Below, piece after piece: positions 1 to 64,000 of a stretch of 64,000 bases of DNA. Under the pieces are notes generated by a model, which did not search any database, was not told the DNA's origin, and saw only the letters and a program-made list of their open reading frames with translations. Location: contig NZ_CP146232.1 of assembly GCF_037040815.1 (NCBI RefSeq), forward strand, positions 1 to 64,000. Direction: 5' to 3'. This DNA is from Pararoseomonas sp. SCSIO 73927 (GTDB lineage Bacteria; Pseudomonadota; Alphaproteobacteria; Acetobacterales; Acetobacteraceae). The position numbers and the translations under genes are program-made. Within the stretch, counting starts at the first letter, position 1. Every line of letters starts with the position of its first letter.

Positions 1-132
1 CGCGTCCGGTCCTATCCTGTCCAGGGGCCGTGGCCCCCGCCTGCGGGTGCAGGCCGTGTTGTGATCGCTAGGTGGTGATCGGGATGACGGTTTTCAGGCC
101 CGTGGGAAGGCCGGGCCGCCATGCAACGCGGT

Positions 133-206
133 TGGAGCGGGTGACGGGAATCGAACCCGCATTGCCAGCTTGGAAGGCTGGAACTCTACCATTGAGTTAC
201 ACCCGC
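133..206 (-). tRNA. tRNA-Gly (anticodon TCC)
   Basis: Read on the minus strand the sequence folds as a cloverleaf. The acceptor stem GCGGGTG pairs with CACCCGC, the TTCGATT T-loop is intact, and the anticodon loop reads CTTCCAA, giving anticodon TCC. The discriminator base is T and the CCA end is encoded. A second tRNA-Gly (CCC) lies near 53.5 kb. Confidence 0.95.
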
Positions 207-273
207 CGACCGAACCCGCCGGTCCGGGATGGACCGCCGCGCGCGCACCGCACCACCAGGGGGATGGGACACA

Positions 274-356
274 TGGAGGGGGTTGGATTCGAACCAACGT
301 AGGCGCGAGCCAGCGGATTTACAGTCCGCCCCCTTTAGCCACTCGGGCACCCCTCC
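274..356 (-). tRNA. tRNA-Tyr (anticodon GTA)
   Basis: This is a class II tRNA with a long variable arm. On the minus strand the acceptor GGAGGGG pairs with CCCCTCC, the anticodon loop is CTGTAAA (anticodon GTA) and the T-arm contains GGTTCGAATCC. CCA is not encoded after the discriminator A. It lies 67 bases upstream of tRNA-Gly on the same strand, so the two may share a transcript. Confidence 0.95.
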
Positions 357-495
357 ACAGGGTGTCCCCAACCCTGACGGGCGGGAGCCGGGGGACTATC
401 CGAGAAGCGGCGGGCCTGTCAACGCATGTGGATCATGTCCTGCACGCACCGTTAGGATGCCTTGCGGCGGGCGCCGCGATTTGCAGGATGCCGCC

Positions 496-1599
496 ATGTC
501 ACCGCCCCGCAGGCCCCAAGGCCCCCGCTCGCCCCATCAACCGGGCAACACCCCCGGCGGCCCCGGCACGGGCAAGCCCAGCCGCCCCCGCGCCTTCGAC
601 GGCAAGCGCGGCTGGAAAGGCGGCGAGCCGCCGGCCGGCCCCGGCGAGAGGGCGCCCGGCAAGCCGCCCGTCGCCCCGCGCCAGGCCCGGCCCGGCCCGC
701 GGGCCGAGGCGGCACGCCCTGACTCCGCCCGCTCCGAATCCTTCCGGCCAGAAACGTCGCAGCATGGGGCATCCCGGCATGAGGCGGGCTTCCCGCCGCG
801 CCGCGATGCCCCTCCGCGCGGCCGGCCGGACGTCCAGCGTCCCGATCGGCGGGAGGAGGACCGCGCCCCCGCCAACACCCTGTGGCTCCACGGGCTGCAC
901 GCGGTAGCCGCCGCGGTGCTGAACCCCCGCCGCCGCCTGCGCCGCCTGCTGCTAACGGCCGATGCCGAGGCGGCGCTGAAGGAGCGCCTGCCGGAGGGCG
1001 CGATCGCCGCCCGCAAGCTCCAGCCCGAACGGGTGGAGGACCGCGCCCGGTTCCACACCTTCCTGCCGGAGGATTCGGTGCACCAGGGCGCCGCCCTGCT
1101 GGCCGAGCCCCTGCCGGGCATCGGGCTGGACGACGCGCTGAAGGCCTCGGACGGCCCCGTGCTGCTGCTGGACCAGGTGACGGACCCGCGCAACGTCGGC
1201 GCCATCCTGCGCGCCGCCGCCGCCTTCGGCGCCGCGGCGGTGGTGGTGCAGGACCGCCACGCCCCGGCGGAGACGGGCGCCCTGGCCCGCGCCGCCTCCG
1301 GCGCGCTGGAGATCGTGCCGATGGTGCGCGAAGTGAACCTGGCCCGCGCGATCCGCCACCTACAGGATGGCGGCGCCTGGGTGATGGGCCTGGCCGGGGA
1401 GGCCGGGCGGACCCTCGCCGAGGCCAAGCCCACGGACCGCCGGGTAGGGCTGGTGCTGGGGGCGGAAGGCGGCGGACTGCGCCGCCTGCAGCGCGAGACC
1501 TGCGACGAGCTGGTGCGGCTGCCGATCACCGAGGCGATGGAGAGCCTCAACGTGGCCTCCGCCGCGGCCGTCGCTCTCTACGAGCTGCGCCGGGCCTGA
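496..1599 (+). CDS. rlmB: 23S rRNA 2'-O-methyltransferase RlmB-like (TrmH/SpoU family)
   Basis: Likely 2'-O-methylates a ribose in 23S rRNA (Gm2251 in E. coli) using SAM. The first ~130 residues are a basic, Pro/Arg-rich, low-complexity tail, longer than in E. coli RlmB. Then come the SpoU substrate-binding domain (LHGLHAVAAAVLNP, ~131-205) and the knotted SPOUT domain with its three motifs: DPRNVGAILRAAAAFG (~228), VLGAEGGGL (~319) and LPITEAMESLNVASAAA (~342). The catalytic Asn and Arg of motif 1 are present. ATG 496 was chosen because upstream in-frame codons run through the tRNA-Tyr gene. The family assignment is firm. The exact target (RlmB or another TrmH paralogue) is inferred. Confidence 0.9.
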   Translation: MSPPRRPQGPRSPHQPGNTPGGPGTGKPSRPRAFDGKRGWKGGEPPAGPGERAPGKPPVAPRQARPGPRAEAARPDSARSESFRPETSQHGASRHEAGFPPRRDAPPRGRPDVQRPDRREEDRAPANTLWLHGLHAVAAAVLNPRRRLRRLLLTADAEAALKERLPEGAIAARKLQPERVEDRARFHTFLPEDSVHQGAALLAEPLPGIGLDDALKASDGPVLLLDQVTDPRNVGAILRAAAAFGAAAVVVQDRHAPAETGALARAASGALEIVPMVREVNLARAIRHLQDGGAWVMGLAGEAGRTLAEAKPTDRRVGLVLGAEGGGLRRLQRETCDELVRLPITEAMESLNVASAAAVALYELRRA

Positions 1600-1709
1600 T
1601 GGCCCCGCTCTGATCACCTGCCGTTAACCCGGGCCGACGCAGACTGGGCCCGGGCACCCGAGAGGGGCCGTACCGTGCCAGGAGGGCTTCGCGGAGGAGG
1701 AAACCCTTC

Positions 1710-1973
1710 ATGCAGCCCAACCCCCGCCGCCTTGGGGAAGTCCCGGCCACCCCCAATGCCTGGCACGAGTTGCCCGACGACCTGCAACTCACCCTCTCGC
1801 GCGAGGCGCTGCGGCGCGCGGCGGAAACCCTGGCCGAGCACGCGGAGCTTCTGGCCGCCGAGATGGATGGCGGCACCCTGCTCGACCAGGGCGGGCCGGA
1901 GGCGCTCCGCCTCTTCGCCGCCGTGGTGCGCGCGACGAACCGGGACGGTTTCGCCACGGTCGGCAACGCCTGA
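1710..1973 (+). CDS. Small hypothetical protein (87 aa)
   Basis: Not recognised. The product is short, soluble and mostly helical by composition, with an Ala/Glu/Leu-rich middle (residues 28-55) and no signal peptide or membrane segment. A strong purine-rich Shine-Dalgarno stretch (GGAGGAGGAAA) lies about 5 bases before the ATG, which is the main reason to believe it is translated. It stands alone between rlmB and a 39-codon ORF, both on the same strand. Confidence 0.6.
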   Translation: MQPNPRRLGEVPATPNAWHELPDDLQLTLSREALRRAAETLAEHAELLAAEMDGGTLLDQGGPEALRLFAAVVRATNRDGFATVGNA

Positions 1974-2110
1974 CCCTGGCTGCACGCCGCCCCGGCACCC
2001 CGGGCACGCCAGCCCTCCGCGCCATGCATGCATTAAGCCATGGACATGTTGCACCGCAGCATCCACCTTCATCGCAGGGATAGGGAGGAACAGATAAAAG
2101 GATCTGTCCC

Positions 2111-2230
2111 ATGCTGATCGTCTCCGCTTTCGCTCTCGCCGGCCTCGTGGCCGCGCAGGTGGTGGCCCGCATCTCCCTCGACCACTTCGAGGAGTTCCGC
2201 CGCCTGCCCCGCCTTCCGCAGGAGGCCTGA
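2111..2230 (+). CDS. Tiny single-span membrane peptide (39 aa), putative
   Basis: A 39-codon ORF with an AAAAGGA ribosome-binding site 8 bases before its ATG. Residues ~2-20 (MLIVSAFALAGLVAAQVVA) form one hydrophobic segment. A charged, Phe/Arg-rich tail of about 19 residues follows. No family is recognised. The evidence is only the RBS, the hydrophobic segment and its position in an otherwise empty gap, so it may be spurious. Confidence 0.4.
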   Translation: MLIVSAFALAGLVAAQVVARISLDHFEEFRRLPRLPQEA

Positions 2231-2430
2231 CCCTGCCGCGCCCGGGGTCTCCCCGGGGCGCCAGGGGGCAATGTATCGTCGGCCAGTAACGGACCCGCGC
2301 CTATGGGCCACAACGCCAGCCTTGGGACGGGATACCGACCTCTCCAGTTAGGCCGACCGGCCCTTCCCAATCGGGCCGGGCTACTGGACGACTTCCACCT
2401 CGCCCGATCCGGATGCGGCTCTGCCGGTGC

Positions 2431-2613
2431 TCAATAGGGGCGCCGGCGCGCCGCCCAGACCAGCGGCGCCACGGACAGGATGATGCTGGACACAAGGGCC
2501 CCGATCGCGATCAGGCCTCCAGAGGAGATATGGACTTCCGCCCTGGCCGATACGGCGCGCCCGATCTGCAGATCCACCTTGGCCATGTGCTTACGGCCTT
2601 GCGCTTCATCCAT
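2431..2613 (-). CDS. Small membrane protein (60 aa), hypothetical
   Basis: Residues ~32-52 (GGLIAIGALVSSIILSVAPL) form one transmembrane segment, followed by WAARRRPY, a positively charged cytoplasmic-type tail. The first 30 residues are polar and charged. The start at 2613 was chosen because AGGAGAG lies 9 bases upstream. An internal ATG at 2586 would shorten it by nine residues. It is transcribed away from the 61-residue membrane ORF at 2732, so the two are divergent and share a ~118-base intergenic region. Confidence 0.55.
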   Translation of the reverse strand: MDEAQGRKHMAKVDLQIGRAVSARAEVHISSGGLIAIGALVSSIILSVAPLVWAARRRPY

Positions 2614-2731
2614 TCCGCCGACTCTCCTGGCTGCTGACCAGGGGTGAACGCCGGACCGGGCCGGGCTTTGCGGACCGGGAACCTCCCCGGCCCGCATCGC
2701 CACGCGCCGCCATCGCCTGTATGATCCCAGC

Positions 2732-2917
2732 ATGATTCGGAGAGCCCGCCTGGAGCGTTTGACCGACCAGGCGGGCGATCGGCTGATCCGGGCCATCGAC
2801 AGGCTTTTGGACGCGGTCGGCTCCGATCGTCAGGCCTCCCTCACCGTGGCGGGCCTCGTCTTCCTGACCGTCCTGATCCTGACCGCGAAGGTCTTTTACC
2901 GGCTCATCAGCCTCTAG
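2732..2917 (+). CDS. Small membrane protein (61 aa), hypothetical
   Basis: The N-terminal ~35 residues are amphipathic and rich in Arg, Asp and Leu. Residues ~38-58 (LTVAGLVFLTVLILTAKVF) form a single membrane span ending close to the C-terminus, so it looks like a tail-anchored peptide. No family is recognised. Upstream sequence gives only a weak RBS. It is divergent from the 60-residue membrane ORF at 2431-2613. The following gene on the plus strand is uvrB, beyond a tRNA on the opposite strand. Confidence 0.5.
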   Translation: MIRRARLERLTDQAGDRLIRAIDRLLDAVGSDRQASLTVAGLVFLTVLILTAKVFYRLISL

Positions 2918-3008
2918 GGGCGGTTCCCGCGCCCGCAGGCCGACTGAAGCGCTCCAACCCCGGCCTCCAGGTTCACGGGGCAGGAGAAGTGGGGCGTGAG
3001 GGTCAGCA

Positions 3009-3083
<75 letters not shown>

Positions 3084-3237
3084 CCTTGCTGCACGCCCCT
3101 GCTTTCACCTCGGAGCCCGCAGCACCGCCACCTTAGCCCGGGGTCACGGAGGCGTCATCCCCGCCCTGCCGCGGTCGCCCGGCCGGGAGTCGGAATCCTG
3201 CTGTAACCGGCCGCTGTCCACCCTATGTTCACGGCCC

Positions 3238-5436
3238 ATGGATACCCTGCCGCCCGTCCTGTTCCAGCCGATCCGCCGCCCCGCGCCGGCGGGCGGCCAG
3301 CCCTTGAAGGTCGTCTCTCCTTATGAGCCGGCGGGCGACCAGCCCACGGCCATTGCGGATCTGGTCGAAGGCCTGCGCGCGCGCGGGGAGCGCGACCAGG
3401 TGCTGCTCGGCGTCACCGGCTCCGGCAAGACCTTCAGCATGGCGAAGGTGATCGAGGCGGTGCAGCGGCCGACCCTGATCCTCGCGCCGAACAAGACGCT
3501 CGCGGCCCAGCTCTACGGGGAGATGAAGTCCTTCTTTCCGGAGAACGCGGTGGAATACTTCGTCTCCTACTACGATTATTACCAGCCGGAAGCCTACGTC
3601 CCGCGCACCGACACCTACATTGAGAAGGACGCCCAGATCAACGAGCAGATCGACCGGATGCGCCACTCGGCCACGCAGTCGCTGCTGGAGCGGCGGGACG
3701 TGGTGATCGTCGCCTCCGTCTCCTGCATCTACGGCATCGGCTCGGTCGAGACCTACGGCAACATGACCGTGAAGCTGCAGCTCGGCGGCCGGATCGACCG
3801 CGACGTGCTGGTGAAGGCACTCGTGGAGCTGCAGTACCGCCGCAACGACACCGCCTTCCAGCGCGGCACCTTCCGCCTGCGCGGGGAGACGGTGGATGTT
3901 TGGCCCTCCCACCTCGAGGACCGCGCCTGGCGCATCTCCCTCTTCGGGGACGAGATCGACGGGCTGCGCGAGTTCGACCCGCTGACGGGCGAGGTGGCGG
4001 GGGAGATGGAGAGCGTCGCGATCTACGCGAACAGCCACTACGTCACGCCGCGCCCGACGCTGATCCAGGCGATCAAGGATATCAAGATCGAGCTGAGGGA
4101 GACGCTCGCCCGCCTGCAATCCGAGGGCAAGCTGCTGGAGGCCCAGCGGCTGGAGCAGCGCACCACCTTCGACATCGAGATGATGGAGACGACCGGCGTC
4201 TGCAAAGGCATCGAGAACTACTCCCGCTATCTCTCCGGCCGCGGCGCCGGCCAGCCGCCGCCGACCCTGTTCGAGTACCTGCCCGAGGGCGCCCTGCTGA
4301 TCGTTGACGAGAGCCACGTCACCATCGGCCAGATCGGCGGCATGGCGCGCGGCGACTTCGCGCGGAAGTCCGTGCTGGCGGATTTCGGCTTCCGCCTGCC
4401 CTCCTGCATGGACAACCGCCCGCTGCGCTTCGAGGAGTGGGAGAGCTTCCGGCCCGACACGATCTTCGTCTCCGCCACCCCTGGCGCCTGGGAGATGGAG
4501 CGGACCGGCGGCACCTTCGCCGAGCAGGTCATCCGCCCCACCGGCCTGATCGACCCGCCCGTGGAGATCCGCCCCGTGGAGGGCCAGGTGGACGACCTGC
4601 TGGCCGAGTGCCGCGACGTGATCGCCGCCGGCGGCCGCGTGCTGGCCACCACGCTCACCAAGCGCATGGCCGAGGACCTGACGGAGTACATGACGGAGAC
4701 GGGCATCAAGGTCCGCTACCTGCACTCCGACGTGGACACGCTGGAGCGCATCGAGATCATCCGCGACCTCCGCCGCGGCGTCTTCGACGTGCTGGTGGGC
4801 ATCAACCTGCTGCGCGAGGGGCTGGACATCCCGGAGTGCCGCCTCGTCGCCATCCTGGACGCCGACAAGGAGGGCTTCCTCCGCTCCACCACCTCGCTGA
4901 TCCAGACCATCGGCCGCGCCGCGCGCAACGCGGAGGGCCGCGTGATCCTCTACGCCGACCGCATGACGGACAGCATGCGCCGCGCGATCGAGGAAACCGA
5001 TCGCCGCCGCGCCAAGCAGGTGGCCTACAACACGGAGCACGGGATCACCCCGCAGACCATCCGCCGCGACATCGCGGACGTGCTGCAATCCGTCTACGAG
5101 CAGGACTACGTCACGGTGGAGGCGGTGGAGGACGACGCCTCCTCCCACTTCATCGGCCACAACCTGCGCGCCAGCATCTCGGAGCTGGAGCGCCGGATGC
5201 GCGCCGCCGCCGCCGACCTGGAGTTCGAGACCGCCGCCCGCCTGCGCGACGAGATCAAGCGGCTGGAGAACCTGGAACTGGGCCTCGACGCCCCTCCTCC
5301 CTCCGGCCACGAGGCGCGCGCCAAGGCGGACTGGAAACCCAAGCCGCTAGGTCCCGGCGGTGGCGGCTACGACCCGGACAAGCGCACCACCCGCACGGCG
5401 TCGCGCGGGGCGCCGCGCCGCAAGAAGGCGGGCTAG
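3238..5436 (+). CDS. uvrB: Excinuclease ABC subunit B (UvrB)
   Basis: DNA-damage verification helicase of nucleotide excision repair. It receives the lesion from UvrA and recruits UvrC. The Walker A motif GVTGSGKT is at residues 58-65. The damage-probing beta-hairpin ([20 protein letters not shown]) is at ~111-130. Helicase motifs V/VI ([13 protein letters not shown], then QTIGRAARN) lie at ~521-565. The C-terminal UVR motif that contacts UvrC is at ~643-682. The 732-residue length is slightly above the usual ~670, because of an N-terminal extension of ~20 residues and a basic C-terminal tail. UvrA and UvrC are not in the window. No LexA-type operator is obvious upstream. Confidence 0.98.
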
Positions 5437-5445
5437 GCGCGGCGC

Positions 5446-5880
5446 ATGGCCGAGGATCTCGCCGCCTCCATCGCCCGCTCCGCGGCGAAGCTCGTCGCGC
5501 TGTCCCGCCAGCGCGGCGGGGGCGCGCCGCTGGATTTCACCCCGGCGAGCCTGGAGACGGTGGAGGAGATGGCCGGGGAGGCCGCCCACTGGGCCACCGA
5601 GCTGACGCCCGCCGAGATCACGGGCCTGGTCCAGGATTTCGGCTGCTACCTGCTCGAGGTCGGCCGCGCCGAGTTCGGCGGTGCCTATCTCTGGCACGAG
5701 GCGCGGGACCAGCCCGTCCTCGTCGTCGGCGAACCGGCCTTCCACGTCGCGCTGATGACCTGGGACAAGCTGCGCGGCCGGCTGGGCGGGGACGCCGCAG
5801 ACAATCTCCCCTTCTTCTACGCCGGCTTCGCGGAGCGTGCCCGGCAGGCCGCCCCGGGCACCCGCGCGCTCTACGTGTGA
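5446..5880 (+). CDS. Hypothetical protein (144 aa), possibly DUF3806-like
   Basis: The gene begins 9 bases after the uvrB stop, so it is probably cotranscribed with it. The product is a soluble alpha/beta protein with a conserved-looking core (DFGCYLLEVGRAEFGGAYLW at ~74-93, then a segment around FHVALMTWDKLRGRLGGD). The pattern recalls the small uncharacterised DUF3806 family, but this is a weak resemblance from memory. There is no signal peptide, metal motif or catalytic signature. Confidence 0.75.
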   Translation: MAEDLAASIARSAAKLVALSRQRGGGAPLDFTPASLETVEEMAGEAAHWATELTPAEITGLVQDFGCYLLEVGRAEFGGAYLWHEARDQPVLVVGEPAFHVALMTWDKLRGRLGGDAADNLPFFYAGFAERARQAAPGTRALYV

Positions 5881-5896
5881 GGCAGGGCGCCCCGCC

Positions 5897-6721
5897 TCAG
5901 TAGGTCCTCCCCGTCGGCGCGGAAGGCGTCACCAGCCCGCCGCCCTCGAAGGCGCGCAGGCTCGGGTCGTCGGAGACCGCCATCACCCCCGTGCGGTAGC
6001 CGCCGGAGTAGGGTGTGCCGGAGTAGGGTGTGCCGGAGTAGGAGCCGGCGGCCTCCGCCCAGACCCCGTCCATCGCCACCGGCGTGCCGAGGTTCGGCAC
6101 CACCTTGGCAAGGTAGTTGATCGTCTCGTCCGGCAGGATCATCGCGCCGGAGAGGACCCCCTCCACCCGCAGCGGCCCCGCATTGTAGGCGGCCACGAAT
6201 CCCGGCGCGCCGAAGCGGTCCGACATGGCCCGGATGTAGGCGGCGCCGGCCAGGATGTTGTCTCGCGGGTCGTAGGGGTCCTCGCCCAGCCCGTGCTCGT
6301 CGCGCAGCCGCTCATAGGTGCGCGGCATCACCTGCATCAGCCCCATGGCGCCGACGGGTGAGGTGATGGGCAGCCCATCCGAGCCGTTGATCCGCCCACC
6401 GGATTCCTGCCGCATGATCGCGCGGATCCAGCCCTCGGACACCCCGAACCGGTTCGCCGCCTCCCGGATGTGCGGCCCCCAGGGATCACCGGAGGAGCCG
6501 GGGACATTGTAGCGGCGGCGCGCGGCGGCGGCGCGGTAGGCACGGGCCGCCGCCCGGCTGGCGGCGCGATCATCCACGGACGCCTCGGCGGAAGGAGGCG
6601 TGTCATACCCCGCCCCGGGTGCGTAGGCCTGCGGGGCGGGCGCGGGCGTACCGGCGCAGGCGGCGAGCAGGCCGAGAGCGACCAGGGGAAGGGCGGAGTG
6701 GAGGGGGCGGAACCAGGCCAT
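5897..6721 (-). CDS. Lytic transglycosylase (SLT family), lipoprotein
   Basis: Cleaves the MurNAc-GlcNAc bond of peptidoglycan to give 1,6-anhydro products. Residues 1-22 are a lipoprotein signal ending in lipobox LAAC (Cys22), predicting attachment in the periplasm. The SLT domain spans ~80-225. Catalytic Glu106 sits in IMRQESGG, followed by the family signatures GAMGLMQVMPRTY and AAYNAGP. The C-terminus carries a direct repeat YSGTPYSGTPYSG, matched by a tandem 15-base repeat around 6005-6035. It is convergent with the gene at 5446. The start was set at the ATG that gives the signal peptide. Confidence 0.92.
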   Translation of the reverse strand: MAWFRPLHSALPLVALGLLAACAGTPAPAPQAYAPGAGYDTPPSAEASVDDRAASRAAARAYRAAAARRRYNVPGSSGDPWGPHIREAANRFGVSEGWIRAIMRQESGGRINGSDGLPITSPVGAMGLMQVMPRTYERLRDEHGLGEDPYDPRDNILAGAAYIRAMSDRFGAPGFVAAYNAGPLRVEGVLSGAMILPDETINYLAKVVPNLGTPVAMDGVWAEAAGSYSGTPYSGTPYSGGYRTGVMAVSDDPSLRAFEGGGLVTPSAPTGRTY

Positions 6722-6804
6722 GCCCCATTCTGCCGCATCCCCGGCCCCTCCGCGGCCACCGGATGGAAACCCGCCGCCCGATGTGGCGGCCGGGTCACAG
6801 CCCC

Positions 6805-7785
6805 CTACCCGTCCAGCCGGACATCGGCGTTGCGCGCCACCTCCCGCCACTTCGCGATCTCCGCGCGGACGAAGGCGTTGGCTTCCGCCACGCTCTGCGG
6901 CGCGGGCGCCCCGCCGAGCTGCACCACCCGCGCGGCGAAGGCGGGGTCGCGCAGCAGGGCCGTAACATCGGCATTCACCCGGTTCACCACCGCCTCCGGC
7001 GTGCCAGCCGGCACCGCGATCCCGGCCCAGCCGATCGCCTCGTAGCCCGGGATGGCCTCCGCGATCGCCGGTACCTCCGGCAGCTGCGGTGCACGCGCGG
7101 CGGAGGTGACGCCGAGCGCCTTGATCCGCCCGCCCCGGATGTGCGGCAGGGCGCTCGCCACGCTGTCGAACATCATCGGGATGTTGCCCGCCAGCAGGTC
7201 CGCCACCGCCGGCCCGCTGCCGCGGTAGGGCACGTGGGTCAGCCGCACCCCGGCCCTGGAGCAGAACAGCTCCGCCGACATGTGCTGGGAGGTGCCGGGC
7301 CCGCCGCTGCCGTAGGAGATGCCGCCCGGATCCGCCTTCGCCGCCGCGATCAGCCCGGCGATGTCGTTCGGCGCGAAGGAGGGGTGCGCCACGATCATCA
7401 GCGGCACGGTGAACATCAGGGTGACGTAGTTGAAGTCCCGCTCCGCGTCGTAGGGCAGGCTGCGGATCACGCTGGGATTGATCCCGTTCGTGCCGGAGGT
7501 GGATGCGACCAGGGTGTAGCCGTCCGGTGCCGCCCGCGCTCCCGCCTCCGTGCCCACCACCCCCGCGCCCCCGGCCCGGTTCTCCACCACCACGCGCTGC
7601 GGCCACTTGGCCGAGAGCGCCTCGGCCAGAACGCGCCCGATCGTATCCGTCGCCTGCCCCGGCGGGAAGGGGATGAGAAGGCGCACCGGCCGCGCGGGCC
7701 AGGCTTCCTGCGCCGTGGCGGAGCGCAGCGCCGGCAGGGCAAGGGCCGCGCCCAGCAGGCTGCGGCGGACGATCTGGACGGACAT
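6805..7785 (-). CDS. Bug/TctC-family extracytoplasmic solute receptor
   Basis: Periplasmic binding protein of the Bug family (tripartite tricarboxylate receptor), which binds carboxylate-type ligands. The N-terminus has an RR-containing signal peptide ending near ATAQ (residue ~26). The diagnostic opening WPARPVRLLIPFPPGQATD follows, then the conserved Bug segments VVENRAGGAGVVG and YGSGGPGTSQHMSAELF. GGGGAGGT-type RBS (GGGGAGGT) lies 6 bases before ATG 7785. There are no tctA/tctB membrane genes nearby, as is common for the many orphan Bug receptors of Betaproteobacteria and Roseomonas-like bacteria. The ligand cannot be told from the sequence. Confidence 0.93.
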   Translation of the reverse strand: MSVQIVRRSLLGAALALPALRSATAQEAWPARPVRLLIPFPPGQATDTIGRVLAEALSAKWPQRVVVENRAGGAGVVGTEAGARAAPDGYTLVASTSGTNGINPSVIRSLPYDAERDFNYVTLMFTVPLMIVAHPSFAPNDIAGLIAAAKADPGGISYGSGGPGTSQHMSAELFCSRAGVRLTHVPYRGSGPAVADLLAGNIPMMFDSVASALPHIRGGRIKALGVTSAARAPQLPEVPAIAEAIPGYEAIGWAGIAVPAGTPEAVVNRVNADVTALLRDPAFAARVVQLGGAPAPQSVAEANAFVRAEIAKWREVARNADVRLDG

Positions 7786-8007
7786 GGCGTGACCTCCCCT
7801 CGGTTCAGCCCGGCCCATAGGCCCACCCACTTGCCTCAAGCAAGCTATGCCATGCACATGGCCGATCCGCGCAACAAGATTGCTGGCAAGCGGTATTTGA
7901 GGGGAAGATTTCCCTGGACGGACGATGCCTGCGGCCGTTCCGTTCCCGCGCTGAAACCCGCCCGGCCCCGCCCGCCTTTCATCCCTGTCGCAGGACGGGG
8001 AAGACAT

Positions 8008-8898
8008 ATGCTCGGGCGGGCCTGGCGCCTTATCAAGGACGCCGTTCTCGGCTTCGTGGACCACGAGGCGATGACGCGGGGCGCGGCGATCGCCTGCTAC
8101 ACCCTGTTCTCCATCGCGCCGCTGCTGGTCCTCGCCGTCGCGATCGCCGGATTCTTCTTCGGCAAGGACACGGTGAGCGAGGCCGTGTCAGCCCAGCTCA
8201 CCGGCCTTGTCGGGCAGGAGGGCGGCAAGGCAATCGAGGAGGTGATGAAGGGCCAGCAGAGCTCGGGCAGCGGCGGGATCGCCGCCCTGATCGGCTTCGG
8301 CATCCTCTTCATCACCGCCTCGGGCGTCTTCGCGGAGCTGCAGGGCGCGCTCAACGTCATCTGGGCGGCGGAAGCGAAGCCTGTCTCCGTGGGCGCGCTG
8401 GTAAAGGCCCGCGCGCTCTCCGTCGGGCTTGTGGGCGCAACAGGCTTCCTCCTGCTCGTCTCCCTCATGGTCAGCGCCCTTCTCTCGGCCTTTGGCTCCT
8501 GGCTCACGGGCTTCGTCCCGGCGCTGGAGATCCTGCTGAAGGTCGTGAACTTCGTCGTCGGCCTCGGCTTCACCGCCCTGCTCTTCGGCGCAATTTACAA
8601 GATCCTGCCGGACCGGCACCTGGCGTGGCGCGACGTGGCCGTGGGCGCGATCATCACCGCCTTCCTCTTCAGCCTCGGGAAGACGGTAATCGGCTGGTAC
8701 ATCGGCGGCAGCGGCATGACGCAGAGCTACGGCGCGGCGGGCGCGCTCATCGTGGTGCTGCTCTGGGTCTACTACTCCGCCCAGGTCTTCCTGCTCGGCG
8801 CCGAGTTCACCCGCGCCTGGGCCGCGCGGGAGGGCGCCTGGAAGGGAAGGATGCCCGCGCGCGGCGCCTCCGCGCCGATAGGGGCGGACGCGCCCTAG
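8008..8898 (+). CDS. YihY/BrkB-family integral membrane protein
   Basis: Member of the YihY/virulence factor BrkB family, often mislabelled ribonuclease BN. About six transmembrane segments are visible (for example residues ~30-52, 90-110, 135-160, 175-200, 215-240 and 245-265). The family features GAAIACYTLFSIAPLL near the N-terminus and GAALIVVLLWVYYSAQVFLLGAEFTRAW near the C-terminus are clear. ATG 8008 is preceded by GGGGAAG. An in-frame ATG at 7852 would add 52 polar residues and is less likely. The role is unknown, possibly in the envelope. It is divergent from the Bug receptor gene. Confidence 0.9.
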   Translation: MLGRAWRLIKDAVLGFVDHEAMTRGAAIACYTLFSIAPLLVLAVAIAGFFFGKDTVSEAVSAQLTGLVGQEGGKAIEEVMKGQQSSGSGGIAALIGFGILFITASGVFAELQGALNVIWAAEAKPVSVGALVKARALSVGLVGATGFLLLVSLMVSALLSAFGSWLTGFVPALEILLKVVNFVVGLGFTALLFGAIYKILPDRHLAWRDVAVGAIITAFLFSLGKTVIGWYIGGSGMTQSYGAAGALIVVLLWVYYSAQVFLLGAEFTRAWAAREGAWKGRMPARGASAPIGADAP

Positions 8899-8905
8899 CC
8901 GCGCC

Positions 8906-9826
8906 TCACGCCGCGGCGGCGGACCACGCGAACATCAGCTCGTGCTTGTTGTGCGCCCCGTGGAACAGCGCCCCGCCGGGAATGGCGGCGAAGGCGGCCG
9001 CGGTCTCGTGGTCCGTCTCGCCCTGGAACTTGACCGTGACGAGGATGTTCTTCGCCGCCCCCGCCTCCATCCAGCGCCGCACCAGCCCCAGCAGGCGCGC
9101 GGGGTAGCAGATCACGTCGCTGAACAGCCAGTCCACGGGGAAGGGATCCAGCCCAAAGGCGCTCTCGCGCCGCACCGTTACCTCCGGCATGGCGGCCACG
9201 CGCGGGTCCATCTCCGCCTTGTCTACCGCTGTCACGCGGGCGCCGAGCTGCGCCAGCGCCCAGCTCCATCCCCCCGGCACGGCGCCGAGGTCCAGGCAGT
9301 GCTCACCGGGCTGCGGCCAGCGGCCAATCCGCAGCAGGGCCTCCCACAGCTTCAGGTAGGCGCGGCTGGGCGGCCCCTCCCGATCCTCCACGAAGGCGGG
9401 GGCGCCGTTGATGAAGGGGCTGCTCTTGGTCGGGCTCGCCAGCATCCGGTCCGGGGCCAGCAGGGTCCATGCGCCGAGGTGGGAGGTGGGCGGGGGCGCC
9501 GGGAAGACGATCGGCTTCGGCCGCAGCACCGGCAGGGCATCGCGGATCAGCGCGGCGCGGCGGTGATGCGCCACGTCCAGCAGCCCCCAGTTGCGCTGGA
9601 TCGCTCGCAGAGCATCGGCCGCGCCCTTGATGGAGGGCACGGGCATCTCCCGCGGGTCGCTCCACACGTCCAGCGCCCAGGGCGCGGCGTTCGGCCCCTC
9701 GGGCACCGGATCGGGCGAGAGGGCGAGCGGACCGTGCCAGCCGCCGATCCGGCGCCCGACGCGGCGAAGGTCCTCCTCCAGCTCCGGCTCGAGCCCCTCG
9801 GCCGCCAGGTAGGCGGAGCGGATCAT
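8906..9826 (-). CDS. RlmM-like SAM-dependent RNA 2'-O-methyltransferase (FtsJ fold)
   Basis: The C-terminal half is a Rossmann methyltransferase with SAM motif CLDLGAVPGGW (177-187) and VTAVDKAEMDP. The ribose methyltransferase tetrad K-D-K-E can be placed at Lys159, Asp237, Lys266 and Glu296 (AYLKL, LFSDV, VTVKF, HNKHEL). This order and setting match RlmM, which modifies C2498 of E. coli 23S rRNA. The N-terminal ~115 residues have no recognised THUMP-like motif and the protein is shorter than E. coli RlmM (366 aa), so the target is uncertain. The start overlaps the stop of the upstream DUF423 gene by 4 bases. Confidence 0.85.
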   Translation of the reverse strand: MIRSAYLAAEGLEPELEEDLRRVGRRIGGWHGPLALSPDPVPEGPNAAPWALDVWSDPREMPVPSIKGAADALRAIQRNWGLLDVAHHRRAALIRDALPVLRPKPIVFPAPPPTSHLGAWTLLAPDRMLASPTKSSPFINGAPAFVEDREGPPSRAYLKLWEALLRIGRWPQPGEHCLDLGAVPGGWSWALAQLGARVTAVDKAEMDPRVAAMPEVTVRRESAFGLDPFPVDWLFSDVICYPARLLGLVRRWMEAGAAKNILVTVKFQGETDHETAAAFAAIPGGALFHGAHNKHELMFAWSAAAA

Positions 9827-10188
9827 GCCCGCTGGAACAGCGCGGCCACGGCCAGCAGCAGCCAGCCCAGCATCAGCAGCATCCCGCCCGTCGGCGCCAC
9901 GGGCCCGAGGCTGCGGCCCGTGGTGGCGACGTACCAGACGGCCCCGCAGAACAGGATCATCCCCGCCAGGAAGGCCAGCCCCGCGCCGTTCACGGCCCAG
10001 CCGCCCCAGCGCTCCGCCAGGATGCCGGCCGCGATCAGGGCCAGCGCGTGCCAGCCCTGCTGGGTCAGCGCGTTGTCGATCATCCGCGCGCGGGCGGGGT
10101 TCAGCGCCAGCCCGTGCGCGGCATAGGCGGAAAGGCCGACGGCGAGCAGCCCGGCCAGGGCGCCGGCCGCGATGAAGAGACGTGACAT
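9823..10188 (-). CDS. DUF423 (YgdD-like) small membrane protein
   Basis: A 121-residue protein with four hydrophobic segments and the DUF423 landmarks: GLSAYAAHGL near residue 20, then QQGWHALALI, GAGLAFLAGMILFCGAVW and LGPVAPTGGMLLMLGWLLL. The molecular function of the family is unknown. An in-frame TTG two codons upstream (10194) is a possible alternative start. The stop overlaps the RlmM-like gene start (ATGA), so the two are translationally coupled. In enterobacteria ygdD also lies next to rlmM (ygdE), which supports both assignments. Confidence 0.92.
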   Translation of the reverse strand: MSRLFIAAGALAGLLAVGLSAYAAHGLALNPARARMIDNALTQQGWHALALIAAGILAERWGGWAVNGAGLAFLAGMILFCGAVWYVATTGRSLGPVAPTGGMLLMLGWLLLAVAALFQRA

Positions 10189-10278
10189 CCCCAAAGACCT
10201 AGCAGAACCCGGCGCCGGCCGGGAGGCGCACCGCCCGCAGGATCCGGGCAGGCGCCGCCGGGGCTCCGGAAGGCGCCC

Positions 10279-10443
10279 CTAGCGCATCCCGCGCCGGGTC
10301 ATGGCCGTGCCCGCCGCGCCGGCCAGGGCGGCGACGGCCAGCGCGCCGAGCAGGGCGCCCGCCATGACATGGGTGGCGAGCACCGCGCCGGCATGGAGGC
10401 CGAGCAGGGTGGTGCGGACGGGGCGGAAGGGGTTGGGCAGCAT
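10279..10443 (-). CDS. Very small membrane protein (54 aa), hypothetical
   Basis: The product begins MLPNPFRPVRTTLLGL and has one or two hydrophobic stretches (~14-31 and 33-46) rich in Ala, Gly and Leu. It ends in TAMTRRGMR. Its ATG overlaps the TGA of the 42-codon ORF upstream by one base (TGATG), typical of translational coupling, so the two probably form one unit. No family is recognised. It superficially resembles light-harvesting alpha peptides (small, one His in a hydrophobic span), but the AxxxH spacing is not right and no puf or bch genes are near. Confidence 0.5.
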   Translation of the reverse strand: MLPNPFRPVRTTLLGLHAGAVLATHVMAGALLGALAVAALAGAAGTAMTRRGMR

Positions 10444-10571
10444 CAGATCCGCCCCCCGGCCATGCGCGCCGCCCCGCCCGCGAGGAGAAGGCCGCCCGCC
10501 ACGGCCATGCCGAGCGGGACACCGATGCTCAGCCCTGTCAGCGACAGGGCGATGGAGGCGAAGATGGGCAT
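10443..10571 (-). CDS. Very small membrane protein (42 aa), hypothetical
   Basis: A 42-residue peptide, almost entirely hydrophobic (two possible spans at ~3-18 and 19-35), ending AARMAGGRI. It overlaps the next small ORF by one base. The hydrophobic pattern and the coupled arrangement argue for a real two-gene unit, but no homologue is recognised and the RBS is weak. Confidence 0.45.
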   Translation of the reverse strand: MPIFASIALSLTGLSIGVPLGMAVAGGLLLAGGAARMAGGRI

Positions 10572-10641
10572 GCGCGGCACTCCCTTGTCCGCCGCGCATC
10601 TGGCCCCGGTCCCGGATTTGGGAAGAGGAGCCCCCTACCGG

Positions 10642-12852
10642 TCAGAAGCTCACCGTCATCAGCAGCCGCACGGTCCGCCCGGGCAGCAGCACCTCCTCCT
10701 TCTTGAAGGAGGCGACGTTGCGGATGTCCGAGTCCAGCAGGTTGGTGCCGATGAGGGAGAAGTTCGCGGACCGGGTGTCGTCTAGCCGCGCCGTGTAACC
10801 GATCCGGGCGTTCAGCAGGTCGTAGCCCTTGGTCGGCGTCTCGTTCTCGCCCACGCGGTTCTGGTTGAAGGCATGCAGGTAGTCCACGCTTCCCTGGGCG
10901 CTGCCGTCGCGCCAGAACACGCCGCCGCCCAGCCGGTGCGGCGGGATGCGCGGAAGGTTACCGCCATCGCCCTCGAACTGCGCGCGGACGAAGTCGTAGC
11001 GGCCGGAGACGCCCACCTGGCCGTCCCACAGACGGAACAAGTCCCGCTCCACCTTCGCCTCCACGCCGTAGAAGCGCGCGTTCCGCTGGCCATAGGCGGT
11101 CTGGAGGAAGTCCCCGTCCCTCCCCGGCGCGCAGGATGCGAACTCCTCCCCGCAGCTGTTCCCGGTCAGGGAGCGAAAGATGAAGTCGTCGAAGTGGGAG
11201 TAGAAGGCGCTGGTGTCGAAACGGAAAGCGCCGGCGGTACGGGAGAAGCCCAGCTCCGCCGTTGCGGCGGATTCCTTCCGCAGGCTGGGATCGCCGACGT
11301 CGAAGGTGCCGGAGGCGTCGTGCGCCCCGCGGGAGAAGAGCTCGGCGGCGCTCGGCGCGCGCTGCACGTACTGGCCGGTCACCCGCGCCTGCACCGCCCA
11401 GGGCAGGTCGTAGAGCGCGCCGAGGCTGACGCTGAAGGGCGTGTAGCTCCGCCGGCGCCCGCTGTTCTCCAGCTCCGCATCGGGATCGGCGGGCAGGTTG
11501 TCCCCGGGGAAGGTCGCGGTGGAGCCGGTGATGCGGGCGAACTCAACCCGCCCGGCGGCCTGCAGCCGCAGGCGGGGCGTCAGCGTCAGCTCCTCGAAGA
11601 GGTAGCCGGCGTAGCGGCTGGTGCGGGCGGGCGGCAGAAACTCCAGGAACTCGCCGGTGGTGCGCAGCCGCTCCCTCTCGAAGGAGAGGCCGAAGGTGCC
11701 GTTCAGCGGGCCGATGCCCGTGCTGATGGGAACGTGCTGCATCTCCAGCCGGGCATCCCAGCTGCGGTTGCGGAACCCGCCATGGACCACGCGGGCGCCC
11801 GCTGCCCCGATCCCCTCTTCCGCGCCATGATCGTGGTCGTGCCCGTGGTCGTGCCCGTGGTCATGATCATGGCCGTGATCATGGCCGTGGCCGTGCTCCG
11901 CCGCGATCTCCTCGTGGCGGTAGGTGGTGAAGCCGAACCAGGCGCTGACGCGCTGGATGGGACCGGAGCCCGGCCGGTACTCGCCGCGGGTGGACCAGCG
12001 CAGCTGCTCGGCGTCCAGCGCCGTGCGCGCCTCGGCCTCCTCCCCGCCGGGGATCTCGTAGAGGCTGCGGAAGTGCGAGACGGAGGTGCCGATGAAGCCC
12101 TGGTCGAAGATGTAGCTCAGCCCGGCGGACTTGCCGTCCGTCCGCACGCCGCTGTTCTCCTGCCGGCGGCCGCCGGGGATGCGGTAGTCGCTGTCGTAGC
12201 GGCCAAAGGCGTCGAAATGGGCCACCCAGTTGCCCACGCGCATGTCGGTCGTCGCCACGCCATCCCAGCCGCGCGTGCCGCTGTTCCAGCCGCCGGAGAC
12301 GCGCCCCTGCACAGCCCGTTCCGGCAGCGCCGTCGGGATGCGGTTGTTGATGACGTTCACCACGCCGCCGATCGCCTGGGATCCCCAGCGCAGAGCCGCC
12401 GGGCCGCGCACCACCTCGATCCGATCCGCCGAGAGCGGGTCCAGCGGCACGACATGGTCCTCGCCGAGGGTGGAGACGTCGCCGGAGAGGAAGCCGTTCT
12501 CCTGCAGCCGCACGCGCACGCCCTCCAGCCCGCGGATGATCGGGCGGCTGGCACCGGGCGCGAAGGTGGAGGAGGTGATCCCGGGCTCGGTGAACAGCAC
12601 GTCGCCGAGGTTGCGGGCCGGCTGCGCCGCGATCTGGCCCTGGTCCAGCGTCGTCACCGGCAGGAAGCTGCCGAGCTGGCCCGTGTCGATCGGGCTCGCC
12701 GTGACCGACACGGAAGGGATGGAGACCGGGGCCGTGGCCGTCGACGGCGCGCCCGCCGGGCCCGCCTCCTGCGCCAGGGCCACCGGCCCAGTGCCGGCGC
12801 AGGCCAGCCCCGCGACGGTGGCCAGGAGTGCTGCGCGGTGTGAGATCGTCAT
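10642..12852 (-). CDS. TonB-dependent outer-membrane receptor, probable zinc receptor (ZnuD-like)
   Basis: An outer-membrane beta-barrel receptor of 736 residues. A signal peptide ends near VALAQ (~28). The plug domain includes ILLTEPG-like and IIRGLEGVRVRLQENG segments and VDVINNR-type VVNVINNRIP. The barrel ends with the aromatic C-terminal signature RTVRLLMTVSF. A striking His/Asp-rich external loop at ~318-345 (repeated HGHDHD) is the hallmark of zinc receptors such as Neisseria ZnuD. A Zur-like palindrome lies 49 bases before the start, and a ZnuA-like binding protein gene lies directly upstream on the same strand. Zinc is therefore the most likely substrate. Nickel or another metal cannot be excluded. 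Confidence 0.9.
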   Translation of the reverse strand: MTISHRAALLATVAGLACAGTGPVALAQEAGPAGAPSTATAPVSIPSVSVTASPIDTGQLGSFLPVTTLDQGQIAAQPARNLGDVLFTEPGITSSTFAPGASRPIIRGLEGVRVRLQENGFLSGDVSTLGEDHVVPLDPLSADRIEVVRGPAALRWGSQAIGGVVNVINNRIPTALPERAVQGRVSGGWNSGTRGWDGVATTDMRVGNWVAHFDAFGRYDSDYRIPGGRRQENSGVRTDGKSAGLSYIFDQGFIGTSVSHFRSLYEIPGGEEAEARTALDAEQLRWSTRGEYRPGSGPIQRVSAWFGFTTYRHEEIAAEHGHGHDHGHDHDHGHDHGHDHDHGAEEGIGAAGARVVHGGFRNRSWDARLEMQHVPISTGIGPLNGTFGLSFERERLRTTGEFLEFLPPARTSRYAGYLFEELTLTPRLRLQAAGRVEFARITGSTATFPGDNLPADPDAELENSGRRRSYTPFSVSLGALYDLPWAVQARVTGQYVQRAPSAAELFSRGAHDASGTFDVGDPSLRKESAATAELGFSRTAGAFRFDTSAFYSHFDDFIFRSLTGNSCGEEFASCAPGRDGDFLQTAYGQRNARFYGVEAKVERDLFRLWDGQVGVSGRYDFVRAQFEGDGGNLPRIPPHRLGGGVFWRDGSAQGSVDYLHAFNQNRVGENETPTKGYDLLNARIGYTARLDDTRSANFSLIGTNLLDSDIRNVASFKKEEVLLPGRTVRLLMTVSF

Positions 12853-12900
12853 GAGGCCCTCTGCATCCCGGTGCCCGCCAGCGGGCGAGGCACCGCCCCG

Positions 12901-12919
12901 AACGTAATGTGATAACGTA
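12901..12919 (-). promoter_or_regulatory. Imperfect Zur-like operator upstream of the TonB receptor
   Basis: The arms ACGTAAT and ATAACGT are separated by three bases, with one mismatch between the arms. It has the same architecture as the perfect palindrome before the ZnuA-like gene. It lies 49 bases before the receptor ATG. Identity as a Zur site rests on its similarity to the GTTATA..ATAAC core of known Zur boxes and on the function of the gene. Confidence 0.6.
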
Positions 12920-12994
12920 ACTTCCTGGCCGCGCACCCATCCCCCGATGGCGTGCGGCGGCCGGCGATGGTGCTGCCCCCGCGGGGGCGGCGCG

Positions 12995-13948
12995 CTACTC
13001 CTCGCCCCGCATGGCCGGGACGAGAAGGCCGGTGTTGTGGCGGATCAGCGCCTCGTAGGTCGCGGCCGGGCCATCGGGCGGGGAGAGGGCGTCGGAGTAG
13101 AGCCGCCCCCGCACGCGCACCCCCGCCTCCCGCGCCAGGCGCTCCAGCGTGGTGCTCTCCGCCATGTTCTCGAGGAAGACGGCCGTGATCCTCTCCGCCC
13201 GGATCTGCCGGATCAGCCGGCCCACGCCAGCGGCCGAGGCCTCGGAATGGGTGCTCACCCCCTGCGGCGCCAGGAACCGGATGCTGTAGGCGTCGCCGTA
13301 GTAGCCGAAGGCGTCGTGTCCGGTGATCACCCGCCGCCTGCCCTCCGGCACCATGGCCACCGCCGCCCGCACCTCGGCGTCCAGCGCCGTCAGCCGGGCT
13401 GAGAACCCTTCGGCGTTCCGGGCGTAGAGGGCGGCATTGCCGGGATCGGCGGCGGAGAGCCCGGCCGCGATGTTGCGCGCGTAGATCCGGGCGTTGCGCG
13501 GGTCGCCCCAGGCATGGGGATCGGGCGCGCGGGCGACCCCCTCCCCCCGGCCGCGCCGGCCACCGCCGTGCGAATGATCATGGGAGTGGTCATGCGGCCC
13601 CGCCTCCGCGGCGCGGGTGGCCACGCCATCGGTGGCGATGGCGGCCGCGCCGCGGAACCCGGCGGCATCCGTCAGCCGGTTCAGCCAGTCGTCGAAGCCC
13701 AGCCCGTTGCGGACCAGCAGCGCAGCGCCGCGTAGCCGCTCCGCGTCCGAGGGCCGGGGCTGGAAGTCGTGCGCGTCGCCATCCGGCCCGACAAGGACCG
13801 AGAGCGCGAGCGGCCGGTCCCCCGCCACCTGCCGCACCATGTCCCCGAGGATGGAGAAGCTCGCCACCACCGGCAGGCCCCCCTGCGCGCCGGCGGGGCG
13901 GATGGCCGGCAGGGCGAGGACGGCGGCGAGGAGCGTGCGGCGCTGCAT
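12995..13948 (-). CDS. ZnuA-like metal ABC transporter substrate-binding protein
   Basis: Periplasmic metal-binding protein of cluster A-I (TroA/ZnuA), expected to deliver Zn2+ to an ABC transporter. The signal peptide ends near AGAQ (~22). The likely metal ligands are His60 (GDAHDFQP), His145 (DPHAWGDP), His211 (ITGHDAFGYY) and Asp286 (YSDALS). A short His-rich loop (PHDHSHDHSH, ~118-127) is typical of zinc rather than manganese members. The gene is followed by the TonB receptor after 142 bases. There are no permease (znuB) or ATPase (znuC) genes in the window. Confidence 0.9.
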   Translation of the reverse strand: MQRRTLLAAVLALPAIRPAGAQGGLPVVASFSILGDMVRQVAGDRPLALSVLVGPDGDAHDFQPRPSDAERLRGAALLVRNGLGFDDWLNRLTDAAGFRGAAAIATDGVATRAAEAGPHDHSHDHSHGGGRRGRGEGVARAPDPHAWGDPRNARIYARNIAAGLSAADPGNAALYARNAEGFSARLTALDAEVRAAVAMVPEGRRRVITGHDAFGYYGDAYSIRFLAPQGVSTHSEASAAGVGRLIRQIRAERITAVFLENMAESTTLERLAREAGVRVRGRLYSDALSPPDGPAATYEALIRHNTGLLVPAMRGEE

Positions 13949-13958
13949 CAGGATCTCA

Positions 13959-13979
13959 CTACGTTATAACATAACGTAG
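13959..13979 (-). promoter_or_regulatory. Zur-like operator (perfect palindrome) upstream of the ZnuA-like gene
   Basis: CTACGTTAT and ATAACGTAG form perfect 9-base arms around a 3-base spacer. The inner part GTTAT...ATAAC is the conserved core of Zur boxes. It ends only 10 bases before the ZnuA-like start codon, where bound repressor would block RNA polymerase. It is an AT-rich island in very GC-rich surroundings. Confidence 0.75.
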
Positions 13980-14018
13980 AGCAGCACGGGCACGCGCTTG
14001 CAAGTGCGAAAACGACGC

Positions 14019-14813
14019 CTACCGGTCGCGGCGAAACAGCCGGCGCAGCCGATCCCAAAGCCCCGGGCCACCCCGCCGGGCGATGCTGGACTGCGTGGCG
14101 TGCGGCCGCCGCGCCGGCGGCGGCAGGGCGCTGGCCACTGTGTGGCGGCCGGAATCGCGCAGCCCGATCAGCCGCAGCTCCAGCGCGATCACCCCCGCCA
14201 CCGCCTCCACCGGGTGGGAGCCGGCGAGCTGCTCCGCCGTCGCCGCCGCGTCCTCGAAGTTCTCGGACCGGCGCAGCGCATCCACCACCCGGACCGTCTG
14301 CTCCGCGTCCAGCGGCGGGCCGGCGCGCCACAGCGCCACCGCCTCGCCCCGCCAGGCGCGCGCCAGGTCGGGCTTGCGCGCGTCGTCCGCCGCCCAGGCC
14401 GCCTGCAGCGTCGCCTCCGCCGCCGCGTGCAGCGCCCCCGTCTCCTCCAGCACGTAGGCATAGGCGAGGAAGCGGCGGCTCAACGGCGGGTGGGTCGCGT
14501 CCGCGATCAGGGCGCGGAACGGCGCGGTGCCCACCGCCTCGATCACGGCGGGATGGGCGCGCGCGATCTCCGGGGCCACGTAGCCGCAGTGCGGGCACTG
14601 CTGCAGCCAGGCGGCCATCGTGCCCCGCAGCGGCTCGCCCGGGCGCAGGTCCAGGTCCGGCGCGCCCTCCGGCGGCACCGGGCGGAAGCGGGCCTGCCGG
14701 CTCTCCGTGCCGCAGACGGCGCAGCGCACCTCGGCCGTGCGGGACCCGCCCGCGCGGGGGCCGGGCTGTGGGCCGTTGCGGCTCGCGTGCGGGCCAGGGG
14801 TGGGGCGGGACAT
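14019..14813 (-). CDS. Zinc-ribbon-containing hypothetical protein (DUF2225-like)
   Basis: Two CxxC pairs at Cys31/Cys34 (CAVCGTE) and Cys73/Cys76 (CPHCGYVAPE) form a split zinc ribbon. Helical repeats follow (~95-200; YAYVLEETGALHAAAEATLQ, then an ARAWRGEAVALWR segment) that look TPR-like. The combination resembles the uncharacterised DUF2225 family, but the match is from memory. The C-terminus is basic (LWDRLRRLFRRDR). The ATG at 14813 was preferred because further upstream codons overlap the divergent pip promoter region. Confidence 0.75.
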   Translation of the reverse strand: MSRPTPGPHASRNGPQPGPRAGGSRTAEVRCAVCGTESRQARFRPVPPEGAPDLDLRPGEPLRGTMAAWLQQCPHCGYVAPEIARAHPAVIEAVGTAPFRALIADATHPPLSRRFLAYAYVLEETGALHAAAEATLQAAWAADDARKPDLARAWRGEAVALWRAGPPLDAEQTVRVVDALRRSENFEDAAATAEQLAGSHPVEAVAGVIALELRLIGLRDSGRHTVASALPPPARRPHATQSSIARRGGPGLWDRLRRLFRRDR

Positions 14814-14925
14814 GATCGTCCAAGATAGGCGCGCGGGGGCGCCGCGCGAAGGGCGCGCGCGGGAAATCGCCGCCGCCGCGGCGGGCCCGTTGCATCCCGC
14901 CCGCGCGATGCGCCAAACAGGCCCC

Positions 14926-15903
14926 ATGCCGCGCGGCGACCTTTTTCCCGACATCGCCCCCTACGAGACGGGCCTGCTCCCCCTCTCCCATTCCGGAGCG
15001 GGCGGCCCGGCGCACGTGATGTACTGGGAGCAGGTGGGGAACCCGCGGGGCCAGCCCGTGCTGTTCCTGCACGGCGGCCCGGGCGCAGGCGCCGGCGCCG
15101 TCCACCGCCGCTTCTTCGACCCGCTGCACTGGCGCGTGGTGATCTTCGACCAGCGCGGCGCCGGCCGGTCCCGCCCGCTCGGCGAGCTGCGCGACAACTC
15201 CACCCCGAAGCTGGTGGAGGACATCGAGACGCTACGCCGCTTCCTCGGGATCGACCGCTGGCTTCTCTTCGGCGGCTCCTGGGGCTCCACCCTCGCCCTT
15301 GCCTACGCCCAGGCTCACCCAGACCGCGTGGCGGGCTGCGTGCTGCGCGGCGTGTTCCTCGGGCGGCAGGATGAGGTGGAGTGGTTCCTCTACGGCCTGC
15401 GCCGCGTCTTTCCCGATGCCTGGGCATCCTTCGCGGAGCACGTCCCGCCGGAGGAGCGCGGCGACCTCCTCACCGCCTATCTCCGCCGGCTGACGCACCC
15501 GGACCCGGCCATCCACCTCGCCGCCGCCCGGTCCTGGAGCAACTACGAGGGGCTGTGCAGCACTCTCCTGCCGAGTCCGGAGACCGTCGCCTCCTTCGCG
15601 CAGGACCGCTCCGCCCTCGGCCTCGCGCGGATCGAGGCGCACTACTTCGCCCACGACCTCTTCCTGCCGCCGGAAGGCCTGCTGGCCCGCATGGACCGTC
15701 TCGCGCACGTGCCGGCGGAGATCGTGCAGGGCCGCTACGACATGGTCTGCCCGCCCACCTCCGCCTTCGAGCTGGCGGAGGCCTGGCCCATGGCGCGGCT
15801 GACCGTGGTGCCGGATGCCGGGCACTCCGCGCTGGAGCCGGGGGTGCGGACGGCGCTGGTCTCCGCGGTGGAGCGGTTCCGCCGGCGCCCGCCGGGGTTC
15901 TGA
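14926..15903 (+). CDS. pip: Proline iminopeptidase
   Basis: Cytoplasmic alpha/beta-hydrolase that removes N-terminal proline from peptides. The oxyanion motif HGGPG is at 49-53, nucleophile Ser118 is in GGSWGS, the acid is Asp272 (GRYDMVCP) and the catalytic base is His300 (AGHSALEPG). The opening PYETGLLPLSHSG and the segment DQRGAGRSRP are characteristic of the S33 family. The length (325 aa) is normal. An in-frame ATG at 14908 would add six residues. It is divergent from the zinc-ribbon gene. Confidence 0.95.
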   Translation: MPRGDLFPDIAPYETGLLPLSHSGAGGPAHVMYWEQVGNPRGQPVLFLHGGPGAGAGAVHRRFFDPLHWRVVIFDQRGAGRSRPLGELRDNSTPKLVEDIETLRRFLGIDRWLLFGGSWGSTLALAYAQAHPDRVAGCVLRGVFLGRQDEVEWFLYGLRRVFPDAWASFAEHVPPEERGDLLTAYLRRLTHPDPAIHLAAARSWSNYEGLCSTLLPSPETVASFAQDRSALGLARIEAHYFAHDLFLPPEGLLARMDRLAHVPAEIVQGRYDMVCPPTSAFELAEAWPMARLTVVPDAGHSALEPGVRTALVSAVERFRRRPPGF

Positions 15904-16154
15904 GGACGGGCATCGCCAGGCTCACCGTCGGGGGCCGCAGGTTCATGGAGCCCGGAGCAGCCCCTTCGCCGCTGGCAGCAGGGCGGCCGGACCATCGCCC
16001 AGGCACCCCCCCTCCCGAAGCAGGACAGGGCCGCCCTTAAAGACTTCGACGCCGGAAGCACAACGGTCTAAACAGGTTGCACGCCCGTGCCGACGCGCTG
16101 CCCGCGCCCGTGTCCCGCAGAAACTGCGCGGTCCGAACCCATGAAAGACCCAAA

Positions 16155-16973
16155 TTGCAAATCCAGGTCGGGTACAGGCTCGTCTACGAGCTCCCGCAAC
16201 CGACGCCCATGATCCTGATGCTCTCCATACATCCGAGCCGTATGGAGGACATTCTCGTCGCCGAGGCCCCTGTCTTCGATCCACCCGTGCAGGCCAACGC
16301 CTACCGGGATCATTTCGGCAACGTCGGAACCCGCCTCGTCGCGCCGGCCGGCCGCTTCACCCTGTCCAACAGCGCTGTGGTCCGCGACAGCGGGCTGCCC
16401 GACACGCTGAGCCCCGGCGCCCTCCAGCACCGGGTGGAGGACCTGCCGGACGAGGCGGTCGGGTTTCTGCTCGGCAGCCGTTACTGCGAGACGGACCTGA
16501 TGTCCGATACGGCCTTCCGGCTCTTCGGGCACCTGCCCCCCGGCTGGGACCGGGTGCAGGCGATCTGTGACCATGTGCACCACCACATCGCCTTCGACTA
16601 CCAGGCCGCACGCGCCACCCGCACCGCGGCCGATGCCTATCACGAGGGAACGGGCGTCTGCCGCGATTACGCGCACCTGGCGATCACCTTCTGCCGGTGC
16701 CTGAACATCCCCGCGCGCTACTGCACGGGCTACCTTGGCGACATGGGCACGCCGCCGCCCTGGGGCGTGCCCGACTTCGCGGCGTGGTTCGAGGTCTATC
16801 TCGGCGGTGCCTGGCACGTCTTTGACGCCCGCAACAACGTGCCGCGGATCGGGCGCATTCTCCTGGCGCGCGGGCGGGACGCCACCGATGTCGCCATCAC
16901 CACCACCTTCGGATCCAACCTGCTGAGCAGCTTCACCGTGCAGACCGACGAGATCGCGGCCGCCCAACCCTGA
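16155..16973 (+). CDS. Transglutaminase-like (cysteine protease fold) family protein
   Basis: An N-terminal domain (~1-95; YELPQPTPMILMLSIHPSR) precedes the transglutaminase-like core. Cys169 in GTGVCRDYAHLA is the nucleophile and FDARNN (Asp224) supplies the acid. At the position of the usual His-Ala-Trp motif this protein reads FAAWFEVYLGG, and the His seen in FDARHN of relatives as I remember them is Asn, so the catalytic His is unclear. His221 is the only nearby candidate. A TTG at 16155 was chosen because the known family starts here. An ATG at 16077 would add 26 dissimilar residues. The role (peptide crosslinking or hydrolysis) is unknown. Confidence 0.85.
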   Translation: MQIQVGYRLVYELPQPTPMILMLSIHPSRMEDILVAEAPVFDPPVQANAYRDHFGNVGTRLVAPAGRFTLSNSAVVRDSGLPDTLSPGALQHRVEDLPDEAVGFLLGSRYCETDLMSDTAFRLFGHLPPGWDRVQAICDHVHHHIAFDYQAARATRTAADAYHEGTGVCRDYAHLAITFCRCLNIPARYCTGYLGDMGTPPPWGVPDFAAWFEVYLGGAWHVFDARNNVPRIGRILLARGRDATDVAITTTFGSNLLSSFTVQTDEIAAAQP

Positions 16974-17047
16974 ACCGCCGGCCGGCACTGCGCTGGCCGG
17001 CTGCTGCCCCCGAGAGGAGGAGAGGAAGGCCGCCTCTCCCGCCCCTC

Positions 17048-17998
17048 TCAGGCCGTGCGCCGCAGCCAGTCCGACGCCGCCGCGATGGAGCGCCGCGCCG
17101 CCGCGACGTGATCCCGCGCGCGGAGGAAGCCGTGCAGCGTGCCGGGGAATGTCGCCTCCTCCACGCCCACCCCGGCCCCGCGCAGGGCGCGCACCATGTC
17201 CCGGTTCTCGTCCGCGAGCACGTCCAGTTCCGCGATGTGCACAAGGCAGGGCGGCAGGCCGCGGAGGTCGGCGCGGATCGGCGCGGCGAAGGGCGAGGCC
17301 CGGTCCGCCGGGCGGGGCGCGTAGCAGTCCCAGTAGAAGCGCATCCGCTCCGCCGTCAGCCCGTAGCCCTCCGCGAATTCGGCGTAGCTGGCGCTGGCCA
17401 TGCGGTCGTCGAAGACGCCGTAGTTCAGCAGCAGCCCGCGCAGCACGAGGCCGGGATCGGATTGCCGCAGCAGCAGCGCCGCGCCCAGCGCCAGGTTGGC
17501 GCCCGCCGAATCCCCGCCGAGCACGATGCGGGAGGGGTCCAGCCCCCATTTCGCGCCATGTGCGGCCAGCCAGCGCACCACCGCCGCCATCTCCTCCAGC
17601 GCCTGGGGGAAGGCCGCCTCGGGGCTAAGCGCGTAGTCGGGGCCGATCACGGCGCAGCCGGAGCCTTCGGCGTAGCGGCGCATCAGGGGGTCGTGCGTGT
17701 CCACGCTGTTCCACACCCAGCCGCCGCCGTGCAGGTACACCAGCACCGGCAGGGCGGTGTCCGTGCGCGGCCGGTGCAGGCGGCACAGCACGCGGCGGCC
17801 ATTCGCCAGCACCCACCGGTCGGCGCTCTCGGCCATGCGCGGCTCGGGGCTGAACAGGGTCATGTTCAGCGCGTCGTTCACGGCGCGGGAGGCGTCCAGC
17901 GGCCGCTCCAGCCGCTGCGGCGGGTAGCCGGCGGCGCGCTCGTTCATCATGGCCGTGAAGGCGGCCATCTCGGGATCCAGGCGGGGGTCTTGCGGCAT
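17048..17998 (-). CDS. Alpha/beta-hydrolase of the hormone-sensitive lipase (family IV) type
   Basis: Probable carboxylesterase. The oxyanion signature HGGG is at 90-93 (VYLHGGGW). The nucleophile Ser164 lies in GGDSAGANLA, the acid is in ELDVLADENRDM and the catalytic His in GTLHGFLRA. The 316-residue length fits the family. The ATG at 17998 removes a 14-residue extension that overlaps intergenic DNA. There is no signal peptide, so it is cytoplasmic. The substrate cannot be deduced. Confidence 0.92.
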   Translation of the reverse strand: MPQDPRLDPEMAAFTAMMNERAAGYPPQRLERPLDASRAVNDALNMTLFSPEPRMAESADRWVLANGRRVLCRLHRPRTDTALPVLVYLHGGGWVWNSVDTHDPLMRRYAEGSGCAVIGPDYALSPEAAFPQALEEMAAVVRWLAAHGAKWGLDPSRIVLGGDSAGANLALGAALLLRQSDPGLVLRGLLLNYGVFDDRMASASYAEFAEGYGLTAERMRFYWDCYAPRPADRASPFAAPIRADLRGLPPCLVHIAELDVLADENRDMVRALRGAGVGVEEATFPGTLHGFLRARDHVAAARRSIAAASDWLRRTA

Positions 17999-18095
17999 GA
18001 GGCCAGTTAGGGGCGGTTCGCCGCACGCCTCAAGGGGCACGTCCCTCCGCCGGGGCTTTGCCCGGTGGCGGCGGAGCGCTAGGGTGGGCGGGCGT

Positions 18096-18172
18096 GTCTC
18101 CGTAGCTCAGCAGGATAGAGCACGGGATTCCTAATCCCGGGGCCATGGGTTCGAATCCCGTCGGGGACACCA
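18096..18172 (+). tRNA. tRNA-Arg (anticodon CCT)
   Basis: The acceptor GTCTCCG pairs with CGGGGAC (with one G-T pair), the anticodon loop is TTCCTAA (anticodon CCT) and the T-arm is GGGTTCGAATCCC. The discriminator A is followed by an encoded CCA. A tRNA 3' end is a common integration target, but no integrase is visible beside it. Confidence 0.95.
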
Positions 18173-18244
18173 TTTTCACCAGCTTCGGCACGCGGCAGCA
18201 CCGGCCGTTCGGCGGCTTATGCCCCGTGGCGCCGCCCGGGCCGG

Positions 18245-18610
18245 CTATCTCCAGTACGAGTGGACCGGCAGCGCGAGCAGCCTCATCGACCGGCGCACGA
18301 CAGCGTCGCGGCGGGCGTGGAGCGCCTCGGTCTCGCCGGCCTCCGGACGATGGATCTTCGCGTCCGCGCCGCGCTTCCCCCCCGGCAGGAGGAGCACCTC
18401 CGCACCGCCGCCGCGATCCGGTTCCAGGGCAGCAGGAGGGTGGTCACGAAAGCTGAGGCTGTGCCGTCCGCTCCCACCGGTCACGACAAGGACGGTACCG
18501 GCGCGGGATCCGGCCTCGAACCCAATCGCGAGCTTGCCGGCGCCGTTCCTGGGACCAGGCATTGCCAGGACGCGGGTGATCCTCGCGGTGTCGTCGAACG
18601 GCCTGCTCAT
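18245..18610 (-). CDS. Hypothetical protein (121 aa)
   Basis: Not recognised. The N-terminal half (LAIGFEAGSRAGTVLVVTGG) suggests beta strands. The C-terminal half is charged and helical (EAGETEALHARRDAVVRR). AGGAGA lies 7 bases before the ATG, a good ribosome-binding site. It follows an 80-codon ORF on the same strand after 41 bases, so the pair may be an operon. There is no signal peptide or membrane segment. Confidence 0.6.
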   Translation of the reverse strand: MSRPFDDTARITRVLAMPGPRNGAGKLAIGFEAGSRAGTVLVVTGGSGRHSLSFRDHPPAALEPDRGGGAEVLLLPGGKRGADAKIHRPEAGETEALHARRDAVVRRSMRLLALPVHSYWR

Positions 18611-18651
18611 CCCAGAATCTCCTGAGTCAGGAACGCCCCACCCGGTCCGGC

Positions 18652-18894
18652 CTATCCGTGCCTTCGCAAGGGTTGTGCTTCCAGCCGAACCGTTTCCCGC
18701 CAGCGGTCATTCCACTGCAACGCGCGAAGGGTCACCTCGTCCCGCGGCGCCAGGCGCTGGATCAGGACCAGCCCCACATCGCGCAGCAATGCCCGTGGCA
18801 GGTCCCGCTCGTTGAAGCGGGATACGAGATCCCCCAGCAGGATGTTCAGCTCCTCTTGCTCCCGTGGGCGCGAAGAGGCGACAAGGATCGTCAT
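18652..18894 (-). CDS. Small hypothetical protein (80 aa)
   Basis: Not recognised. The sequence begins MTILVASSRPREQEELNILL and continues with amphipathic helices (LVSRFNERDLPRALLRDVGL, then LIQRLAPRDEVTLRALQWND). It is soluble. The start at 18894 is supported by AAAAAGG five bases upstream. It is the first gene of a probable pair with the ORF at 18245-18610. Confidence 0.55.
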   Translation of the reverse strand: MTILVASSRPREQEELNILLGDLVSRFNERDLPRALLRDVGLVLIQRLAPRDEVTLRALQWNDRWRETVRLEAQPLRRHG

Positions 18895-19498
18895 ATCGAC
18901 CTTTTTGGCGCTGCAGTTTCGTCGGAGGCTGCGCTCACCCTTGTGCGGTGCGGCAGAGCCCCAGGCCAGCTGTTCGGCTGCCTCGTCATACGCTAGGGCG
19001 GATCGGGGGCTGCCCACCAATCTTCTACAACCTCCGGTTGATCATATTTCGAGTATCACACCGTGAGAAGGGACTAAGTCACGATCACACAACTCTTGCG
19101 ACAATTCTGTCGCGGGTTGGAAACGGCATCGCTGCTTCGGGGCGACGCGGGGGGCGGACGGAGGCAACGGCCGGCCCTGCACACCCGAACGCCGAAGCGC
19201 AACTCCAGCAAACACAGGTCCAACACGTCCGGCAATCTGCAGGGCAGCTCCATCCGGCGACCCAGTCCGGCACTCGGTCCGGCACCCGGCAGAGCGCCAA
19301 TCCGCGTCGGATACACCTGCCCAGGCCGGCCAGGCTGTCATCGCGGGGACGGGCGAGGCGGGCGGCCAAGGCGTCGCGCCGGGCGCGCCTTTCCAATGGC
19401 CGGAGACTGTGGCTACACCCCGAGACCGAACGTCAATGATTCCGACGTATAATCGATGACAAGTGGGAATCCGCCAGCCAGGTGAGCTCCAGATCATC
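18895..19498 (+). other. 604-base stretch without a convincing gene
   Basis: Several overlapping ORFs on both strands are open here, but none has a good RBS, a recognisable domain or a credible composition. The 3' part (19430-19500) is less GC-rich and probably contains the promoter of the kinase gene. No tRNA, terminator hairpin with a T-run or long repeat was seen. Confidence 0.4.
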
Positions 19499-21073
19499 AT
19501 GACATCCGGAGACCCGCCGCTTTCCGCCATCCTCCGCGCGATCGGAAGGCGGATCGAGGCCGGGCACCATCCCCCGAACGATGCGGCCCGCGCGCGCCAC
19601 GCCGAGAGGCTGGACGAGATCGTCGGCCGAATGGCCCAGCTCCAGGCGAACCTCAGCGCCGTTCTCGGGGAGGAGCCGTCCCTGGTGCCCGGCCTGCCGC
19701 GCGACCTCGCGGCGGTGAGCGCGGAACGGGCCGACCGCGCCGAGGCTGCCCTGGCCGCCGCCGAATCCCTCGCCGGCGACGCGGCGCGCCGCAGGGCGCG
19801 GGGCGTGCTGCTGATGGTGTCGGGCGACCTGTCGGTGCTGGACCGTGTCGCGGCCCTGCGCGACGAAGCGGTCGCCTGCGCCCGGGCCGGGCGCCGGGCC
19901 TGGCAGCGCACCGGCGCGATCCTCGCCGGGTCTTCCGAGGAGATGCCGGTTCCGCAGGAGCAGCCTCTTCCGATCCCACTCCCCCCCAGCGGCGATGAGG
20001 AGTCCACGGTCCGCTCGCCGCTCCCGTCGGCCGCCCCCGTTCTACCCGCCGCCCTCCCGGAAACCGGGGCGAGCCAGGACGGTGCCGGCGCACCGCTTCC
20101 GGGCTTGCGGCGAATCCTGGCCAACAGCTTCCGGTTCGGCGAGGACCGGCTCCTCCTCGCCGGCCGCTACGAGATCCGCGACCTGATCGGGCGGGGCAGC
20201 TTCGGCACCGTGCTGGAAGCCTTCGACCAGTCCCTGGGGCGCCTGGTTGCGGTGAAGGTGATGGACATGGCCCAGGCCGCTTCCCCGGAAGACGCGCCGG
20301 AGCGCGCGGAACAGCATGAGAGGTTCCGCCGGGAAGCCCGCGCGGTCGGCCGCCTGTCGCACCCGGGGATCGTGCCCGTCTTCGACTTCGGCGAGGTTCC
20401 CGACGCCGCCTGGATCGTCATGGAACTCGTTATCGGGGAGACGCTGCAGGTGGCGCTCAGGCGCGACGGGCCGATGGTGCCGCCGGAGGCGCGCCGCATC
20501 GCGACGGAACTGCTCGAGGCCCTCTCCTTCGCGCATGGCCGGGGGATCGTCCACCGCGACGTGAAGGCGGCGAACGTGCTGCTCGCGGCCACCAGCGATC
20601 ATGGCCACGGCGCCGTGCGGCTCGTCGATTTCGGCGTCGCGCGCCTGGAGGGCAGCCAGGCCACCCTCGTGGGCGAGATGGTCGGGACGCTGAGCACCAT
20701 GTCGCCGGAGCAGGTGAGGGGCGGGCCGGTGGACCACCGGGCCGACCTCTGGGCCGCCGGGGTCGTGCTCTACCAGATGCTCACGGGGACGCGGCCCTTC
20801 GAGGGCACGTCCGCCGCCCTGATGAACGCCATCCTCACCGAGGATCCCGAACCGCCCTCACGGCGCGTCCCCGGGGTTCCGGCCGGCTACGACGCCGTGA
20901 TCCGGCGGGCCCTCGCGAAGCCGGCCGAGGCGCGCTTCGCCAGCGCGGCCGAGTTCATCGCGGCGCTCAGGGAAATCGGCGCCACGCCAGCGGGTCCGGG
21001 GCGCGCCGATGCCGTGCAACGGGGGGGCTTCCTGGCGCGGTCGCTGCGGAGAGGTCTTGCCCGCGAGCCCTGA
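19499..21073 (+). CDS. Serine/threonine protein kinase (Hanks type)
   Basis: A eukaryotic-like kinase domain occupies ~223-505. It has glycine loop GRGSFGTV (~230-237), the ATP-anchoring Lys in VAVKVMD (~250), catalytic loop HRDVKAANVLL (~351), metal-binding DFG in VDFGVARLEG (~376) and SPEQ of the APE motif (~401). The first ~220 residues contain a helical, Ala/Arg-rich segment (~20-150) and a Pro-rich linker, with no recognised sensor. No transmembrane helix is visible, so it appears cytoplasmic, unlike PknB. No phosphatase or FHA gene lies beside it. The ATG at 19499 was preferred over GTG 19463, which lacks an RBS. Confidence 0.93.
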   Translation: MTSGDPPLSAILRAIGRRIEAGHHPPNDAARARHAERLDEIVGRMAQLQANLSAVLGEEPSLVPGLPRDLAAVSAERADRAEAALAAAESLAGDAARRRARGVLLMVSGDLSVLDRVAALRDEAVACARAGRRAWQRTGAILAGSSEEMPVPQEQPLPIPLPPSGDEESTVRSPLPSAAPVLPAALPETGASQDGAGAPLPGLRRILANSFRFGEDRLLLAGRYEIRDLIGRGSFGTVLEAFDQSLGRLVAVKVMDMAQAASPEDAPERAEQHERFRREARAVGRLSHPGIVPVFDFGEVPDAAWIVMELVIGETLQVALRRDGPMVPPEARRIATELLEALSFAHGRGIVHRDVKAANVLLAATSDHGHGAVRLVDFGVARLEGSQATLVGEMVGTLSTMSPEQVRGGPVDHRADLWAAGVVLYQMLTGTRPFEGTSAALMNAILTEDPEPPSRRVPGVPAGYDAVIRRALAKPAEARFASAAEFIAALREIGATPAGPGRADAVQRGGFLARSLRRGLAREP

Positions 21074-21400
21074 GCCGCGCCCGTGATGCGGCGCGGCGCC
21101 GGGCGCTTCCCGCGGCCCGCACGGCTTCGCCCCAATCACGCCCTCGGCCCGCCCCTTTCCCGCGGCATCTGCCGGTCCGCCGTGGTTGGGCCGGGAGGCG
21201 GCCCACGAAAGCAAGTCCCCAAGGGGCCGCTCCCCTGCACGACGCGGCCACGGCACCCCGCCCGGCAACCCGCCCCCCTCCCCGGCCCGTTCCCGACAGG
21301 ACCCCACCAAGGGTGCCGGTGGGTGAGTAGGTCCCGGGGGCTGGTGCCCTCTTCTCCGGGACTGAAGCACCCCCCACGGGGCGGCGGCGCGGGACGGTGC
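21074..21400 (+). other. 327-base intergenic region between kinase and NepR-like gene
   Basis: Very GC-rich, with short runs of complementary G/C tracts but no clear gene. The kinase and the NepR-like gene converge here. A motif-like stretch (ACCCCACCAAGGG at ~21302) resembles part of the repeat after 27610, but the match is short. Confidence 0.35.
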
Positions 21401-21625
21401 TCAGCGCCGCGCTGAGGCACGCTCCCACTGGTAGATGGCCCGCTCGTTCTCGTGGTCGATGGCGAGCCGGAGGAGCGCCTCGGGCACCGGCTCCGAGAGG
21501 ATGCCGTCATAGGCGCGATGCAGGTGCCGACGCATCCAGCCGTCGAGATCCACCTGCCGTTCCGGCGTCACGCCGGAAGGAGCTCCCAGGGCACCGAGGC
21601 CTGCTTCGGCGACGTCCAGTGGCAT
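21401..21625 (-). CDS. NepR-like anti-sigma factor (general stress response), orphan
   Basis: A 74-residue protein whose core WMRRHLHRAYDGILSEPVPE, followed by ALLRLAIDHE, matches the NepR signature (a helix ending in LRxxYDxxxxEPVPxRFxxLL). NepR binds the sigma factor EcfG and is released by phosphorylated PhyR in the alphaproteobacterial general stress response. Neither phyR nor ecfG is adjacent, so this would be a stray paralogue. The ATG at 21625 was chosen. A TTG further upstream is possible. A weak EcfG-like promoter precedes it. The family call rests on motif recognition. Confidence 0.75.
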   Translation of the reverse strand: MPLDVAEAGLGALGAPSGVTPERQVDLDGWMRRHLHRAYDGILSEPVPEALLRLAIDHENERAIYQWERASARR

Positions 21626-21656
21626 GGCGGGACCGCTCTCATTCCGGGGTGGAGAA

Positions 21657-21683
21657 GTAACCCTAAGCAATCAATCACGTTCA
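21657..21683 (-). promoter_or_regulatory. Possible EcfG-type promoter
   Basis: On the minus strand TGAAC is followed by 16 bases and then GGTTAC. The consensus for the general stress sigma factor is GGAAC-N16/17-CGTT, so each box has one or more mismatches. It lies ~32 bases before the NepR-like ATG, a suitable distance, and such genes are usually controlled by EcfG. Confidence 0.3.
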
Positions 21684-22002
21684 AGTGAAGAAAATTTTGC
21701 GGACTGATTCATAGTCGTCGCTCGAGGTCGAGATGCCGGTCCAAGTCGTGCCGGGCTGCCGAGCCCTGCCGGCCTAACGGGCCCGGCGGAAGAGAACCAT
21801 CTCGCTTCGCCCCTAAGGCGTGTGGCCCAAGGCGTATGGGAGGAATCCAGGGATCAACAGATCCGGCGGGATCGCGATCGTGATCCCCGGCCGTCACGGA
21901 TTCCCGCATTGAAGCACCCGCCCGGTCGCCGGCGCCCTCTGCTCCGGGCGGTCGCCGCGTGACCGCGCGGACTGGATCGCGCCTGAGCCGGGGAGAGTGG
22001 GA
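21684..22002 (+). other. 319-base intergenic region before rlpA
   Basis: The left end (21684-21720) is AT-rich for this genome and could hold the divergent promoters. A 66-codon minus-strand ORF (21709-21909) has no domain and an implausible composition. No gene is supported. Confidence 0.4.
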
Positions 22003-22563
22003 TTGAGGGGACTACGAGTTCGATTGGCCTGCACCGCCGGCCTTATTGTTTTGTTCGCCATCATCGGGGATGCCGCCTCGGCCCGCACCTCGCAGCAAGG
22101 CCACCGGGCCGAGCTGCGTGAATCCGTTCAGCGCGGATCCGGCTATCACGTGGCAGGGCATCGGGGGCGCCCGCGCCACACGGCCGGCCGGCCGGCACGG
22201 CACACCTCCCCTCCCGCCGCATCGGCGGGCGCGGCGCACACCCAGCACGGGCACGCCTCCGTCTATGCACGCAGCCTGGCCGGCCGGCGCATGGCGGACG
22301 GCACCCGTTTCGATCCGGGCGCGAGCGTGGTGGCCAGCCGCACCCTCCCGCTCGGGAGCCATGCGCGGGTCACGAACCTGCGGAACGGGCGGAGCACCAT
22401 CGTGCAGGTGCGCGACCGCGGCCCGAACCGGGGCCGCCGGATCCTGGACCTCAGCCCGGCTGTCGCCTCGCTGCTCGGAATGGCGGGCGGTGTGGCGCCC
22501 GTCGCGGTCACGCCTATTCTCGTCGCATCCCGCGCCGAGGCTGGGACTCCGGGCAGGCCGTGA
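22003..22563 (+). CDS. rlpA: RlpA-like septal/peptidoglycan-associated protein (DPBB domain)
   Basis: A signal peptide (LACTAGLIVLFAIIGDAASA, to ~26) is followed by a low-complexity His/Arg linker and a double-psi beta-barrel at ~90-170. The barrel has the RlpA hallmarks: ASVYARSLAGRRMADGTRFD, then SRTLPLGSHARVTNL, VQVRDRGPNRGRRILDLSP and AASLLGM-type ending. Such proteins are exported and act on denuded glycan strands. There is no SPOR domain at the C-terminus, unlike E. coli RlpA. A TTG at 22003 with GGAGA 7 bases upstream is the best start. GTG 21997 is an alternative. Confidence 0.9.
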   Translation: MRGLRVRLACTAGLIVLFAIIGDAASARTSQQGHRAELRESVQRGSGYHVAGHRGRPRHTAGRPARHTSPPAASAGAAHTQHGHASVYARSLAGRRMADGTRFDPGASVVASRTLPLGSHARVTNLRNGRSTIVQVRDRGPNRGRRILDLSPAVASLLGMAGGVAPVAVTPILVASRAEAGTPGRP

Positions 22564-22615
22564 GGCGCACAGGCAGTAGGGAGCGCGTGGGCAGACGTCT
22601 TCGCCCTCAATAAAC

Positions 22616-22640
22616 CGGGCCGGCTTCGTCGTCCGGCCCG
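22616..22640 (+). terminator. GC-rich hairpin after rlpA
   Basis: CGGGCCGG and CCGGCCCG form a perfect 8-base stem around a 9-base loop, 53 bases after the rlpA stop. There is no T-run on the plus strand, so it is only a candidate intrinsic terminator. Confidence 0.35.
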
Positions 22641-22716
22641 ATCACGTCTCCTTGGTCAGCGGGGCCGACACGTTCCGGGCGGCGATTAGGCCTTCTAACC
22701 TGTCGCCCGCGCCGAA

Positions 22717-24933
22717 GTGCGCACGGCACGGAGGACTGGCCCCATTTCTGAGACCACCGGGCGCGCCCGCGCCACCCTCGGCCTCCTTCTCACCACCGTG
22801 CTGCTACCCCTGGCCGTGCTGGGCCTGGGCGTCTGGGAAGCGGCGCGCGGAGAGGCCGACCTCGCCGCGATGGAGTTGGACCGCGCCCGCGCGGCCAAGG
22901 CCATCGCGGTGCTGGAATCCCGACCCGCCCCGACGAACGGGCGCCCCGATTTTGGTGCGCAGTTCCGGCGCAACGGGCAGACCTATGTTGGTCCCCTGGC
23001 CCTGACCCAGGCGCGGGACGCGCTGGAGGACGCCGAGCGCGCCGTCACCCTCTCCCGCATCCGCGGCCACCTGCCGCCCGTGACGATGCTCTCGGGTGGG
23101 CTCGCCGCCGCGCTCTCGATCATGGTGCTGCTGGCGGCCGCGCTGCTCGGCCGGGCCGGGCGGGCCTCGCGAGAGGCGCTGCTGCGCGGCTTCTCCGTCA
23201 TCCGCCGCGCCCTGCCCGGTGTGCTCGGCGCGCAGGTGGTGCTCGTCGCCGTCGCCGTGGTGGCGGTCACGGGCTTCGAGGCGCTGGGCATCCTGGAGGC
23301 CGGCAACCTCTCCTCGGGAGGGGCGAAGGTCCTCGGCCTCCTCGCCGTCATCATGGGGGCCAGCATCTGGGTCGCGGGGAAGGCCGTGGTCCAGCTGCGC
23401 CGGGCCATGGACCTCTTCACCCCCGATCCCCTGCCGATCCTCGGCCGCCCGGTCACGCCGGAGGAGGCGCCGGGACTGTGGCGCATGCTGGACGACCTCG
23501 CCGGCCGGCTGGGCGCGCTGCGGCCGGACAACGTGGTGGTGGGCCTGACGGGCGGCTTCTTCGTCAGCTCCGGCCCGAAGCTGCTGGAGCCCGGTGGCGC
23601 GTCGCTCGGCGGCCGCACCCTCTATCTGCCCCTGCCCTACCTGCCCCTGCTGCGGGAGGACGAGGTGGCGACCATCATCGGGCACGAGCTGGCCCATTTC
23701 TCCGGGGGGGACACGGAGTACAGCCTGCGCTTCGTCCCGATCTACGCCGGCGTCTCCCGCTCGCTCGACGCGGTGGTGACGGCGGGGCTGGACGCGGGCG
23801 GCACCATTTCGCCGCTGATCCGGCCGGCGCTGCGGCTCGGCGTCTTCGTCATGGACCAGTTCCACCACGCGGTGCGCCACTGGAGCCGCCTGCGCGAGTT
23901 CGAGGCGGACGCGGCCGGCGCCCGCGTCACCTCGGCGGACGCCGCCGCTCGCGCCCTGCTGCGCACCGCCGCCGCCCATCCCCGGATCGAGGCCGTGCTG
24001 GATTCCGCCGCCGAGACCCCTGCCGAGGCCCCGCCCGACCTGGTGGAGGCCACCTTCCGCCTCGCCTCTGAGAAGGGGCTTGAGGATCCCTCCCCCCACC
24101 TGGAGGAGGCGCAGCCCCACCCCACCGACACGCACCCGCCCACCCGCCAGCGCCTTGCCGCACTGGGCCGGGAGCCGGGCGCCGCCCCCCTGGCCGAGGC
24201 CGCGGAGCCCCCGCCCCCAGAGGCGATGGACCGCCTCGCCGCCCTCTTCGCCGCGCCGGACCGGCTCTGCCGCGACGCGACGGAGGATTTCCTGTCCATG
24301 GTCCACAGCAACATCCGCGCCCGGCGGAACGCTCTGGAGGAGGCGGCCGCCGGCGTCGCGCCCGAGGCGACGGTGCTGGGCGAGAACACGCGCGGCGGCG
24401 GCCTGTTCCTCATCGGGTTCGGCGCGGTCCTCCTCGCGGCCATCCTCTTCGTGCTGGCGGTGGACGTTCCCGGCGTCGGCCCGCAGGAGAAGGGGGTCAT
24501 CTGCGTCACGGCCGCCCTCCTCGCCCTTGTCTTCCTCCTCGCGGGATGGCTCACGCTGCGGCGGCACGACCGCACCTTCCTCATCCTGCGCCCGGACGCC
24601 ATGGAGATCCCCGGGCTGGACCGCCCGATCGCCTGGGCCGACATCGCGGACTTGGACATGACGATGGACCGCGGCTCGATCGTCACCCGGATCCTGCTGC
24701 CGCCGGAAGCGCCCTTCCCCGCCCGCCTGCCGAAGGCGCCGCGCCGGGTAAGGGCGGACCCGAAGCGGCGAATCGTCACGCTGGCCTCCGGCATGCCGCG
24801 CGGGATGAAGGTCGAGGGCTTCGCGGAGCTGATCGGCCGATACCGCCAGGCCGACCTCGCCCGCCGCCTGCTGGCCGAAGAGGAGGCGGGTGCGGCAGGG
24901 CGGAACGATGCCGAACATGTAACCAGCGTGTGA
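22717..24933 (+). CDS. M48-family membrane metallopeptidase
   Basis: Zinc protease with HELAH (~323-327, in IIGHELAHFSGGD) and the third-ligand motif LREFEADAAGA (~390). Hydrophobic segments at ~22-44, 130-150, 170-195 and 205-225 place the catalytic domain at the membrane. Two more lie at ~560-580 and 590-610. The C-terminus (~620-738) reads like a PH-type or DUF domain (RTFLILRPDAMEIPGLDRPI). At 738 residues it is much larger than HtpX (~290), so it belongs to the long, poorly characterised branch. The GTG start lacks a good RBS and could be wrong. The next gene may be cotranscribed. Confidence 0.88.
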   Translation: MRTARRTGPISETTGRARATLGLLLTTVLLPLAVLGLGVWEAARGEADLAAMELDRARAAKAIAVLESRPAPTNGRPDFGAQFRRNGQTYVGPLALTQARDALEDAERAVTLSRIRGHLPPVTMLSGGLAAALSIMVLLAAALLGRAGRASREALLRGFSVIRRALPGVLGAQVVLVAVAVVAVTGFEALGILEAGNLSSGGAKVLGLLAVIMGASIWVAGKAVVQLRRAMDLFTPDPLPILGRPVTPEEAPGLWRMLDDLAGRLGALRPDNVVVGLTGGFFVSSGPKLLEPGGASLGGRTLYLPLPYLPLLREDEVATIIGHELAHFSGGDTEYSLRFVPIYAGVSRSLDAVVTAGLDAGGTISPLIRPALRLGVFVMDQFHHAVRHWSRLREFEADAAGARVTSADAAARALLRTAAAHPRIEAVLDSAAETPAEAPPDLVEATFRLASEKGLEDPSPHLEEAQPHPTDTHPPTRQRLAALGREPGAAPLAEAAEPPPPEAMDRLAALFAAPDRLCRDATEDFLSMVHSNIRARRNALEEAAAGVAPEATVLGENTRGGGLFLIGFGAVLLAAILFVLAVDVPGVGPQEKGVICVTAALLALVFLLAGWLTLRRHDRTFLILRPDAMEIPGLDRPIAWADIADLDMTMDRGSIVTRILLPPEAPFPARLPKAPRRVRADPKRRIVTLASGMPRGMKVEGFAELIGRYRQADLARRLLAEEEAGAAGRNDAEHVTSV

Positions 24934-24969
24934 CTTTGCACCCTCTTTCACGCGACTAGGATCGCCACC

Positions 24970-25482
24970 ATGCAGACCCAGACCGAACCCCCGCGCCAGC
25001 TCACCCTTCCCCCGCAGGGCGGCGGCTGGCGGGAGACCTTCTTCTCCCTCCTCGGCACGCTGATGTTCGGCGCCATGCTCGTCGCGCTGTCGATCTACAC
25101 CGTGCCGAACCTCGTCACGGACTGGCAGGTGCGCGACGCCGCCCAGCCCGTGGCCGATGGCCGCGTCTCCGAGGGCTCCTGCAGCTCCCGCCTGATGATC
25201 AACATCTGCGACGCCACCCTCTCCATTATGACGAAGACGGGCCGCGTCTCCCGCGACGTGAACTACATCTTCGCCGACGCCCACTCCGGCAACTACACCG
25301 TGACGGTCCTGGCCGATCCGGCGCGCCCGGAGCTGGCGACCACGGACATGGCGCTCGACAAGCTGTGGAACCGCACCATCACCCTGCTGATCGCAGGCGG
25401 CCTGCTGCTGGCAATGACGGTGGCGCCGATCATCGGCCTGTTCCGCAAGATGCGCGCGCGGCGGGAGGAGGCGGCGGCCTGA
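24970..25482 (+). CDS. Hypothetical membrane protein (170 aa) with two spans
   Basis: Transmembrane helices lie at ~25-47 (FSLLGTLMFGAMLVALSIYT) and ~135-155. Between them is a loop of about 85 residues with two Cys (SCSSRLMINICDA), probably periplasmic and possibly disulfide-bonded. The N- and C-termini are short and the C-terminus is basic. It begins 36 bases after the M48 protease gene on the same strand, which suggests a joint role, but no family is recognised. Confidence 0.8.
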   Translation: MQTQTEPPRQLTLPPQGGGWRETFFSLLGTLMFGAMLVALSIYTVPNLVTDWQVRDAAQPVADGRVSEGSCSSRLMINICDATLSIMTKTGRVSRDVNYIFADAHSGNYTVTVLADPARPELATTDMALDKLWNRTITLLIAGGLLLAMTVAPIIGLFRKMRARREEAAA

Positions 25483-25534
25483 CGGGCCGCCACTCCGGTT
25501 GACCCCCGTAACCCCGCGTGCCACGCCGGGAGCC

Positions 25535-26200
25535 ATGCCCCAGCTTCAGGCCGCCCAGGTCCCTGTCACGCCCTTCCAACAGAACTGCGCCCTGATCTGG
25601 GACGCGGAGACCGGGCGCGGCACGGTGATCGACCCCGGCGGCGACGTGCCGCGCATCCTCGCCGCGCTGGACAGGGCGGGGTTCACGGTGGAGCGCATCC
25701 TCCTCACCCACGGCCACCTGGACCATGCCGGCGGCGCGGCGGAGCTGAAGCGAGTGCTGGAGGCGCGCCAGGGCGGCCCGGTGCCGATCGAGGGCCCGGA
25801 CCGCCGCGACGCCTTACTGCTGGAGGGCCTGGCCGAGCAGGGCGCCCGCTTCGGCATTGAAGGGATGGAGGCCGTCACCCCCGATCGCTGGCTGGAGGAG
25901 GGCGGGACGATCGCCATCGCCGGCCAGGATTTCGCCATCCTGCACTGCCCCGGCCATACGCCGGGGCACCTCGTCTTCGTCGCCGCCGATCTCGGCTTCG
26001 CGGTGGTGGGGGACGTGCTGTTCCGCGGCTCCGTCGGCCGCACGGACTTCCCCTACGGCGATAGCGCCGCGCTGATCACCTCCATCCAGGACAAGCTCCT
26101 CCCGCTGGGCGACGGGATCCGCTTCCTCTGCGGCCACGGCCCCGGCTCCAGCTTCGGCGAGGAGCGCCGGTCCAACCCCTTCCTGAACGGGCGTGCCTGA
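25535..26200 (+). CDS. Metallo-beta-lactamase-fold hydrolase (glyoxalase II-like, YcbL type)
   Basis: The metal-binding signature THGHLDHAGG supplies His59, His61, Asp63 and His64. Further ligands lie in CPGHTPGHLV and VVGDVLFRGSVGRTDFP, and the C-terminal FLCGHGPGSSFGEER is also conserved. The opening PVTPFQQNCALIWD and the 221-residue length match YcbL/GloB2-type thioester hydrolases, which act on S-D-lactoylglutathione. The actual substrate is inferred only. The next gene starts 3 bases after the stop. Confidence 0.92.
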   Translation: MPQLQAAQVPVTPFQQNCALIWDAETGRGTVIDPGGDVPRILAALDRAGFTVERILLTHGHLDHAGGAAELKRVLEARQGGPVPIEGPDRRDALLLEGLAEQGARFGIEGMEAVTPDRWLEEGGTIAIAGQDFAILHCPGHTPGHLVFVAADLGFAVVGDVLFRGSVGRTDFPYGDSAALITSIQDKLLPLGDGIRFLCGHGPGSSFGEERRSNPFLNGRA

Positions 26201-26202
26201 GC

Positions 26203-26478
26203 ATGAGCGACGTGATCGACAACACCGCCCGGCACCGCTTCGAGCTGGATGTCGGCGTCGGGGAGCCCGCCATCATCGCCTACGAGCGCGACGGCGACCG
26301 CATCGCCCTCGTGCACACGATCGTGCCGGAGGCGGCCTCCGGCCAGGGTGCGGGATCGCGGCTGGTGCGCGGCGCGCTGGCCATGATCCGGTCGCAGGGC
26401 CTGCGCGTGGTGCCCCGGTGCTCCTTCGTCGCCGCCTACATCGAGCGGCACCCGGAGGAGCGCGACCTGCTGGCCTGA
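26203..26478 (+). CDS. Short GNAT-type N-acetyltransferase (YidJ-like)
   Basis: A 91-residue minimal acetyltransferase. The acetyl-CoA loop is in EAASGQGAGSRLVRGAL (~43-59) and the C-terminal VVPRCSFVAAYIERHPE matches the Cys-containing end of the Gcn5-related YjdJ/At1g77540-type family. It begins with a beta-strand segment RHRFELDVG and IIAYERDGD. It is tightly spaced after the metallo-beta-lactamase gene, so they form an operon. The substrate is unknown. Confidence 0.9.
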   Translation: MSDVIDNTARHRFELDVGVGEPAIIAYERDGDRIALVHTIVPEAASGQGAGSRLVRGALAMIRSQGLRVVPRCSFVAAYIERHPEERDLLA

Positions 26479-26544
26479 GGCGCTGCAACAGAACGGAACG
26501 GCCCGCGTTGCACCGCACGCAATCCATTCCGTAAGGCCCGGCGC

Positions 26545-27609
26545 ATGCGGCTCTTCAAGTGCCAGAACTGCGAGCAGCTCCTCTACTTCGAGAACACGCA
26601 CTGCGAGCGCTGCAAGGACCGCCTGGGCTACCTGCCGGACGGCGCGGTGCTCTCCGCCATGGAGCCGGAGGGCGATGCCTGGAAGCCCCTGGCCGCACCC
26701 GACACGAGGCGCCGCTTCTGCGCCAATGCCGAGTTCGACGTCTGCAACTGGACCATCCCCGCGGACTCCCCCGACACCTACTGCGCGGCCTGCCGGCACA
26801 ACCACCTCATTCCCGACACGACCGTGCCGGAGAGCATGCAGCGCTGGCGCCTGCTGGAACTGGCCAAGCACCGCCTGTTCTACACCCTCGTCCGCTTCTG
26901 CCTGCCTATGCGCACCCGCAACGAGGATGCCGAGGGCCTCTCCTTCGACTTCCTGGCGGACTCCCCGGACCCTAACGGCCCGAAGGTGATGACCGGCCAC
27001 GACAACGGCCTGATCACCATCGCGCTGAAGGAGGCGGACGACGCCGAGCGCGAGCTCATGCGCAAGAACATGGGCGAGCCCTACCGCACCCTGCTCGGCC
27101 ATTTCCGCCATGAGGTCGGCCACTATTTCTGGGACAGGCTGGTGCGCGATGGCGGCCAGCTGGACGCCTGCCGCGCCGTCTTCGGCGATGACAGCCAGGA
27201 CTACAACGCCGCCCTGCAGGCCCACTACAACAGCGGCCCGCCGCCGGACTGGCAGGAGCACTACGTCAGCGCCTACGCCACCACCCACCCCTGGGAGGAC
27301 TTCGCGGAGACCTGGGCGCACTACCTGCACATTGTGGACACGCTGGAGACCGCCGCCTCCTTCGGCCTCAGCGTTCATCCGCGCATCGACCAGACCGGCG
27401 ACCTGCACGCCGTGATCGACTTCGATCCCTACAGGGAGCCGGACTTCCAGCGCATCATCGACGACTGGCTGCCGCTGGCCTTCGCGGTGAACAGCCTGAA
27501 CCGCTCCATGGGCCAGCCGGACCTCTACCCCTTCGTGCTGTCGCCCGCGGTGATCGAGAAGCTGCGCTTCATCCACGGGCTGGTGCGGAACGGCGGCGTG
27601 CCGGCGTGA
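26545..27609 (+). CDS. Putative zinc-binding metallopeptidase with N-terminal zinc ribbon
   Basis: The first 25 residues hold a zinc ribbon (CQNCEQLLYFENTHCERC; Cys6/9 and Cys20/23). Two more Cys pairs (around FCANAEFDVCNW and YCAACRHNH) follow. The metallopeptidase core contains FRHEVGHYFWD (~188-198) and a downstream WEDFAETWAHYLH segment that can supply the third ligand. This matches the family annotated as putative zinc-binding metallopeptidase. There is no signal peptide. Its substrates are unknown. Confidence 0.88.
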   Translation: MRLFKCQNCEQLLYFENTHCERCKDRLGYLPDGAVLSAMEPEGDAWKPLAAPDTRRRFCANAEFDVCNWTIPADSPDTYCAACRHNHLIPDTTVPESMQRWRLLELAKHRLFYTLVRFCLPMRTRNEDAEGLSFDFLADSPDPNGPKVMTGHDNGLITIALKEADDAERELMRKNMGEPYRTLLGHFRHEVGHYFWDRLVRDGGQLDACRAVFGDDSQDYNAALQAHYNSGPPPDWQEHYVSAYATTHPWEDFAETWAHYLHIVDTLETAASFGLSVHPRIDQTGDLHAVIDFDPYREPDFQRIIDDWLPLAFAVNSLNRSMGQPDLYPFVLSPAVIEKLRFIHGLVRNGGVPA

Positions 27610-27672
27610 GGGTGGCCCCAGGGGGCGCTGCCCCCTGGACCCCCACCAAGGGCCTGAGGCCCCTGGACCCCC
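27610..27672. repeat. GC-rich intergenic inverted-repeat element
   Basis: CCAGGGGGC-GCT-GCCCCCTGG (27618-27638) is a perfect 9-base stem with a 3-base loop. It is followed by a second small palindrome (GGGCCTGAGGCCC) and repeats of CCCCTGGACCCCCA. I recall similar phrases between genes of Roseomonas-like genomes, so it may be a REP-type element. It could also end transcription of the metallopeptidase gene. Confidence 0.5.
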
Positions 27673-27738
27673 ATCTGGCTGCCGCTGCACCGTCCTGACA
27701 TGGTGTTTCTGCTTAGGACCTGATCCTGCCTTTGCAGT

Positions 27739-27763
27739 CGCCTGAGGTCATCGACCTCAGGCG
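27739..27763. repeat. Perfect 11-base inverted repeat
   Basis: CGCCTGAGGTC and GACCTCAGGCG flank a 3-base centre. It lies in the 255-base gap between two convergent genes. It could be a bidirectional terminator lacking T-runs, a protein-binding site, or the debris of an inserted element. Nothing nearby decides which. Confidence 0.45.
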
Positions 27764-27864
27764 CACCGTCAGCCAAGCCAGACCAACTCGAAGAAGAAGA
27801 TGATGGAGAGGGGTCCGGGGGGAGGAAGCATGTCTTCTTCCTCTCCCCGGAACATCCCGTCAGC

Positions 27865-30800
27865 TCAAGCCCCGCCCCGCCGCAGGTCTAGGCTCCGCGG
27901 CGTCTCGCGCGAGACGGCCAGCGGCGGCTCCTCCATCGGCCCCGGCGTGTGCCCGAAGGGCTGGAACCGGATGCGGCGCCGTGCCTCCGCCTCGTTCGCG
28001 TTCACCGGCAGCGTCTCGTAGTTGCGCCCGCCGGGGTGGGAGACGTGGTGCGTCAGCCCGCCCAGGCTACGGCCGGTCCAGCGGTCGTAGATGTCGAAGA
28101 CCAGCGGCGACTGCGCGCGCACGGTCGGGTGCAGCGAGGAGGGCGGGTTCCACGCCTTGAAGCGCACGCCCGCCACGTACTCGCCCTGGCGCTCCGTCGG
28201 CGTCAGCGGCACGGCGCGGCCGTTGCAGGAGAGGACAAGACGCTCCTCCACCCAGCCCGTGACCTTCGCCTGCACGCGCTCCGTGGAGCTGTCCACGTAG
28301 CGCACGGTGCCGCCGGCGGCGGGTTCCTCGCCCAGCACGTGCCAGGGCTCCAGCGCGTGGCGGATCTCCAGCCCCGTGCCGCGGACGGAGGTCTCGCCGA
28401 TCTGGGGGAACCGGAACTCCAGGAACGGCGCGAACCAGGCGGGGTCCAGCGGGCAGCCCAGCATCGCCAGTTCGTCCAGCGCGTCGTGGAAGTCCTGCGC
28501 GACGAAGTGCGGCAGCATGAACTCGTCGTGCAGCCGCGTGCCCCAGCGCACCAAGCGGCGGTCATAGGGGGTGTCCCAGAAACCCGCGATGGCGGAGCGC
28601 AGCAGCAGCACCTGCACCGCCGACATGCGCGCGTGCGGCGGCATCTCCGCCGCGCGCCACTCCACCAGCCCCAGGCGGCCGGAACTGCTCTCCGGCGCGT
28701 AGAGCTTGTCCACACAGAACTCCGTGCGGTGGGTGTTCCCCGTCATGTCCACCAGCAGGTTGCGGAACAGGCGGTCCACCAGCCAGGGCGGCGTCTCCTC
28801 CCCCGCCTTGATGCGGGAGAAGGCCACTTCCAGCTCCGCCACGCTGTCCATCCGCGCCTCGTCCACGCGCGGGTGCTGGCTGGTGGGGCCAATGAACAGG
28901 CCGGAGAACATGTAGGAAAGGCTGGGATGGTTGTGCCAGAAGCCCAGCAGAGACTTCAGCAGGTCCGGGCGGCGCAGGAAGGGGCTCTCGGCGGGGGTCG
29001 CGCCTCCCATCACCACGTGGTTGCCGCCGCCGGTGCCGACATGGCGGCCGTCCAGCATGAATTTCTCCGAGGCCAGGCCGACCTGCCGCGCCTCCTCGTA
29101 GAGCTCCTCCGTGCGCTGCACGCCCTCCGCCCAGGAGGCGTAGGGGTGGACGTTCACCTCAATCACGCCGGGATCGGGCGTGACGGAGAAGCTCAGCAGC
29201 CCCGGGTCGCGCGGCGGCAGGTAGCCCTCGAGCACAACCTTGCGGCCCGTCTCGGCGGCCGTCGCCTCTACCGCGGCGGCGAGGTCCAGCCAGTCCACCG
29301 CCTCGTACAGAGGCGGGAAGAAGACGTGGATGATCCCGCCCCGCGCCTCCACGGTCATCGCGGTGCGGACCACGTCCGGGTCGCTCTTGCCGACCTCCGG
29401 CGGGCTCTGCGGCACCGGGCGGAATCCTTCCGCACCGCCGGCGTAGCTGGTGCCAGGGCCGTTGCCGGGCACGCGCTGGAAGGCTTGGAAGGGCGGAAGG
29501 GGCGCAGCTGCGACACAATCCGGCGTCACATGGTGAAGACCGGGCGCCGGGTGGTTGCCCATGGGACGCGCCAGGGCGGGGTGGGGCGGAAGCGGCGAGC
29601 GCGGCGCGAAGGGGTCCGCCTCCGTCTCGAAGGTGTTGGCCGCGTCCGTCTCCGACATCCATGGCAGGCTTTGCAGCGGCAGGCGGAAGCCGATGGCACT
29701 GTCCCCGGGCACGAGGAACAGGTGCTCCCCCCGCAGGAACCACCGCCCGGACTGCCAGCGCCGCACCCCGTCGCGCAGCACGCGGCGGATCGGCAGCACG
29801 CTGCCCACGGGGGAGGAAAGCCCCTGCCCGTACACGCGCGCCAACCGCGCCCGCTCCAACGGGTCGCGCAGCTTCGCGTCCTCCGCCACCACGTTCGCGG
29901 GCAGCCGGTACTCCCGCCACAGATAGTAGTGGATGTCCTCGTAGGCCGGCGTCACCAGCGCGGGGTCCACCTGCAACCGCTCCGCCAGCGCCCCGGCGAA
30001 GCGCGCCGCGTCCTCCGCCGTCGCGTCGTCCCTGTCGTCGTCGGAGGCCAGCAGCGATGGGTCGCGCCACACCGGCTCCCCGTCCTTCCGCCAGTGGCAC
30101 ATCAGCGCCCAGCGCGGCAGCTGCTCGCCCGGGTAGTGCTTGCCCACCGCGTACTGCAACGCCGCCCCCGGCGCCCAGCGATCCGCCAGCCGGCGCAGCA
30201 GCCGCCCGGCATAGGCGCGCTTGGTCGGGCCGAGCGCGGTGGTGTTCCACTCCGCGGCGTCCATGTCGTCCGCCGCGATGAAGGTCGGCTCCCCGCCCAT
30301 GGTCAGGCGGATGCCGCCGGCCGCCAGCCTGCGGTCCACCTCCCGCCCCTGGGCGAGGATCGCCTGCCACTGGGCCTCCGTGTACGGCTTCGTGACGCGC
30401 GGCGTCTCCAGCACGCGCCGCACGCTCATCTCGAAGCCGAACTCCGTCTCCGCCGGCTCCACCAGCCCGGAGATCGGCGCGGCGGAGGAGGGCTCCGGCG
30501 TCGCCGCGAGCGGGATGTGCCCCTCGCCCGTCAGCAGGCCGGAGGTCGGGTCCAGCCCGATCCAGCCGGCGCCGGGCAGGTACACCTCCGCCCAGGCGTG
30601 CAGGTCGGTGAAGTCCTCCGTCGGCCCCTGCGGCCCCTCCAGCGGCTTCACGTCGGGCAGGAGCTGGATGAGGTAGCCGGAGACGAAGCGGGCGGCGAAG
30701 CCCAGGTGCCGCAGCGCCTGCACCAGCACCCAGGCACTGTCTCGGCAGGAGCCCTTGCACTGCCCCAGCGTCTCCTCGGCCGTCCAGACGCCCGGCTCCA

Positions 30801-31287
30801 TGCGGACAACGTAGGACACCTTCCCCTGCAGCCGCTGGTTCAGCGCCACCAGCATGTTGACCGTCGCCTGCCCTTCGTGCTGCGGCGTCTCGGCGAGAAA
30901 GGCGGAGAGCAGCGGGCCGGCGGGCTCCACCCTGCGGAAGGGCGAGAGCTCCGATTCCAGCGTGGGGTCGTAGGCGAAGGGCCAGGCCTCCGCCTCCGGC
31001 TCCAGGAAGAAGTCGAAGGGGTTGATGGTGGCCATGTCGGCCAGCAGGTCCACCGTCACGTCGAAATGCGTCACCCGCTCCGGGAAGACCACGCGGGCCT
31101 GGAAGTTCCCCTGCGGGTCCTGCTGCCAGTTCACGAAATGGCCCGCGGGCTCGATCCGCAGCGCGTAGGAGAGGATCGGCGTGCGCGCGTGCGGCGCCGG
31201 GCGCAGGCGGATGACCTGCGGGCCGAGCGAGACCGGCCTCTCGTACTTGTAGGTGGTTCGATGCGTCAGGGCGACGTGCAGGGGCAT
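27865..31287 (-). CDS. Transglutaminase-like / DUF2126 large protein (1140 aa)
   Basis: The N-terminal bacterial transglutaminase-associated domain (~1-100; [20 protein letters not shown]) precedes a transglutaminase core with Cys181 ([12 protein letters not shown]), His230 ([12 protein letters not shown]) and Asp246 (WIGLDPTSG), a complete triad. The rest (~310-1140) is the DUF2126 module, recognisable by [31 protein letters not shown] and [19 protein letters not shown]. In many genomes this gene clusters with a circularly permuted ATP-grasp protein and an alpha-E protein, in what is thought to be a peptide-ligation system. Those partners are absent here. It is cytoplasmic by sequence. The start at 31287 removes an 18-residue extension. 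Confidence 0.93.
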
Positions 31288-31449
31288 GGGTCGGGCTTCA
31301 CCGTCGTCAGTGCGCGAGGGGAACGGGGCGGCGCCATGCAAGCTTCACGCCCGTGGAGCTTTCGCGGGCGGCACCGCGGGAGGGCGGCTGCCGGGCCGGC
31401 CACCCGGCGGGGGCGCCGCCGCACCCGCCGGGTACGCCCTGCCCTAGCC

Positions 31450-32313
31450 CTAGGGGGCCAGCTTGTCCTGCGTGCGCGTCTCGAAGTCGCCCGCATCGTG
31501 CCGCTCGTGCAACTGGCCGGAGGGCTCGCCGGTCACGCGGTTCACCATGCGCCCGCGCTGCACCGCCGGCCGCGCCAGGATCCGGTCCGCCCAGCGCAGC
31601 ACGTTGGGGTACTCGCCCGCGCCCAGGAACTCCGCCGCCGTGCCGTAGCTCCAGCCCTTCACCAGCCCGGCGTACCAGGGGAAGTTCGCCATGTCGGCGA
31701 TGGTGTAGTCCGGCCCCGCCACGTACTCGCTTTCGCCCAGGCGCGTGTCCAGCACGTGCAGCAGGCGCTTGGTTTCCATGGTGAAGCGGTCGATCGCGTA
31801 CTCGATCTTCACCGGCGCGTAGGCATAGAAGTGCCCGAAGCCGCCGCCGAGATAGGGCGCGCTGCCCATCTGCCAGAACAGCCAGGAGAGGCACTCGGCC
31901 CGCGCAGCCCCGCCTTCCGGCAGGAAGGCCCCGAACTTCTCCGCCAGGTACATCAGGATCGCGCCGGATTCGAACACGCGCACCGGCTCCGGCCCGCTGC
32001 GGTCCATCAGCGCCGGGATCTTGGAGTTGGGGTTCACGCCCACGAAGCCGCTGCCGAACTGGTCACCATCGCCGATCTTGATCAGCCAGGCGTCGTACTC
32101 GGCACCCGCATGCCCGAGGGCCAGCACCTCCTCCAGCATGATCGTGACCTTCTGCCCGTTGGGCGTGGCCAGGGAGTAGAGCTGCAGCGGGTGGCGCCCC
32201 ACCGGCAGCTCCTTCTCGTGCGTGGCCCCGGAGATCGGGCGGTTGATGTTGGCGAAACGCCCGCCATTCCCGGGGTTCCAGGTCCAGACCGCCGGCGGCG
32301 TGTAGTCGGCCAT
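31450..32313 (-). CDS. Glutathione S-transferase, YghU/nu-class type
   Basis: The thioredoxin-like domain (~40-130) has PLQLYSLATPNGQKVTIMLEE, with Thr/Asn of the glutathione site, then NPNSKIPALMDRSG and VFESGAILMYLAEKFG, which fits the thiol-binding loop of YghU/YfcG. The helical domain (~140-260) contains LSWLFWQMGSAPYLGGGFGHF and YTIADMANFPWY. The 287-residue length and long N-terminal extension (WTWNPGNGGRFANINRP) are typical of YghU, which has disulfide-bond reductase activity with two glutathiones bound. It is monocistronic in this window. Confidence 0.93.
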   Translation of the reverse strand: MADYTPPAVWTWNPGNGGRFANINRPISGATHEKELPVGRHPLQLYSLATPNGQKVTIMLEEVLALGHAGAEYDAWLIKIGDGDQFGSGFVGVNPNSKIPALMDRSGPEPVRVFESGAILMYLAEKFGAFLPEGGAARAECLSWLFWQMGSAPYLGGGFGHFYAYAPVKIEYAIDRFTMETKRLLHVLDTRLGESEYVAGPDYTIADMANFPWYAGLVKGWSYGTAAEFLGAGEYPNVLRWADRILARPAVQRGRMVNRVTGEPSGQLHERHDAGDFETRTQDKLAP

Positions 32314-32451
32314 CTCTCGTATCCTTCCGAGTCTCGGTTGCCGGGAGACTAGGCGCCTCCCGGGGCCGCCGCAGCCCGCCCCGGCCTTCAACCGCCCGCG
32401 AGCGCCGCCCCTCCCCGGCCCAGTGCTCCCCCGGCCCAGTGCTCCCCCGGC

Positions 32452-34146
32452 TCAGTCCTCCCCGGCCAGGAAGTCGAAGTCCACGCCCTTGTCGGCCTGC
32501 ATCACCGTGTCATGGAACAGCTTGGCGTATCCGCGCTTCGGCGCCGGGCGCGGCGGCTGGAAGCTGGCGGCACGCCGCTCCAGCTCCGCCTCGTCCACCA
32601 GCAACTCGATGCGGCGGGCCACCGTGTCCAGCCGGATGCGGTCGCCGGTGCGCACCAGCCCGAGCGGGCCGCCCACCGCGGCCTCGGGCGTGATGTGCAG
32701 GACGATCGTGCCGAAGGCGGTGCCGGACATGCGGGCATCGGAGATGCGGACCATGTCCTTCACCCCGGCCTGGGCCAGCTTGCGGGGAATAGGCAGGTAG
32801 CCCGCCTCCGGCATCCCCGGCGCGCCCTTCGGCCCGGCATTCTGCAGCACCAGAACGTCCTCGGCCGCCACGTCCAGCTCCGGGTCGTCGATGCGGTTCG
32901 TCATGTCCTCGACGCTGGTGAAGACGACGGCGCGGCCCTCGTGCTGGAGCAGGGCCGGCGTGGCGGCCGCGTGCTTGATCACGGCCCCGCCGGGGCAGAG
33001 GTTCCCGCGCAGCACGGCCATCCCGCCCGTGGACTTCAGCGGGCTGCTCCGCGGCCGGATCACGGTCTGGCCCGGCACGTCCTCGGCCAGCTCCAGGTAG
33101 TCGCGCAGCGTCCCGCCCAGCACCGTCGGCGCACCGAGGTCGAGGAAGGGCTCCAGCTCCTGCAGCAGGCGCGGCATGGCGCCGGCATGGTGCAGGTGCT
33201 CCATGTAGTGGTCGCCGCTGGGCTTCAGGTCCACCAGCACCGGTACCTCGCGCCCGATCGCGTCGAACTCCTCCAGGTCCACCTCCAGCCCCGCGCGCCC
33301 GGCCATGGCCGCGAGGTGGACGAGGCCGTTGGTGGAGCCGCCGATGGCCTGGAGCACCACCATGGCGTTGCGAATGGAGGCGCGCGTGACGAGCGCCTTC
33401 GGTCCCGGCCCCTGGCGCCGCGCCATCTCCACCGCCACCCGCCCCGTCGCCTCGCCGCAGCGCAGCCGCTCCGCGTGCGGGGCGGGGATGGCGGCGGAGT
33501 AGGGGAGCGAGAGGCCCATCGCCTCGATCATGCAGGCCATGGTGCTGGCGGTGCCCATCACCATGCAGGTGCCGACGGAGGGCGCGAGCCGGCCGGAGAT
33601 GACCTCGATCTCCGGCTCGTCGATCTTGCCGGCCCGGTGCTGGCCCCAGAGCCTGCGGCAATCCGTGCAGGCGCCCAGCACCTCGCCCCGGTGATGCCCC
33701 ACCACCATCGGCCCCACCGGCAGCACCACGGCCGGGATGCCGGCGGATGCCGCCCCCATGATCTGCGCCGGCAGCGTCTTGTCGCAGCCGCCGATCAGCA
33801 CCACCGCGTCCATGGGCTGGGCCCGGATCATCTCCTCCGTGTCCATGGCCATGAGGTTACGCAGGTACATGGAGGTGGGGTGGGAGAAGCTCTCGTGGAT
33901 GCTGATGGTCGGGAAGGCCATGGGCAGCCCGCCGGAGAGCATGACGCCGCGCCGCACCGCCTCGATCAGCTGCGGCGCGTTGCCGTGGCAGGGGTTGAAG
34001 TCGCTCGCCGTGTCCGTGATGCCGATGATCGGCCGGTCCAGCGCGTCGTCCGAGTAGCCCGCCGCCTTGATGAAGGCCTTGCGCAGGAACAGCGAGAACC
34101 CCGCATCCCCGTAGCTCGTCAGTCCCTTGCGGAGCCCTTGCGCCAT
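32452..34146 (-). CDS. IlvD/Edd-family dehydratase, probable sugar-acid dehydratase
   Basis: Fe-S dehydratase that removes water from a 2,3-dihydroxy acid. Cys53, Cys121 (GGCDKTLPAQIMGAAS) and Cys194 (VGTCMVMGTA) have the same spacing (68 and 73 residues) as the three cluster ligands I recall for Rhizobium L-arabinonate dehydratase. This favours a sugar-acid substrate (arabinonate, xylonate or similar) over the IlvD reaction. The 564-residue length fits. The flanking genes (glutathione transferase, modA) give no pathway context, so the substrate is inferred. Confidence 0.9.
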   Translation of the reverse strand: MAQGLRKGLTSYGDAGFSLFLRKAFIKAAGYSDDALDRPIIGITDTASDFNPCHGNAPQLIEAVRRGVMLSGGLPMAFPTISIHESFSHPTSMYLRNLMAMDTEEMIRAQPMDAVVLIGGCDKTLPAQIMGAASAGIPAVVLPVGPMVVGHHRGEVLGACTDCRRLWGQHRAGKIDEPEIEVISGRLAPSVGTCMVMGTASTMACMIEAMGLSLPYSAAIPAPHAERLRCGEATGRVAVEMARRQGPGPKALVTRASIRNAMVVLQAIGGSTNGLVHLAAMAGRAGLEVDLEEFDAIGREVPVLVDLKPSGDHYMEHLHHAGAMPRLLQELEPFLDLGAPTVLGGTLRDYLELAEDVPGQTVIRPRSSPLKSTGGMAVLRGNLCPGGAVIKHAAATPALLQHEGRAVVFTSVEDMTNRIDDPELDVAAEDVLVLQNAGPKGAPGMPEAGYLPIPRKLAQAGVKDMVRISDARMSGTAFGTIVLHITPEAAVGGPLGLVRTGDRIRLDTVARRIELLVDEAELERRAASFQPPRPAPKRGYAKLFHDTVMQADKGVDFDFLAGED

Positions 34147-34246
34147 CTTCCCCGTTCCCGTCCCTCGCGGCCACCGGCCGGTCCTCGCATGAGCCGTTTC
34201 CCGCACCGGCTTGTCAACGGAGCCCGCCTTGCGCCCCCTTTCCCGG

Positions 34247-34255
34247 ATCGATATA
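34247..34255 (+). promoter_or_regulatory. Possible half-site of a ModE-type operator
   Basis: ATCGATATA resembles one arm of the palindromic Mo-box (ATCGNTATATA..TATATNNCGAT). It lies 30 bases before modA in an otherwise GC-rich region. The second arm is not visible, so the call is weak. The same bases could serve as a promoter -10 region. Confidence 0.25.
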
Positions 34256-34284
34256 GCCGAATGGGAACAACGCCAGGCTCGCCC

Positions 34285-35067
34285 ATGCGTCGCCACCTCC
34301 TCCGCGCCATCGCCGCCGCCGCCCTCCTCGCGGCCACCGGCCTTCCCGCCCGCGCGCAAGAGGGGCCGACCGTCTTCGCCGCGGCCAGCCTGACGGACGC
34401 GATGCGGGCGCTCGGCCAGGCCTGGGCCGCCAGGGGCAACCCCGCCCCGCGCTTCTCCTTCGCCGCCTCCTCCGCCCTCGCCCGCCAGATCGAGCAGGGC
34501 GCGCCCGCCGACCTCTTCGCCAGCGCCGACGAGCCCTGGATGGACTACGCCCAGGAGCGGAACCTGATCGTGAACGAGACCCGCGTTTCGCCGCTCGCCA
34601 ACGCGCTGGTCCTCGTCGCCCCGGCCGACAGCCGGCAGGCGCCGGTCACCATCGGGCGCGACACGGACCTCACCGCCATGCTGGGCGCGAACGGGCGGAT
34701 CGCGACCGGCGATCCCTCCAACGTCCCTGTCGGCCGGTACGCGCAGGCCGCGCTCACCTGGATGGGCCAGTGGGACGCGCTGAACCCCCGCATCGCCCGC
34801 GCCGACAACGTCCGCTCCGCCCTTCTGCTGGTGGAGCGCGGCGAGGCCCCGCTCGGCATCGTCTACGCCACCGATGCCGCCGCCTCCCGCGGGGTGAAGG
34901 TGATCGGCACCTTTCCCGCCGGCAGCCACGAGCCCGTCACCTACCCCTTCGCCCTCACCCGCCGCGCCGCGGACAACGCCGCCGCCCGCGCCTTCCTCGC
35001 CTTCGCCACCGGCCCCGAGGCCGCCGAGACCTACCGCCGGCTCGGCTTCGGGCTGCGCGGCGGGTAG
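34285..35067 (+). CDS. modA: Molybdate ABC transporter, substrate-binding protein
   Basis: Periplasmic molybdate/tungstate-binding protein. A signal peptide ends near LPARAQ (~25). The mature part opens with VFAAASLTDAMRALG, the ModA signature whose Ser/Ala residues bind the oxyanion, followed by FSFAASSALARQIEQGAPADLFASAD and the C-terminal RAFLAFATGPEAAETYRRLGF. The gene is followed immediately by modB and modC. An in-frame ATG at 34261 would add eight residues. The length (260) is typical. Confidence 0.96.
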   Translation: MRRHLLRAIAAAALLAATGLPARAQEGPTVFAAASLTDAMRALGQAWAARGNPAPRFSFAASSALARQIEQGAPADLFASADEPWMDYAQERNLIVNETRVSPLANALVLVAPADSRQAPVTIGRDTDLTAMLGANGRIATGDPSNVPVGRYAQAALTWMGQWDALNPRIARADNVRSALLLVERGEAPLGIVYATDAAASRGVKVIGTFPAGSHEPVTYPFALTRRAADNAAARAFLAFATGPEAAETYRRLGFGLRGG

Positions 35068-35763
35068 GTGCTGACGCCCGAGGAATGGGGCGCGGTCCGG
35101 CTCAGCCTCTCCGTCGCCCTCCGCTCGGTCGCCTTCGGCCTCCCGCCCGCGGTGCTGGCGGCCTGGCTCCTCGCGCGCGGGCGCTTCCCCGGCCGCGCGC
35201 TGCTGGACGCGCTGGTGCACCTGCCGCTGGTGATGCCGCCCGTGGTCGTGGGCTGGCTCCTCCTCGTCACCTTCGGCGTGCGCGGCCCGGCGGGCGCGCT
35301 GCTGAACGAGTGGTTCGGGGTCCGCCTCGTCTTCACCACCGCCGGCGCCTCGCTCGCCACCGCCGTCATGTCCTTCCCCCTCATCGTGCGCGCCGTGCGC
35401 CTCTCGCTCGACGCGGTCGATCCCGGGCTGGAGGCGGCGGCGCGCAGCCTCGGCGCCGGTCCGATCGACCGCTTCGTCACCGTCACCCTGCCGCTGATCG
35501 CGCCGGGCATCCTCTCCGGCGCCATCACCGCCTTCGCCGCGGGGCTGGGGGAGTTCGGCGCCGTGATCACCTTCGCCTCGAACATCCCCGGAGAGACGCA
35601 GACCCTGCCGCTGGCCATCTACAGCGCCACCCAGACACCGGGCGGGGAGGCGACGGCCGCGAAGCTCGCCGCGGTCTCCCTCGTCCTCGCCGTCGCCGGC
35701 CTCCTGCTGGCCGACCTCGCCGGCCGCCGCCTCGCCACCCTCATCGGCCGCGCCCCGCGCTGA
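35068..35763 (+). CDS. modB: Molybdate ABC transporter, permease
   Basis: Integral membrane subunit with about five hydrophobic helices. The ABC permease EAA loop is EAAARSLGAGPIDRFVTVTLPL (~128-149; Glu, Ala, Ala, Gly). MPPVVVGWLLLV and the C-terminal LGEFGAVITFASNIPGETQTLPLAIY are typical of ModB. It starts with GTG directly after the modA stop (no gap) and its TGA overlaps the modC ATG by one base, so all three genes are coupled. Confidence 0.95.
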   Translation: MLTPEEWGAVRLSLSVALRSVAFGLPPAVLAAWLLARGRFPGRALLDALVHLPLVMPPVVVGWLLLVTFGVRGPAGALLNEWFGVRLVFTTAGASLATAVMSFPLIVRAVRLSLDAVDPGLEAAARSLGAGPIDRFVTVTLPLIAPGILSGAITAFAAGLGEFGAVITFASNIPGETQTLPLAIYSATQTPGGEATAAKLAAVSLVLAVAGLLLADLAGRRLATLIGRAPR

Positions 35764-36875
35764 TGCTGGACATCGCGCTGCGCCACCGCTTCCCCGGCTT
35801 CGCGCCCGGCTTCACGCTCGACGTCGCCTTCGCGGCGCCCACACCCGGCGTCACCGCCGTCTTCGGCCCCTCGGGCTGCGGCAAGTCCACCCTCCTCGCC
35901 GCCGTCGCCGGCCTGCTGCGCCCGGCGGAAGGCCGCGTGGCCCTGGACGGCACCGTGCTGCTGGACACCGCCGCGCGGGTGGAGATCCCCGCCGAGCGGC
36001 GGCGCTGCGGCGTGGTGTTCCAGGATTCCCGCCTCTTCCCGCACCTCTCCGTGGAGACGAACCTGCGCTACGGCCTGCGCCGCGCCCCGCGGCACGCGGA
36101 GGGGCCGGGCTTCGGGGAGGTGGTGGACCTCCTGGGCATCGCGCACCTCCTCTCCCGCCGCCCCGCCGCGCTCTCGGGCGGGGAGAGGCAGCGCGTCGCC
36201 CTCGGCCGCGCCCTCCTCTCCCGCCCGCGCCTGCTCCTGATGGACGAGCCGCTGGCCGCGCTGGACGCCCCCCGCCGCGCGGAGGTGCTGCCCTTCCTCG
36301 CCCGCGTCCGGGACCGCTTCCGCGCGCCGGTCCTCTACGTCACCCACGCGCTGGACGAGGTGGACCGCCTGGCCGACCACCTCGTGCTGATGGAGGCCGG
36401 CCGCGTCCTGGCCGCCGGCACGGTGGAGGCACTCTCGACCCGCGCGGACCTGCCCCTGCTCGCCGCGCGGCGCGATGCCGGCGCCCTCCTCCCGTGCAAC
36501 GTGCTGGAGCACGATCCCGCGCGCGGGCTGACCCGGCTCCGCTTCCCCGGCGGGGAGCTGCGCGTGCCCCTGCGCGAGGAGCCGCCCGGCACGGGGCTGC
36601 GCGTGCGCGTGCGGGCGCGCGACGTCTCCGTGGCCACGGAGGAGCCGCGCGGCCTCTCCGTGCAGAACGTCCTGCCCGTGCTGCTGGAATCCCTCGGCCC
36701 CGCCGCGCCGCACGAGGCGATGCTGCGCCTCCGCGCGGGGGAGGCCGTCCTCCTCGCGCGCGTCACCGACGACGCCGTGGCGCGCCTCGCGCTGCGGCCC
36801 GGCCAGCGCCTCTGGGCGCTGGTGAAGTCGGCCGCCTTCGCGGCCGCCAACCCCGCACAGGAGAACCCGCCATGA
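35763..36875 (+). CDS. modC: Molybdate ABC transporter, ATPase
   Basis: Nucleotide-binding subunit. Walker A GPSGCGKST is at 35-43, the Q-loop at VVFQDSRLFPHL, the ABC signature LSGGERQRVALGRAL at ~137-151 and Walker B LLLMDEPLAALD at ~158, with the switch His in VTHALDE. The C-terminal ~70 residues form a MOP/TOBE domain (RVRARDVSVATEEPRG, LPVLLESLGP) that binds molybdate and can regulate transport. The stop overlaps the start of the free molbindin gene (ATGA). Confidence 0.96.
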   Translation: MLDIALRHRFPGFAPGFTLDVAFAAPTPGVTAVFGPSGCGKSTLLAAVAGLLRPAEGRVALDGTVLLDTAARVEIPAERRRCGVVFQDSRLFPHLSVETNLRYGLRRAPRHAEGPGFGEVVDLLGIAHLLSRRPAALSGGERQRVALGRALLSRPRLLLMDEPLAALDAPRRAEVLPFLARVRDRFRAPVLYVTHALDEVDRLADHLVLMEAGRVLAAGTVEALSTRADLPLLAARRDAGALLPCNVLEHDPARGLTRLRFPGGELRVPLREEPPGTGLRVRVRARDVSVATEEPRGLSVQNVLPVLLESLGPAAPHEAMLRLRAGEAVLLARVTDDAVARLALRPGQRLWALVKSAAFAAANPAQENPP

Positions 36876-37081
36876 AGCTGTCCGCCCGCAACGTCCTGGC
36901 CGGAACCGTCGTCGCCGTCACCAAGGGCCAGACCACCGCCCATGTGCGGATCGAGGTCGCCGGCGGCGCCACGATCACCGCCTCCATCACCAACGAGGCG
37001 GTGGACGCGCTGGAGCTGAAGGTCGGCGACGAGGCCTCCGCGATCATCAAGGCCTCCGACGTCCTTGTCGGGAAAGGCTGA
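36872..37081 (+). CDS. mop: Molbindin (single MOP domain protein)
   Basis: A 69-residue cytoplasmic molybdate-binding protein made of one MOP domain. The sequence starts MKLSARNVLAGTVVAVTKG and contains VRIEVAGGATITASITNEAVD and VGDEASAIIKASDVLVGK, which closely follow the Mop/ModG family. Such proteins assemble as hexamers that store molybdate. Its ATG overlaps the modC stop by 4 bases, so it is the fourth gene of the operon. It differs from the C-terminal MOP domain of ModC in being free-standing. Confidence 0.93.
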   Translation: MKLSARNVLAGTVVAVTKGQTTAHVRIEVAGGATITASITNEAVDALELKVGDEASAIIKASDVLVGKG

Positions 37082-37102
37082 CCCGCCCCTCCCCGCCCGC
37101 TT

Positions 37103-37128
37103 GCGCGGCGCCGCGAGTGGCGCCGCGC
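37103..37128 (+). terminator. Strong hairpin after the molybdate operon
   Basis: GCGCGGCGCC and GGCGCCGCGC form a perfect 10-base stem around loop GCGAGT, 21 bases after the mop stop. There is no T-run. It lies between the molybdate and chemosensory operons, where a terminator would be expected. Confidence 0.45.
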
Positions 37129-37231
37129 GCCCCGGCCCGGTAGGATCGTCGCAGGTCCCGCCCGTCCCTTCATGACGGCACCGCCCCGGCCAGGGGCGCG
37201 CCGGCGGGGCGGATGGGGGGCTGAGGCACAG

Positions 37232-39208
37232 ATGGCGCTGGTGAAGACAACCGAGCTGGCCGGGCGCGCGTCCGCCCGCGCCGCCGCGCCGTCCCCCCCG
37301 CCCTCCTCCGTGACGCCCGTGCCTGCCTCCCACACGCCAGCCCCCGGGCCGGCGGCTTCCCAGCCCCTGCCCCCGAGCCAGCGCCGCGCGCAGGAGCGCA
37401 GCCGCGCCCGGCGGGAGAAGGCGGCCGAGCGCATCGGCGCGGCGAGCGAGGAGCTGGCCGCCAGCATCACCCAGGCCGCCGCGGCCGCCGAGGAGCTGGG
37501 CCGCGCCCTGGCGCAGATCTCCTCCGCGGCGGAGGAGGCGGCCGGCGCCGCGCAGCAATCCCAAGGCAACATCGAATCCCTCGGCGCCGTCTTCGCCGGG
37601 GCGCGCGACCGGGCGGAGGAGTCGCAGCGCGGCACCGGGGCGCTGCAGGTCGCACTGGCCGAGCTGGGCGCGGGGATCGAGGCCACGGCCGCCGCCGTGG
37701 AGGACAACGCCGCCCGCCAGCTCCGCTCCGTGGAGGTGGTGGCGGCGCTGGAGGCGGGCGCCGCCCGCATCGGCGAGATCACCGCCACCGTCGGCGACAT
37801 CGCCGACCAAACGAACCTCCTCGCCCTCAACGCCGCCATCGAGGCCGCGCGCGCGGGCGATGGCGGCCGCGGCTTCGCCGTGGTGGCCGAGGAGGTGCGC
37901 GCCTTCGCCGAGAGCTCGGAGGCCAGCGCGCGCGAGGTGCAGGCGCTGGTCGCGGCGATCGGCGCGGAGGTGCGCGACGTCGCCGCCCGCATCCGCGCCG
38001 CCGCGGCCTCGGCGGAAGGCCAGGCGCGGGAGGGCCGCTCCACCGTCCTCGCGCTGGAGGAGGTGCGGGGCGCGATGGACGACATCGCGAAGGGCGCCCG
38101 CGCGATCCTCGCGGCCAGCGTGGAGGCCGAGGGCGCGGCGCGTGAGGCGCAGCGCGGCGCCGAGGGCGTGGCGAGCGCCGCCGAGGAGCAGTCCGCCGCC
38201 ACCGCGGAGGCGCAGCGCGCCGTGCAGCAGCAGGGTAGCGCGCTGGACGAGAGCCAGCGCACCGCCCAGACCCTGGCCGCGCTGGCGGAGAGCCTGCAGG
38301 CCGGCAACACCGCCTCCGCCGAGGCGGTCGCCTCCGCCGCCGAGGAACTCTCCGCCACGGTGCAGGAACTCTCCGGCGCGGCCGGGGAGATCAACACGGC
38401 GCTGGACCAGATCGGGCGCGGCGCCGCCATCCAGGCCGCGGCCACACAGCAGGCTGCCGCCTCCATGGCCGGGATCGAGCGCGCCGCCGCCGGCACCCGC
38501 GCCGCCGCCGCCGCCGCCGCCGCGCGGCTGGCCGAGCTCGCCCCCCGGCTGGAAGGGGGCCGCACGGCCCTCGCGACCCTCGGCGGGGGCATGGCGGCCG
38601 CCCTGGTGGAGACGCGGGCGCTGGCCGCGCTGATCGGCGGGCTGGAGGCGTCCGGCCGCCGGATGGAGAAGATCGTGGACTACATCGCGCTGGTGGCCGT
38701 GCAGACGAACATGCTCGCCGTCAGCGGCTCCGTGGAGGCCGCGCGGGCGGGGGAGGCGGGGCGCGGCTTCGCCACCGTCTCCACCGACATCCGCGCCCTG
38801 GCCCGCGACGCCGCGGCGCAGGCGGACCGCATGAAGGACGTGGTGCGCGACCTGCGCGACGGCGCGATGCGGGTGCGCGCCGAGCTGGAGGCCGTGGCCG
38901 CCGCCGGCGAGGGAGAGGCCGGGAAGGGCCGCGCCGTCCAGGGCCGCCTGGCCGCCGCCGCCGCCGGGCTGGGCGCGCTGCGCGCCGGCTCCGGCGAGGT
39001 CCTTGCGGGGACGGAGCGGGTGCTGGACGCCGTGCAGGAGGTGCTCTCCGGCACGCGGCAGATCGCCGCGGCGGCCGATGCGGCCAGCGCCGCCGCCGCC
39101 CAGGCCTCCACCGCCGCCGGGGAGCAGGCCCGCGGCGCGGAGGACCTGGCCGCCGCCATCGAGGAGATTGCGAGCCTCGCCGACGAGCTGCGGCTGGCGG
39201 AAGGCTGA
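37232..39208 (+). CDS. Soluble methyl-accepting chemotaxis-type protein with two hairpin tips
   Basis: A cytoplasmic receptor with no transmembrane segment and no recognised sensor domain. A Pro-rich ~70-residue N-terminus leads into long Ala/Glu-rich coiled coil. The conserved receptor tip that binds CheA and CheW occurs twice: [20 protein letters not shown] at ~189 and the divergent [20 protein letters not shown] at ~487. Each is followed by GRGFAVV or GRGFATV. Many Glu/Ala heptads could be methylated by the CheR/CheB encoded next door. The start ATG 37232 has GAGG seven bases before it. It heads an operon with cheW, cheB, cheR and cheA. The second tip may be a duplicate or a partner-binding variant. 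Confidence 0.88.
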
Positions 39209-39212
39209 GCGG

Positions 39213-40622
39213 GTGGCCGGGGCGGAGGTCCTGACCGTCCGCGCGGGCGGGGAGGCGCTGGCGCTGCCCGCCCCCCTGGTGCGGGAGGTGCTGCGCCCCG
39301 CCCCGCTCACCCGGATCCCCCACGCTCCGCCGGCCCTGCTCGGCCTCTCCGGCCTGCGCGGCGCCGTCATGCCCGTCCTCTCCCTTGCGCGCCTGCTGGG
39401 CAAGGAGGAGGGCGCACCCTCCCCCGCCGCGCGGGTGGTGGTGGCAGGAGGGGAGGCGCCCTTCGGCTTGATGGTGGAGGAGGTCTCTCGCCTCGGCCCC
39501 GCGGGGGAAGCGCGCGCCATCGACCTGCCCGCCCTGCTGGCCCGCGACTTCGGCGCGGCCCGCTCCCCGGCCGCACTACGTCCTTCCGCCACCCCCCGCC
39601 CCGCGCCGGCGGCGGAGCCGGAAGGTTCAAGTGTCGCGCTCCTCGCCTTCACCCTTGCCGGCCGGGACCATGCCCTGCCACTGGAGCGGGTGCTGGAGGT
39701 GGCGCGCCTGCCCGTCGAGATGACGGCCCTGCCCCGCACGGAGGAGGCGATGCTCGGCGTCGTCCCCTTCCGCGGCGGGCTGCTACCCCTCGTCTGCCCC
39801 CGCGCGCTGCTGGGGCTTCGGCCGGGGCCGGGCGCGGGCCTGGCGGGGGCGCGGCTGGTGGTGGTGCGGCTGGGGCACCTCCCCGTGGGGCTGGTCGTCG
39901 ATTCCCTGCGCGCCGTCCTGCACCTGCCGCCATCGGCCCTTGCCCCGGTGCCCGCGATCCTCTCCCGCGGGATGGGGGAGGCGCGGGTGGAGGCGATCGC
40001 GCGGACCGGCGATGGCCGGCTCGTCACCGTCCTCTCCCCGGACGGCCTCTTCGACGAGGCGACCACGGCGCGGCTGCTCGCCGGCGCCCGCCCGGAAGGG
40101 GACGTGGCGCCGGAACTGGGGGCGGCGGAGCGCTTCCTCCTCTTCCGCCTGGGCGGGGAGAGCTACGGCCTGCCCGTCGCGGCCGTGGAGGAGGTGGCGC
40201 GCCGCCCGAAGCGCCTGTCCCGCCTCCCCCGTGCGCCGCGCTTCGTCGCCGGCGCCATGACGCTGCGCGGCACCGTCCTGCCCGTCATCGACGGGCCTCT
40301 CCGCTTCGGCGCGCGTGCCGAAACGGGCCTTGCGGGCCTCGTCGTGGTGATCGGGGCGGGCGGGATGCGCGCCGGCCTGGCGGTGGACGCGGTCTCGGAG
40401 GTGCTGCCGATCGCCACCGCGGAGATCCACCCCGCCCCGGCGCTGCCCCCCGGCGGCGCGGATGCCTTCGCCCGCGTGGCGCGGGTGGGGCCGGAGGGCC
40501 GGATGCTCCCCCTCGTCGATCCCCACCGCCTGCTGGAAGCCGCCGGCCACGACCTGCTGGCCGCCGCGGCCGGGGGCGGCGCGGAGGCGGGAAGTGGCAC
40601 GAAGGCTGGGCCCGCCCCGTGA
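39213..40622 (+). CDS. Chemotaxis coupling protein with three tandem CheW domains
   Basis: A 469-residue protein in which three CheW/SH3-like folds follow each other: ~3-105 (LTVRAGGEALALPAPLVREV), ~142-285 (LLAFTLAGRDHALPLERVLE) and ~305-455 (FLLFRLGGESYGLPVAAVEE). Each has the CheW pattern of strand-VxxxVxE-GxxxLRGxxxPVxxL (LLGLSGLRGAVMPVLSL, and GAMTLRGTVLPVID). Ordinary CheW is ~160 residues with one fold. Multiple CheW domains are known from other chemosensory arrays, where they bridge receptors and CheA. The GTG start follows the receptor stop by 4 bases, and the stop overlaps the cheB start. Confidence 0.92.
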   Translation: MAGAEVLTVRAGGEALALPAPLVREVLRPAPLTRIPHAPPALLGLSGLRGAVMPVLSLARLLGKEEGAPSPAARVVVAGGEAPFGLMVEEVSRLGPAGEARAIDLPALLARDFGAARSPAALRPSATPRPAPAAEPEGSSVALLAFTLAGRDHALPLERVLEVARLPVEMTALPRTEEAMLGVVPFRGGLLPLVCPRALLGLRPGPGAGLAGARLVVVRLGHLPVGLVVDSLRAVLHLPPSALAPVPAILSRGMGEARVEAIARTGDGRLVTVLSPDGLFDEATTARLLAGARPEGDVAPELGAAERFLLFRLGGESYGLPVAAVEEVARRPKRLSRLPRAPRFVAGAMTLRGTVLPVIDGPLRFGARAETGLAGLVVVIGAGGMRAGLAVDAVSEVLPIATAEIHPAPALPPGGADAFARVARVGPEGRMLPLVDPHRLLEAAGHDLLAAAAGGGAEAGSGTKAGPAP

Positions 40623-41728
40623 CGCGCGTCCTCGTCGTCGATGATTCCGCGCTGATGCGCCGGCTGCTGGGCGGGGTGCTCCGTGCCGGCGGCTTCGAGG
40701 TGTCCTTCGCGCGGGACGGGGTGGAGGCGCTCGAGGCGATCGCCGCGGACCCGCCGGACGTGGTGACGATGGACGTGCAGATGCCCCGCATGGACGGGCT
40801 GGCCGCGCTCGACCGCATCATGCTGGAGCATCCCGTGCCGGTGGTGATGCTCTCCTCCCTCACCGATGCGGGCGCGGAGGCGACGCTGGAAGCGCTGCGC
40901 CTGGGCGCGGTGGACTTCCTTCCCAAGCCCGCCGGTGCCGCCTCTCTCTCCATCGACGAGCTGGCGCCGCTGCTGCTGGAAAAGCTGCGCGCGGCCGCGG
41001 GCGCGCGGCTTCGGCGAAGCCACCGGCTGACGGAGCGCGTGCGGCTGCGCGCCGGCCTGCCCCCCGCGCCGCGCCCGGCCGCCCCTGCCCTCCTCCACGC
41101 CCCGGCCCAAAGCCCCATCCCGGCCGGGCTGCCCGACGCGGTACCGCCGGGCGACCCGCCGGGGATCGTCCTCGTCGGCTGCTCCACCGGCGGCCCGCCG
41201 GCGCTGGACGCGCTGCTGGAACCCCTGCCCGCGAACTTTCCCTGGCCCGTGGTGATCGCCCAGCACATGCCTGCCGGCTTCACCGCCGCCCTGGCCCGGC
41301 GGCTGGACAAGAACTGCGCCCTGGCTGTGGAGGAGGTCTCCCGCCCCGTCCGGCTGCTGCCCGGCCACGCCTATATCGGGCGGGGCGATGCAGACCTCAT
41401 CCTCGGGCGCCGCCCCGCGGGGGTGGTGGCCATGGCCGCCCCGTCCGCCCCGGAGCACCGCTGGCACCCCAGCGCGGACCGCTTGGTGGACAGCGCCCTG
41501 GCCCTGATGCCCGCCGAGCGGCTGGTGGGCGTGCTGATGACGGGGATGGGCGACGACGGCGCGGCCGCCATGGCCCGGCTGCGCGCCGCCGGCGGCCACA
41601 CGGTGGCGGAGGCGGAGGAGACGGCGGTGGTCTGGGGCATGCCCGGCGCGCTGGTGCGGGCGGGCGGCGCCTCGGCCGTGGTCCCGCTCGGCGGCATCGC
41701 CGCCGCGCTGCGGGGGTGGCTGGCGTGA
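40619..41728 (+). CDS. cheB: Chemotaxis response regulator / protein-glutamate methylesterase
   Basis: The receiver domain (1-120) has phosphoacceptor Asp52 (MDVQMPRMDG), acidic Asp8/Asp9 and Lys103 (FLPKPAG). After a Pro-rich linker, the methylesterase domain (~182-369) has the catalytic Ser189 (GCSTGGPPA), His216 (AQHMPAGF) and Asp312 (TGMGDDGA). It demethylates or deamidates receptor glutamates. The GTG start overlaps the preceding stop as GTGA, and the same arrangement recurs at its own end with cheR. Confidence 0.96.
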   Translation: MTRVLVVDDSALMRRLLGGVLRAGGFEVSFARDGVEALEAIAADPPDVVTMDVQMPRMDGLAALDRIMLEHPVPVVMLSSLTDAGAEATLEALRLGAVDFLPKPAGAASLSIDELAPLLLEKLRAAAGARLRRSHRLTERVRLRAGLPPAPRPAAPALLHAPAQSPIPAGLPDAVPPGDPPGIVLVGCSTGGPPALDALLEPLPANFPWPVVIAQHMPAGFTAALARRLDKNCALAVEEVSRPVRLLPGHAYIGRGDADLILGRRPAGVVAMAAPSAPEHRWHPSADRLVDSALALMPAERLVGVLMTGMGDDGAAAMARLRAAGGHTVAEAEETAVVWGMPGALVRAGGASAVVPLGGIAAALRGWLA

Positions 41729-42618
41729 GCGGCCCCACATCCGGTCCAGCGGCTGGTCCCGTGGGCAGCCTCCCGGAGGGTCCGGGCAACGACCCCGTCC
41801 TGGCGCCGGAGGATCTTCGGCGTGTCTGCGACTTCGTCTACCGACGCACCGGGATGCTCTACGGCGAGAGCAAGCGCTACTACATCGAGCGCCGCGTCGC
41901 GCAGCGGATGGAGCGCACGGGCACCGCTTCCTTCGCCGCCTATATGGGCCTGCTGCGCGGCAGCCCCGCGGAGGCGGAGCGGCTGGTGAACAGCTTCACC
42001 GTCAACGAGACCTACTTCTACCGGGAGGAGCACCAGCTCCGCGCCCTCTCCCGCGCCATCCTGCCGGAGATCGTCGCCCGGCGCGGCCCGGGCGACCGGG
42101 TGCGGATCTGGTCCATCCCCTGCTCCAGCGGGGAGGAGCCCTACTCCGTCGCCATCTGGCTGCTGGAGAACTGGCCGATGGTCGATGCCTACAACATCGA
42201 GATCCTCGGCTCCGACATCGACACGGACGCGCTCGCGGCCGCGGCAGAGGGAGTCTATGCCGGCCGCGCCCTCTCCCGCCTGCCGCCCGACCTGCTCGAC
42301 CGCTACTTCGAGCCGGCGCAGGACGGCGGGCGCCGGATCATCGCGGACCTGCGCGAGTCCGTGCGCCTCACCTCCGCAAACCTCGTCGATCCCGCGAGCA
42401 TGGCTGCGGAAGGCCGGTTCGACGTGATCCTCTGCCGCAACGTCCTCATCTACTTCGACGAGGCCTCCCGCGCCGAGGCCGCGCGCAACCTGCACGCCGC
42501 CCTCGCCCCCGGCGGCTTCCTTCTCCTCGGCCATACGGAATCCATGGGCCGGATCGCCGAGGGCTTCACCACGCGCCGCTTCGACGACGCCGTGGTCCAC
42601 CAGAGGGCGCCATCGTGA
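41725..42618 (+). CDS. cheR: Chemotaxis protein-glutamate O-methyltransferase
   Basis: SAM-dependent methyltransferase that methylates receptor glutamates. The N-terminal helical domain (~20-85; CDFVYRRTGMLYGESKRYYIERR) and the segment NETYFYREEHQL lead to the SAM site IWSIPCSSGEEPYSVAIWLLE. Further family motifs are GSDIDTDAL and DVILCRNVLIYFDEASRAEAA. The 297-residue length is typical. GTG 41725 overlaps the cheB stop. GTG 41716 is an in-frame alternative. Confidence 0.96.
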   Translation: MSGPTSGPAAGPVGSLPEGPGNDPVLAPEDLRRVCDFVYRRTGMLYGESKRYYIERRVAQRMERTGTASFAAYMGLLRGSPAEAERLVNSFTVNETYFYREEHQLRALSRAILPEIVARRGPGDRVRIWSIPCSSGEEPYSVAIWLLENWPMVDAYNIEILGSDIDTDALAAAAEGVYAGRALSRLPPDLLDRYFEPAQDGGRRIIADLRESVRLTSANLVDPASMAAEGRFDVILCRNVLIYFDEASRAEAARNLHAALAPGGFLLLGHTESMGRIAEGFTTRRFDDAVVHQRAPS

Positions 42619-42640
42619 GCACCATCATCAGTAGGGGCGC

Positions 42641-44620
42641 ATGAGCGAGCTGCTGGAGCAGTTCCTGGTGGAGTCGCGGGAGCTGGTGCAGGCCGCGGCC
42701 GACGACCTACTGGCGCTGGAGCGCGCGCCGGGCGACCCCGCGCGGCTGGACGGGGCGTTCCGCGCCGTTCACACGCTGAAGGGCTCCGTCGCCCTCTTCG
42801 ACCTCGCGCCGCTGGGCGCTGCGCTGCACGCCGGGGAGGACCTTCTGGAGGCGCTGCGCCGCGGCGCCGCCGCACCGGACCGGGCGGCGATGGACACCCT
42901 CCTCGCCCTCGTCGGGGCGGGCGAGGCCTGGATCGAGGCCTTCGCCGCCGACGGCCACCTGCCCGAGGCGGCGGAGGCGGAAGGGCGCGCGCTGGAGGCC
43001 GCGCTGCGCGCCCGCCTGCCGGGCGCCGTGCCGGCGGCGACCGCCCCGCCGCTCGCCCCACCCTTCGTTCTGATGGGCGCCGCCTCCCCGGACTGGCTAC
43101 CCACCCTGATGGAGCGGGAGGCGGCGGCAATCGCCCGGGCGCAGGCGGAGGGGAAGGCCCTCACCGCCCTGCGCTACGTTCCCACGGCGGACTGCTTCTT
43201 CCTCGGCGACGACCCGGTGGCGATCCTCCGCGCCCTGCCCGGCCCCGTCGCGCTCCACATCGCCCCGCGCGAGCCCTGGCCGGCCGAGGGGCCGGACCCC
43301 TTCACCTGCAACCTCGTGATCGAGGCTCTTTTCGCCGCGCCGGAGGCCGCGCTCCGCCAGGTCCTTCGCCTCGTCGCGGACGCGGTGGCGCTCGCGCCCG
43401 TCCCCTTCGCCGCGGCTGTCCCGGCGGCCGCGCCGCGCGGGCTGCGCGTGGATTCCGGCCGCGTGGACGCGCTGGTGGACCTGGCGGGGGAGTTGGTGGT
43501 GGCCCGGAACGGCCTCGCCCACCTCGTCGCCGCACCGGGCGTGGAGGACCCCGCCCTGGCCCGCGCCCTGGCCGAGAGCGCGGCCGGCCTCGGCCGCCTG
43601 GCGGAGCGGCTGCACCGCGGCGCCCTCGGCCTGCGCCTCGTGCCGCTCGGCCGCGCCTTCGCCCGCCTGCCGCGCCTGGCGCGGGAGACCGCGGGGGCGC
43701 TGGGCAAGGAGGTCGCCCTCACCGTGCTGGGGGAGGGCGTGGAGGTCGACCGCATCGTGGTGGACGGCCTTTCCGACCCGCTGCTGCACCTGCTGCGCAA
43801 CGCGATCGACCACGGGATCGAGCCCGCCGCGGCGCGGGAGGCCGCCGGCAAGCCGCGCGCGGGCCGGATCACCCTTTCCGCCGCGCGGGAGGATGGCGGG
43901 ATCGCCGTCACCCTCTCGGACGACGGTGCCGGCATGGACCCGGCCCGCCTGCGCGAAGTGGCGAGGGCGCGCGGCGTGGCGGACCCGGCCGCCATCGACG
44001 TGATGGACGACCGCGAGGCGCTGGACCTCGTCTTCCGCCCGGGCTTCTCCACCGCCGGCGCCGTCACCGCGATCTCCGGCCGCGGGGTGGGCATGGACGC
44101 GGTGCGCGCGGCGGTGGAGGCCCTCGGCGGGCGCGTCGCGCTCACCAGCACCCCGGGCGCGGGCACCACCGTCCGCCTCCTCCTGCCCGGCGGCGCGGCG
44201 GTGACGGGGGTGCTGACCCTTCGCGCGGGCGGCGAACTCTACGGCATCCCCGCGGAGGCGGTGGCCGAGACGGCGCGCGTGCCGGCCGCTTCCCTCCGCC
44301 CGGTGGGCGCGGGGGAGGCGCTGGTGCTGCGCGGCCGCACCCTGCCCGTGCTGCGCCTCGCCGCGCTGCTGGGGCTGGTGCCGGCCCCGCGCGGCGCCAC
44401 CGCCCGCCTTCTCGTCACCGGCGGGGGCGCGGAGGCGGTGGCGCTGGAGGTGGAGGGCTTCGGCGAGAGGCTGGACGTGCTGCTGCGCCCGCCGCAGGGC
44501 CTGCTGCGCGGCCTGCCCGGCCTGGCGGGCACGGCGCTGCTGGGCGACGGCAGCGCCCTGCTGGTGCTGGACGTGCCGGGGCTCCTCGCAAGGGTGGAAG
44601 CAAGGACGGGGTCGGCATGA
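42641..44620 (+). CDS. cheA: Chemotaxis histidine kinase CheA
   Basis: The N-terminal HPt domain carries phosphoacceptor His44 (AFRAVHTLKGS). A ~150-residue linker region (~130-260) of unusual sequence follows where P2 would be. Then come the dimerisation domain (~265-340), the HATPase domain (N box LLRNAIDHGIE at ~385, G1 DDGAGMD, G2 GRGVGMDAV) and a C-terminal CheW-like regulatory domain (~520-659). There is no C-terminal receiver. It phosphorylates CheB and the downstream CheY. Its stop overlaps the next start (ATGA). Confidence 0.96.
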   Translation: MSELLEQFLVESRELVQAAADDLLALERAPGDPARLDGAFRAVHTLKGSVALFDLAPLGAALHAGEDLLEALRRGAAAPDRAAMDTLLALVGAGEAWIEAFAADGHLPEAAEAEGRALEAALRARLPGAVPAATAPPLAPPFVLMGAASPDWLPTLMEREAAAIARAQAEGKALTALRYVPTADCFFLGDDPVAILRALPGPVALHIAPREPWPAEGPDPFTCNLVIEALFAAPEAALRQVLRLVADAVALAPVPFAAAVPAAAPRGLRVDSGRVDALVDLAGELVVARNGLAHLVAAPGVEDPALARALAESAAGLGRLAERLHRGALGLRLVPLGRAFARLPRLARETAGALGKEVALTVLGEGVEVDRIVVDGLSDPLLHLLRNAIDHGIEPAAAREAAGKPRAGRITLSAAREDGGIAVTLSDDGAGMDPARLREVARARGVADPAAIDVMDDREALDLVFRPGFSTAGAVTAISGRGVGMDAVRAAVEALGGRVALTSTPGAGTTVRLLLPGGAAVTGVLTLRAGGELYGIPAEAVAETARVPAASLRPVGAGEALVLRGRTLPVLRLAALLGLVPAPRGATARLLVTGGGAEAVALEVEGFGERLDVLLRPPQGLLRGLPGLAGTALLGDGSALLVLDVPGLLARVEARTGSA

Positions 44621-44862
44621 GCGTGCGGCTGGAGGGCGACACCATCCGCCTGGAGGGCGCCGTGCGGGTGGAGGACGCGGAGCCGCTCCTCGCGCTCCTT
44701 CAAGGCGGGGCGGGCCGCGCGGTGAGGCTGGACGGCGCCGGCCCGCTGCACACCGCCGTGGTCCAGCTTCTGCTGGCCCTGCGCCCCCCGATCCGCGGCG
44801 TGCCGGCCGATCCCTTCGACGCCCGCTGGATCCTGCCCCTGCTGGCGCCGCCGGACGCCTGA
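44617..44862 (+). CDS. Small STAS-like protein (81 aa) in the chemosensory operon
   Basis: The pattern LEGAVRVEDAEPLLALLQ, then AVRLDGAGPLHTAVVQLLLALR, follows the strand-helix order of STAS/anti-anti-sigma domains (a VxLxGxxxxxxxxxxLLL core). It is only 81 residues and lacks the usual conserved Ser at the phosphorylation position (His-Thr here). It overlaps cheA by 4 bases and precedes cheY by 81 bases. Its role is unknown. It may be an accessory or scaffold subunit of the pathway. Confidence 0.7.
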   Translation: MSVRLEGDTIRLEGAVRVEDAEPLLALLQGGAGRAVRLDGAGPLHTAVVQLLLALRPPIRGVPADPFDARWILPLLAPPDA

Positions 44863-44943
44863 TCCGCCCCAGGTGGTGCTCGCCCCCCTGCCGCCCTATG
44901 AAGGCAGCCGCGCGGCGGGACCGCGCGCGTCCGGGAGCACCGC

Positions 44944-45324
44944 ATGGCGACCACCGTCCTGATCGTCGACGACAGCAAGCTGGCCCGGATCGTGGCCGGC
45001 AAGGCGATCGCCGCGCTGCAGCCGGACTGGGTCCGCGCCGAGGCCGGCAACGCGGAGGAGGCGATGGCCCGCCTGGCCGAGGGCGGCATCGACCTCGCCC
45101 TGCTGGACTACAACATGCCCGGCAAGGACGGGCTGACGCTGGCCGCCGAGATCTGCGCGCTGCACCCCGCCATGCCCGTCGCCGTCATCACCGCCAACGT
45201 GCAGGACGAGGTGGTGGCGCGCGCCCGCGCCGTGGGCGCCACCTTCGTGCCGAAGCCGGTGACGGAGGAGGCCCTGCGCGGCTTCGTCTCCGGCGCCGCG
45301 CTGCGCCTCCGCGCCGGCCGGTAG
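44944..45324 (+). CDS. CheY-type single-domain response regulator
   Basis: A 126-residue stand-alone receiver. Asp9/Asp10 (IVDDSKLAR), phosphoacceptor Asp55 (LALLDYNMPGKDG), Thr (VITANVQDE) and Lys in FVPKPVT are all present. With no output domain it should act by protein-protein contact after phosphorylation by CheA. The neighbouring CheC-like gene could dephosphorylate it. Alternatively it could be a phosphate sink or act on a non-flagellar target. Confidence 0.93.
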   Translation: MATTVLIVDDSKLARIVAGKAIAALQPDWVRAEAGNAEEAMARLAEGGIDLALLDYNMPGKDGLTLAAEICALHPAMPVAVITANVQDEVVARARAVGATFVPKPVTEEALRGFVSGAALRLRAGR

Positions 45325-45328
45325 CGCC

Positions 45329-45982
45329 GTGGCCGTCCCTCCCGAGGCCTCGCTCAGCGATCTGGAGCGCGACGCGCTGACGGAGCTGGTGAACATCGGC
45401 GTCAGCCGCGCCGCCGCCAGCCTGCGCCAGATGGTGGGCGGCGAGGTGCTGCTTTCCGTCCCCTCCGTCGAGATCATCGCGGAGCGCCTGGCCGCCACCC
45501 TGATCGAGGAGCGGGAGGGCAGCGACCTCGTCGCCGTGCGGCAGGACTTCACCGGCGCCTTCAACGGCCGCGCCATGCTGATCTTCCCGCAGTCCAGCGG
45601 GGCGGAGCTGCTGCGCGCCGTGGTGGGCGAGGAGGTCCCGCCCGAGGAGGCGGCGGAGATGGAGCGCGAGGCGCTCGCCGAGACCGGCAACATCATCCTG
45701 AACAACTGCCTCGCCACCATGGCGAACATGCTGCGCCGCTCCTTCGACATGTCGCTGCCGCAGGTGGTGCGCGGAGACGGCCGGATGCTGCTGGAGGGCA
45801 CGGAGCCGGGCGGCGAGGGGCTGGTGCTCTTCCTCTACATCAACTTCGCCGTGCGGGACCGCAGCCTGCGCGGCTACATCGCGATGGTGATGGACCTGCC
45901 CTCGCTCGGCGCGCTGAAGCGGCTGGTGGCCGATTTCATCGAGCGGGTGATGGACGACGATGCCGATCTCGCACCGCACTGA
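45329..45982 (+). CDS. CheC-like chemotaxis phosphatase
   Basis: Two copies of the CheC catalytic motif (Glu-x-x-Asn) can be seen: ELVNIGVSRAA (Glu19/Asn22) and ETGNIILNNCLA near residue ~115. The overall opening LSDLERDALTELVNIGVSRAAASL is that of CheC/CheX/FliY proteins, which dephosphorylate CheY-P. It starts with GTG 4 bases after the cheY stop. No CheD partner is present, unlike in Bacillus. CheC is uncommon in alphaproteobacteria. Confidence 0.88.
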   Translation: MAVPPEASLSDLERDALTELVNIGVSRAAASLRQMVGGEVLLSVPSVEIIAERLAATLIEEREGSDLVAVRQDFTGAFNGRAMLIFPQSSGAELLRAVVGEEVPPEEAAEMEREALAETGNIILNNCLATMANMLRRSFDMSLPQVVRGDGRMLLEGTEPGGEGLVLFLYINFAVRDRSLRGYIAMVMDLPSLGALKRLVADFIERVMDDDADLAPH

Positions 45983-46022
45983 TCGCGCCCCCTGACCCGC
46001 GTTCCGGCCCGGGCGCGCCGCC

Positions 46023-48035
46023 TCACCCTCGCGGTGCGCCGGCCTTGATCAGCCCCTGCTCGTAGGCCTCCCGGTCCTCCGGGCGGCGGAAGGGGTAGGT
46101 CTCCACGAAGTTCCGCACGTTGAACTCGGGCTCGATCCGCCGCAGCGCCGCCAGCAGCGGCTTCGCCTCCTTCCGCATGCCGAGATGGCCGAGCGCCGAG
46201 AGCACCGGCTTGTAGCCGTTGACGAAGCCCGGCGCCGCCCGCACCGCGCGCCGCCCGAAGGCCAGCGCCTTCTCGAAATCGCCGTTCAGCGTGTAGGCCG
46301 TGGTGAAGACGTGGCCGAGGATGCGGTCGTGCGGGTGGGAGGGCGCGAGCGCCCGGTAGCGCTCCATCCGCCGCAGCGCCTCCTCCGGGTCGCCCGAATA
46401 GGCCTGGGTGGCGGCAGAGAGCGCCCAGGAGGAGGCCTGGTGCGGGTTCAGCTCCAGGGAGCGGTCCAGGTAGTAGGCCGCGCTGTCGAAGTCCTTGTGC
46501 AGGAAGGAGGCGACGTGGCCGTAGATGGCGGCGGCCTCCGCGCTCTCGGGGTCCAGGCTCATCGCCAGCACGGCCAGGCGCTCCGCCTCCGCCAGCGCGG
46601 CCTCCGGGTCCGGCGCCCAGTTCTGGCCGATCTGGAACACGTGCCACTGCGCGGCCCAGGCGGCGGCCATGGCGTTCTCCGGCTCCCGCGCCACCGCCTC
46701 GGCCAGCATGTCGCCGGCGCGGCGGAAGCGCCCCTCCTCCATGCTGAACAGCAGCGGCATGGCGCGGATCACGATGTCGCTCGCCTCGCCGGGGCGGCGG
46801 GCCACGGGGCGCATCCCCTCCGTGTGCAGGATCACCGGCTCCAGCCGCGCCACCAGTCGCCCCAGCGCCTCGCTCTCGACCCCGCCCGCGCGGGGGTCGA
46901 TCGGCGTGCGCGCGCTCCAGACCGGGCGGGCCAGGCAGGCGAGGTCGATGAGGGAGATCTGCAGGCGCATCCCCTCCCCCTCCTCCCGCACGGCGACGCG
47001 GGCGACGTAGTCCAGGCCGTAAGCCGCCAGCCCGCCGGGATCCCGCGGATCGGTTCCCTCCAGCGCCGGCGGGTCGACCACGTCGAAGTGGCGGTAGCGC
47101 ACCAGCTCCAGCGCCGCGTCCCCGGCATAGGCCTGGGCGAGGGGGAGAAGCGCCTCCGCGCCCGGCTGGTGCACGGCCATCACCCCCACCCGCAGCCGGC
47201 GCCCCTCCCGCAGCGCCGGCGGGGGTGGCGGGGGCGGCAGCAGGGCGGGGGCGGCCGGGGCGCGCAGCCGGCGGGCCAGGGCCTCCGTCTCGGCCGCGGG
47301 CTCCACCTCCAGCGTGCGGCGCAGCGCGGCCCGGCAGCGCCCGTACTCGGCCAGGGCCCCGGCGCGGTTCCCCGCCTCCGCCATGAGCCGCATCACGGCC
47401 CGCCAGCCCGCCTCGTTCGTGGGATCCAGGGCCACCAGGGCCCGCGCCGCCTCGATCGCCTCCTCGCGCCGGGCCGGATCGGCCTCCAGCGCGGCCAGCG
47501 CCGCCTCCTGGCGCCCCTGCAGCGCGGAGCGCAGCGCCTCCCGCTCGAGGCCGAGCCAGTCGTCGAACCCGTCGCCGATCCCCTCCAGCCCATCCATCAG
47601 CGGCGGCGGCGCGCCCGCCGCGGCAAAGGAGGAGAGGGCGAAGGGGGAGAGGGCGTCCACGTCGCCGAGGGCGAGGTCGGCCCGCAGGCTCTCCCCGTCG
47701 CGCCGGACCAGCGGCACCTCGCCGAAGGCCCTCGAGAGCTCCAGCACGGCCTGGCGGAGGCTGGCCCGCGCCTCCGCCTCCCCGGAACGCTCCCAGAGCA
47801 GCGCGGCCAGCCGCGCGCGGCTCACCGGGCGGCCGCGGGAGAGCAGCAGGATCCCCAGCAGGGCGCGCACCTTGCGCGTGGGCAGGACGATCTCCCGCCC
47901 CTCCGCCCCCCAGGCCCGCACAGGGCCGAGAAGGGCGACCCGGATGCGGGGCGGGGACGATCGCTCGTCCGCCCCGGAGGGGGAATGGGCCGTCACGGCC
48001 GGGGCAGGCCGCCCAGGGAGGTGCCGGAAGGGCAC
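46023..48035 (-). CDS. SARP/BTAD-type transcriptional regulator with TPR-like repeats (670 aa)
   Basis: The N-terminal winged-helix (~30-100; LPTRKVRALLGILLLSRGRPVSRARLAALLW) is followed by a bacterial transcriptional activation (BTAD) helical domain (~105-260; EAIEAARALVALDPTNEAGWRAVMRLMAEAG, then YGRCRAALRRTLEVEPAAETEAL). The rest (~270-670) holds TPR-like helical repeats (YLDRSLELNPHQASSWAL, YRALAPSHPHDRIL). Regulators of this type often control secondary-metabolite or signalling genes. It starts with GTG at 48035 and lies 82 bases downstream of a 290-codon ORF on the same strand. It is convergent with the cheC gene. Confidence 0.88.
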   Translation of the reverse strand: MPFRHLPGRPAPAVTAHSPSGADERSSPPRIRVALLGPVRAWGAEGREIVLPTRKVRALLGILLLSRGRPVSRARLAALLWERSGEAEARASLRQAVLELSRAFGEVPLVRRDGESLRADLALGDVDALSPFALSSFAAAGAPPPLMDGLEGIGDGFDDWLGLEREALRSALQGRQEAALAALEADPARREEAIEAARALVALDPTNEAGWRAVMRLMAEAGNRAGALAEYGRCRAALRRTLEVEPAAETEALARRLRAPAAPALLPPPPPPPALREGRRLRVGVMAVHQPGAEALLPLAQAYAGDAALELVRYRHFDVVDPPALEGTDPRDPGGLAAYGLDYVARVAVREEGEGMRLQISLIDLACLARPVWSARTPIDPRAGGVESEALGRLVARLEPVILHTEGMRPVARRPGEASDIVIRAMPLLFSMEEGRFRRAGDMLAEAVAREPENAMAAAWAAQWHVFQIGQNWAPDPEAALAEAERLAVLAMSLDPESAEAAAIYGHVASFLHKDFDSAAYYLDRSLELNPHQASSWALSAATQAYSGDPEEALRRMERYRALAPSHPHDRILGHVFTTAYTLNGDFEKALAFGRRAVRAAPGFVNGYKPVLSALGHLGMRKEAKPLLAALRRIEPEFNVRNFVETYPFRRPEDREAYEQGLIKAGAPRG

Positions 48036-48117
48036 CCCGGGGGGGCGCTGGGGAGCGGAACCATGGCGCGCCCATTATGGCCGGCCGCGCGCGCCGGAGA
48101 AAGCGCGCGCCGTCCGT

Positions 48118-48990
48118 TCATGGCTGGACCGGTATGCCGGCCCGCCGCAGCAACGCCTCCGCGACGAGGCGCCCGGGCAGGAATGGCACGGCGCCCAGCC
48201 CCGCCATGGCCCAGTGCCCGGTCGGGCCTGCACCGAGTCCCTGGTCCTGGCTTTCCGCCCCGTTCGGCCCGCCGCCGGAGCCGCCGAGCAGGGCGTTGAA
48301 CAGGCCCAGCGCCGTGAAGCGGTCCCCGTCCGGGAGGGTCAGGTCGCAGAGCGACCAGTCCGCATCGTCTGGCACCGCAGCCTCCAGCCGGCGCGGCGGG
48401 CCGGCCAGCCCCTCCCGTCGGGCAGGGCGCAGCACCTCCGCGGTCACGTCGCGGCCGCCGAGGAACAGCAGGCCGCGCTCCGGCACCCCGGCGGACAGGC
48501 GCAGGCGGCCGCCCGGATCGGGCAGCGGGGCAGGCTCGAAACCGGCCCTCGCGCCCCCGTTCAGGTGCACCGCGCCGCGGACGGTGTTCCAGGCGTTCAG
48601 CGGGTTATAGCTCCCGGCGCGGAAGACGAGCTCGTAGCCCTCCGGCCCGCGGGAGTAGACGTCGGACCGCCAGACCAGATCCTCCTCGCGGATCTCCGGC
48701 CGGCCGAGGATGCCGCGGTACAGCAACGCGACCTGCCCCGGCGCCTCCTCCGCCATGGCGGTCCAGTCCTCCAGCGCCTCGAAGGTGTAGGACACGGCGC
48801 GGAGGAGCCCGGCGATCCGGCGGCTGTGCCACTCGCAGCCCAGCATCTGCTGGCGGCGGTGGACGGGCACCCGGATATAGGCCGCGCCGCGCCTCTCGAA
48901 GAGGCAGCCCAGCGCCAGCGTCTCGCAGGTCAGGTGAAGAAGCCCCGGCCCGGCCTTGCCCGGCACGGCCGGCTTGCGTCCAGGCGGCAC
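48118..48990 (-). CDS. Hypothetical protein (290 aa) in the repeat-peptide cassette
   Basis: Not recognised. It is soluble, with no signal peptide, metal motif or repeat. Notable segments are GLLHLTCETLALGCLFERRG (two Cys), VPVHRRQQMLGCEWHSRR, YELVFRAGSYNPLNAWNTVRG and RLRLSAGVPERGLLFLGGRD. The pattern is beta-rich in the middle. GTG 48990 has GGGA six bases upstream. A TTG at 49002 is an alternative. It follows the 54-residue peptide gene and precedes the BTAD regulator, all on the minus strand. Confidence 0.65.
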   Translation of the reverse strand: MPPGRKPAVPGKAGPGLLHLTCETLALGCLFERRGAAYIRVPVHRRQQMLGCEWHSRRIAGLLRAVSYTFEALEDWTAMAEEAPGQVALLYRGILGRPEIREEDLVWRSDVYSRGPEGYELVFRAGSYNPLNAWNTVRGAVHLNGGARAGFEPAPLPDPGGRLRLSAGVPERGLLFLGGRDVTAEVLRPARREGLAGPPRRLEAAVPDDADWSLCDLTLPDGDRFTALGLFNALLGGSGGGPNGAESQDQGLGAGPTGHWAMAGLGAVPFLPGRLVAEALLRRAGIPVQP

Positions 48991-49018
48991 GGTCTGTCCC
49001 AAGTCGAAATGTCCCCCG

Positions 49019-49054
49019 CTGTCTTGTCGGCTGTCCTGCCAGCTGTCCTGTCAG
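49019..49054. repeat. Three tandem copies of a 12-base unit
   Basis: CTGTCTTGTCGG, CTGTCCTGCCAG and CTGTCCTGTCAG follow one another without a gap. The units differ by one or two bases. They lie in the intergenic gap between the 54-residue peptide gene and the 290-residue ORF, so they would sit in the untranslated leader. Confidence 0.6.
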
Positions 49055-49171
49055 CCCCGGGCGAGCCAAGCCGCGCGGGCGCCGCCACACGCCCGAATCA
49101 GCGCCCGCATCGGAGCCCACATGGGGCCGGATCGGAGCCTGATCGGCTGCCTAGGCCGAAGGCGTGTCGCG

Positions 49172-49336
49172 TCAGTGCCCTTCGGGGCCGCCTTCAGGTG
49201 GCCGCGCCAGCGCGTCCTGCAGCGCTTCCAGGACCCCGCCGGCAACGTCGAGCCCGGTGGTGCGGGCGGTGCGGACGAGCCGCTGGATCACCTGCTGGAG
49301 CTGCTCCTGCTCGGTGGGAAGGTCGAGGTCGATCAT
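49172..49336 (-). CDS. Small peptide (54 aa) in the repeat-peptide cassette
   Basis: Sequence features: an acidic start (MIDLDLPTEQEQLQQVIQRL), an amphipathic helix, then TTGLDVAGGVLEALQDAL and a Pro/Gly/His-rich end (PPEGGPEGH). Gly33-Gly34 within a helix-breaking context recalls double-glycine leader sites, but it could be coincidence. AGGAGAGG lies 4-5 bases before the ATG, an excellent RBS. The gene follows the EamA exporter gene after 30 bases on the same strand. Confidence 0.65.
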   Translation of the reverse strand: MIDLDLPTEQEQLQQVIQRLVRTARTTGLDVAGGVLEALQDALARPPEGGPEGH

Positions 49337-49366
49337 GTGCCTCTCCTCTGCCAAGGGTCGAAGGGG

Positions 49367-50395
49367 CTACCCCGCCGCCATGCCGCGACGTCGGGGGAGC
49401 GGTGGCCGCATCCGGCGCAGCACCTGGGCGAGGCGCGGAACCGGGCGAGACAGCGGCCGCTGGCCGGGGCCATGGCCGGAAGGCGGGGAGGAGGACCGGG
49501 TGGAGGAGACCGCCGAGAGGGCGGCGCCCGCCACCATGGCCGCGATCGCCGTCCCGGCCTCCGGCGACGGCACCTCTCCCAGCAGCGGCACGGCGATCGC
49601 CGCCGCCATGGCCGGGACGAGGGAGAGGCAGACCGTCGCCGGGGTGGGGCCGAGCAGCGCGATGGCGCGGTTCATCGCCACCATCGTCAGCACGCCCACC
49701 AGCAGCCCCTGGAACCCTGCCTGCGCCAGGAGCGCCCGCGGCGCCACCTCGGCCAGGTGCGGCAGCCCGCCGGTCAGGGCCAGCGCCACCAGCCCGCCGA
49801 GGCCGGAGAGGACGGCGACGAAGGCCGCCCCTTCCAGCGCCGTGAAGCCCGAGTCCCGCAGCCGGACGAAGTAGATCCCGCCCATGAAAGCCGCGAGGAC
49901 GAACATCGCATAGCCCAGCAGGGCGGAGCCGCCCTCCCCCGCATCCGCCGCAGCCAGCAGCGCCGCCCCGGCCGCGATCATCGCGGCCCCGAGCGCGGCG
50001 TTGCGCCCCGGCCGGCGCCCGGCGAGGAGGCCGAGCAGGAGGGTGACCGCCGGCATCAGCCCGAGCGTCAGCGCCGCCCCGTGGGCGGCCGGCGCTTGGG
50101 CGAGGCCGGCGGCGATGAGGGCGGCGAGCGGCGTGCCCTGGCAGAAGGCGAGGAGCGCGGCCTCAGCCCAGCCCTGCCGGTCCAGACGGCGCGCGCGGGG
50201 GATGAAGACGGGCAGCAGGACCGCGCCGGCCACGAGGTAGCGCAGCGTCGCCAGCTCCAGCGGCGTCATCGCCTGCTGCGTGACGCCCAGCCGGGTGATG
50301 GCGGGATAGGCGGCGGCCACCAGCACGGCCACCAGGGCCCAGGCCAGGCCCTGAAGCCTGCTGGGGGGCAGCCGGTCCGGGGCCGGGGCGGTCAT
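49367..50395 (-). CDS. EamA/DMT-family transporter
   Basis: Ten hydrophobic helices in two EamA-like halves (from LQGLAWALVAVLVAAAYPAI to AGTAIAAMVAGAALSAVSS). The drug/metabolite transporter fold is clear from TPLELATLRYLVAGAVLLPV and TPATVCLSLVPAMAAAIAVPLLGE. Such proteins usually export small metabolites or amino acids. Some act with biosynthetic genes. The extra basic C-terminal tail of ~40 residues (RPLSRPVPRLAQVLRRMRPPLPRRR) is unusual. Its ATG overlaps the DUF6065 stop by 4 bases, so the two are translationally coupled. Confidence 0.93.
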   Translation of the reverse strand: MTAPAPDRLPPSRLQGLAWALVAVLVAAAYPAITRLGVTQQAMTPLELATLRYLVAGAVLLPVFIPRARRLDRQGWAEAALLAFCQGTPLAALIAAGLAQAPAAHGAALTLGLMPAVTLLLGLLAGRRPGRNAALGAAMIAAGAALLAAADAGEGGSALLGYAMFVLAAFMGGIYFVRLRDSGFTALEGAAFVAVLSGLGGLVALALTGGLPHLAEVAPRALLAQAGFQGLLVGVLTMVAMNRAIALLGPTPATVCLSLVPAMAAAIAVPLLGEVPSPEAGTAIAAMVAGAALSAVSSTRSSSPPSGHGPGQRPLSRPVPRLAQVLRRMRPPLPRRRGMAAG

Positions 50396-51294
50396 GCGCC
50401 GGATTCCTCGCGCTTCTTTCCCTTGCGGGACTCGGCGGCATAGGCCCCGCGGCGGCGGTTGGGGTCCTTGTTCGGCTTCACCACGGTCTGGCGGAAGGCG
50501 TCCCAGTCCGCCTCGCTGAAGGAGTCCAGCCCCTCGGACACCGCGTAGTTGTCCAGGGTGGGGTCCAGCACCGTGCTCCGCTGCACCGGCTGCACCTGCA
50601 TCAGCGGGTATCCGGCCTTGAAGCGAACGGGGATGTCGGTGCGGGTCAGGCGGATGTTGAGCAGCAGCGGGCCGAACCAGCGGTCCGTCTCCACGATGCC
50701 CTCGAAATGCTCGTAGCCCAGGTCGCGCGGCACGTTGGCGGGCGGGCGGATCAGCAGGTTCCAGCCGGGCGCGGTGCGCGCCACCACGCCGGACCAGATC
50801 TGCACGATCCCGGGCTCGATGAAGTTCGCGAGGAACGGGGGCGAGAAGCCCTTCGCGTCCTCCGGCGCCGCCTCGTCGAACTCGCCCGCAAAATAGGGGA
50901 ACTGGGCGACGTCCAGCGGGTACCAGCCCTCGGCCTCGGGGTAGGTCCACTGGATCTCCGTACCGCCATCCCAGACGAGCTCGAAATCCATGGGCGGGAA
51001 GACGTGCCAGCCGAACGCGGCGGCGGAGCACAGCGCCTCGCAGTAGCGGTAGGCGCGGATGGGGATGGTGCCGTAGCCGTCCCGGCCCGCGCGCTGGGGC
51101 GGACGGCAGCCCGGGAAGAGGTTGTGGAAGCGGACGATTGGCTCCCGGGCCGGCTCCCGGGCCAGCTCATGCGGCGTGGTGGACGCGTTCCGCGGGACGG
51201 GGACGGCCTCGGTTGTCAGGTCCTGATCCATGATGCCGTACGCCATCCCCAGCAGGTCCCGGCCGCCGCGGTGCGCGGAGGCCGCCGGCTTCAT
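50392..51294 (-). CDS. DUF6065-like family protein
   Basis: A ~300-residue soluble protein with no signal peptide. The order of motifs (RYCEALCSAAAFGWHVFPPM, DFELVWDGG, GIVQIWSGVVARTAPGWNLL, IRPPANVPRDLGYEHFEGIV, ETDRWFGPLLLNIRLTRTD, VRFKAGYPLMQVQPVQR) fits the uncharacterised family I know as DUF6065. The biochemical role is unknown. It lies 46 bases after the repeat-peptide gene and is coupled to the EamA gene. The last 20 residues are basic. ATG 51294 was used. ATG 51246 or 51231 are possible. Confidence 0.75.
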   Translation of the reverse strand: MKPAASAHRGGRDLLGMAYGIMDQDLTTEAVPVPRNASTTPHELAREPAREPIVRFHNLFPGCRPPQRAGRDGYGTIPIRAYRYCEALCSAAAFGWHVFPPMDFELVWDGGTEIQWTYPEAEGWYPLDVAQFPYFAGEFDEAAPEDAKGFSPPFLANFIEPGIVQIWSGVVARTAPGWNLLIRPPANVPRDLGYEHFEGIVETDRWFGPLLLNIRLTRTDIPVRFKAGYPLMQVQPVQRSTVLDPTLDNYAVSEGLDSFSEADWDAFRQTVVKPNKDPNRRRGAYAAESRKGKKREESGA

Positions 51295-51340
51295 CCAACC
51301 CGCCCTTGCGGCGGCTCCGGACGGAGCCCGGTAGGCGCCG

Positions 51341-51781
51341 TCAGATCGCGCGCTGCAGGCCGCCGGTGGAGACGCGGCCGTTGTCGGCCACGGCCTTCGG
51401 GGCGGTGCGGATGATCGCGCGCTGCAGGCCGCCGGTGGAGACGCGGCCGTTGTCGGTCACGGCCTTCGGGGCGGTGCGGACGATGGCGCGCTGCAGGCCG
51501 CCGGTGGAGACGCGGCCGTTGTCGGCCACGGCCTTCGGGGCGGTGCGGACGATGGCGCGCTGCAGGCCGCCGGTCGAGACGCGGCCGTTGTCGGTCACGG
51601 CCTTCGGGGCGGTGCGGATGATCGCGCGCTGCAGGCCACCGGTGGAGACGCGGCCGTTGTCGGCCACGGCCTTCGGGGCGGTGCGGATGATCGCGCGCTG
51701 CAGGCCACCGGTGGAGACGCGGCCGTTGTCGGCCACGGCCTTCGGGGCGGTGCGGAGGATGGCGGTGCTCTTCTCGGTCAT
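51341..51781 (-). CDS. Repeat-peptide precursor-like protein (146 aa, six 23-residue repeats)
   Basis: After a leader of only ~9 residues (MTEKSTAIL) the protein consists of six almost identical 23-residue repeats. Each contains RTAPKAV, then Ala or Thr, then DNGRVSTGGLQRAI. Copies 3 and 5 have Thr, the others Ala. The last repeat ends at the stop after QRAI. AGGA lies 7 bases before ATG 51781. There is no signal peptide or membrane segment. The protein is strongly basic and has no Cys. It leads a same-strand gene series with a DUF6065 protein and an exporter. It could be a precursor of repeated peptides or a repeat scaffold. This is a recognised gene pattern but not a recognised family. Confidence 0.7.
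   Translation of the reverse strand: MTEKSTAILRTAPKAVADNGRVSTGGLQRAIIRTAPKAVADNGRVSTGGLQRAIIRTAPKAVTDNGRVSTGGLQRAIVRTAPKAVADNGRVSTGGLQRAIVRTAPKAVTDNGRVSTGGLQRAIIRTAPKAVADNGRVSTGGLQRAI
51344..51757. repeat. Six tandem copies of a 69-base unit
   Basis: The copies begin at 51344, 51413, 51482, 51551, 51620 and 51689. There are only about five variable sites per unit. In the minus-strand frame three are silent (Ala GCG/GCC, Ser TCC/TCG, Gly GGC/GGT) and two give conservative changes (Ala/Thr, Ile/Val). Because 69 is a multiple of 3, all frames through the array stay open. It is coding DNA, not a CRISPR array: there are no spacers. Confidence 0.97.
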
Positions 51782-51949
51782 GGATGGGTCCTGTGCTGAG
51801 ATCGGCCTGCCGGGCTGGCGCACCACCCCGGGGTGAAGGGACACGGCTTTTCAGCCGGTCGGCCAAAGGCAGCACGGAGGCCGGATATTTCCGTCAGGCC
51901 ATCGTCAAATCACCGTCAATTGTGGATCGGTGCCTCATTTTCCCGTCGT

Positions 51950-52468
51950 TCAGCGCCCGACCGGCTCCATGCGGACCACGGCCGGCGCGGGTGGAGGCGG
52001 CAGCTCAGGCTGTGCCGGGGGCTGGCGGAAGGCGGAGGCCCCATCCCCCGCGACCGGGGCCATGCTGGGCATCGGCCGCCTCATGCAGCCCCGGACGATC
52101 ATGGCGCAGACCCCGTCCTGCCCTACCGGCCGGTCGTTGTTGCCTGTGTAGAACAGCCCGCTCACGCGCCCGTCCGTCAGGCGGAACGTGGCCGTGCAGG
52201 CGTTGCCGCTGCCGCCAAGGGTGATGTCGCCGCCGATCACGGGAAGCGTCACCTGCACCCCGCCCGTGGACTCGTTCTTCAGGGCGTAGCTGAACAGCTC
52301 CGTGCGCGGGTCGAGCTGCTTCGTCCTGTCGGGAATGCCCGCGCAGGCCTGCAGGTCCGTGGCGGTCATGCCCTGCATGTCCAGCTGCGCCTGATGCGCC
52401 AGGCGGGAATCCGCGTAGCCACAGGCGGCCAGCAGGAGGAGGAGGGAGAGGGCGGCGGGGCGGTTCAT
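51950..52468 (-). CDS. Lipoprotein, hypothetical (172 aa)
   Basis: The lipoprotein signal (MNRPAALSLLLLLAACGYAD) has lipobox LAAC, with the mature N-terminal Cys16. The mature part contains MQGMTATDLQACAGIPDRTKQ, which resembles short envelope lipoproteins of the SmpA/BamE-like type, and two further Cys (GNACTATF, RGCMRRPM). The last 40 residues are Pro-rich. No exact family is recognised. It stands alone between the repeat-peptide cassette and another lipoprotein gene. Confidence 0.8.
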   Translation of the reverse strand: MNRPAALSLLLLLAACGYADSRLAHQAQLDMQGMTATDLQACAGIPDRTKQLDPRTELFSYALKNESTGGVQVTLPVIGGDITLGGSGNACTATFRLTDGRVSGLFYTGNNDRPVGQDGVCAMIVRGCMRRPMPSMAPVAGDGASAFRQPPAQPELPPPPAPAVVRMEPVGR

Positions 52469-52734
52469 GCGGCCTCCGGCAACGGGCGCCGGCCGCCCCG
52501 CGGAGCGGGCCGGCGGCGCGGGCACGGGACCGTCCCGGAAGGGCCGCACGGGCCGGGGGACGGTGGTGGGGGACGGGACGCATCCTGGGGGAAGGCCGGC
52601 TTCTGGCGCGCCGGTCCTCCGCGGCGGGTCGCGCCCGCCGCCCGGCATGGCCGGGGCCGCCCCCTAGCGCCTCCGGCGCCCCGGCCGCAATAAGGCCCGG
52701 GCCGCGATGACGCGGGCGTTACGGCGCCGCGGTT

Positions 52735-53391
52735 CTAGTGCCGCCCGCCGCGGCCCCCGAAGCCACGGGAACCGAAGCCACGGGACCCGCCGAAGTGGCC
52801 GTGGCCGCCGCGCCAGCCCCCGCCCCCACGGCCATGCCAGCCGCCGCGCCCATGCCAATACCCCGGGCCGCGCCAGTAACCGGGGCCGCGCCACCCTGCC
52901 CGGTAGGCTCCGCCCCATCCCCACCCCAGGCCCAGCCCCCATCCCCCGCCCCAGGCGTAGAACGGGGCGCCGTAGTAGCCGTACCAGAGGGGATCGCTCC
53001 ACAGGCCGAAGCCGTAGCCGGCATACACGGCCGGGCCGTAAGTGGCGGGATAGGCCGCGGGCGCCGCGGCCACGACGTTTCCGCGCGCAGCCATGCACTG
53101 GAAGTACAGGGTTTCCGGCGCGACCGGGGCCGGGGTGGCGACAGCCGGCGTCGCCCCGGGCGCGGAAGTAGCGGGCGCAGAAGTAGCGGGCGCGGAAGTG
53201 GTGGGCACGGCAGCGGCGGGCGGGGCGGGCGCCGCTGCCTCTTGGCGGCACGTGGCGTCGTCCTGCTGCATCGCCTCGGCGGTCTTGTTCGGGCCGGGAT
53301 AGGCGACGAGCGGTTCCGGCACCACCGCGCAGCCGGAGAGGGCGCCCGAGGCGAGCAGGGCGGAGACGAGGGGAAGCCTGGACCGACTCAT
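52735..53391 (-). CDS. Gly/Trp/Tyr-rich lipoprotein (218 aa), hypothetical
   Basis: A signal peptide ends in a lipobox (SGALSGC, Cys21). The mature domain first has an Ala/Pro/Thr-rich linker with direct repeats (TSAPATSAPATSAPG), then a long Gly-, Trp- and Tyr-rich C-terminal part (~120-218; WGGGWGLGLGWGWGGAYRAG, RGGWHGRGGGGWRGGHG). The composition suggests an envelope-associated protein with no enzyme fold. The low-complexity half makes homology hard to judge. The DNA shows short tandem repeats around 53160-53210. Confidence 0.75.
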   Translation of the reverse strand: MSRSRLPLVSALLASGALSGCAVVPEPLVAYPGPNKTAEAMQQDDATCRQEAAAPAPPAAAVPTTSAPATSAPATSAPGATPAVATPAPVAPETLYFQCMAARGNVVAAAPAAYPATYGPAVYAGYGFGLWSDPLWYGYYGAPFYAWGGGWGLGLGWGWGGAYRAGWRGPGYWRGPGYWHGRGGWHGRGGGGWRGGHGHFGGSRGFGSRGFGGRGGRH

Positions 53392-53488
53392 GATGGGTTG
53401 CCGTGCCGAAGGAGGAGAACACGGCAGGAACGCCCGAACGGTGCGGCCTGTCCAATGGAAACGGGTAACAGGTCGGGGATCGGGAGGA

Positions 53489-53563
53489 TGGAGCGGGCGA
53501 TGGGAATCGAACCCACGACATTCAGCTTGGGAAGCTGACGTTCTACCTCTGAACTACGCCCGC
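53489..53563 (-). tRNA. tRNA-Gly (anticodon CCC)
   Basis: On the minus strand the acceptor GCGGGCG pairs with CGCCCGC, the anticodon loop is TTCCCAA (anticodon CCC) and the T-arm reads GTGGGTTCGATTCCCAT. The discriminator T is followed by an encoded CCA. This tRNA complements the TCC isoacceptor at the left end. Confidence 0.95.
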
Positions 53564-53616
53564 GCTCCGAGGTGCCCCACACCTAGCGCAGCGGCGCCCC
53601 CGGCGCAATCCGCCGC

Positions 53617-54564
53617 CTACAGCAGCCCTTCCCGCCGGAAGGAGAGGTGGCGGCCGTTCCCGATGATCAGGTGGTCGTGCACCACCACGGAGAAGATCTC
53701 CCCCGCCCGGCGGATCTCCATCGTCATCTCGATGTCGGAGCGGCTCGGCGTCGGGTCGCCGCTCGGGTGGTTGTGCACGAGGATCAGCGCGGTCGCGTGC
53801 AGGTCCAGCGCCCGCCGGATCACCTCCCGCGGGTAGACGGGGGTGTGGTTCACCGTACCCTTCGCCTGCGCCTCGTCCGCGATCAGGCGGTTCTTGCTGT
53901 CCAGGAACAGGATGCGGAACTGCTCCACCTTCTCGCGCGAGATGGCGGCGTTGAGGTAGGCCAGCAGCCGGTCCCAGTTGTTCAGCACCGGCATGTCGGC
54001 CACCTCGGCCTTCGCCAGGCGCAGCGCGGCGGCCTGGACGAGCTTGAGCGCGGAGACGCTGTGCTCCCCCAGGCCCCGCGTGGCCATCAGCTCGGCCTGC
54101 GGGGCGGTCAGGACGCCTGCGAAGCTGCCGTACCGGTTGATGAGCGACTTCGCGAGCGGCTTGGTGTCGCCCTTCTTGAAGGCGAAGAAGAGCAGCATCT
54201 CCAGCAGCTCGTAATCGGCCAGCGCGTCCGGCCCGCGCTCCAGCAGCTTCTCCCGCATCCGGCCGCGATGGCCCTGCGGCCCCGTGCTCGCGAAGGGCCG
54301 GCCGGGGGGGAGGCCGCCGGAGAAGGGCCGCGCGGAAAACTCCTCCCCTCCCCGGCCCGGGCGGGTACCGCGCGAGCCGCCGCCGGTCCGCATGGGGCGG
54401 GATCCGTCCTCCACCAGGGCCTGTACGCCGAAGGTACCGAGATCCTCCGCGAAGCCGGGCGGGCGCGCCCCGTGCCGCGTCGGCGCCGCCGGCTGCCGGC
54501 GGAACAACTTCCCGAGCCACATGCCCCGCAGACCCCCTCGCGACTCGCCGTCCTGGCGACTCAT
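53617..54564 (-). CDS. radC: RadC-family JAB/MPN domain protein
   Basis: The N-terminal half is basic and Gly/Arg-rich (~1-100), then comes a helix-hairpin-helix-type segment (LLEMLLFFAFKKGDTKPLAK) and the JAB1/MPN core with the metal motif HNHPSGDPTPSRSD near the C-terminus (~280). E. coli RadC (YicR) has the same motif. The family is common but its DNA-repair role is not supported by later work. The length (315 aa) is above the usual ~225 because of the N-terminal extension. The start at 54564 could be 40 or more residues too early. Confidence 0.88.
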   Translation of the reverse strand: MSRQDGESRGGLRGMWLGKLFRRQPAAPTRHGARPPGFAEDLGTFGVQALVEDGSRPMRTGGGSRGTRPGRGGEEFSARPFSGGLPPGRPFASTGPQGHRGRMREKLLERGPDALADYELLEMLLFFAFKKGDTKPLAKSLINRYGSFAGVLTAPQAELMATRGLGEHSVSALKLVQAAALRLAKAEVADMPVLNNWDRLLAYLNAAISREKVEQFRILFLDSKNRLIADEAQAKGTVNHTPVYPREVIRRALDLHATALILVHNHPSGDPTPSRSDIEMTMEIRRAGEIFSVVVHDHLIIGNGRHLSFRREGLL

Positions 54565-54699
54565 CGGAATAATTCCGTGTGCCGGCGCCCCGCTCAAGGA
54601 GGCGTGAGCGGGCTTCTGCGGCGCCGCCCAGGACTTGTTGCGCGCAGCCGGCGGGACTAGCCTCGGCCGCATCAGCCGCTGGCCCCGCCGGGCGGCCGG

Positions 54700-54757
54700 T
54701 GCTCGCGATTTGTCGGCCAGCTTGCGGCGAGCTTAAAGAAACGCGCTAAACGGCCGT
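54700..54757 (+). promoter_or_regulatory. SAM-II riboswitch
   Basis: The classic SAM-II order is present: P1 stem GCTCGC (54701-54706) with GCGAGC (54727-54732), the GATTTG loop, CTTGC, then TTAAAGAA and GCTAAA. The pseudoknot stem forms from CGGCC (54714-54718) and GGCCG (54752-54756). These are the conserved features of the SAM-II (metA) aptamer found before methionine genes in alphaproteobacteria. It ends ~60 bases before the metZ start. It would lower metZ expression when SAM is abundant. Confidence 0.85.
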
Positions 54758-54816
54758 GGCGGGGGGGCCTCCTCTCCGCCCGACCGGGCCCTCCGTGACT
54801 TGATGGAACGCCCGCG

Positions 54817-56067
54817 ATGCCCAGGACCCTTCCCGACTTCCCGCTCCGCCCCGCCACCCTCCTCGTGCGCGGCGGCCAGAACCGCTCCTCCTTCGACGAG
54901 ATGTCGGACGCGCTGCACCTGACCTCGGGCTTCATGTACGAGAGCGCGGGCCAAGCGGAGGACACCTTCCTCGGCAACATCCAGCACTACCAGTACTCCC
55001 GCTTCGGCAACCCGACGATCGAGGCGCTGCAGAACAAGCTGGCGGCGCTGGAGGGGGCGGAGGCCTGCCGCGTCACCGCCTCCGGCATGGCCGCCGTCCA
55101 CTCCGCGATGCTGTCCCACCTGAAGGCCGGGGACCGGGTGGTCGCCTCCCGCGCCCTCTTCGGCTCCTGCCACTGGATCGTCTCCACCCTGCTGCCGCGC
55201 TACGGCATCGAGACGGTCTTCGTGGACGGCACGGACCTCGACCAGTGGCGGGACGCCTTCCGCGAGCCCGCCGCGCTGGTGCTGCTGGAGACCCCCTCCA
55301 ATCCCATGCTGGAGCTGGTGGACCTGCCGGCGGTGGCCGAGATGGCACACGCCGCCGGGGCGATCGTGGTGGTGGACAACGTCTTCGCCACGCCGCTGCT
55401 GCAGAAGCCGCTGGAGCTGGGCGCGGACGTGGTGGTGTATTCCGCCACCAAGCACTTCGACGGCCAGGGCCGCGTCCTCGGCGGCGCCGTGCTGGGCAGC
55501 CGCAAGTGGGTGGATGAGGTGCTGCAGCCCTTCATCCGCAACACCGGCCCTTCCATCTCGCCCTTCAACGCATGGGTGATCCTGAAGGGGCTGGAGACGC
55601 TGCACCTGCGCATCCCCGCCATGTGCGCGAACGCGGAGAAGCTGGCGCACTTCCTGGCAGGCCGCCCGGAGGTCTCCCGCAGTCTCTACCCATTCATGGA
55701 CACCCACCCGCAGCAGGCCCTGGCGCGGAAGCAGATGTCCGCCGGCGGCACCCTCGTCACCTTCGACATTGATGGCGGCAAGGACGCCTGCTTCCGCGTG
55801 CTGGACGCGCTGAAGCTCATCGACATCTCCAACAACCTCGGCGACGCGCGCAGCATGGTCACCCACCCCGCCACCACCACCCACATGAAGGTGGGCGCGG
55901 AGGAGCGGGCGCGGCTGGGCATCACCGACGGCACGGTGCGCTTCTCCGTCGGCCTGGAGGACCCGCAGGACCTGATCGACGACCTGACCCAGGCGCTCGA
56001 CGGGCTGCGGGCGACCGGTGGCGGCAAGGCGGGCGGCGTCGCCCGCGCGGCCTCGCCGGACCGTTGA
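54817..56067 (+). CDS. metZ: O-succinylhomoserine sulfhydrylase
   Basis: PLP enzyme of methionine synthesis that makes homocysteine from O-succinylhomoserine (or acetylhomoserine) and sulfide. The PLP lysine is Lys212 (YSATKHFDGQGRVLGG). Other Cys/Met-metabolism family features are YSRFGNPTIEALQNKLAALEGAEACRVTASGMAAV and VVVDNVFATPLLQKPLELGADVV. The segment SGFMYESAGQAEDTF at ~37 is typical of MetZ. It follows a SAM-II riboswitch, consistent with methionine regulation. The length (416) is normal. Confidence 0.95.
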   Translation: MPRTLPDFPLRPATLLVRGGQNRSSFDEMSDALHLTSGFMYESAGQAEDTFLGNIQHYQYSRFGNPTIEALQNKLAALEGAEACRVTASGMAAVHSAMLSHLKAGDRVVASRALFGSCHWIVSTLLPRYGIETVFVDGTDLDQWRDAFREPAALVLLETPSNPMLELVDLPAVAEMAHAAGAIVVVDNVFATPLLQKPLELGADVVVYSATKHFDGQGRVLGGAVLGSRKWVDEVLQPFIRNTGPSISPFNAWVILKGLETLHLRIPAMCANAEKLAHFLAGRPEVSRSLYPFMDTHPQQALARKQMSAGGTLVTFDIDGGKDACFRVLDALKLIDISNNLGDARSMVTHPATTTHMKVGAEERARLGITDGTVRFSVGLEDPQDLIDDLTQALDGLRATGGGKAGGVARAASPDR

Positions 56068-56166
56068 TGCCGGGGCGCTGACCCGTCCCGCCGCACGCGC
56101 CGTCGCGATGGACGCGGCGGCGCGCCCGGTGGCAGGCTGCCGCCAAGCGCAGGCAAGAGGACGCCG

Positions 56167-56778
56167 ATGACAGTCGAGACCTGGCTCGCCTTCCTTGCCG
56201 CCGCCACGGCGATGCTCGTCATCCCCGGCCCCACCATCCTGCTCGTGCTCGGCCAATCCCTCGGCGGCGGGCGAAGCTCCACCCTGCCGCTCGTGGCCGG
56301 CGTCGCGGCGGGCGACGCGCTCGCGATGAGCCTCTCCCTCGCCGGGCTCGGCGCCCTCCTCGCCGCCTCCGCCCTCGCCTTCGAGGCGCTGCGCTGGGCG
56401 GGCGCCGCCTATCTCGTCTGGCTGGGCGTGAAGCTCTGGCGCGCCCCGGCGGAGGGCGTGCCATCCCCCCTGCCCCCGCGCCGCGCGGGGCTGCAGGCCT
56501 TCCTCGTCACCGCCACCAACCCCAAGGGCATCGCCTTCTTCGTCGCCTTCGTGCCGCAATTCATCGACCCGGCACGCCCCTTCCTGCCGCAGGCCGGCCT
56601 GCTGGTCGCCAGCTTCGTCGCCCTCGGCGCCGCGAACGCCCTGGGTTACGCGCTGCTCACCGGCCGCCTCTCAGGCGCCGTGCGGCGGCCCGCGGTGCGG
56701 CGCGCGCTGAACCGCACCGGCGGCACGGCGCTCGTCGGCGCCGGGCTGGCCACCGCGCTGCTGGGGCGTCGGGCATGA
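56167..56778 (+). CDS. LysE/RhtB-family amino-acid exporter
   Basis: Six predicted helices with the family signature IPGPTILLVLGQSLGGGRSS near the N-terminus (~19-38), AGVAAGDALAMSLSLAGLGA and VTATNPKGIAFFVAFVPQFI in the middle. These match homoserine/threonine/lysine exporters, with the family Pro-Gly-Pro and NPK motifs. It is 203 residues long. It overlaps apaG by 4 bases (ATGA). The exported amino acid is not determined. Confidence 0.95.
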   Translation: MTVETWLAFLAAATAMLVIPGPTILLVLGQSLGGGRSSTLPLVAGVAAGDALAMSLSLAGLGALLAASALAFEALRWAGAAYLVWLGVKLWRAPAEGVPSPLPPRRAGLQAFLVTATNPKGIAFFVAFVPQFIDPARPFLPQAGLLVASFVALGAANALGYALLTGRLSGAVRRPAVRRALNRTGGTALVGAGLATALLGRRA

Positions 56779-57185
56779 GCGACCCCGGCGCCTTCACCGC
56801 CCTCACCCGCGGCCTGCGCGTGACGGTCCGCACCTTCTACCTCGCCGACAAGTCGGAGCCGGAGGAGGGGCGCCACATCTGGGCCTACCGCGTCCGCATC
56901 ACGAATGAGGGGCGGGAGACGGTGCAACTCCTCAAGCGCACCTGGCACATCACGGACGCGATGGGCCGCACCCAGCACGTGCACGGCGACGGCGTGGTGG
57001 GGGAGCAGCCCGTGCTCGAGCCCGGCGAGGCCTTCGAGTACACCTCCGGCACCCCGCTCGCGACGCCCTCCGGCTTCATGCGTGGCCAGTACCACATGGT
57101 GGTCTCCGCCACCGGCGAGGCCTTCGACGCCGAGATCCCCGCTTTCAGCCTCGACAGCCCCTACGGTGGGGTGACGCTGAACTAG
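56775..57185 (+). CDS. apaG: ApaG-domain protein
   Basis: A 136-residue beta-sandwich protein with the ApaG landmarks: VRTFYLADKSEPEEGRHIWA, VRITNEGRETVQLLKRTWHI, GRTQHVHGDGVVGEQPVLEPGE and SGTPLATPSGFMRGQYHMV. The family occurs in proteobacteria and, fused, in eukaryotes. Its function is unknown, though it is linked to phosphate or pyrophosphate binding. It is translationally coupled with the LysE-type gene. Confidence 0.96.
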   Translation: MSDPGAFTALTRGLRVTVRTFYLADKSEPEEGRHIWAYRVRITNEGRETVQLLKRTWHITDAMGRTQHVHGDGVVGEQPVLEPGEAFEYTSGTPLATPSGFMRGQYHMVVSATGEAFDAEIPAFSLDSPYGGVTLN

Positions 57186-57276
57186 GGTTTGTTAGTGCCT
57201 GAGCAGATTGAATGACCAAGCCGTCGTGCCGTAGTTCGCAATAAGCCTCCACAGAACGACCCGTCATCAGAACCTG

Positions 57277-57747
57277 TCACTCGTGGTACTCGATCACATC
57301 GAGGTAGCGCAGACCGTCTATCGTCCTGGTGGCCACCTCTGGCAGTGCTTGCGAGAGCGGAACCTCGACCTTGCGTCCCGTTGGGATGAACGTTCCATCC
57401 ACCTCCACGAAGCACATCGTGTCGAATGGGTCGTTAGCCGTGGTCAGCATTAGAAATACCAAAGTTTCGCCCCGCTGCCTCGCGGCCCGATCGGTCAGAA
57501 AGCTAAGGTGGTCATAGCTAGGGTACGTCAAACCGTACTTGGGAAGAGGGGCGGGTAGGTTGGGAATGGCGTTTTCTACTACGCTGCTCACGATAGATGC
57601 GAACAGAGCCCGCTCAATGCTTTCCCAAGGATCATATGCCGCTGGTGACCGCCAAGCGATGCGGGCCCGCTCAGCGACTGGCACGAGCGCGACCAGACCT
57701 GCTCGAAAAAGCCCGATCAGATCTGAGGTGCTGAAGTTCGTGTGCAT
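57277..57747 (-). CDS. Hypothetical protein (156 aa), less GC-rich than its neighbours
   Basis: Not recognised. It contains MHTNFSTSDLIGLFRAGLVA, an LPKYGLTYPSYDHLSFLTDR segment and VEVDGTFIPTGRKVEVPLSQ. It is soluble. The local DNA (57190-57750) is visibly less GC-rich than the rest of the window and sits next to an IS5-type transposase remnant, so it may have come by horizontal transfer. There is no good Shine-Dalgarno sequence upstream of the ATG. Confidence 0.6.
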   Translation of the reverse strand: MHTNFSTSDLIGLFRAGLVALVPVAERARIAWRSPAAYDPWESIERALFASIVSSVVENAIPNLPAPLPKYGLTYPSYDHLSFLTDRAARQRGETLVFLMLTTANDPFDTMCFVEVDGTFIPTGRKVEVPLSQALPEVATRTIDGLRYLDVIEYHE

Positions 57748-57847
57748 CTCTGGGTGAGCCTGGAGGTGCGGGATCTTTGGCGCCTTGATGCCTGCTGACG
57801 GACTGCTCTCCGGAGCGGCAACCCCAAAGCTGCTTTCGAAGGGATGC

Positions 57848-58038
57848 TATTGCGACCCGCGGAGCCAGTCGAGGGTAGCGGCGAGGTGTAGGACGCCGAG
57901 GAAGGACGGGGCGGCTTATCGCACCGGGTGGCGGCGCGGCCTGCGCTGTCGGCGATCACGCAGACCTTGGTGCCGAAGCCGTCACTGGAACGGGCAAGCG
58001 CCTCACGCTCGTCCCGGTCCGGCGCTGATAAAACCATC
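57848..58038 (-). pseudogene. Internally deleted IS5-family transposase remnant
   Basis: On the minus strand the right part encodes SDGFGTKVCVIADSAGRA, which is the DDE-core segment (GGFxTKIHxxxDxxGxP) of IS5-type transposases. About 60 bases further, in another frame, SFLGVLHLAATLDWLRGSQ ends at a stop, which is the typical C-terminus. The central catalytic part is missing, so this is an internal deletion with a frame change. No terminal inverted repeats were found. The remaining bases of this 330-base gap (57748-57847 and 58039-58077) hold nothing else. Confidence 0.7.
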
Positions 58039-58077
58039 GCCCACCCGCCCGGACCTTGCGGGCGGGGTACGCAGCCC

Positions 58078-59052
58078 TCAGCGGAACAGCCGGTGCATCT
58101 CGTCCATGTTGTGCCGCAGTGCGTCCAGCCGGGCCATCTCCACCGTCGCCTGGCCCATCCGCGCCATGTGGCGGCGGAAATCCGCCAGCGCGGCGTCGTT
58201 CCGCGCCCGCTGCACGGCCGCCACCATGATGTTCTCCAGCTCGCGCGCGGCATCGGCCACGGCGGGGCTGTCGCGCACCTTGTCGCGCAGCACCGCGGTC
58301 ACCTCCGCCCTCGCCCGCTCGTCCATGCGGCGCCAGACCTCCTCCACCGTCGCGTGGCGCTGCCCGGCCTGGGTGGTGGCCACGCGCATCCCGGGCTGCG
58401 CCTCGTAGACGGCGCGCAGCTTCTCCCGGTCCCCCGGCTCCTCCCGCATCGGCGGCGGCGTCTGGCCGGAGAGGCGCCCGACGAACTCGTTGGTCGCGGC
58501 CATGGCGCGCAGGTCGGCCATGGTGACCACCTCCTTGCGCGGCGCGTCCTCCACCAGCACGGGGTCGCGGCGGGAGAGGATGTCCACGGCCGTGCGGTCC
58601 TCATGCGCCGCGAAGTGCAAGGCGGCGCGGGCGGCGTGGCGGATCTCGGCCCTCCCGATGGCGTTCAGGCCGCGGTGGCGCGCCAGCACGGAGGCCGCCT
58701 CGCCCCAGCTCGGCCGCGTCCCGCCCCCGGCGAGGCGGCGCTCCGCCTCTACCACGGCGGCGCGCTCGGCGGGTTCCAGCCGGATGTCGCCGGCCATCTC
58801 CACGTAGTCCGCGATCGCCTCCGGCCCGGCGGCCGATGCCGGCGCGGCACCCTGCTGCCGTGCCGGGGCGGCGCTGCCTTGCGGCGCCCCGGCGGGCGGC
58901 GGCTTCGGCGCGCCCGTCCCGCCGCCCGGTGCAGCCGGCTGCGCCGGGGCGCCGGAAGGCAGCAGGAGCGGCAGCGCCGCCGCGACCAGCGCCCGGCGCG
59001 AGAGGCCCCAATGCGGGACGCCCCGGTGCAGATATCCCGGGCGGGGGCTCAC
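58078..59052 (-). CDS. Exported hypothetical protein (324 aa)
   Basis: An RR-containing signal peptide ([22 protein letters not shown], to ~33) precedes a Pro/Ala/Gly-rich linker (~35-75). The remainder is a long helical domain (~80-324; [63 protein letters not shown]). No family is recognised. GTG 59052 overlaps the stop of the YezG-like gene by 4 bases (GTGA), so the two are coupled. Another GTG at 59064 is possible. Confidence 0.75.
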
Positions 59053-59441
59053 TCCGCGGGGCACAGCCCGGCCCTCATTGTGTCCAGGTTGTCCGGCGTC
59101 ACCTTCCAGCGGTCCACGTCGTCGTACTCGTACTGCATCGTCATCTTTCCCGTCGCGCGCCGGACCTGCACGAGGCAGGCGGCCCAGCGGCGCCCGCCGG
59201 GGTCCGAGGTGGCCTCCTGCAGCTCCCGGAACAGCTCCACCAGCCCGCTCCCGCGGCTCGGCGTGAAGGCGATGGGCCGCCGCCTCTCGTCGTAGGCGTA
59301 GCCGCTGGTGGAGACCACGCCCGGCTCCACCGTCACCACCAGGGCCAGCGCTTCCCAGGGCAGCTCCACCACATCCGGGTCGCGGACGAGGGCACCGCCG
59401 ATGCGGTGGATCAGGTCGGTGGCGGCTTCGGGGTTTCGCAT
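59049..59441 (-). CDS. YezG/DUF600-like protein (130 aa), immunity-type family
   Basis: The C-terminal pattern [19 protein letters not shown], followed by [10 protein letters not shown], fits the DUF600/YezG family, whose members neutralise secreted toxins in Bacillus (YezG with YeeF) and are widespread as immunity proteins. The central [22 protein letters not shown] also fits. No toxin with a known domain lies beside it. The next gene is an exported protein of unknown function, coupled by a 4-base overlap. The match is from motif memory only. Confidence 0.65.
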
Positions 59442-59639
59442 CGCCGGGCCTCCGCTGCGGACGCCAGGGGAACGCACGAGCGGGCGCGGGGTCCCGTTGA
59501 AGGTTCCGTGGCGGTTACCGCCGCGGAAATGCGGCCGGCGCAGCCCCGGCCCGCCCGGCAGCCCGCTTCCAACCCGGCGGCAGCGGGACCATCATTTCAT
59601 CCCCCCGCGACGATCCGGGGGTTCCGAGAGGACGACGCC

Positions 59640-60275
59640 GTGACCGACCCCGCGACCATCGCCACCCCCGCCGAGGCCGCCGGCCACGCCCGCCCGAGCC
59701 AGGAGGAGGCGGAGGCCGCCGTCCGCACCCTTATCCTCTGGGCCGGGGACGACCCCGCCCGCGAGGGGCTGCTGGACACCCCCAAGCGCGTCGCGAAGTC
59801 CTACCTGGAGCTGTTCGGCGGCTACGCCACCGATCCCGTGCAGCTCCTCCAGCGCTCCTTCGAGGAGGTGGCGGGCTACGACGAGATGGTGGTGCTGCGC
59901 GACATCCGGCTGGAGAGCCACTGCGAGCACCACATGGTCCCGATCATCGGCCGCGCCCATGTGGGCTACCTGCCGCGGGGCCGCGTGGTGGGCATCTCCA
60001 AGCTCGCCCGCGTGGTGGACGCCTTCTCCAAGCGCCTGCAGATCCAGGAGAAGCTGACGGCGCAGATCGCCAACGCCATCAACGACGTGCTGGACCCGAT
60101 CGGCGTCGCCGTGGTGGTGGAGGCGGCGCACCAGTGCATGACCACGCGCGGCGTGCACAAGCACGGCGTCACGATGGTCACCAGTACCATGCTCGGCGCC
60201 TTCCGCGACGATCACGCGACGCGGCGGGAGTTCCTCTCCATCATCAACGGCCGCGCCGGAACCTTCGAAGGGTAG
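59640..60275 (+). CDS. folE: GTP cyclohydrolase I
   Basis: Catalyses the first step of tetrahydrofolate biosynthesis, GTP to 7,8-dihydroneopterin triphosphate. The zinc ligands are in [20 protein letters not shown] (Cys and His) and HQCMTTRGV (Cys). Other conserved segments are [42 protein letters not shown] and LTAQIANAI. The 211-residue length is normal. The GTG start was preferred, since the product then matches the family's length. No other folate genes lie nearby. Confidence 0.96.
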
Positions 60276-60293
60276 GCACCTTCGAGGGGTAGC

Positions 60294-60581
60294 CTACCCC
60301 ACCGCCCGGACGAGGGCGTTCGCCAGGCCGGCCAGGCCGAGGAAGCCGGCCGTCTCGTCCCAGCGGTTCAGGCTGCCGGCCCCCGGCCTCTCCCGGTTCG
60401 CGGCCGCGAAGCCGGCGGCCACGCCCGCCGCCGTCACCAGCATCGGCACGGGCGTCACCGGGCGCGCGGTGATCAGGTGGACCACCGCGCACCACAGCCC
60501 GGCGAAGCCGAGGAAGAGGGTGAACCGCGCGAGGGTGCGGACCGAGGAGGGGTCCAGCCGCGCGGTGGAGTTCCGCCGCAT
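60294..60581 (-). CDS. Small membrane protein (95 aa), hypothetical
   Basis: Two to three hydrophobic segments: TLARFTLFLGFAGLWCAVVHLI (~16-37), MLVTAAGVAAGFAAA (~46-60) and TAGFLGLAGLANALVRAV (~76-93). Its ATG lies 2 bases after the dapA stop, so it is the last gene of a coupled series. No family is recognised. Confidence 0.65.
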   Translation of the reverse strand: MRRNSTARLDPSSVRTLARFTLFLGFAGLWCAVVHLITARPVTPVPMLVTAAGVAAGFAAANRERPGAGSLNRWDETAGFLGLAGLANALVRAVG

Positions 60582-60583
60582 CG

Positions 60584-61525
60584 TCAGGCCACCTGCCGGA
60601 CGCGCGGCATCCGCTCCGCCGCCACCGCCTCCTCCCTCTCCATCACGCCGGCGAGCGCGCGGGAGAGGCGCGCGGCCGTTCCCGGCTCCGCCCGCATCAG
60701 CGGCAGGCGCGGGTGCGGCGCGCAGAGGCCGAGCAGCCCCAGCGCCGCCTTCACCGGCACCGGGTTCGTCTCCGCGAAGAGAGCGGCGTCCAGCGGCGCC
60801 AGCAGGTCGCGGATCTCCGCCGCGAAGGCGAGGTCCCGCGCCGCGAAGGCCGCTTGCAGCGCGGCGCAGAGGGCGGGCGCGACATTGGCCGTGACGGAGA
60901 CGCAGCCCTGCCCGCCCATGGCCAGGTGCGCCAGCGCCGTCGCGTCGTCGCCGGAGAGCTGCACCAGCCCCGGCCCGCAGAGCCGCGCCAGCCGCGGCGG
61001 GCGGGAGAGGTCGCCGGTGGCGTCCTTCACCGCCGCGATCAGCCCGTCCGCGTGAAGGCGGGCGATCGTCTCGTCCGCGAAGCCGACGCCGGCGCGGGAG
61101 GGCACGTCGTAGAGCACGACCGGCAGCCCCGTCGCCGCGGCCACGGCGCGGACATGGGCGCGCAGCCCCTCCTGCCCCGGCCTCACATAGGGCGGGGCGG
61201 AGACGAGCAGCGCGGCGGCGCCGACATGCTCCGCCGCGACGGCCAGCGCCACCGCCGCCTCCGTGCAGGGCGCGCCGACACCCGCCACCACCGGAAGGCC
61301 GTGCGCGGCCTCGGCCACGCAGGCGACGACCTGGGCGTGCTCCACAGCGGAGAGCGCGGGCGCCTCCCCCGTGCTGCCGCAGGCCACCAGCGCGCCCGCC
61401 CCGCGCGCGGTGGCGCGGGCCGCGAGGCGCGAGAGGGCGGCGCGGTCGATCGTGCCGGCATCCCCGGAGAGGAAAGGGGTGACGAGGGCGGGGATGCTCC
61501 CCCGCAGGCCCGGAGGAGGGCGCAT
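60584..61525 (-). CDS. dapA: 4-hydroxy-tetrahydrodipicolinate synthase (DapA family)
   Basis: A TIM-barrel Schiff-base aldolase of 313 residues. Lys167 (AAVKDATGD) forms the pyruvate Schiff base, Tyr139 (VLYDVPSRAG) is the proton relay and Arg144 binds the aspartate semialdehyde carboxylate. Their spacing equals that of E. coli DapA (Tyr133, Arg138, Lys161). GSTGE (50-54) is the usual GTTGE loop with one change. This supports lysine/diaminopimelate synthesis, though paralogues with other substrates exist. The gene is coupled with both neighbours on the same strand. Confidence 0.9.
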   Translation of the reverse strand: MRPPPGLRGSIPALVTPFLSGDAGTIDRAALSRLAARATARGAGALVACGSTGEAPALSAVEHAQVVACVAEAAHGLPVVAGVGAPCTEAAVALAVAAEHVGAAALLVSAPPYVRPGQEGLRAHVRAVAAATGLPVVLYDVPSRAGVGFADETIARLHADGLIAAVKDATGDLSRPPRLARLCGPGLVQLSGDDATALAHLAMGGQGCVSVTANVAPALCAALQAAFAARDLAFAAEIRDLLAPLDAALFAETNPVPVKAALGLLGLCAPHPRLPLMRAEPGTAARLSRALAGVMEREEAVAAERMPRVRQVA

Positions 61526-61528
61526 GGT

Positions 61529-62095
61529 TCAGGCTCCCTTCCGGGCGGAGGCGAGGCGGTAGAGCATCAGCCCCCCTTCCCCCTCCCCGCGCAGCCGCAC
61601 CCGTTCGAAGCCGTAGGCGCGGAGCCGGGCGGCGACGGAGCGGGCGAGCGCCGCCGTGCCGTCGCCGATCAGCCGCAGCGCCAGCCGGCCGCCGGAAGGC
61701 AGGGCGCGCCGGGCGCAATCCGCCACCGCCCGTCCCGCCTCCTCGGAGCGGATGGCGGGCGCGACGACGACCTCCACCGGGTCGGGATGGGCCGGGGGCT
61801 GGCGGAAGGCGGCGGCGCCGCGGCAACCCCGGTGCAGCGCGTCGCACAGGGTCTCGGCCCCGGCCTCGCCGATGCAGAGCACGCGGTCCTCCCGCCCCGC
61901 CCCCGCGGCGTCCAGCAGGGCTGCGCCCGCACGGCGCGGCGCGGCGTCCAGCGCGCGCAGGCTCGGCGGCCAGGGCAGCCCGCCCGGGCTCCGCGCCGGT
62001 CCCTTCGCCACGTCCTTGGCAGAAGCGGCTGACGCGGCAAGGGCAGGAGACGCGATGCCCGGCGGCTCGGGCGACAGGATGGCGATAGGGGCCAT
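61529..62095 (-). CDS. Hypothetical protein with SAM-methyltransferase-like region (188 aa)
   Basis: The central part reads RVLCIGEAGAETLCDALHRG, similar to the glycine-rich SAM-binding motif (VLxxGxGxG), and is followed by VEVVVAPAIRSEEAGRAV and SGGRLALRLIGDG. The catalytic Asp/Asn signatures are not clear, so the fold assignment is tentative. The first 35 residues are low-complexity. It starts at ATG 62095 and ends 3 bases before dapA. Confidence 0.55.
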   Translation of the reverse strand: MAPIAILSPEPPGIASPALAASAASAKDVAKGPARSPGGLPWPPSLRALDAAPRRAGAALLDAAGAGREDRVLCIGEAGAETLCDALHRGCRGAAAFRQPPAHPDPVEVVVAPAIRSEEAGRAVADCARRALPSGGRLALRLIGDGTAALARSVAARLRAYGFERVRLRGEGEGGLMLYRLASARKGA

Positions 62096-62194
62096 GGGAT
62101 CCTCCACGCCGCCAAGCTGAGGACCGGCCCGTAAAACCGCGATGCGAGAGAGGGCGGCCGACGATAAAGGCCGCGTAAACGCGTCAGGGACAGC

Positions 62195-62227
62195 AAAAAG
62201 GCCGCCGATCCCTGCGGATCGGCGGCC
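62195..62227 (-). terminator. Intrinsic terminator of the lipoprotein gene at 62270
   Basis: On the minus strand GGCCGCCGATC and GATCGGCGGCC form a perfect 11-base stem around a 6-base loop (CGCAGG), followed by a T-run (TTTTT). This is a textbook Rho-independent terminator, placed 42 bases after the lipoprotein stop. Confidence 0.92.
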
Positions 62228-62269
62228 CCGGTGCCCGCCCCCGGGCCTTCCCGGCCCGGGGTTCGATGC

Positions 62270-62599
62270 TCAGCGGCAGTCGCGCCGGTAGAAATCCGCG
62301 GAGCGCTGGGCGCGGGCGGCGTCGGCGTAGGTGCCGGTCATCGAGGCCTGCTGCTGCGTGCCGGCGGCATTGGCGAAGGCCTCGCGGCAATAGGGATCGA
62401 CGGCGGCCGCGTAGGGCACGCCCGGCGCCACGGGCACCTGGGCGACATAGGCCGCCTGGTCGTTGCGGTAGGTCGGCGGCACGGCCACGGCGCTCGGCGG
62501 CGGCACGGTGTAGTAGCCCTCCGCCGGATAGGGTGCGCAGGCGGCGAGGCCGCCGGCGAGGGCGAGGGCGGGCAGGATCGCGAGGCGAAGGCTCTTCAT
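62270..62599 (-). CDS. Small lipoprotein (109 aa), hypothetical
   Basis: A lipoprotein signal (MKSLRLAILPALALAGGLAA) ends at lipobox LAAC (Cys21). The mature part is Pro/Tyr/Ala-rich (YPAEGYYTVPPPSAV) and has two Cys (DPYCREAF and the last-but-one residue). No enzyme motif. It has its own strong terminator downstream, so it is probably monocistronic. Confidence 0.75.
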   Translation of the reverse strand: MKSLRLAILPALALAGGLAACAPYPAEGYYTVPPPSAVAVPPTYRNDQAAYVAQVPVAPGVPYAAAVDPYCREAFANAAGTQQQASMTGTYADAARAQRSADFYRRDCR

Positions 62600-62675
62600 C
62601 GGCGTGGCTCCTTCCAGATGCAGGTTGGAAGGAGAAGCGCCGCAGACCGGCGCGGGGTTGCGCTCCGGGAAAAGC

Positions 62676-63281
62676 CTAACCCCGCGGCAGATCCTGGCGC
62701 TCGATCCCCCCGGGCGCGTCCACCGGCGCGACCGGGGCGGTGGGCGTGGTCTCCAGCAGCCAGTCGCGGAGGTTGCGGCGGACCTGCAGCTCGAACTCCA
62801 CGTTCAGGTCGTCCATCGCGCCCACCATCACGGTCTCGGCGGCGCGGGCTCGCGCCGCCGCGCCGCTGCCGAAGCCGCTGAGGCTCCGCCGCGCCTCCGC
62901 CTGGGCGAAGGCCACGCGCCGGTTGTTGTCCAGCACCTCCACCCCCGCGCGCAGCAGCACGGAGACGGAGTCGCCGGAGCGGACGAGGCTCGCCGCCTCC
63001 ACCACGAAGCGCGCGCGGGCGGTGGTGCCGGATGGGATGATTCGGTCCCGCCCCATCCGCGCCACCTCGGCGGCGGGCTGGATCGGCGCGGGCGGATCGA
63101 CGCGCGCCTCCAGCGGCGCTTCCACCACCTCCAGGTCCACGACGTTCAGCCGCAGCGGCGTGAGCCAGGCGTAGCCGGGCGGACGCGCGGGCAACGGCGG
63201 CGGCTCCCGCCCGCCGCAGGCCAGCAGGAGGAGTGGCGCGCCGAGCGCGAGGCGCCGCCCGATCATGGATCGCCCGATCAT
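62676..63281 (-). CDS. Lipoprotein, hypothetical (201 aa)
   Basis: The signal sequence (MIGRRLALGAPLLLLACGGR) contains lipobox LLAC. The mature protein includes LRLNVVDLEVVEAPLEARVD and FVVEAASLVRSGDSVSVLLR, which suggest a beta-rich domain, and DDLNVEFELQVRRNLRDWLL near the C-terminus. The start at ATG 63281 gives a five-residue extension before the signal; ATG 63266 is an alternative. No family is recognised. Confidence 0.7.
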   Translation of the reverse strand: MIGRSMIGRRLALGAPLLLLACGGREPPPLPARPPGYAWLTPLRLNVVDLEVVEAPLEARVDPPAPIQPAAEVARMGRDRIIPSGTTARARFVVEAASLVRSGDSVSVLLRAGVEVLDNNRRVAFAQAEARRSLSGFGSGAAARARAAETVMVGAMDDLNVEFELQVRRNLRDWLLETTPTAPVAPVDAPGGIERQDLPRG

Positions 63282-63363
63282 CGTCCCGTCCACACCCCCT
63301 GGAGCCAGGAACCGCGTTAGCCGATCGGGGCGGGTTCCAGAAGAGGCCCCGGAAGGAGCGAGA

Positions 63364-64000
63364 TCAGGCCCTTCCGGCGGCGCCCTTCACCTCGGCCCGG
63401 TCGAAGCGGAAGGCGATGTTGCAGAACTCGCAGGTCATGGTGATCTGCCCGTGCTCCGCCATCTCGTCCAAGTCGCTCTCCGGAAAGCCCTGCAGCACCC
63501 CCGCCAGCCGCGCGCGGGAGCAGCGGCAGCCATAGGAAAGGGCGCGCGGGCGGTCCACCAGCAGCCCCTCCAGGTGGAACAGGCGGTGCAGGAGCTGCTC
63601 CGGCGCCAGCGCGTCGTCCAGCATCTCCGCCTCCTTCACCGTGGCGGCCAGGGTAGTGGCGGTGTGCCAGGCCTCGTCCGCCTCCGCGGTGTCCAGCCCG
63701 TCGATGCCGCCTTCCGCCGCCACGCGCTCCAGGATCAGGGCGGTGGCGCGCCACCCATCGGCCGTGCGGCGGCAGGCCAGGCGCACGAAGGCCTGGAGCT
63801 GCTCGGAGGTGCGGAAATAGGAATCCGTCATCTCCGCCAGCGTCTCGCCCTCGATCCCGACGATGCCCTGGTAGCGGTCCATCTCCGGGCCCTGGTCGCA
63901 GGTGAAGGCGAGATAGCCCTTCCCCAGCAGCGCCGCGGCCTCGCCCTTCGGCGCGCCCTCGGCCCGCGCGTAGCCGCGGATCTCCCCGGCATCCGTGCAG
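63364..64000 (-). CDS. hslO: Hsp33 redox-regulated chaperone (partial, N-terminus beyond the window)
   Basis: The visible part contains RGYARAEG, LLGKGYLAFTCDQGPEMDRY and the C-terminal zinc motif CRC (in YGCRCSRARL) with CEFC (MTCEFCNIAF), 29 residues apart, which forms the redox switch. Oxidation releases zinc and activates the holdase chaperone. The gene runs off the right edge of the window, so the N-terminal domain and start are missing. The stop is at 63364. Confidence 0.95.
   Translation of the reverse strand, partial: CTDAGEIRGYARAEGAPKGEAAALLGKGYLAFTCDQGPEMDRYQGIVGIEGETLAEMTDSYFRTSEQLQAFVRLACRRTADGWRATALILERVAAEGGIDGLDTAEADEAWHTATTLAATVKEAEMLDDALAPEQLLHRLFHLEGLLVDRPRALSYGCRCSRARLAGVLQGFPESDLDEMAEHGQITMTCEFCNIAFRFDRAEVKGAAGRA

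Follow-up and report, generated by a model that had tools for sequence, protein, structure and literature searches.

The locus

The window, i.e. the whole stretch of 64,000 nucleotides that was analysed, carries on its minus strand the following genes:

51341..51781, minus strand: repeat peptide ORF of 146 aa, six 23-aa units with the core NGRVSTGGLQRAI
50392..51294, minus strand: DUF6065 protein (PF19541, E 1.6e-19)
49367..50395, minus strand: EamA-type transporter (E 1e-20), 4-base overlap with the DUF6065 gene
49172..49336, minus strand: 54-aa ORF with the run AGGAGAGG before its ATG
48118..49002, minus strand: 294-codon ORF with a TTG start, no Pfam or NCBIfam match
46023..47996, minus strand: BTAD regulator of 657 aa with a TPR-like C-terminal part (BTAD E 4.9e-12)

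A sequence-only reading had grouped these genes into one cassette, and most of its description holds: the six-unit protein is followed after 46 bases by the DUF6065 gene, the latter does overlap the EamA gene by 4 bases, the 54-residue ORF, to which an excellent ribosome-binding site was ascribed, has the run listed above before its ATG, and the last protein is indeed a BTAD regulator with (weakly matching) TPR repeats. The ORF described as unrecognised is matched by no Pfam family; its length is 294 codons from the TTG and not 290 residues. The statement that the cassette holds no class-defining RiPP enzyme or protease is borne out as well, as Pfam and NCBIfam revealed no YcaO, LanM, radical SAM, ATP-grasp, MNIO or like enzyme in it; neither a leader nor a protease nor a tailoring enzyme of a known kind could be recognised there.

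The PF19541 match of the DUF6065 protein (70.8 bits, curated cut-off 26.6) and the BTAD match (46.9 bits, cut-off 22.1) are well above their thresholds, while the N-terminal DNA-binding domain of the regulator (Trans_reg_C) is matched weakly (19.3 bits, cut-off 26.2). The conserved part of the DUF6065 protein begins only at about residue 50, so translation may in fact start at an ATG further downstream.

The array is the highest-scoring of the 30 TRF rows for the window (69-nt unit, 6.1 copies, 96% matches, score 765). Its other reading frames are also open, and of the single-base codon differences between its adjacent copies 6 are synonymous and 7 nonsynonymous; the array is young, and selection must therefore be shown from relatives. 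The N-terminus of the peptide, MTEKSTAILRTAPK, is by eye unlike a signal peptide. With the repeat protein as the query, none of 8000 scored candidates of a large protein database matched at E <= 1e-3; an alignment of 11 precursors retrieved 86 matches among 7994 scored, which are unnamed or hypothetical save two misnomers. Among PDB sequences there was no precursor match at E <= 0.01, and the PADLOC anti-phage defence models found no family among five window proteins. An FtsK gamma domain, suggested by a total of 45.9 bits (cut-off 30.6), was rejected: this score arises because six weak matches are summed, none of the stretches passes singly, and in a scan of 11 precursors 10 were without a match to the domain, several matching other unrelated families.

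A conserved gene pair

The core in related bacteria follows approximately the pattern D-x-G-[KR]-[VI]-R-[LF]-G-[GA] and is present in 1 to at least 19 copies per small ORF. The sequence-only reading had staked its proposal on DUF6065 homologues having a repeat-rich neighbour, and by eye a small ORF with the core lies directly upstream of DUF6065 in 73 of the 78 first-set loci and 40 of the 42 second-set loci (L064 and L093 of the first set and L218 of the second, whose contigs start at the gene, were not motif-scored; 17 of the 60 second-set loci are first-set duplicates by an exact 200-base test). The pair withstood this check, and the neighbourhood search that the reading proposed from DUF6065 recovered the upstream ORF; the EamA gene expected downstream is there in some lineages only.

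The strict motif was found upstream of DUF6065 in 55/78 and 22/42 loci, respectively, and in none of 409 non-empty control windows (first set 0/78, 0/74, 0/74, 0/60; second set 0/43, 0/43, 0/37). Almost all strict matches in 813 kb (172 of 175) are on the DUF6065 strand and at most 1.1 kb upstream, and 18 of the 20 second-set loci missed by the strict motif have a looser core by eye. Seven DUF6065 loci have no core by eye (L053, L056, L057, L074, L079; L168, L172). Three of them (L074, L168, L172) may be orphan paralogues, since BTAD is also absent despite the presence of 5 kb on both sides.

The pairing of the repeat protein with DUF6065 is conserved, and because the two genes adjoin in dozens of related bacteria they very probably work together; as RiPP systems require, the gene of a ribosomal precursor lies next to that of a dedicated partner. 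No natural peptide-DUF6065 fusion was found by regular expression among 120 listed homologues; the long open frames of L115-L117 were considered as fusions and rejected, since what lies upstream in them belongs to other frames.

Units of 23 residues are not the rule: across precursors the unit period ranges from 9 to 25 aa. Single-core peptides exist (e.g., L046, L058, L110), and the copy number is 2, 3, 2 and 6 in L032, L033, L034 and the window. The core consensus, which left out 18 loci with a wrong mechanical frame choice or no core, indicates conservation of a pattern, not of one reactive residue; no side chain is common to every core (e.g., VHIANKSPAF, VSMRLGARSS, YRFGDGGCI).

Over 299 genomes of the family, both the peptide and DUF6065 were found in 77, the peptide only in 5, DUF6065 only in 20 and neither in 197 (Fisher p 7e-46). 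As to the five genomes with a precursor profile match and without DUF6065, the array runs off the contig end in four, and the fifth (G053) is without a strict core. At E <= 1e-30 the DUF6065 clade was retrieved from one of 398 phylum-sample genomes, the window's own; scattered members occur elsewhere (Bradyrhizobium, Sulfitobacter, betaproteobacterial MAGs), and no match was found in phages.

Selection on the core

Differences between array copies in the relatives are mostly synonymous, with a pN/pS of 0.064 in the coding frame of 50 arrays, pN being lowered somewhat by the choice of arrays by amino-acid self-similarity; the other five frames give 0.14-6.8. Core positions +5, +6, +7 and +9 differ in 0.4-1.7% of 230-232 within-array copy pairs (48 arrays, L066 left out) and do vary between species. 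Most spacer positions differ in 10-20% of such pairs, and core position +8 also varies within arrays (36 of 231 pairs). The core sequence is kept by selection at the peptide level, as a RiPP core should be.

Regulator, transporters and other neighbours

The regulator is a recurrent third member beside the pair. A BTAD match (tblastn) lies near DUF6065 in 56 of the 80 first-set loci and, where at least 5 kb is available on both sides, in 34/43 first-set and 26/30 second-set loci, usually next door to the pair on the opposite strand; the own genome has only two BTAD matches. The pair also stands without BTAD in well-flanked loci, namely in 8 of the 9 BTAD-less loci of the first set (all but L074) and in 2 of 4 of the second (L163, L189).

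The remaining genes vary, and the six-gene cassette of the sequence-only reading is supported in part, for the pair and the regulator. EamA is a lineage-specific member, found beside the pair in 6 of the 80 first-set loci (tblastn with the window's protein) and, by Pfam, in L220 of the second set; it directly follows DUF6065 in L032-L035, L062, L067 and L220, its place being taken by an MFS gene in L069, L086, L180 and L256. No exporter is universal across the loci. The 54-aa ORF is matched only in L032-L035, the four nearest relatives (4/80 loci, 52-68% identity over 42-44 aa), and the 294-codon ORF is lineage-restricted too (4/80 loci, 55-72%; 2/299 genomes). Among the families listed for downstream ORFs of the relatives, proteases, leader-recognition proteins and known RiPP enzymes do not recur; the ORFs were picked mechanically (43/48 plus-strand and 47/66 minus-strand picks scanned), and the family tallies are undercounts, covering 25/26 and 25/42 families with some picks in a wrong frame (e.g., L067).

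The DUF6065 protein

The AlphaFold2 model of the DUF6065 protein (pLDDT 86) has a predicted dUTPase-like (beta-clip) fold with extra helices at the C-terminus, unlike trimeric dUTPase. HHalign alone (E 0.023, probability 2%) is too weak to carry homology to dUTPase. In this weak alignment motif II of dUTPase, PRSG, reads PPAN, and Glu202 occupies the position of the catalytic Asp of dUTPase. A string test covering motifs II (PRS[GSAT]) and V (GGFGS) found each in 16 of 17 dUTPase rows and in one of 64 DUF6065 rows, there at another place; at the aligned place the motif V string is absent from the 64 rows. On the model, DUF6065 would be a dUTPase-fold protein and not a dUTPase; with motifs II and V not conserved, no catalytic role is transferable from that enzyme.

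HHalign of DUF6065 to a dCTP-deaminase-like protein of the own genome (named by eye) gave nothing, PDB sequences had no match to the DUF6065 profile at E <= 1, and in the literature searched we found no mention of DUF6065. In a model of the L038 peptide-plus-DUF read-through no peptide was placed on DUF6065 (peptide pLDDT < 50); as a docking test this is weak, because a monomer was modelled and few rows were paired.

Interpretation

The explanation that we favour, with a confidence just short of even, is a dedicated two-gene system of a RiPP-like multi-core precursor and a DUF6065 tailoring partner, in most cases with a regulator of its own. A short peptide with 1 to about 20 copies of the conserved core would be made from the upstream gene; DUF6065 would contact and act on each core, most likely as the enzyme that tailors this RiPP-like precursor, its target being the backbone or the species-specific core tail rather than one fixed side chain. 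The product would be modified, cut and exported, the BTAD protein probably controlling the pair and some lineages presumably adding a small-molecule exporter (EamA or MFS). Against this reading weigh the want of a universal exporter and, among the downstream families listed, of a recurring protease or known RiPP enzyme, the variation of core position +8 within arrays, the undocked read-through model, the missing motifs II and V, and the seven loci with no core by eye.

The absence of a universal core side chain is unusual for side-chain chemistry, and a strong rival is therefore that the core docks unmodified or the array serves as a scaffold, a reading which we rate as less likely than the favoured one. 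The core would then be a docking motif (hydrophobic-x-hydrophobic-G-G/A) binding DUF6065 unmodified, and the array a scaffold or a trans-acting regulator; in a bold form, the Gly-rich core would replace in trans the motif V arm missing from DUF6065. Conservation of a pattern instead of one reactive residue, spacers that drift where most core positions do not, the missing motif V string at the aligned place in 64 DUF6065 rows and the lack of a recognisable leader, protease or universal exporter all agree with this; however, one-core peptides exist, the transporters of several lineages are left unexplained, and the read-through model, weak as a monomer with few paired rows, shows no docking.

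TPR regulators sense peptides in other systems, and here a BTAD protein with TPR-like repeats adjoins most pairs, while selection holds the copies identical. The array might accordingly be cut to identical signal peptides sensed by this regulator, DUF6065 aiding maturation or transport, but the window peptide does not begin like a signal peptide (by eye) and BTAD is missing beside the pair in several well-flanked loci, and we consider such a pheromone system unlikely. It is very unlikely that the peptide is a repeat protein with a structural or ligand-binding role which DUF6065 serves as chaperone or processing factor: repeats under strong selection would suit any repeat protein, yet a repeat fold is out of reach for the one-core peptides (e.g., L046, L058, L110), and the copy number is unequal (2, 3, 2, 6) among L032, L033, L034 and the window. 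Chance placement of the genes, or a minisatellite at the DNA level whose open frame is fortuitous, finds some support in the open frames and low divergence of the window array and can practically be dismissed, the pairing being kept over about 120 loci with zero strict control matches and the purifying selection being frame-specific.

With more reserve than for the favoured two-gene system, we suppose that the DUF6065 proteins of this clade could be dUTPase-fold peptide-tailoring enzymes of a new multi-core RiPP class (Acetobacteraceae, scattered Proteobacteria), or else that the repeat peptide gives in trans a glycine-rich arm closing the dUTPase-fold pocket; to our knowledge, neither use of the fold occurs anywhere else. 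Perhaps the pair makes or handles an undescribed peptide product. In any case DUF6065, a family without known function, is now linked to a definite partner that can be tested, namely a strongly selected peptide core. Were it to modify the core, an unexpected fold would be carrying out new peptide chemistry; were it to bind the core, the two would form a multivalent peptide-protein system of a new kind.

Comparison with known systems

The window regulator resembles SARP/AfsR-type BTAD regulators in its BTAD domain (E 4.9e-12) and TPR-like repeats, with a Trans_reg_C match that is weak and under its cut-off; unlike them it is proteobacterial and attached to a two-gene peptide module, its regulatory role being putative. 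In comparison with trimeric dUTPase and the beta-clip family PF00692, the sequence link of DUF6065 is weak, motif V is missing and C-terminal helices are added. A DUF6065 paralogue in the own genome (C1:3898445) aligns to the profile of the clade with an hhalign E of 1.5e-11 and has in common with it the GxVETD segment and the Asn of the RPPAN/GPTN segment, but its neighbourhood is unrelated, and no upstream core-peptide ORF was seen there (ORF list, by eye). In multi-core RiPP systems a single precursor carries several copies of one core, and a tailoring enzyme is encoded next to it. The present system differs from them in having no recognisable leader, protease, known tailoring enzyme or universal reactive side chain and in that its modification is putative, and is like them in its repeated cores under selection, variable copy number and adjacent partner gene, as well as in the BTAD-type regulator and, in some lineages, the exporter.

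The cassette and its genomic setting

The sequence-only reading had claimed a six-gene minus-strand cassette, whose make-up was borne out as follows.

51341-51781, minus, repeat ORF (six 23-residue units)
50392-51294, minus, DUF6065 (PF19541) gene
49367-50395, minus, EamA transporter gene
49172-49336, minus, 54-aa ORF
48118-49002, minus, 294-codon ORF
46023-47996, minus, BTAD regulator gene

Alternative open frames also lie over the repeat array (51306-51836, plus, 176 aa; 51291-51875, minus, 194 aa). A CheX/CheC-like gene (45329-45982, plus) and a response-regulator-like ORF (44944-45324, assigned by eye) converge on the BTAD gene; both genes of 44944-45982 (plus) are matched beside BTAD in two DUF6065 loci, L032 and L034. 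The source genome is Roseomonas-like, and the closest DUF6065 loci are those of Roseomonas populi (DUF6065 89%), R. rosea, R. harenae and Pararoseomonas indoligenes. The same genome has a second DUF6065 gene in the C1:3898445 region (L118, 5221-5967), with an unrelated neighbourhood.

The peptide upstream of DUF6065

The repeat peptide/DUF6065 pair is real and conserved. In many of the 80 first-set loci, obtained from one scan of genome contigs with the DUF6065 protein as the query, tandem repeats (TRF; units mostly of 45 to 69 nt) end just 5' of the DUF6065 match. The small repeat-rich ORF that the sequence-only reading had proposed to seek upstream of DUF6065 in relatives is present: reading of the upstream frames by eye, which is a matter of judgement, found an ORF with a related core in 73/78 loci (L064 and L093, whose sequence begins at the gene, were omitted), and none was seen in L053, L056, L057, L074 and L079. 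Roseomonas loci carry the core GRVSTGGLQRAI, other loci carry DAGKVRLGGMAPSL, DAGKIKLGGGFRLP, DASKVRMGGFAPTL, VEMGGMSPLF, KVVTGGMAVPHL and VHIANKSPAF, and Bradyrhizobium has one-core forms, e.g. NVNIGGMAPVF.

The mechanical count, with the strict motif D.[GSAT][KR][VI][RKVS][LFMTV][GA][GAS], gave 55/78 upstream against 0/78, 0/74, 0/74 and 0/60 in controls, and is not blind, as the motif was designed after these loci had been viewed; with a looser motif the counts were 63/78 upstream and 4/78, 7/74, 1/74 and 2/60 in controls. Windows were 550 nt long, save nine upstream ones and the matching opposite-strand controls, which are shorter. A six-frame search of the 813 kb in the 80 loci gave 175 strict matches, of which 172 lie on the DUF strand at most 1.1 kb upstream; of the others, one is in L040 and two are in L060, downstream at 3.3 kb from the start of DUF6065. 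The latter cores (Elioraea MAG, at about 9279-9340) perhaps represent a second peptide gene.

The second set comprised 60 loci picked from the DUF6065 match list of family genomes; an exact DNA test showed that 43 of them were new relative to the first set, of which 42 were scorable. Here the strict motif, fixed beforehand and scored in 700-nt windows, was found in 22/42 loci against 0/43, 0/43 and 0/37 non-empty control windows, these loci still being relatives and some of them second DUF6065 genes of sampled genomes. By eye, a looser core was present in 18 of the 20 misses and none was seen in the remaining two, L168 and L172. These two and L074 show no core peptide by eye and lack BTAD within 5 kb, and their DUF6065 genes are perhaps orphan paralogues.

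Among 299 family genomes, DUF6065 is present in 97 at our threshold of best E <= 1e-30 (at E <= 1e-3, in 106), and 82 match the precursor profile: both in 77, precursor only in five, DUF6065 only in 20, neither in 197 (Fisher p 7e-46, which overstates independence, the genomes being related). In four of the five precursor-only genomes the array is cut off by a contig end. The profile overlooks short forms: a strict core is present upstream in some of the DUF6065-only genomes (G016, G162, G205, G271; loci L193, L188, L187, L195). Draft contigs break within the core array in L040, L042, L043, L045, L047, L072, L080, L083, L251, L253, L254 and L255, and such peptides are thus readily missing from assemblies. 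For P0199, the repeat-peptide orthologue of R. populi, one source gives the name 'FXSXX-COOH protein', yet its C-terminus is LQRAI, and the name is probably a misnomer.

Selection on the core copies

In relatives, the assigned frame of the array is under the strongest purifying selection of all frames. Neighbouring copies in 50 arrays differ 142/86/795 times at codon positions 1/2/3; single-difference codons include 719 synonymous and 115 nonsynonymous ones, and pN/pS is 0.064 (0.079 after removal of the six largest arrays), pN being lowered somewhat by the choice of arrays by amino-acid self-similarity in the coding frame. The other five frames gave 3.8, 6.1, 4.1, 0.14 (one reverse frame) and 6.8. 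The abundant synonymous differences indicate that the copies are old, despite this bias. The window array, with six synonymous and seven nonsynonymous differences, is too young to reveal selection.

Core positions +5, +6, +7 and +9 vary between species and are left free by the regex; within 48 arrays they differ in 1/232, 4/232, 2/232 and 3/230 copy pairs, position +8 in 36/231, and most spacer positions in 10-20%. The consensus of 97 distinct cores, partly imposed by the regex at positions 0 to +4, is D (84/96), G (72/97), K/R (81/97), V/I, R (71/97), L/F, G, G/A, with R or P at +7 in 80/97.

Regulator and transporters

BTAD is matched near DUF6065 in 56/80 first-set loci. Where at least 5 kb is available on both sides, it is found in 34/43 first-set loci, 26 of which have it on the strand opposite DUF6065, and in 26/30 second-set loci; all 32 second-set BTAD matches are on the opposite strand. 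The source genome has two BTAD matches in 5.6 Mb, and 175/299 family genomes have window-like regulators, one to five each among the matches listed, few candidates being scored per genome. With so few per genome, we estimate chance adjacency at about one per cent.

The proposed membership of EamA in the cassette held only in part. EamA directly follows DUF6065 in the window, in L032-L035, L062 and L067 (6/80 first-set loci) and in L220, with a 4-base overlap; transporter counts are lower bounds. L161 has an EamA gene 2.7 kb upstream, in the opposite orientation. MFS directly follows DUF6065 in L069, L086 and L180, and, as two ORFs, follows the peptide and DUF6065 on plasmid pWSM4643_1 (L256, 5688-7858) of Rhizobium sp. 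WSM4643, a pea-associated strain. The 294-codon ORF is matched in 2/299 family genomes and, together with the 54-aa ORF, in 4/80 first-set loci. On the Sinorhizobium medicae conjugative plasmid pMl1 (L257), a distant DUF6065 gene (27%) overlaps the gene of a 169-aa hypothetical protein, with an S8 peptidase gene nearby.

Interpretation and comparison with known systems

The best single reading of the pair, which we put forward tentatively, is a RiPP-like multi-core system, in which DUF6065 would modify each core. Ranked second, and rather less probable, is docking, in which the core would bind DUF6065 and stay unmodified.

No paper in the literature searched mentions DUF6065 or PF19541, and papers on RiPPs with several cores, on dUTPase together with RiPP, and on Acetobacteraceae included nothing on a peptide/DUF6065 system, judged by title or abstract start. 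Within this literature the pair is undescribed. The available part of an Acetobacteraceae cluster survey (PMC8776678), in which DUF6065 was not found, describes RiPPs of the DUF692, lasso, YcaO and cyanobactin types.
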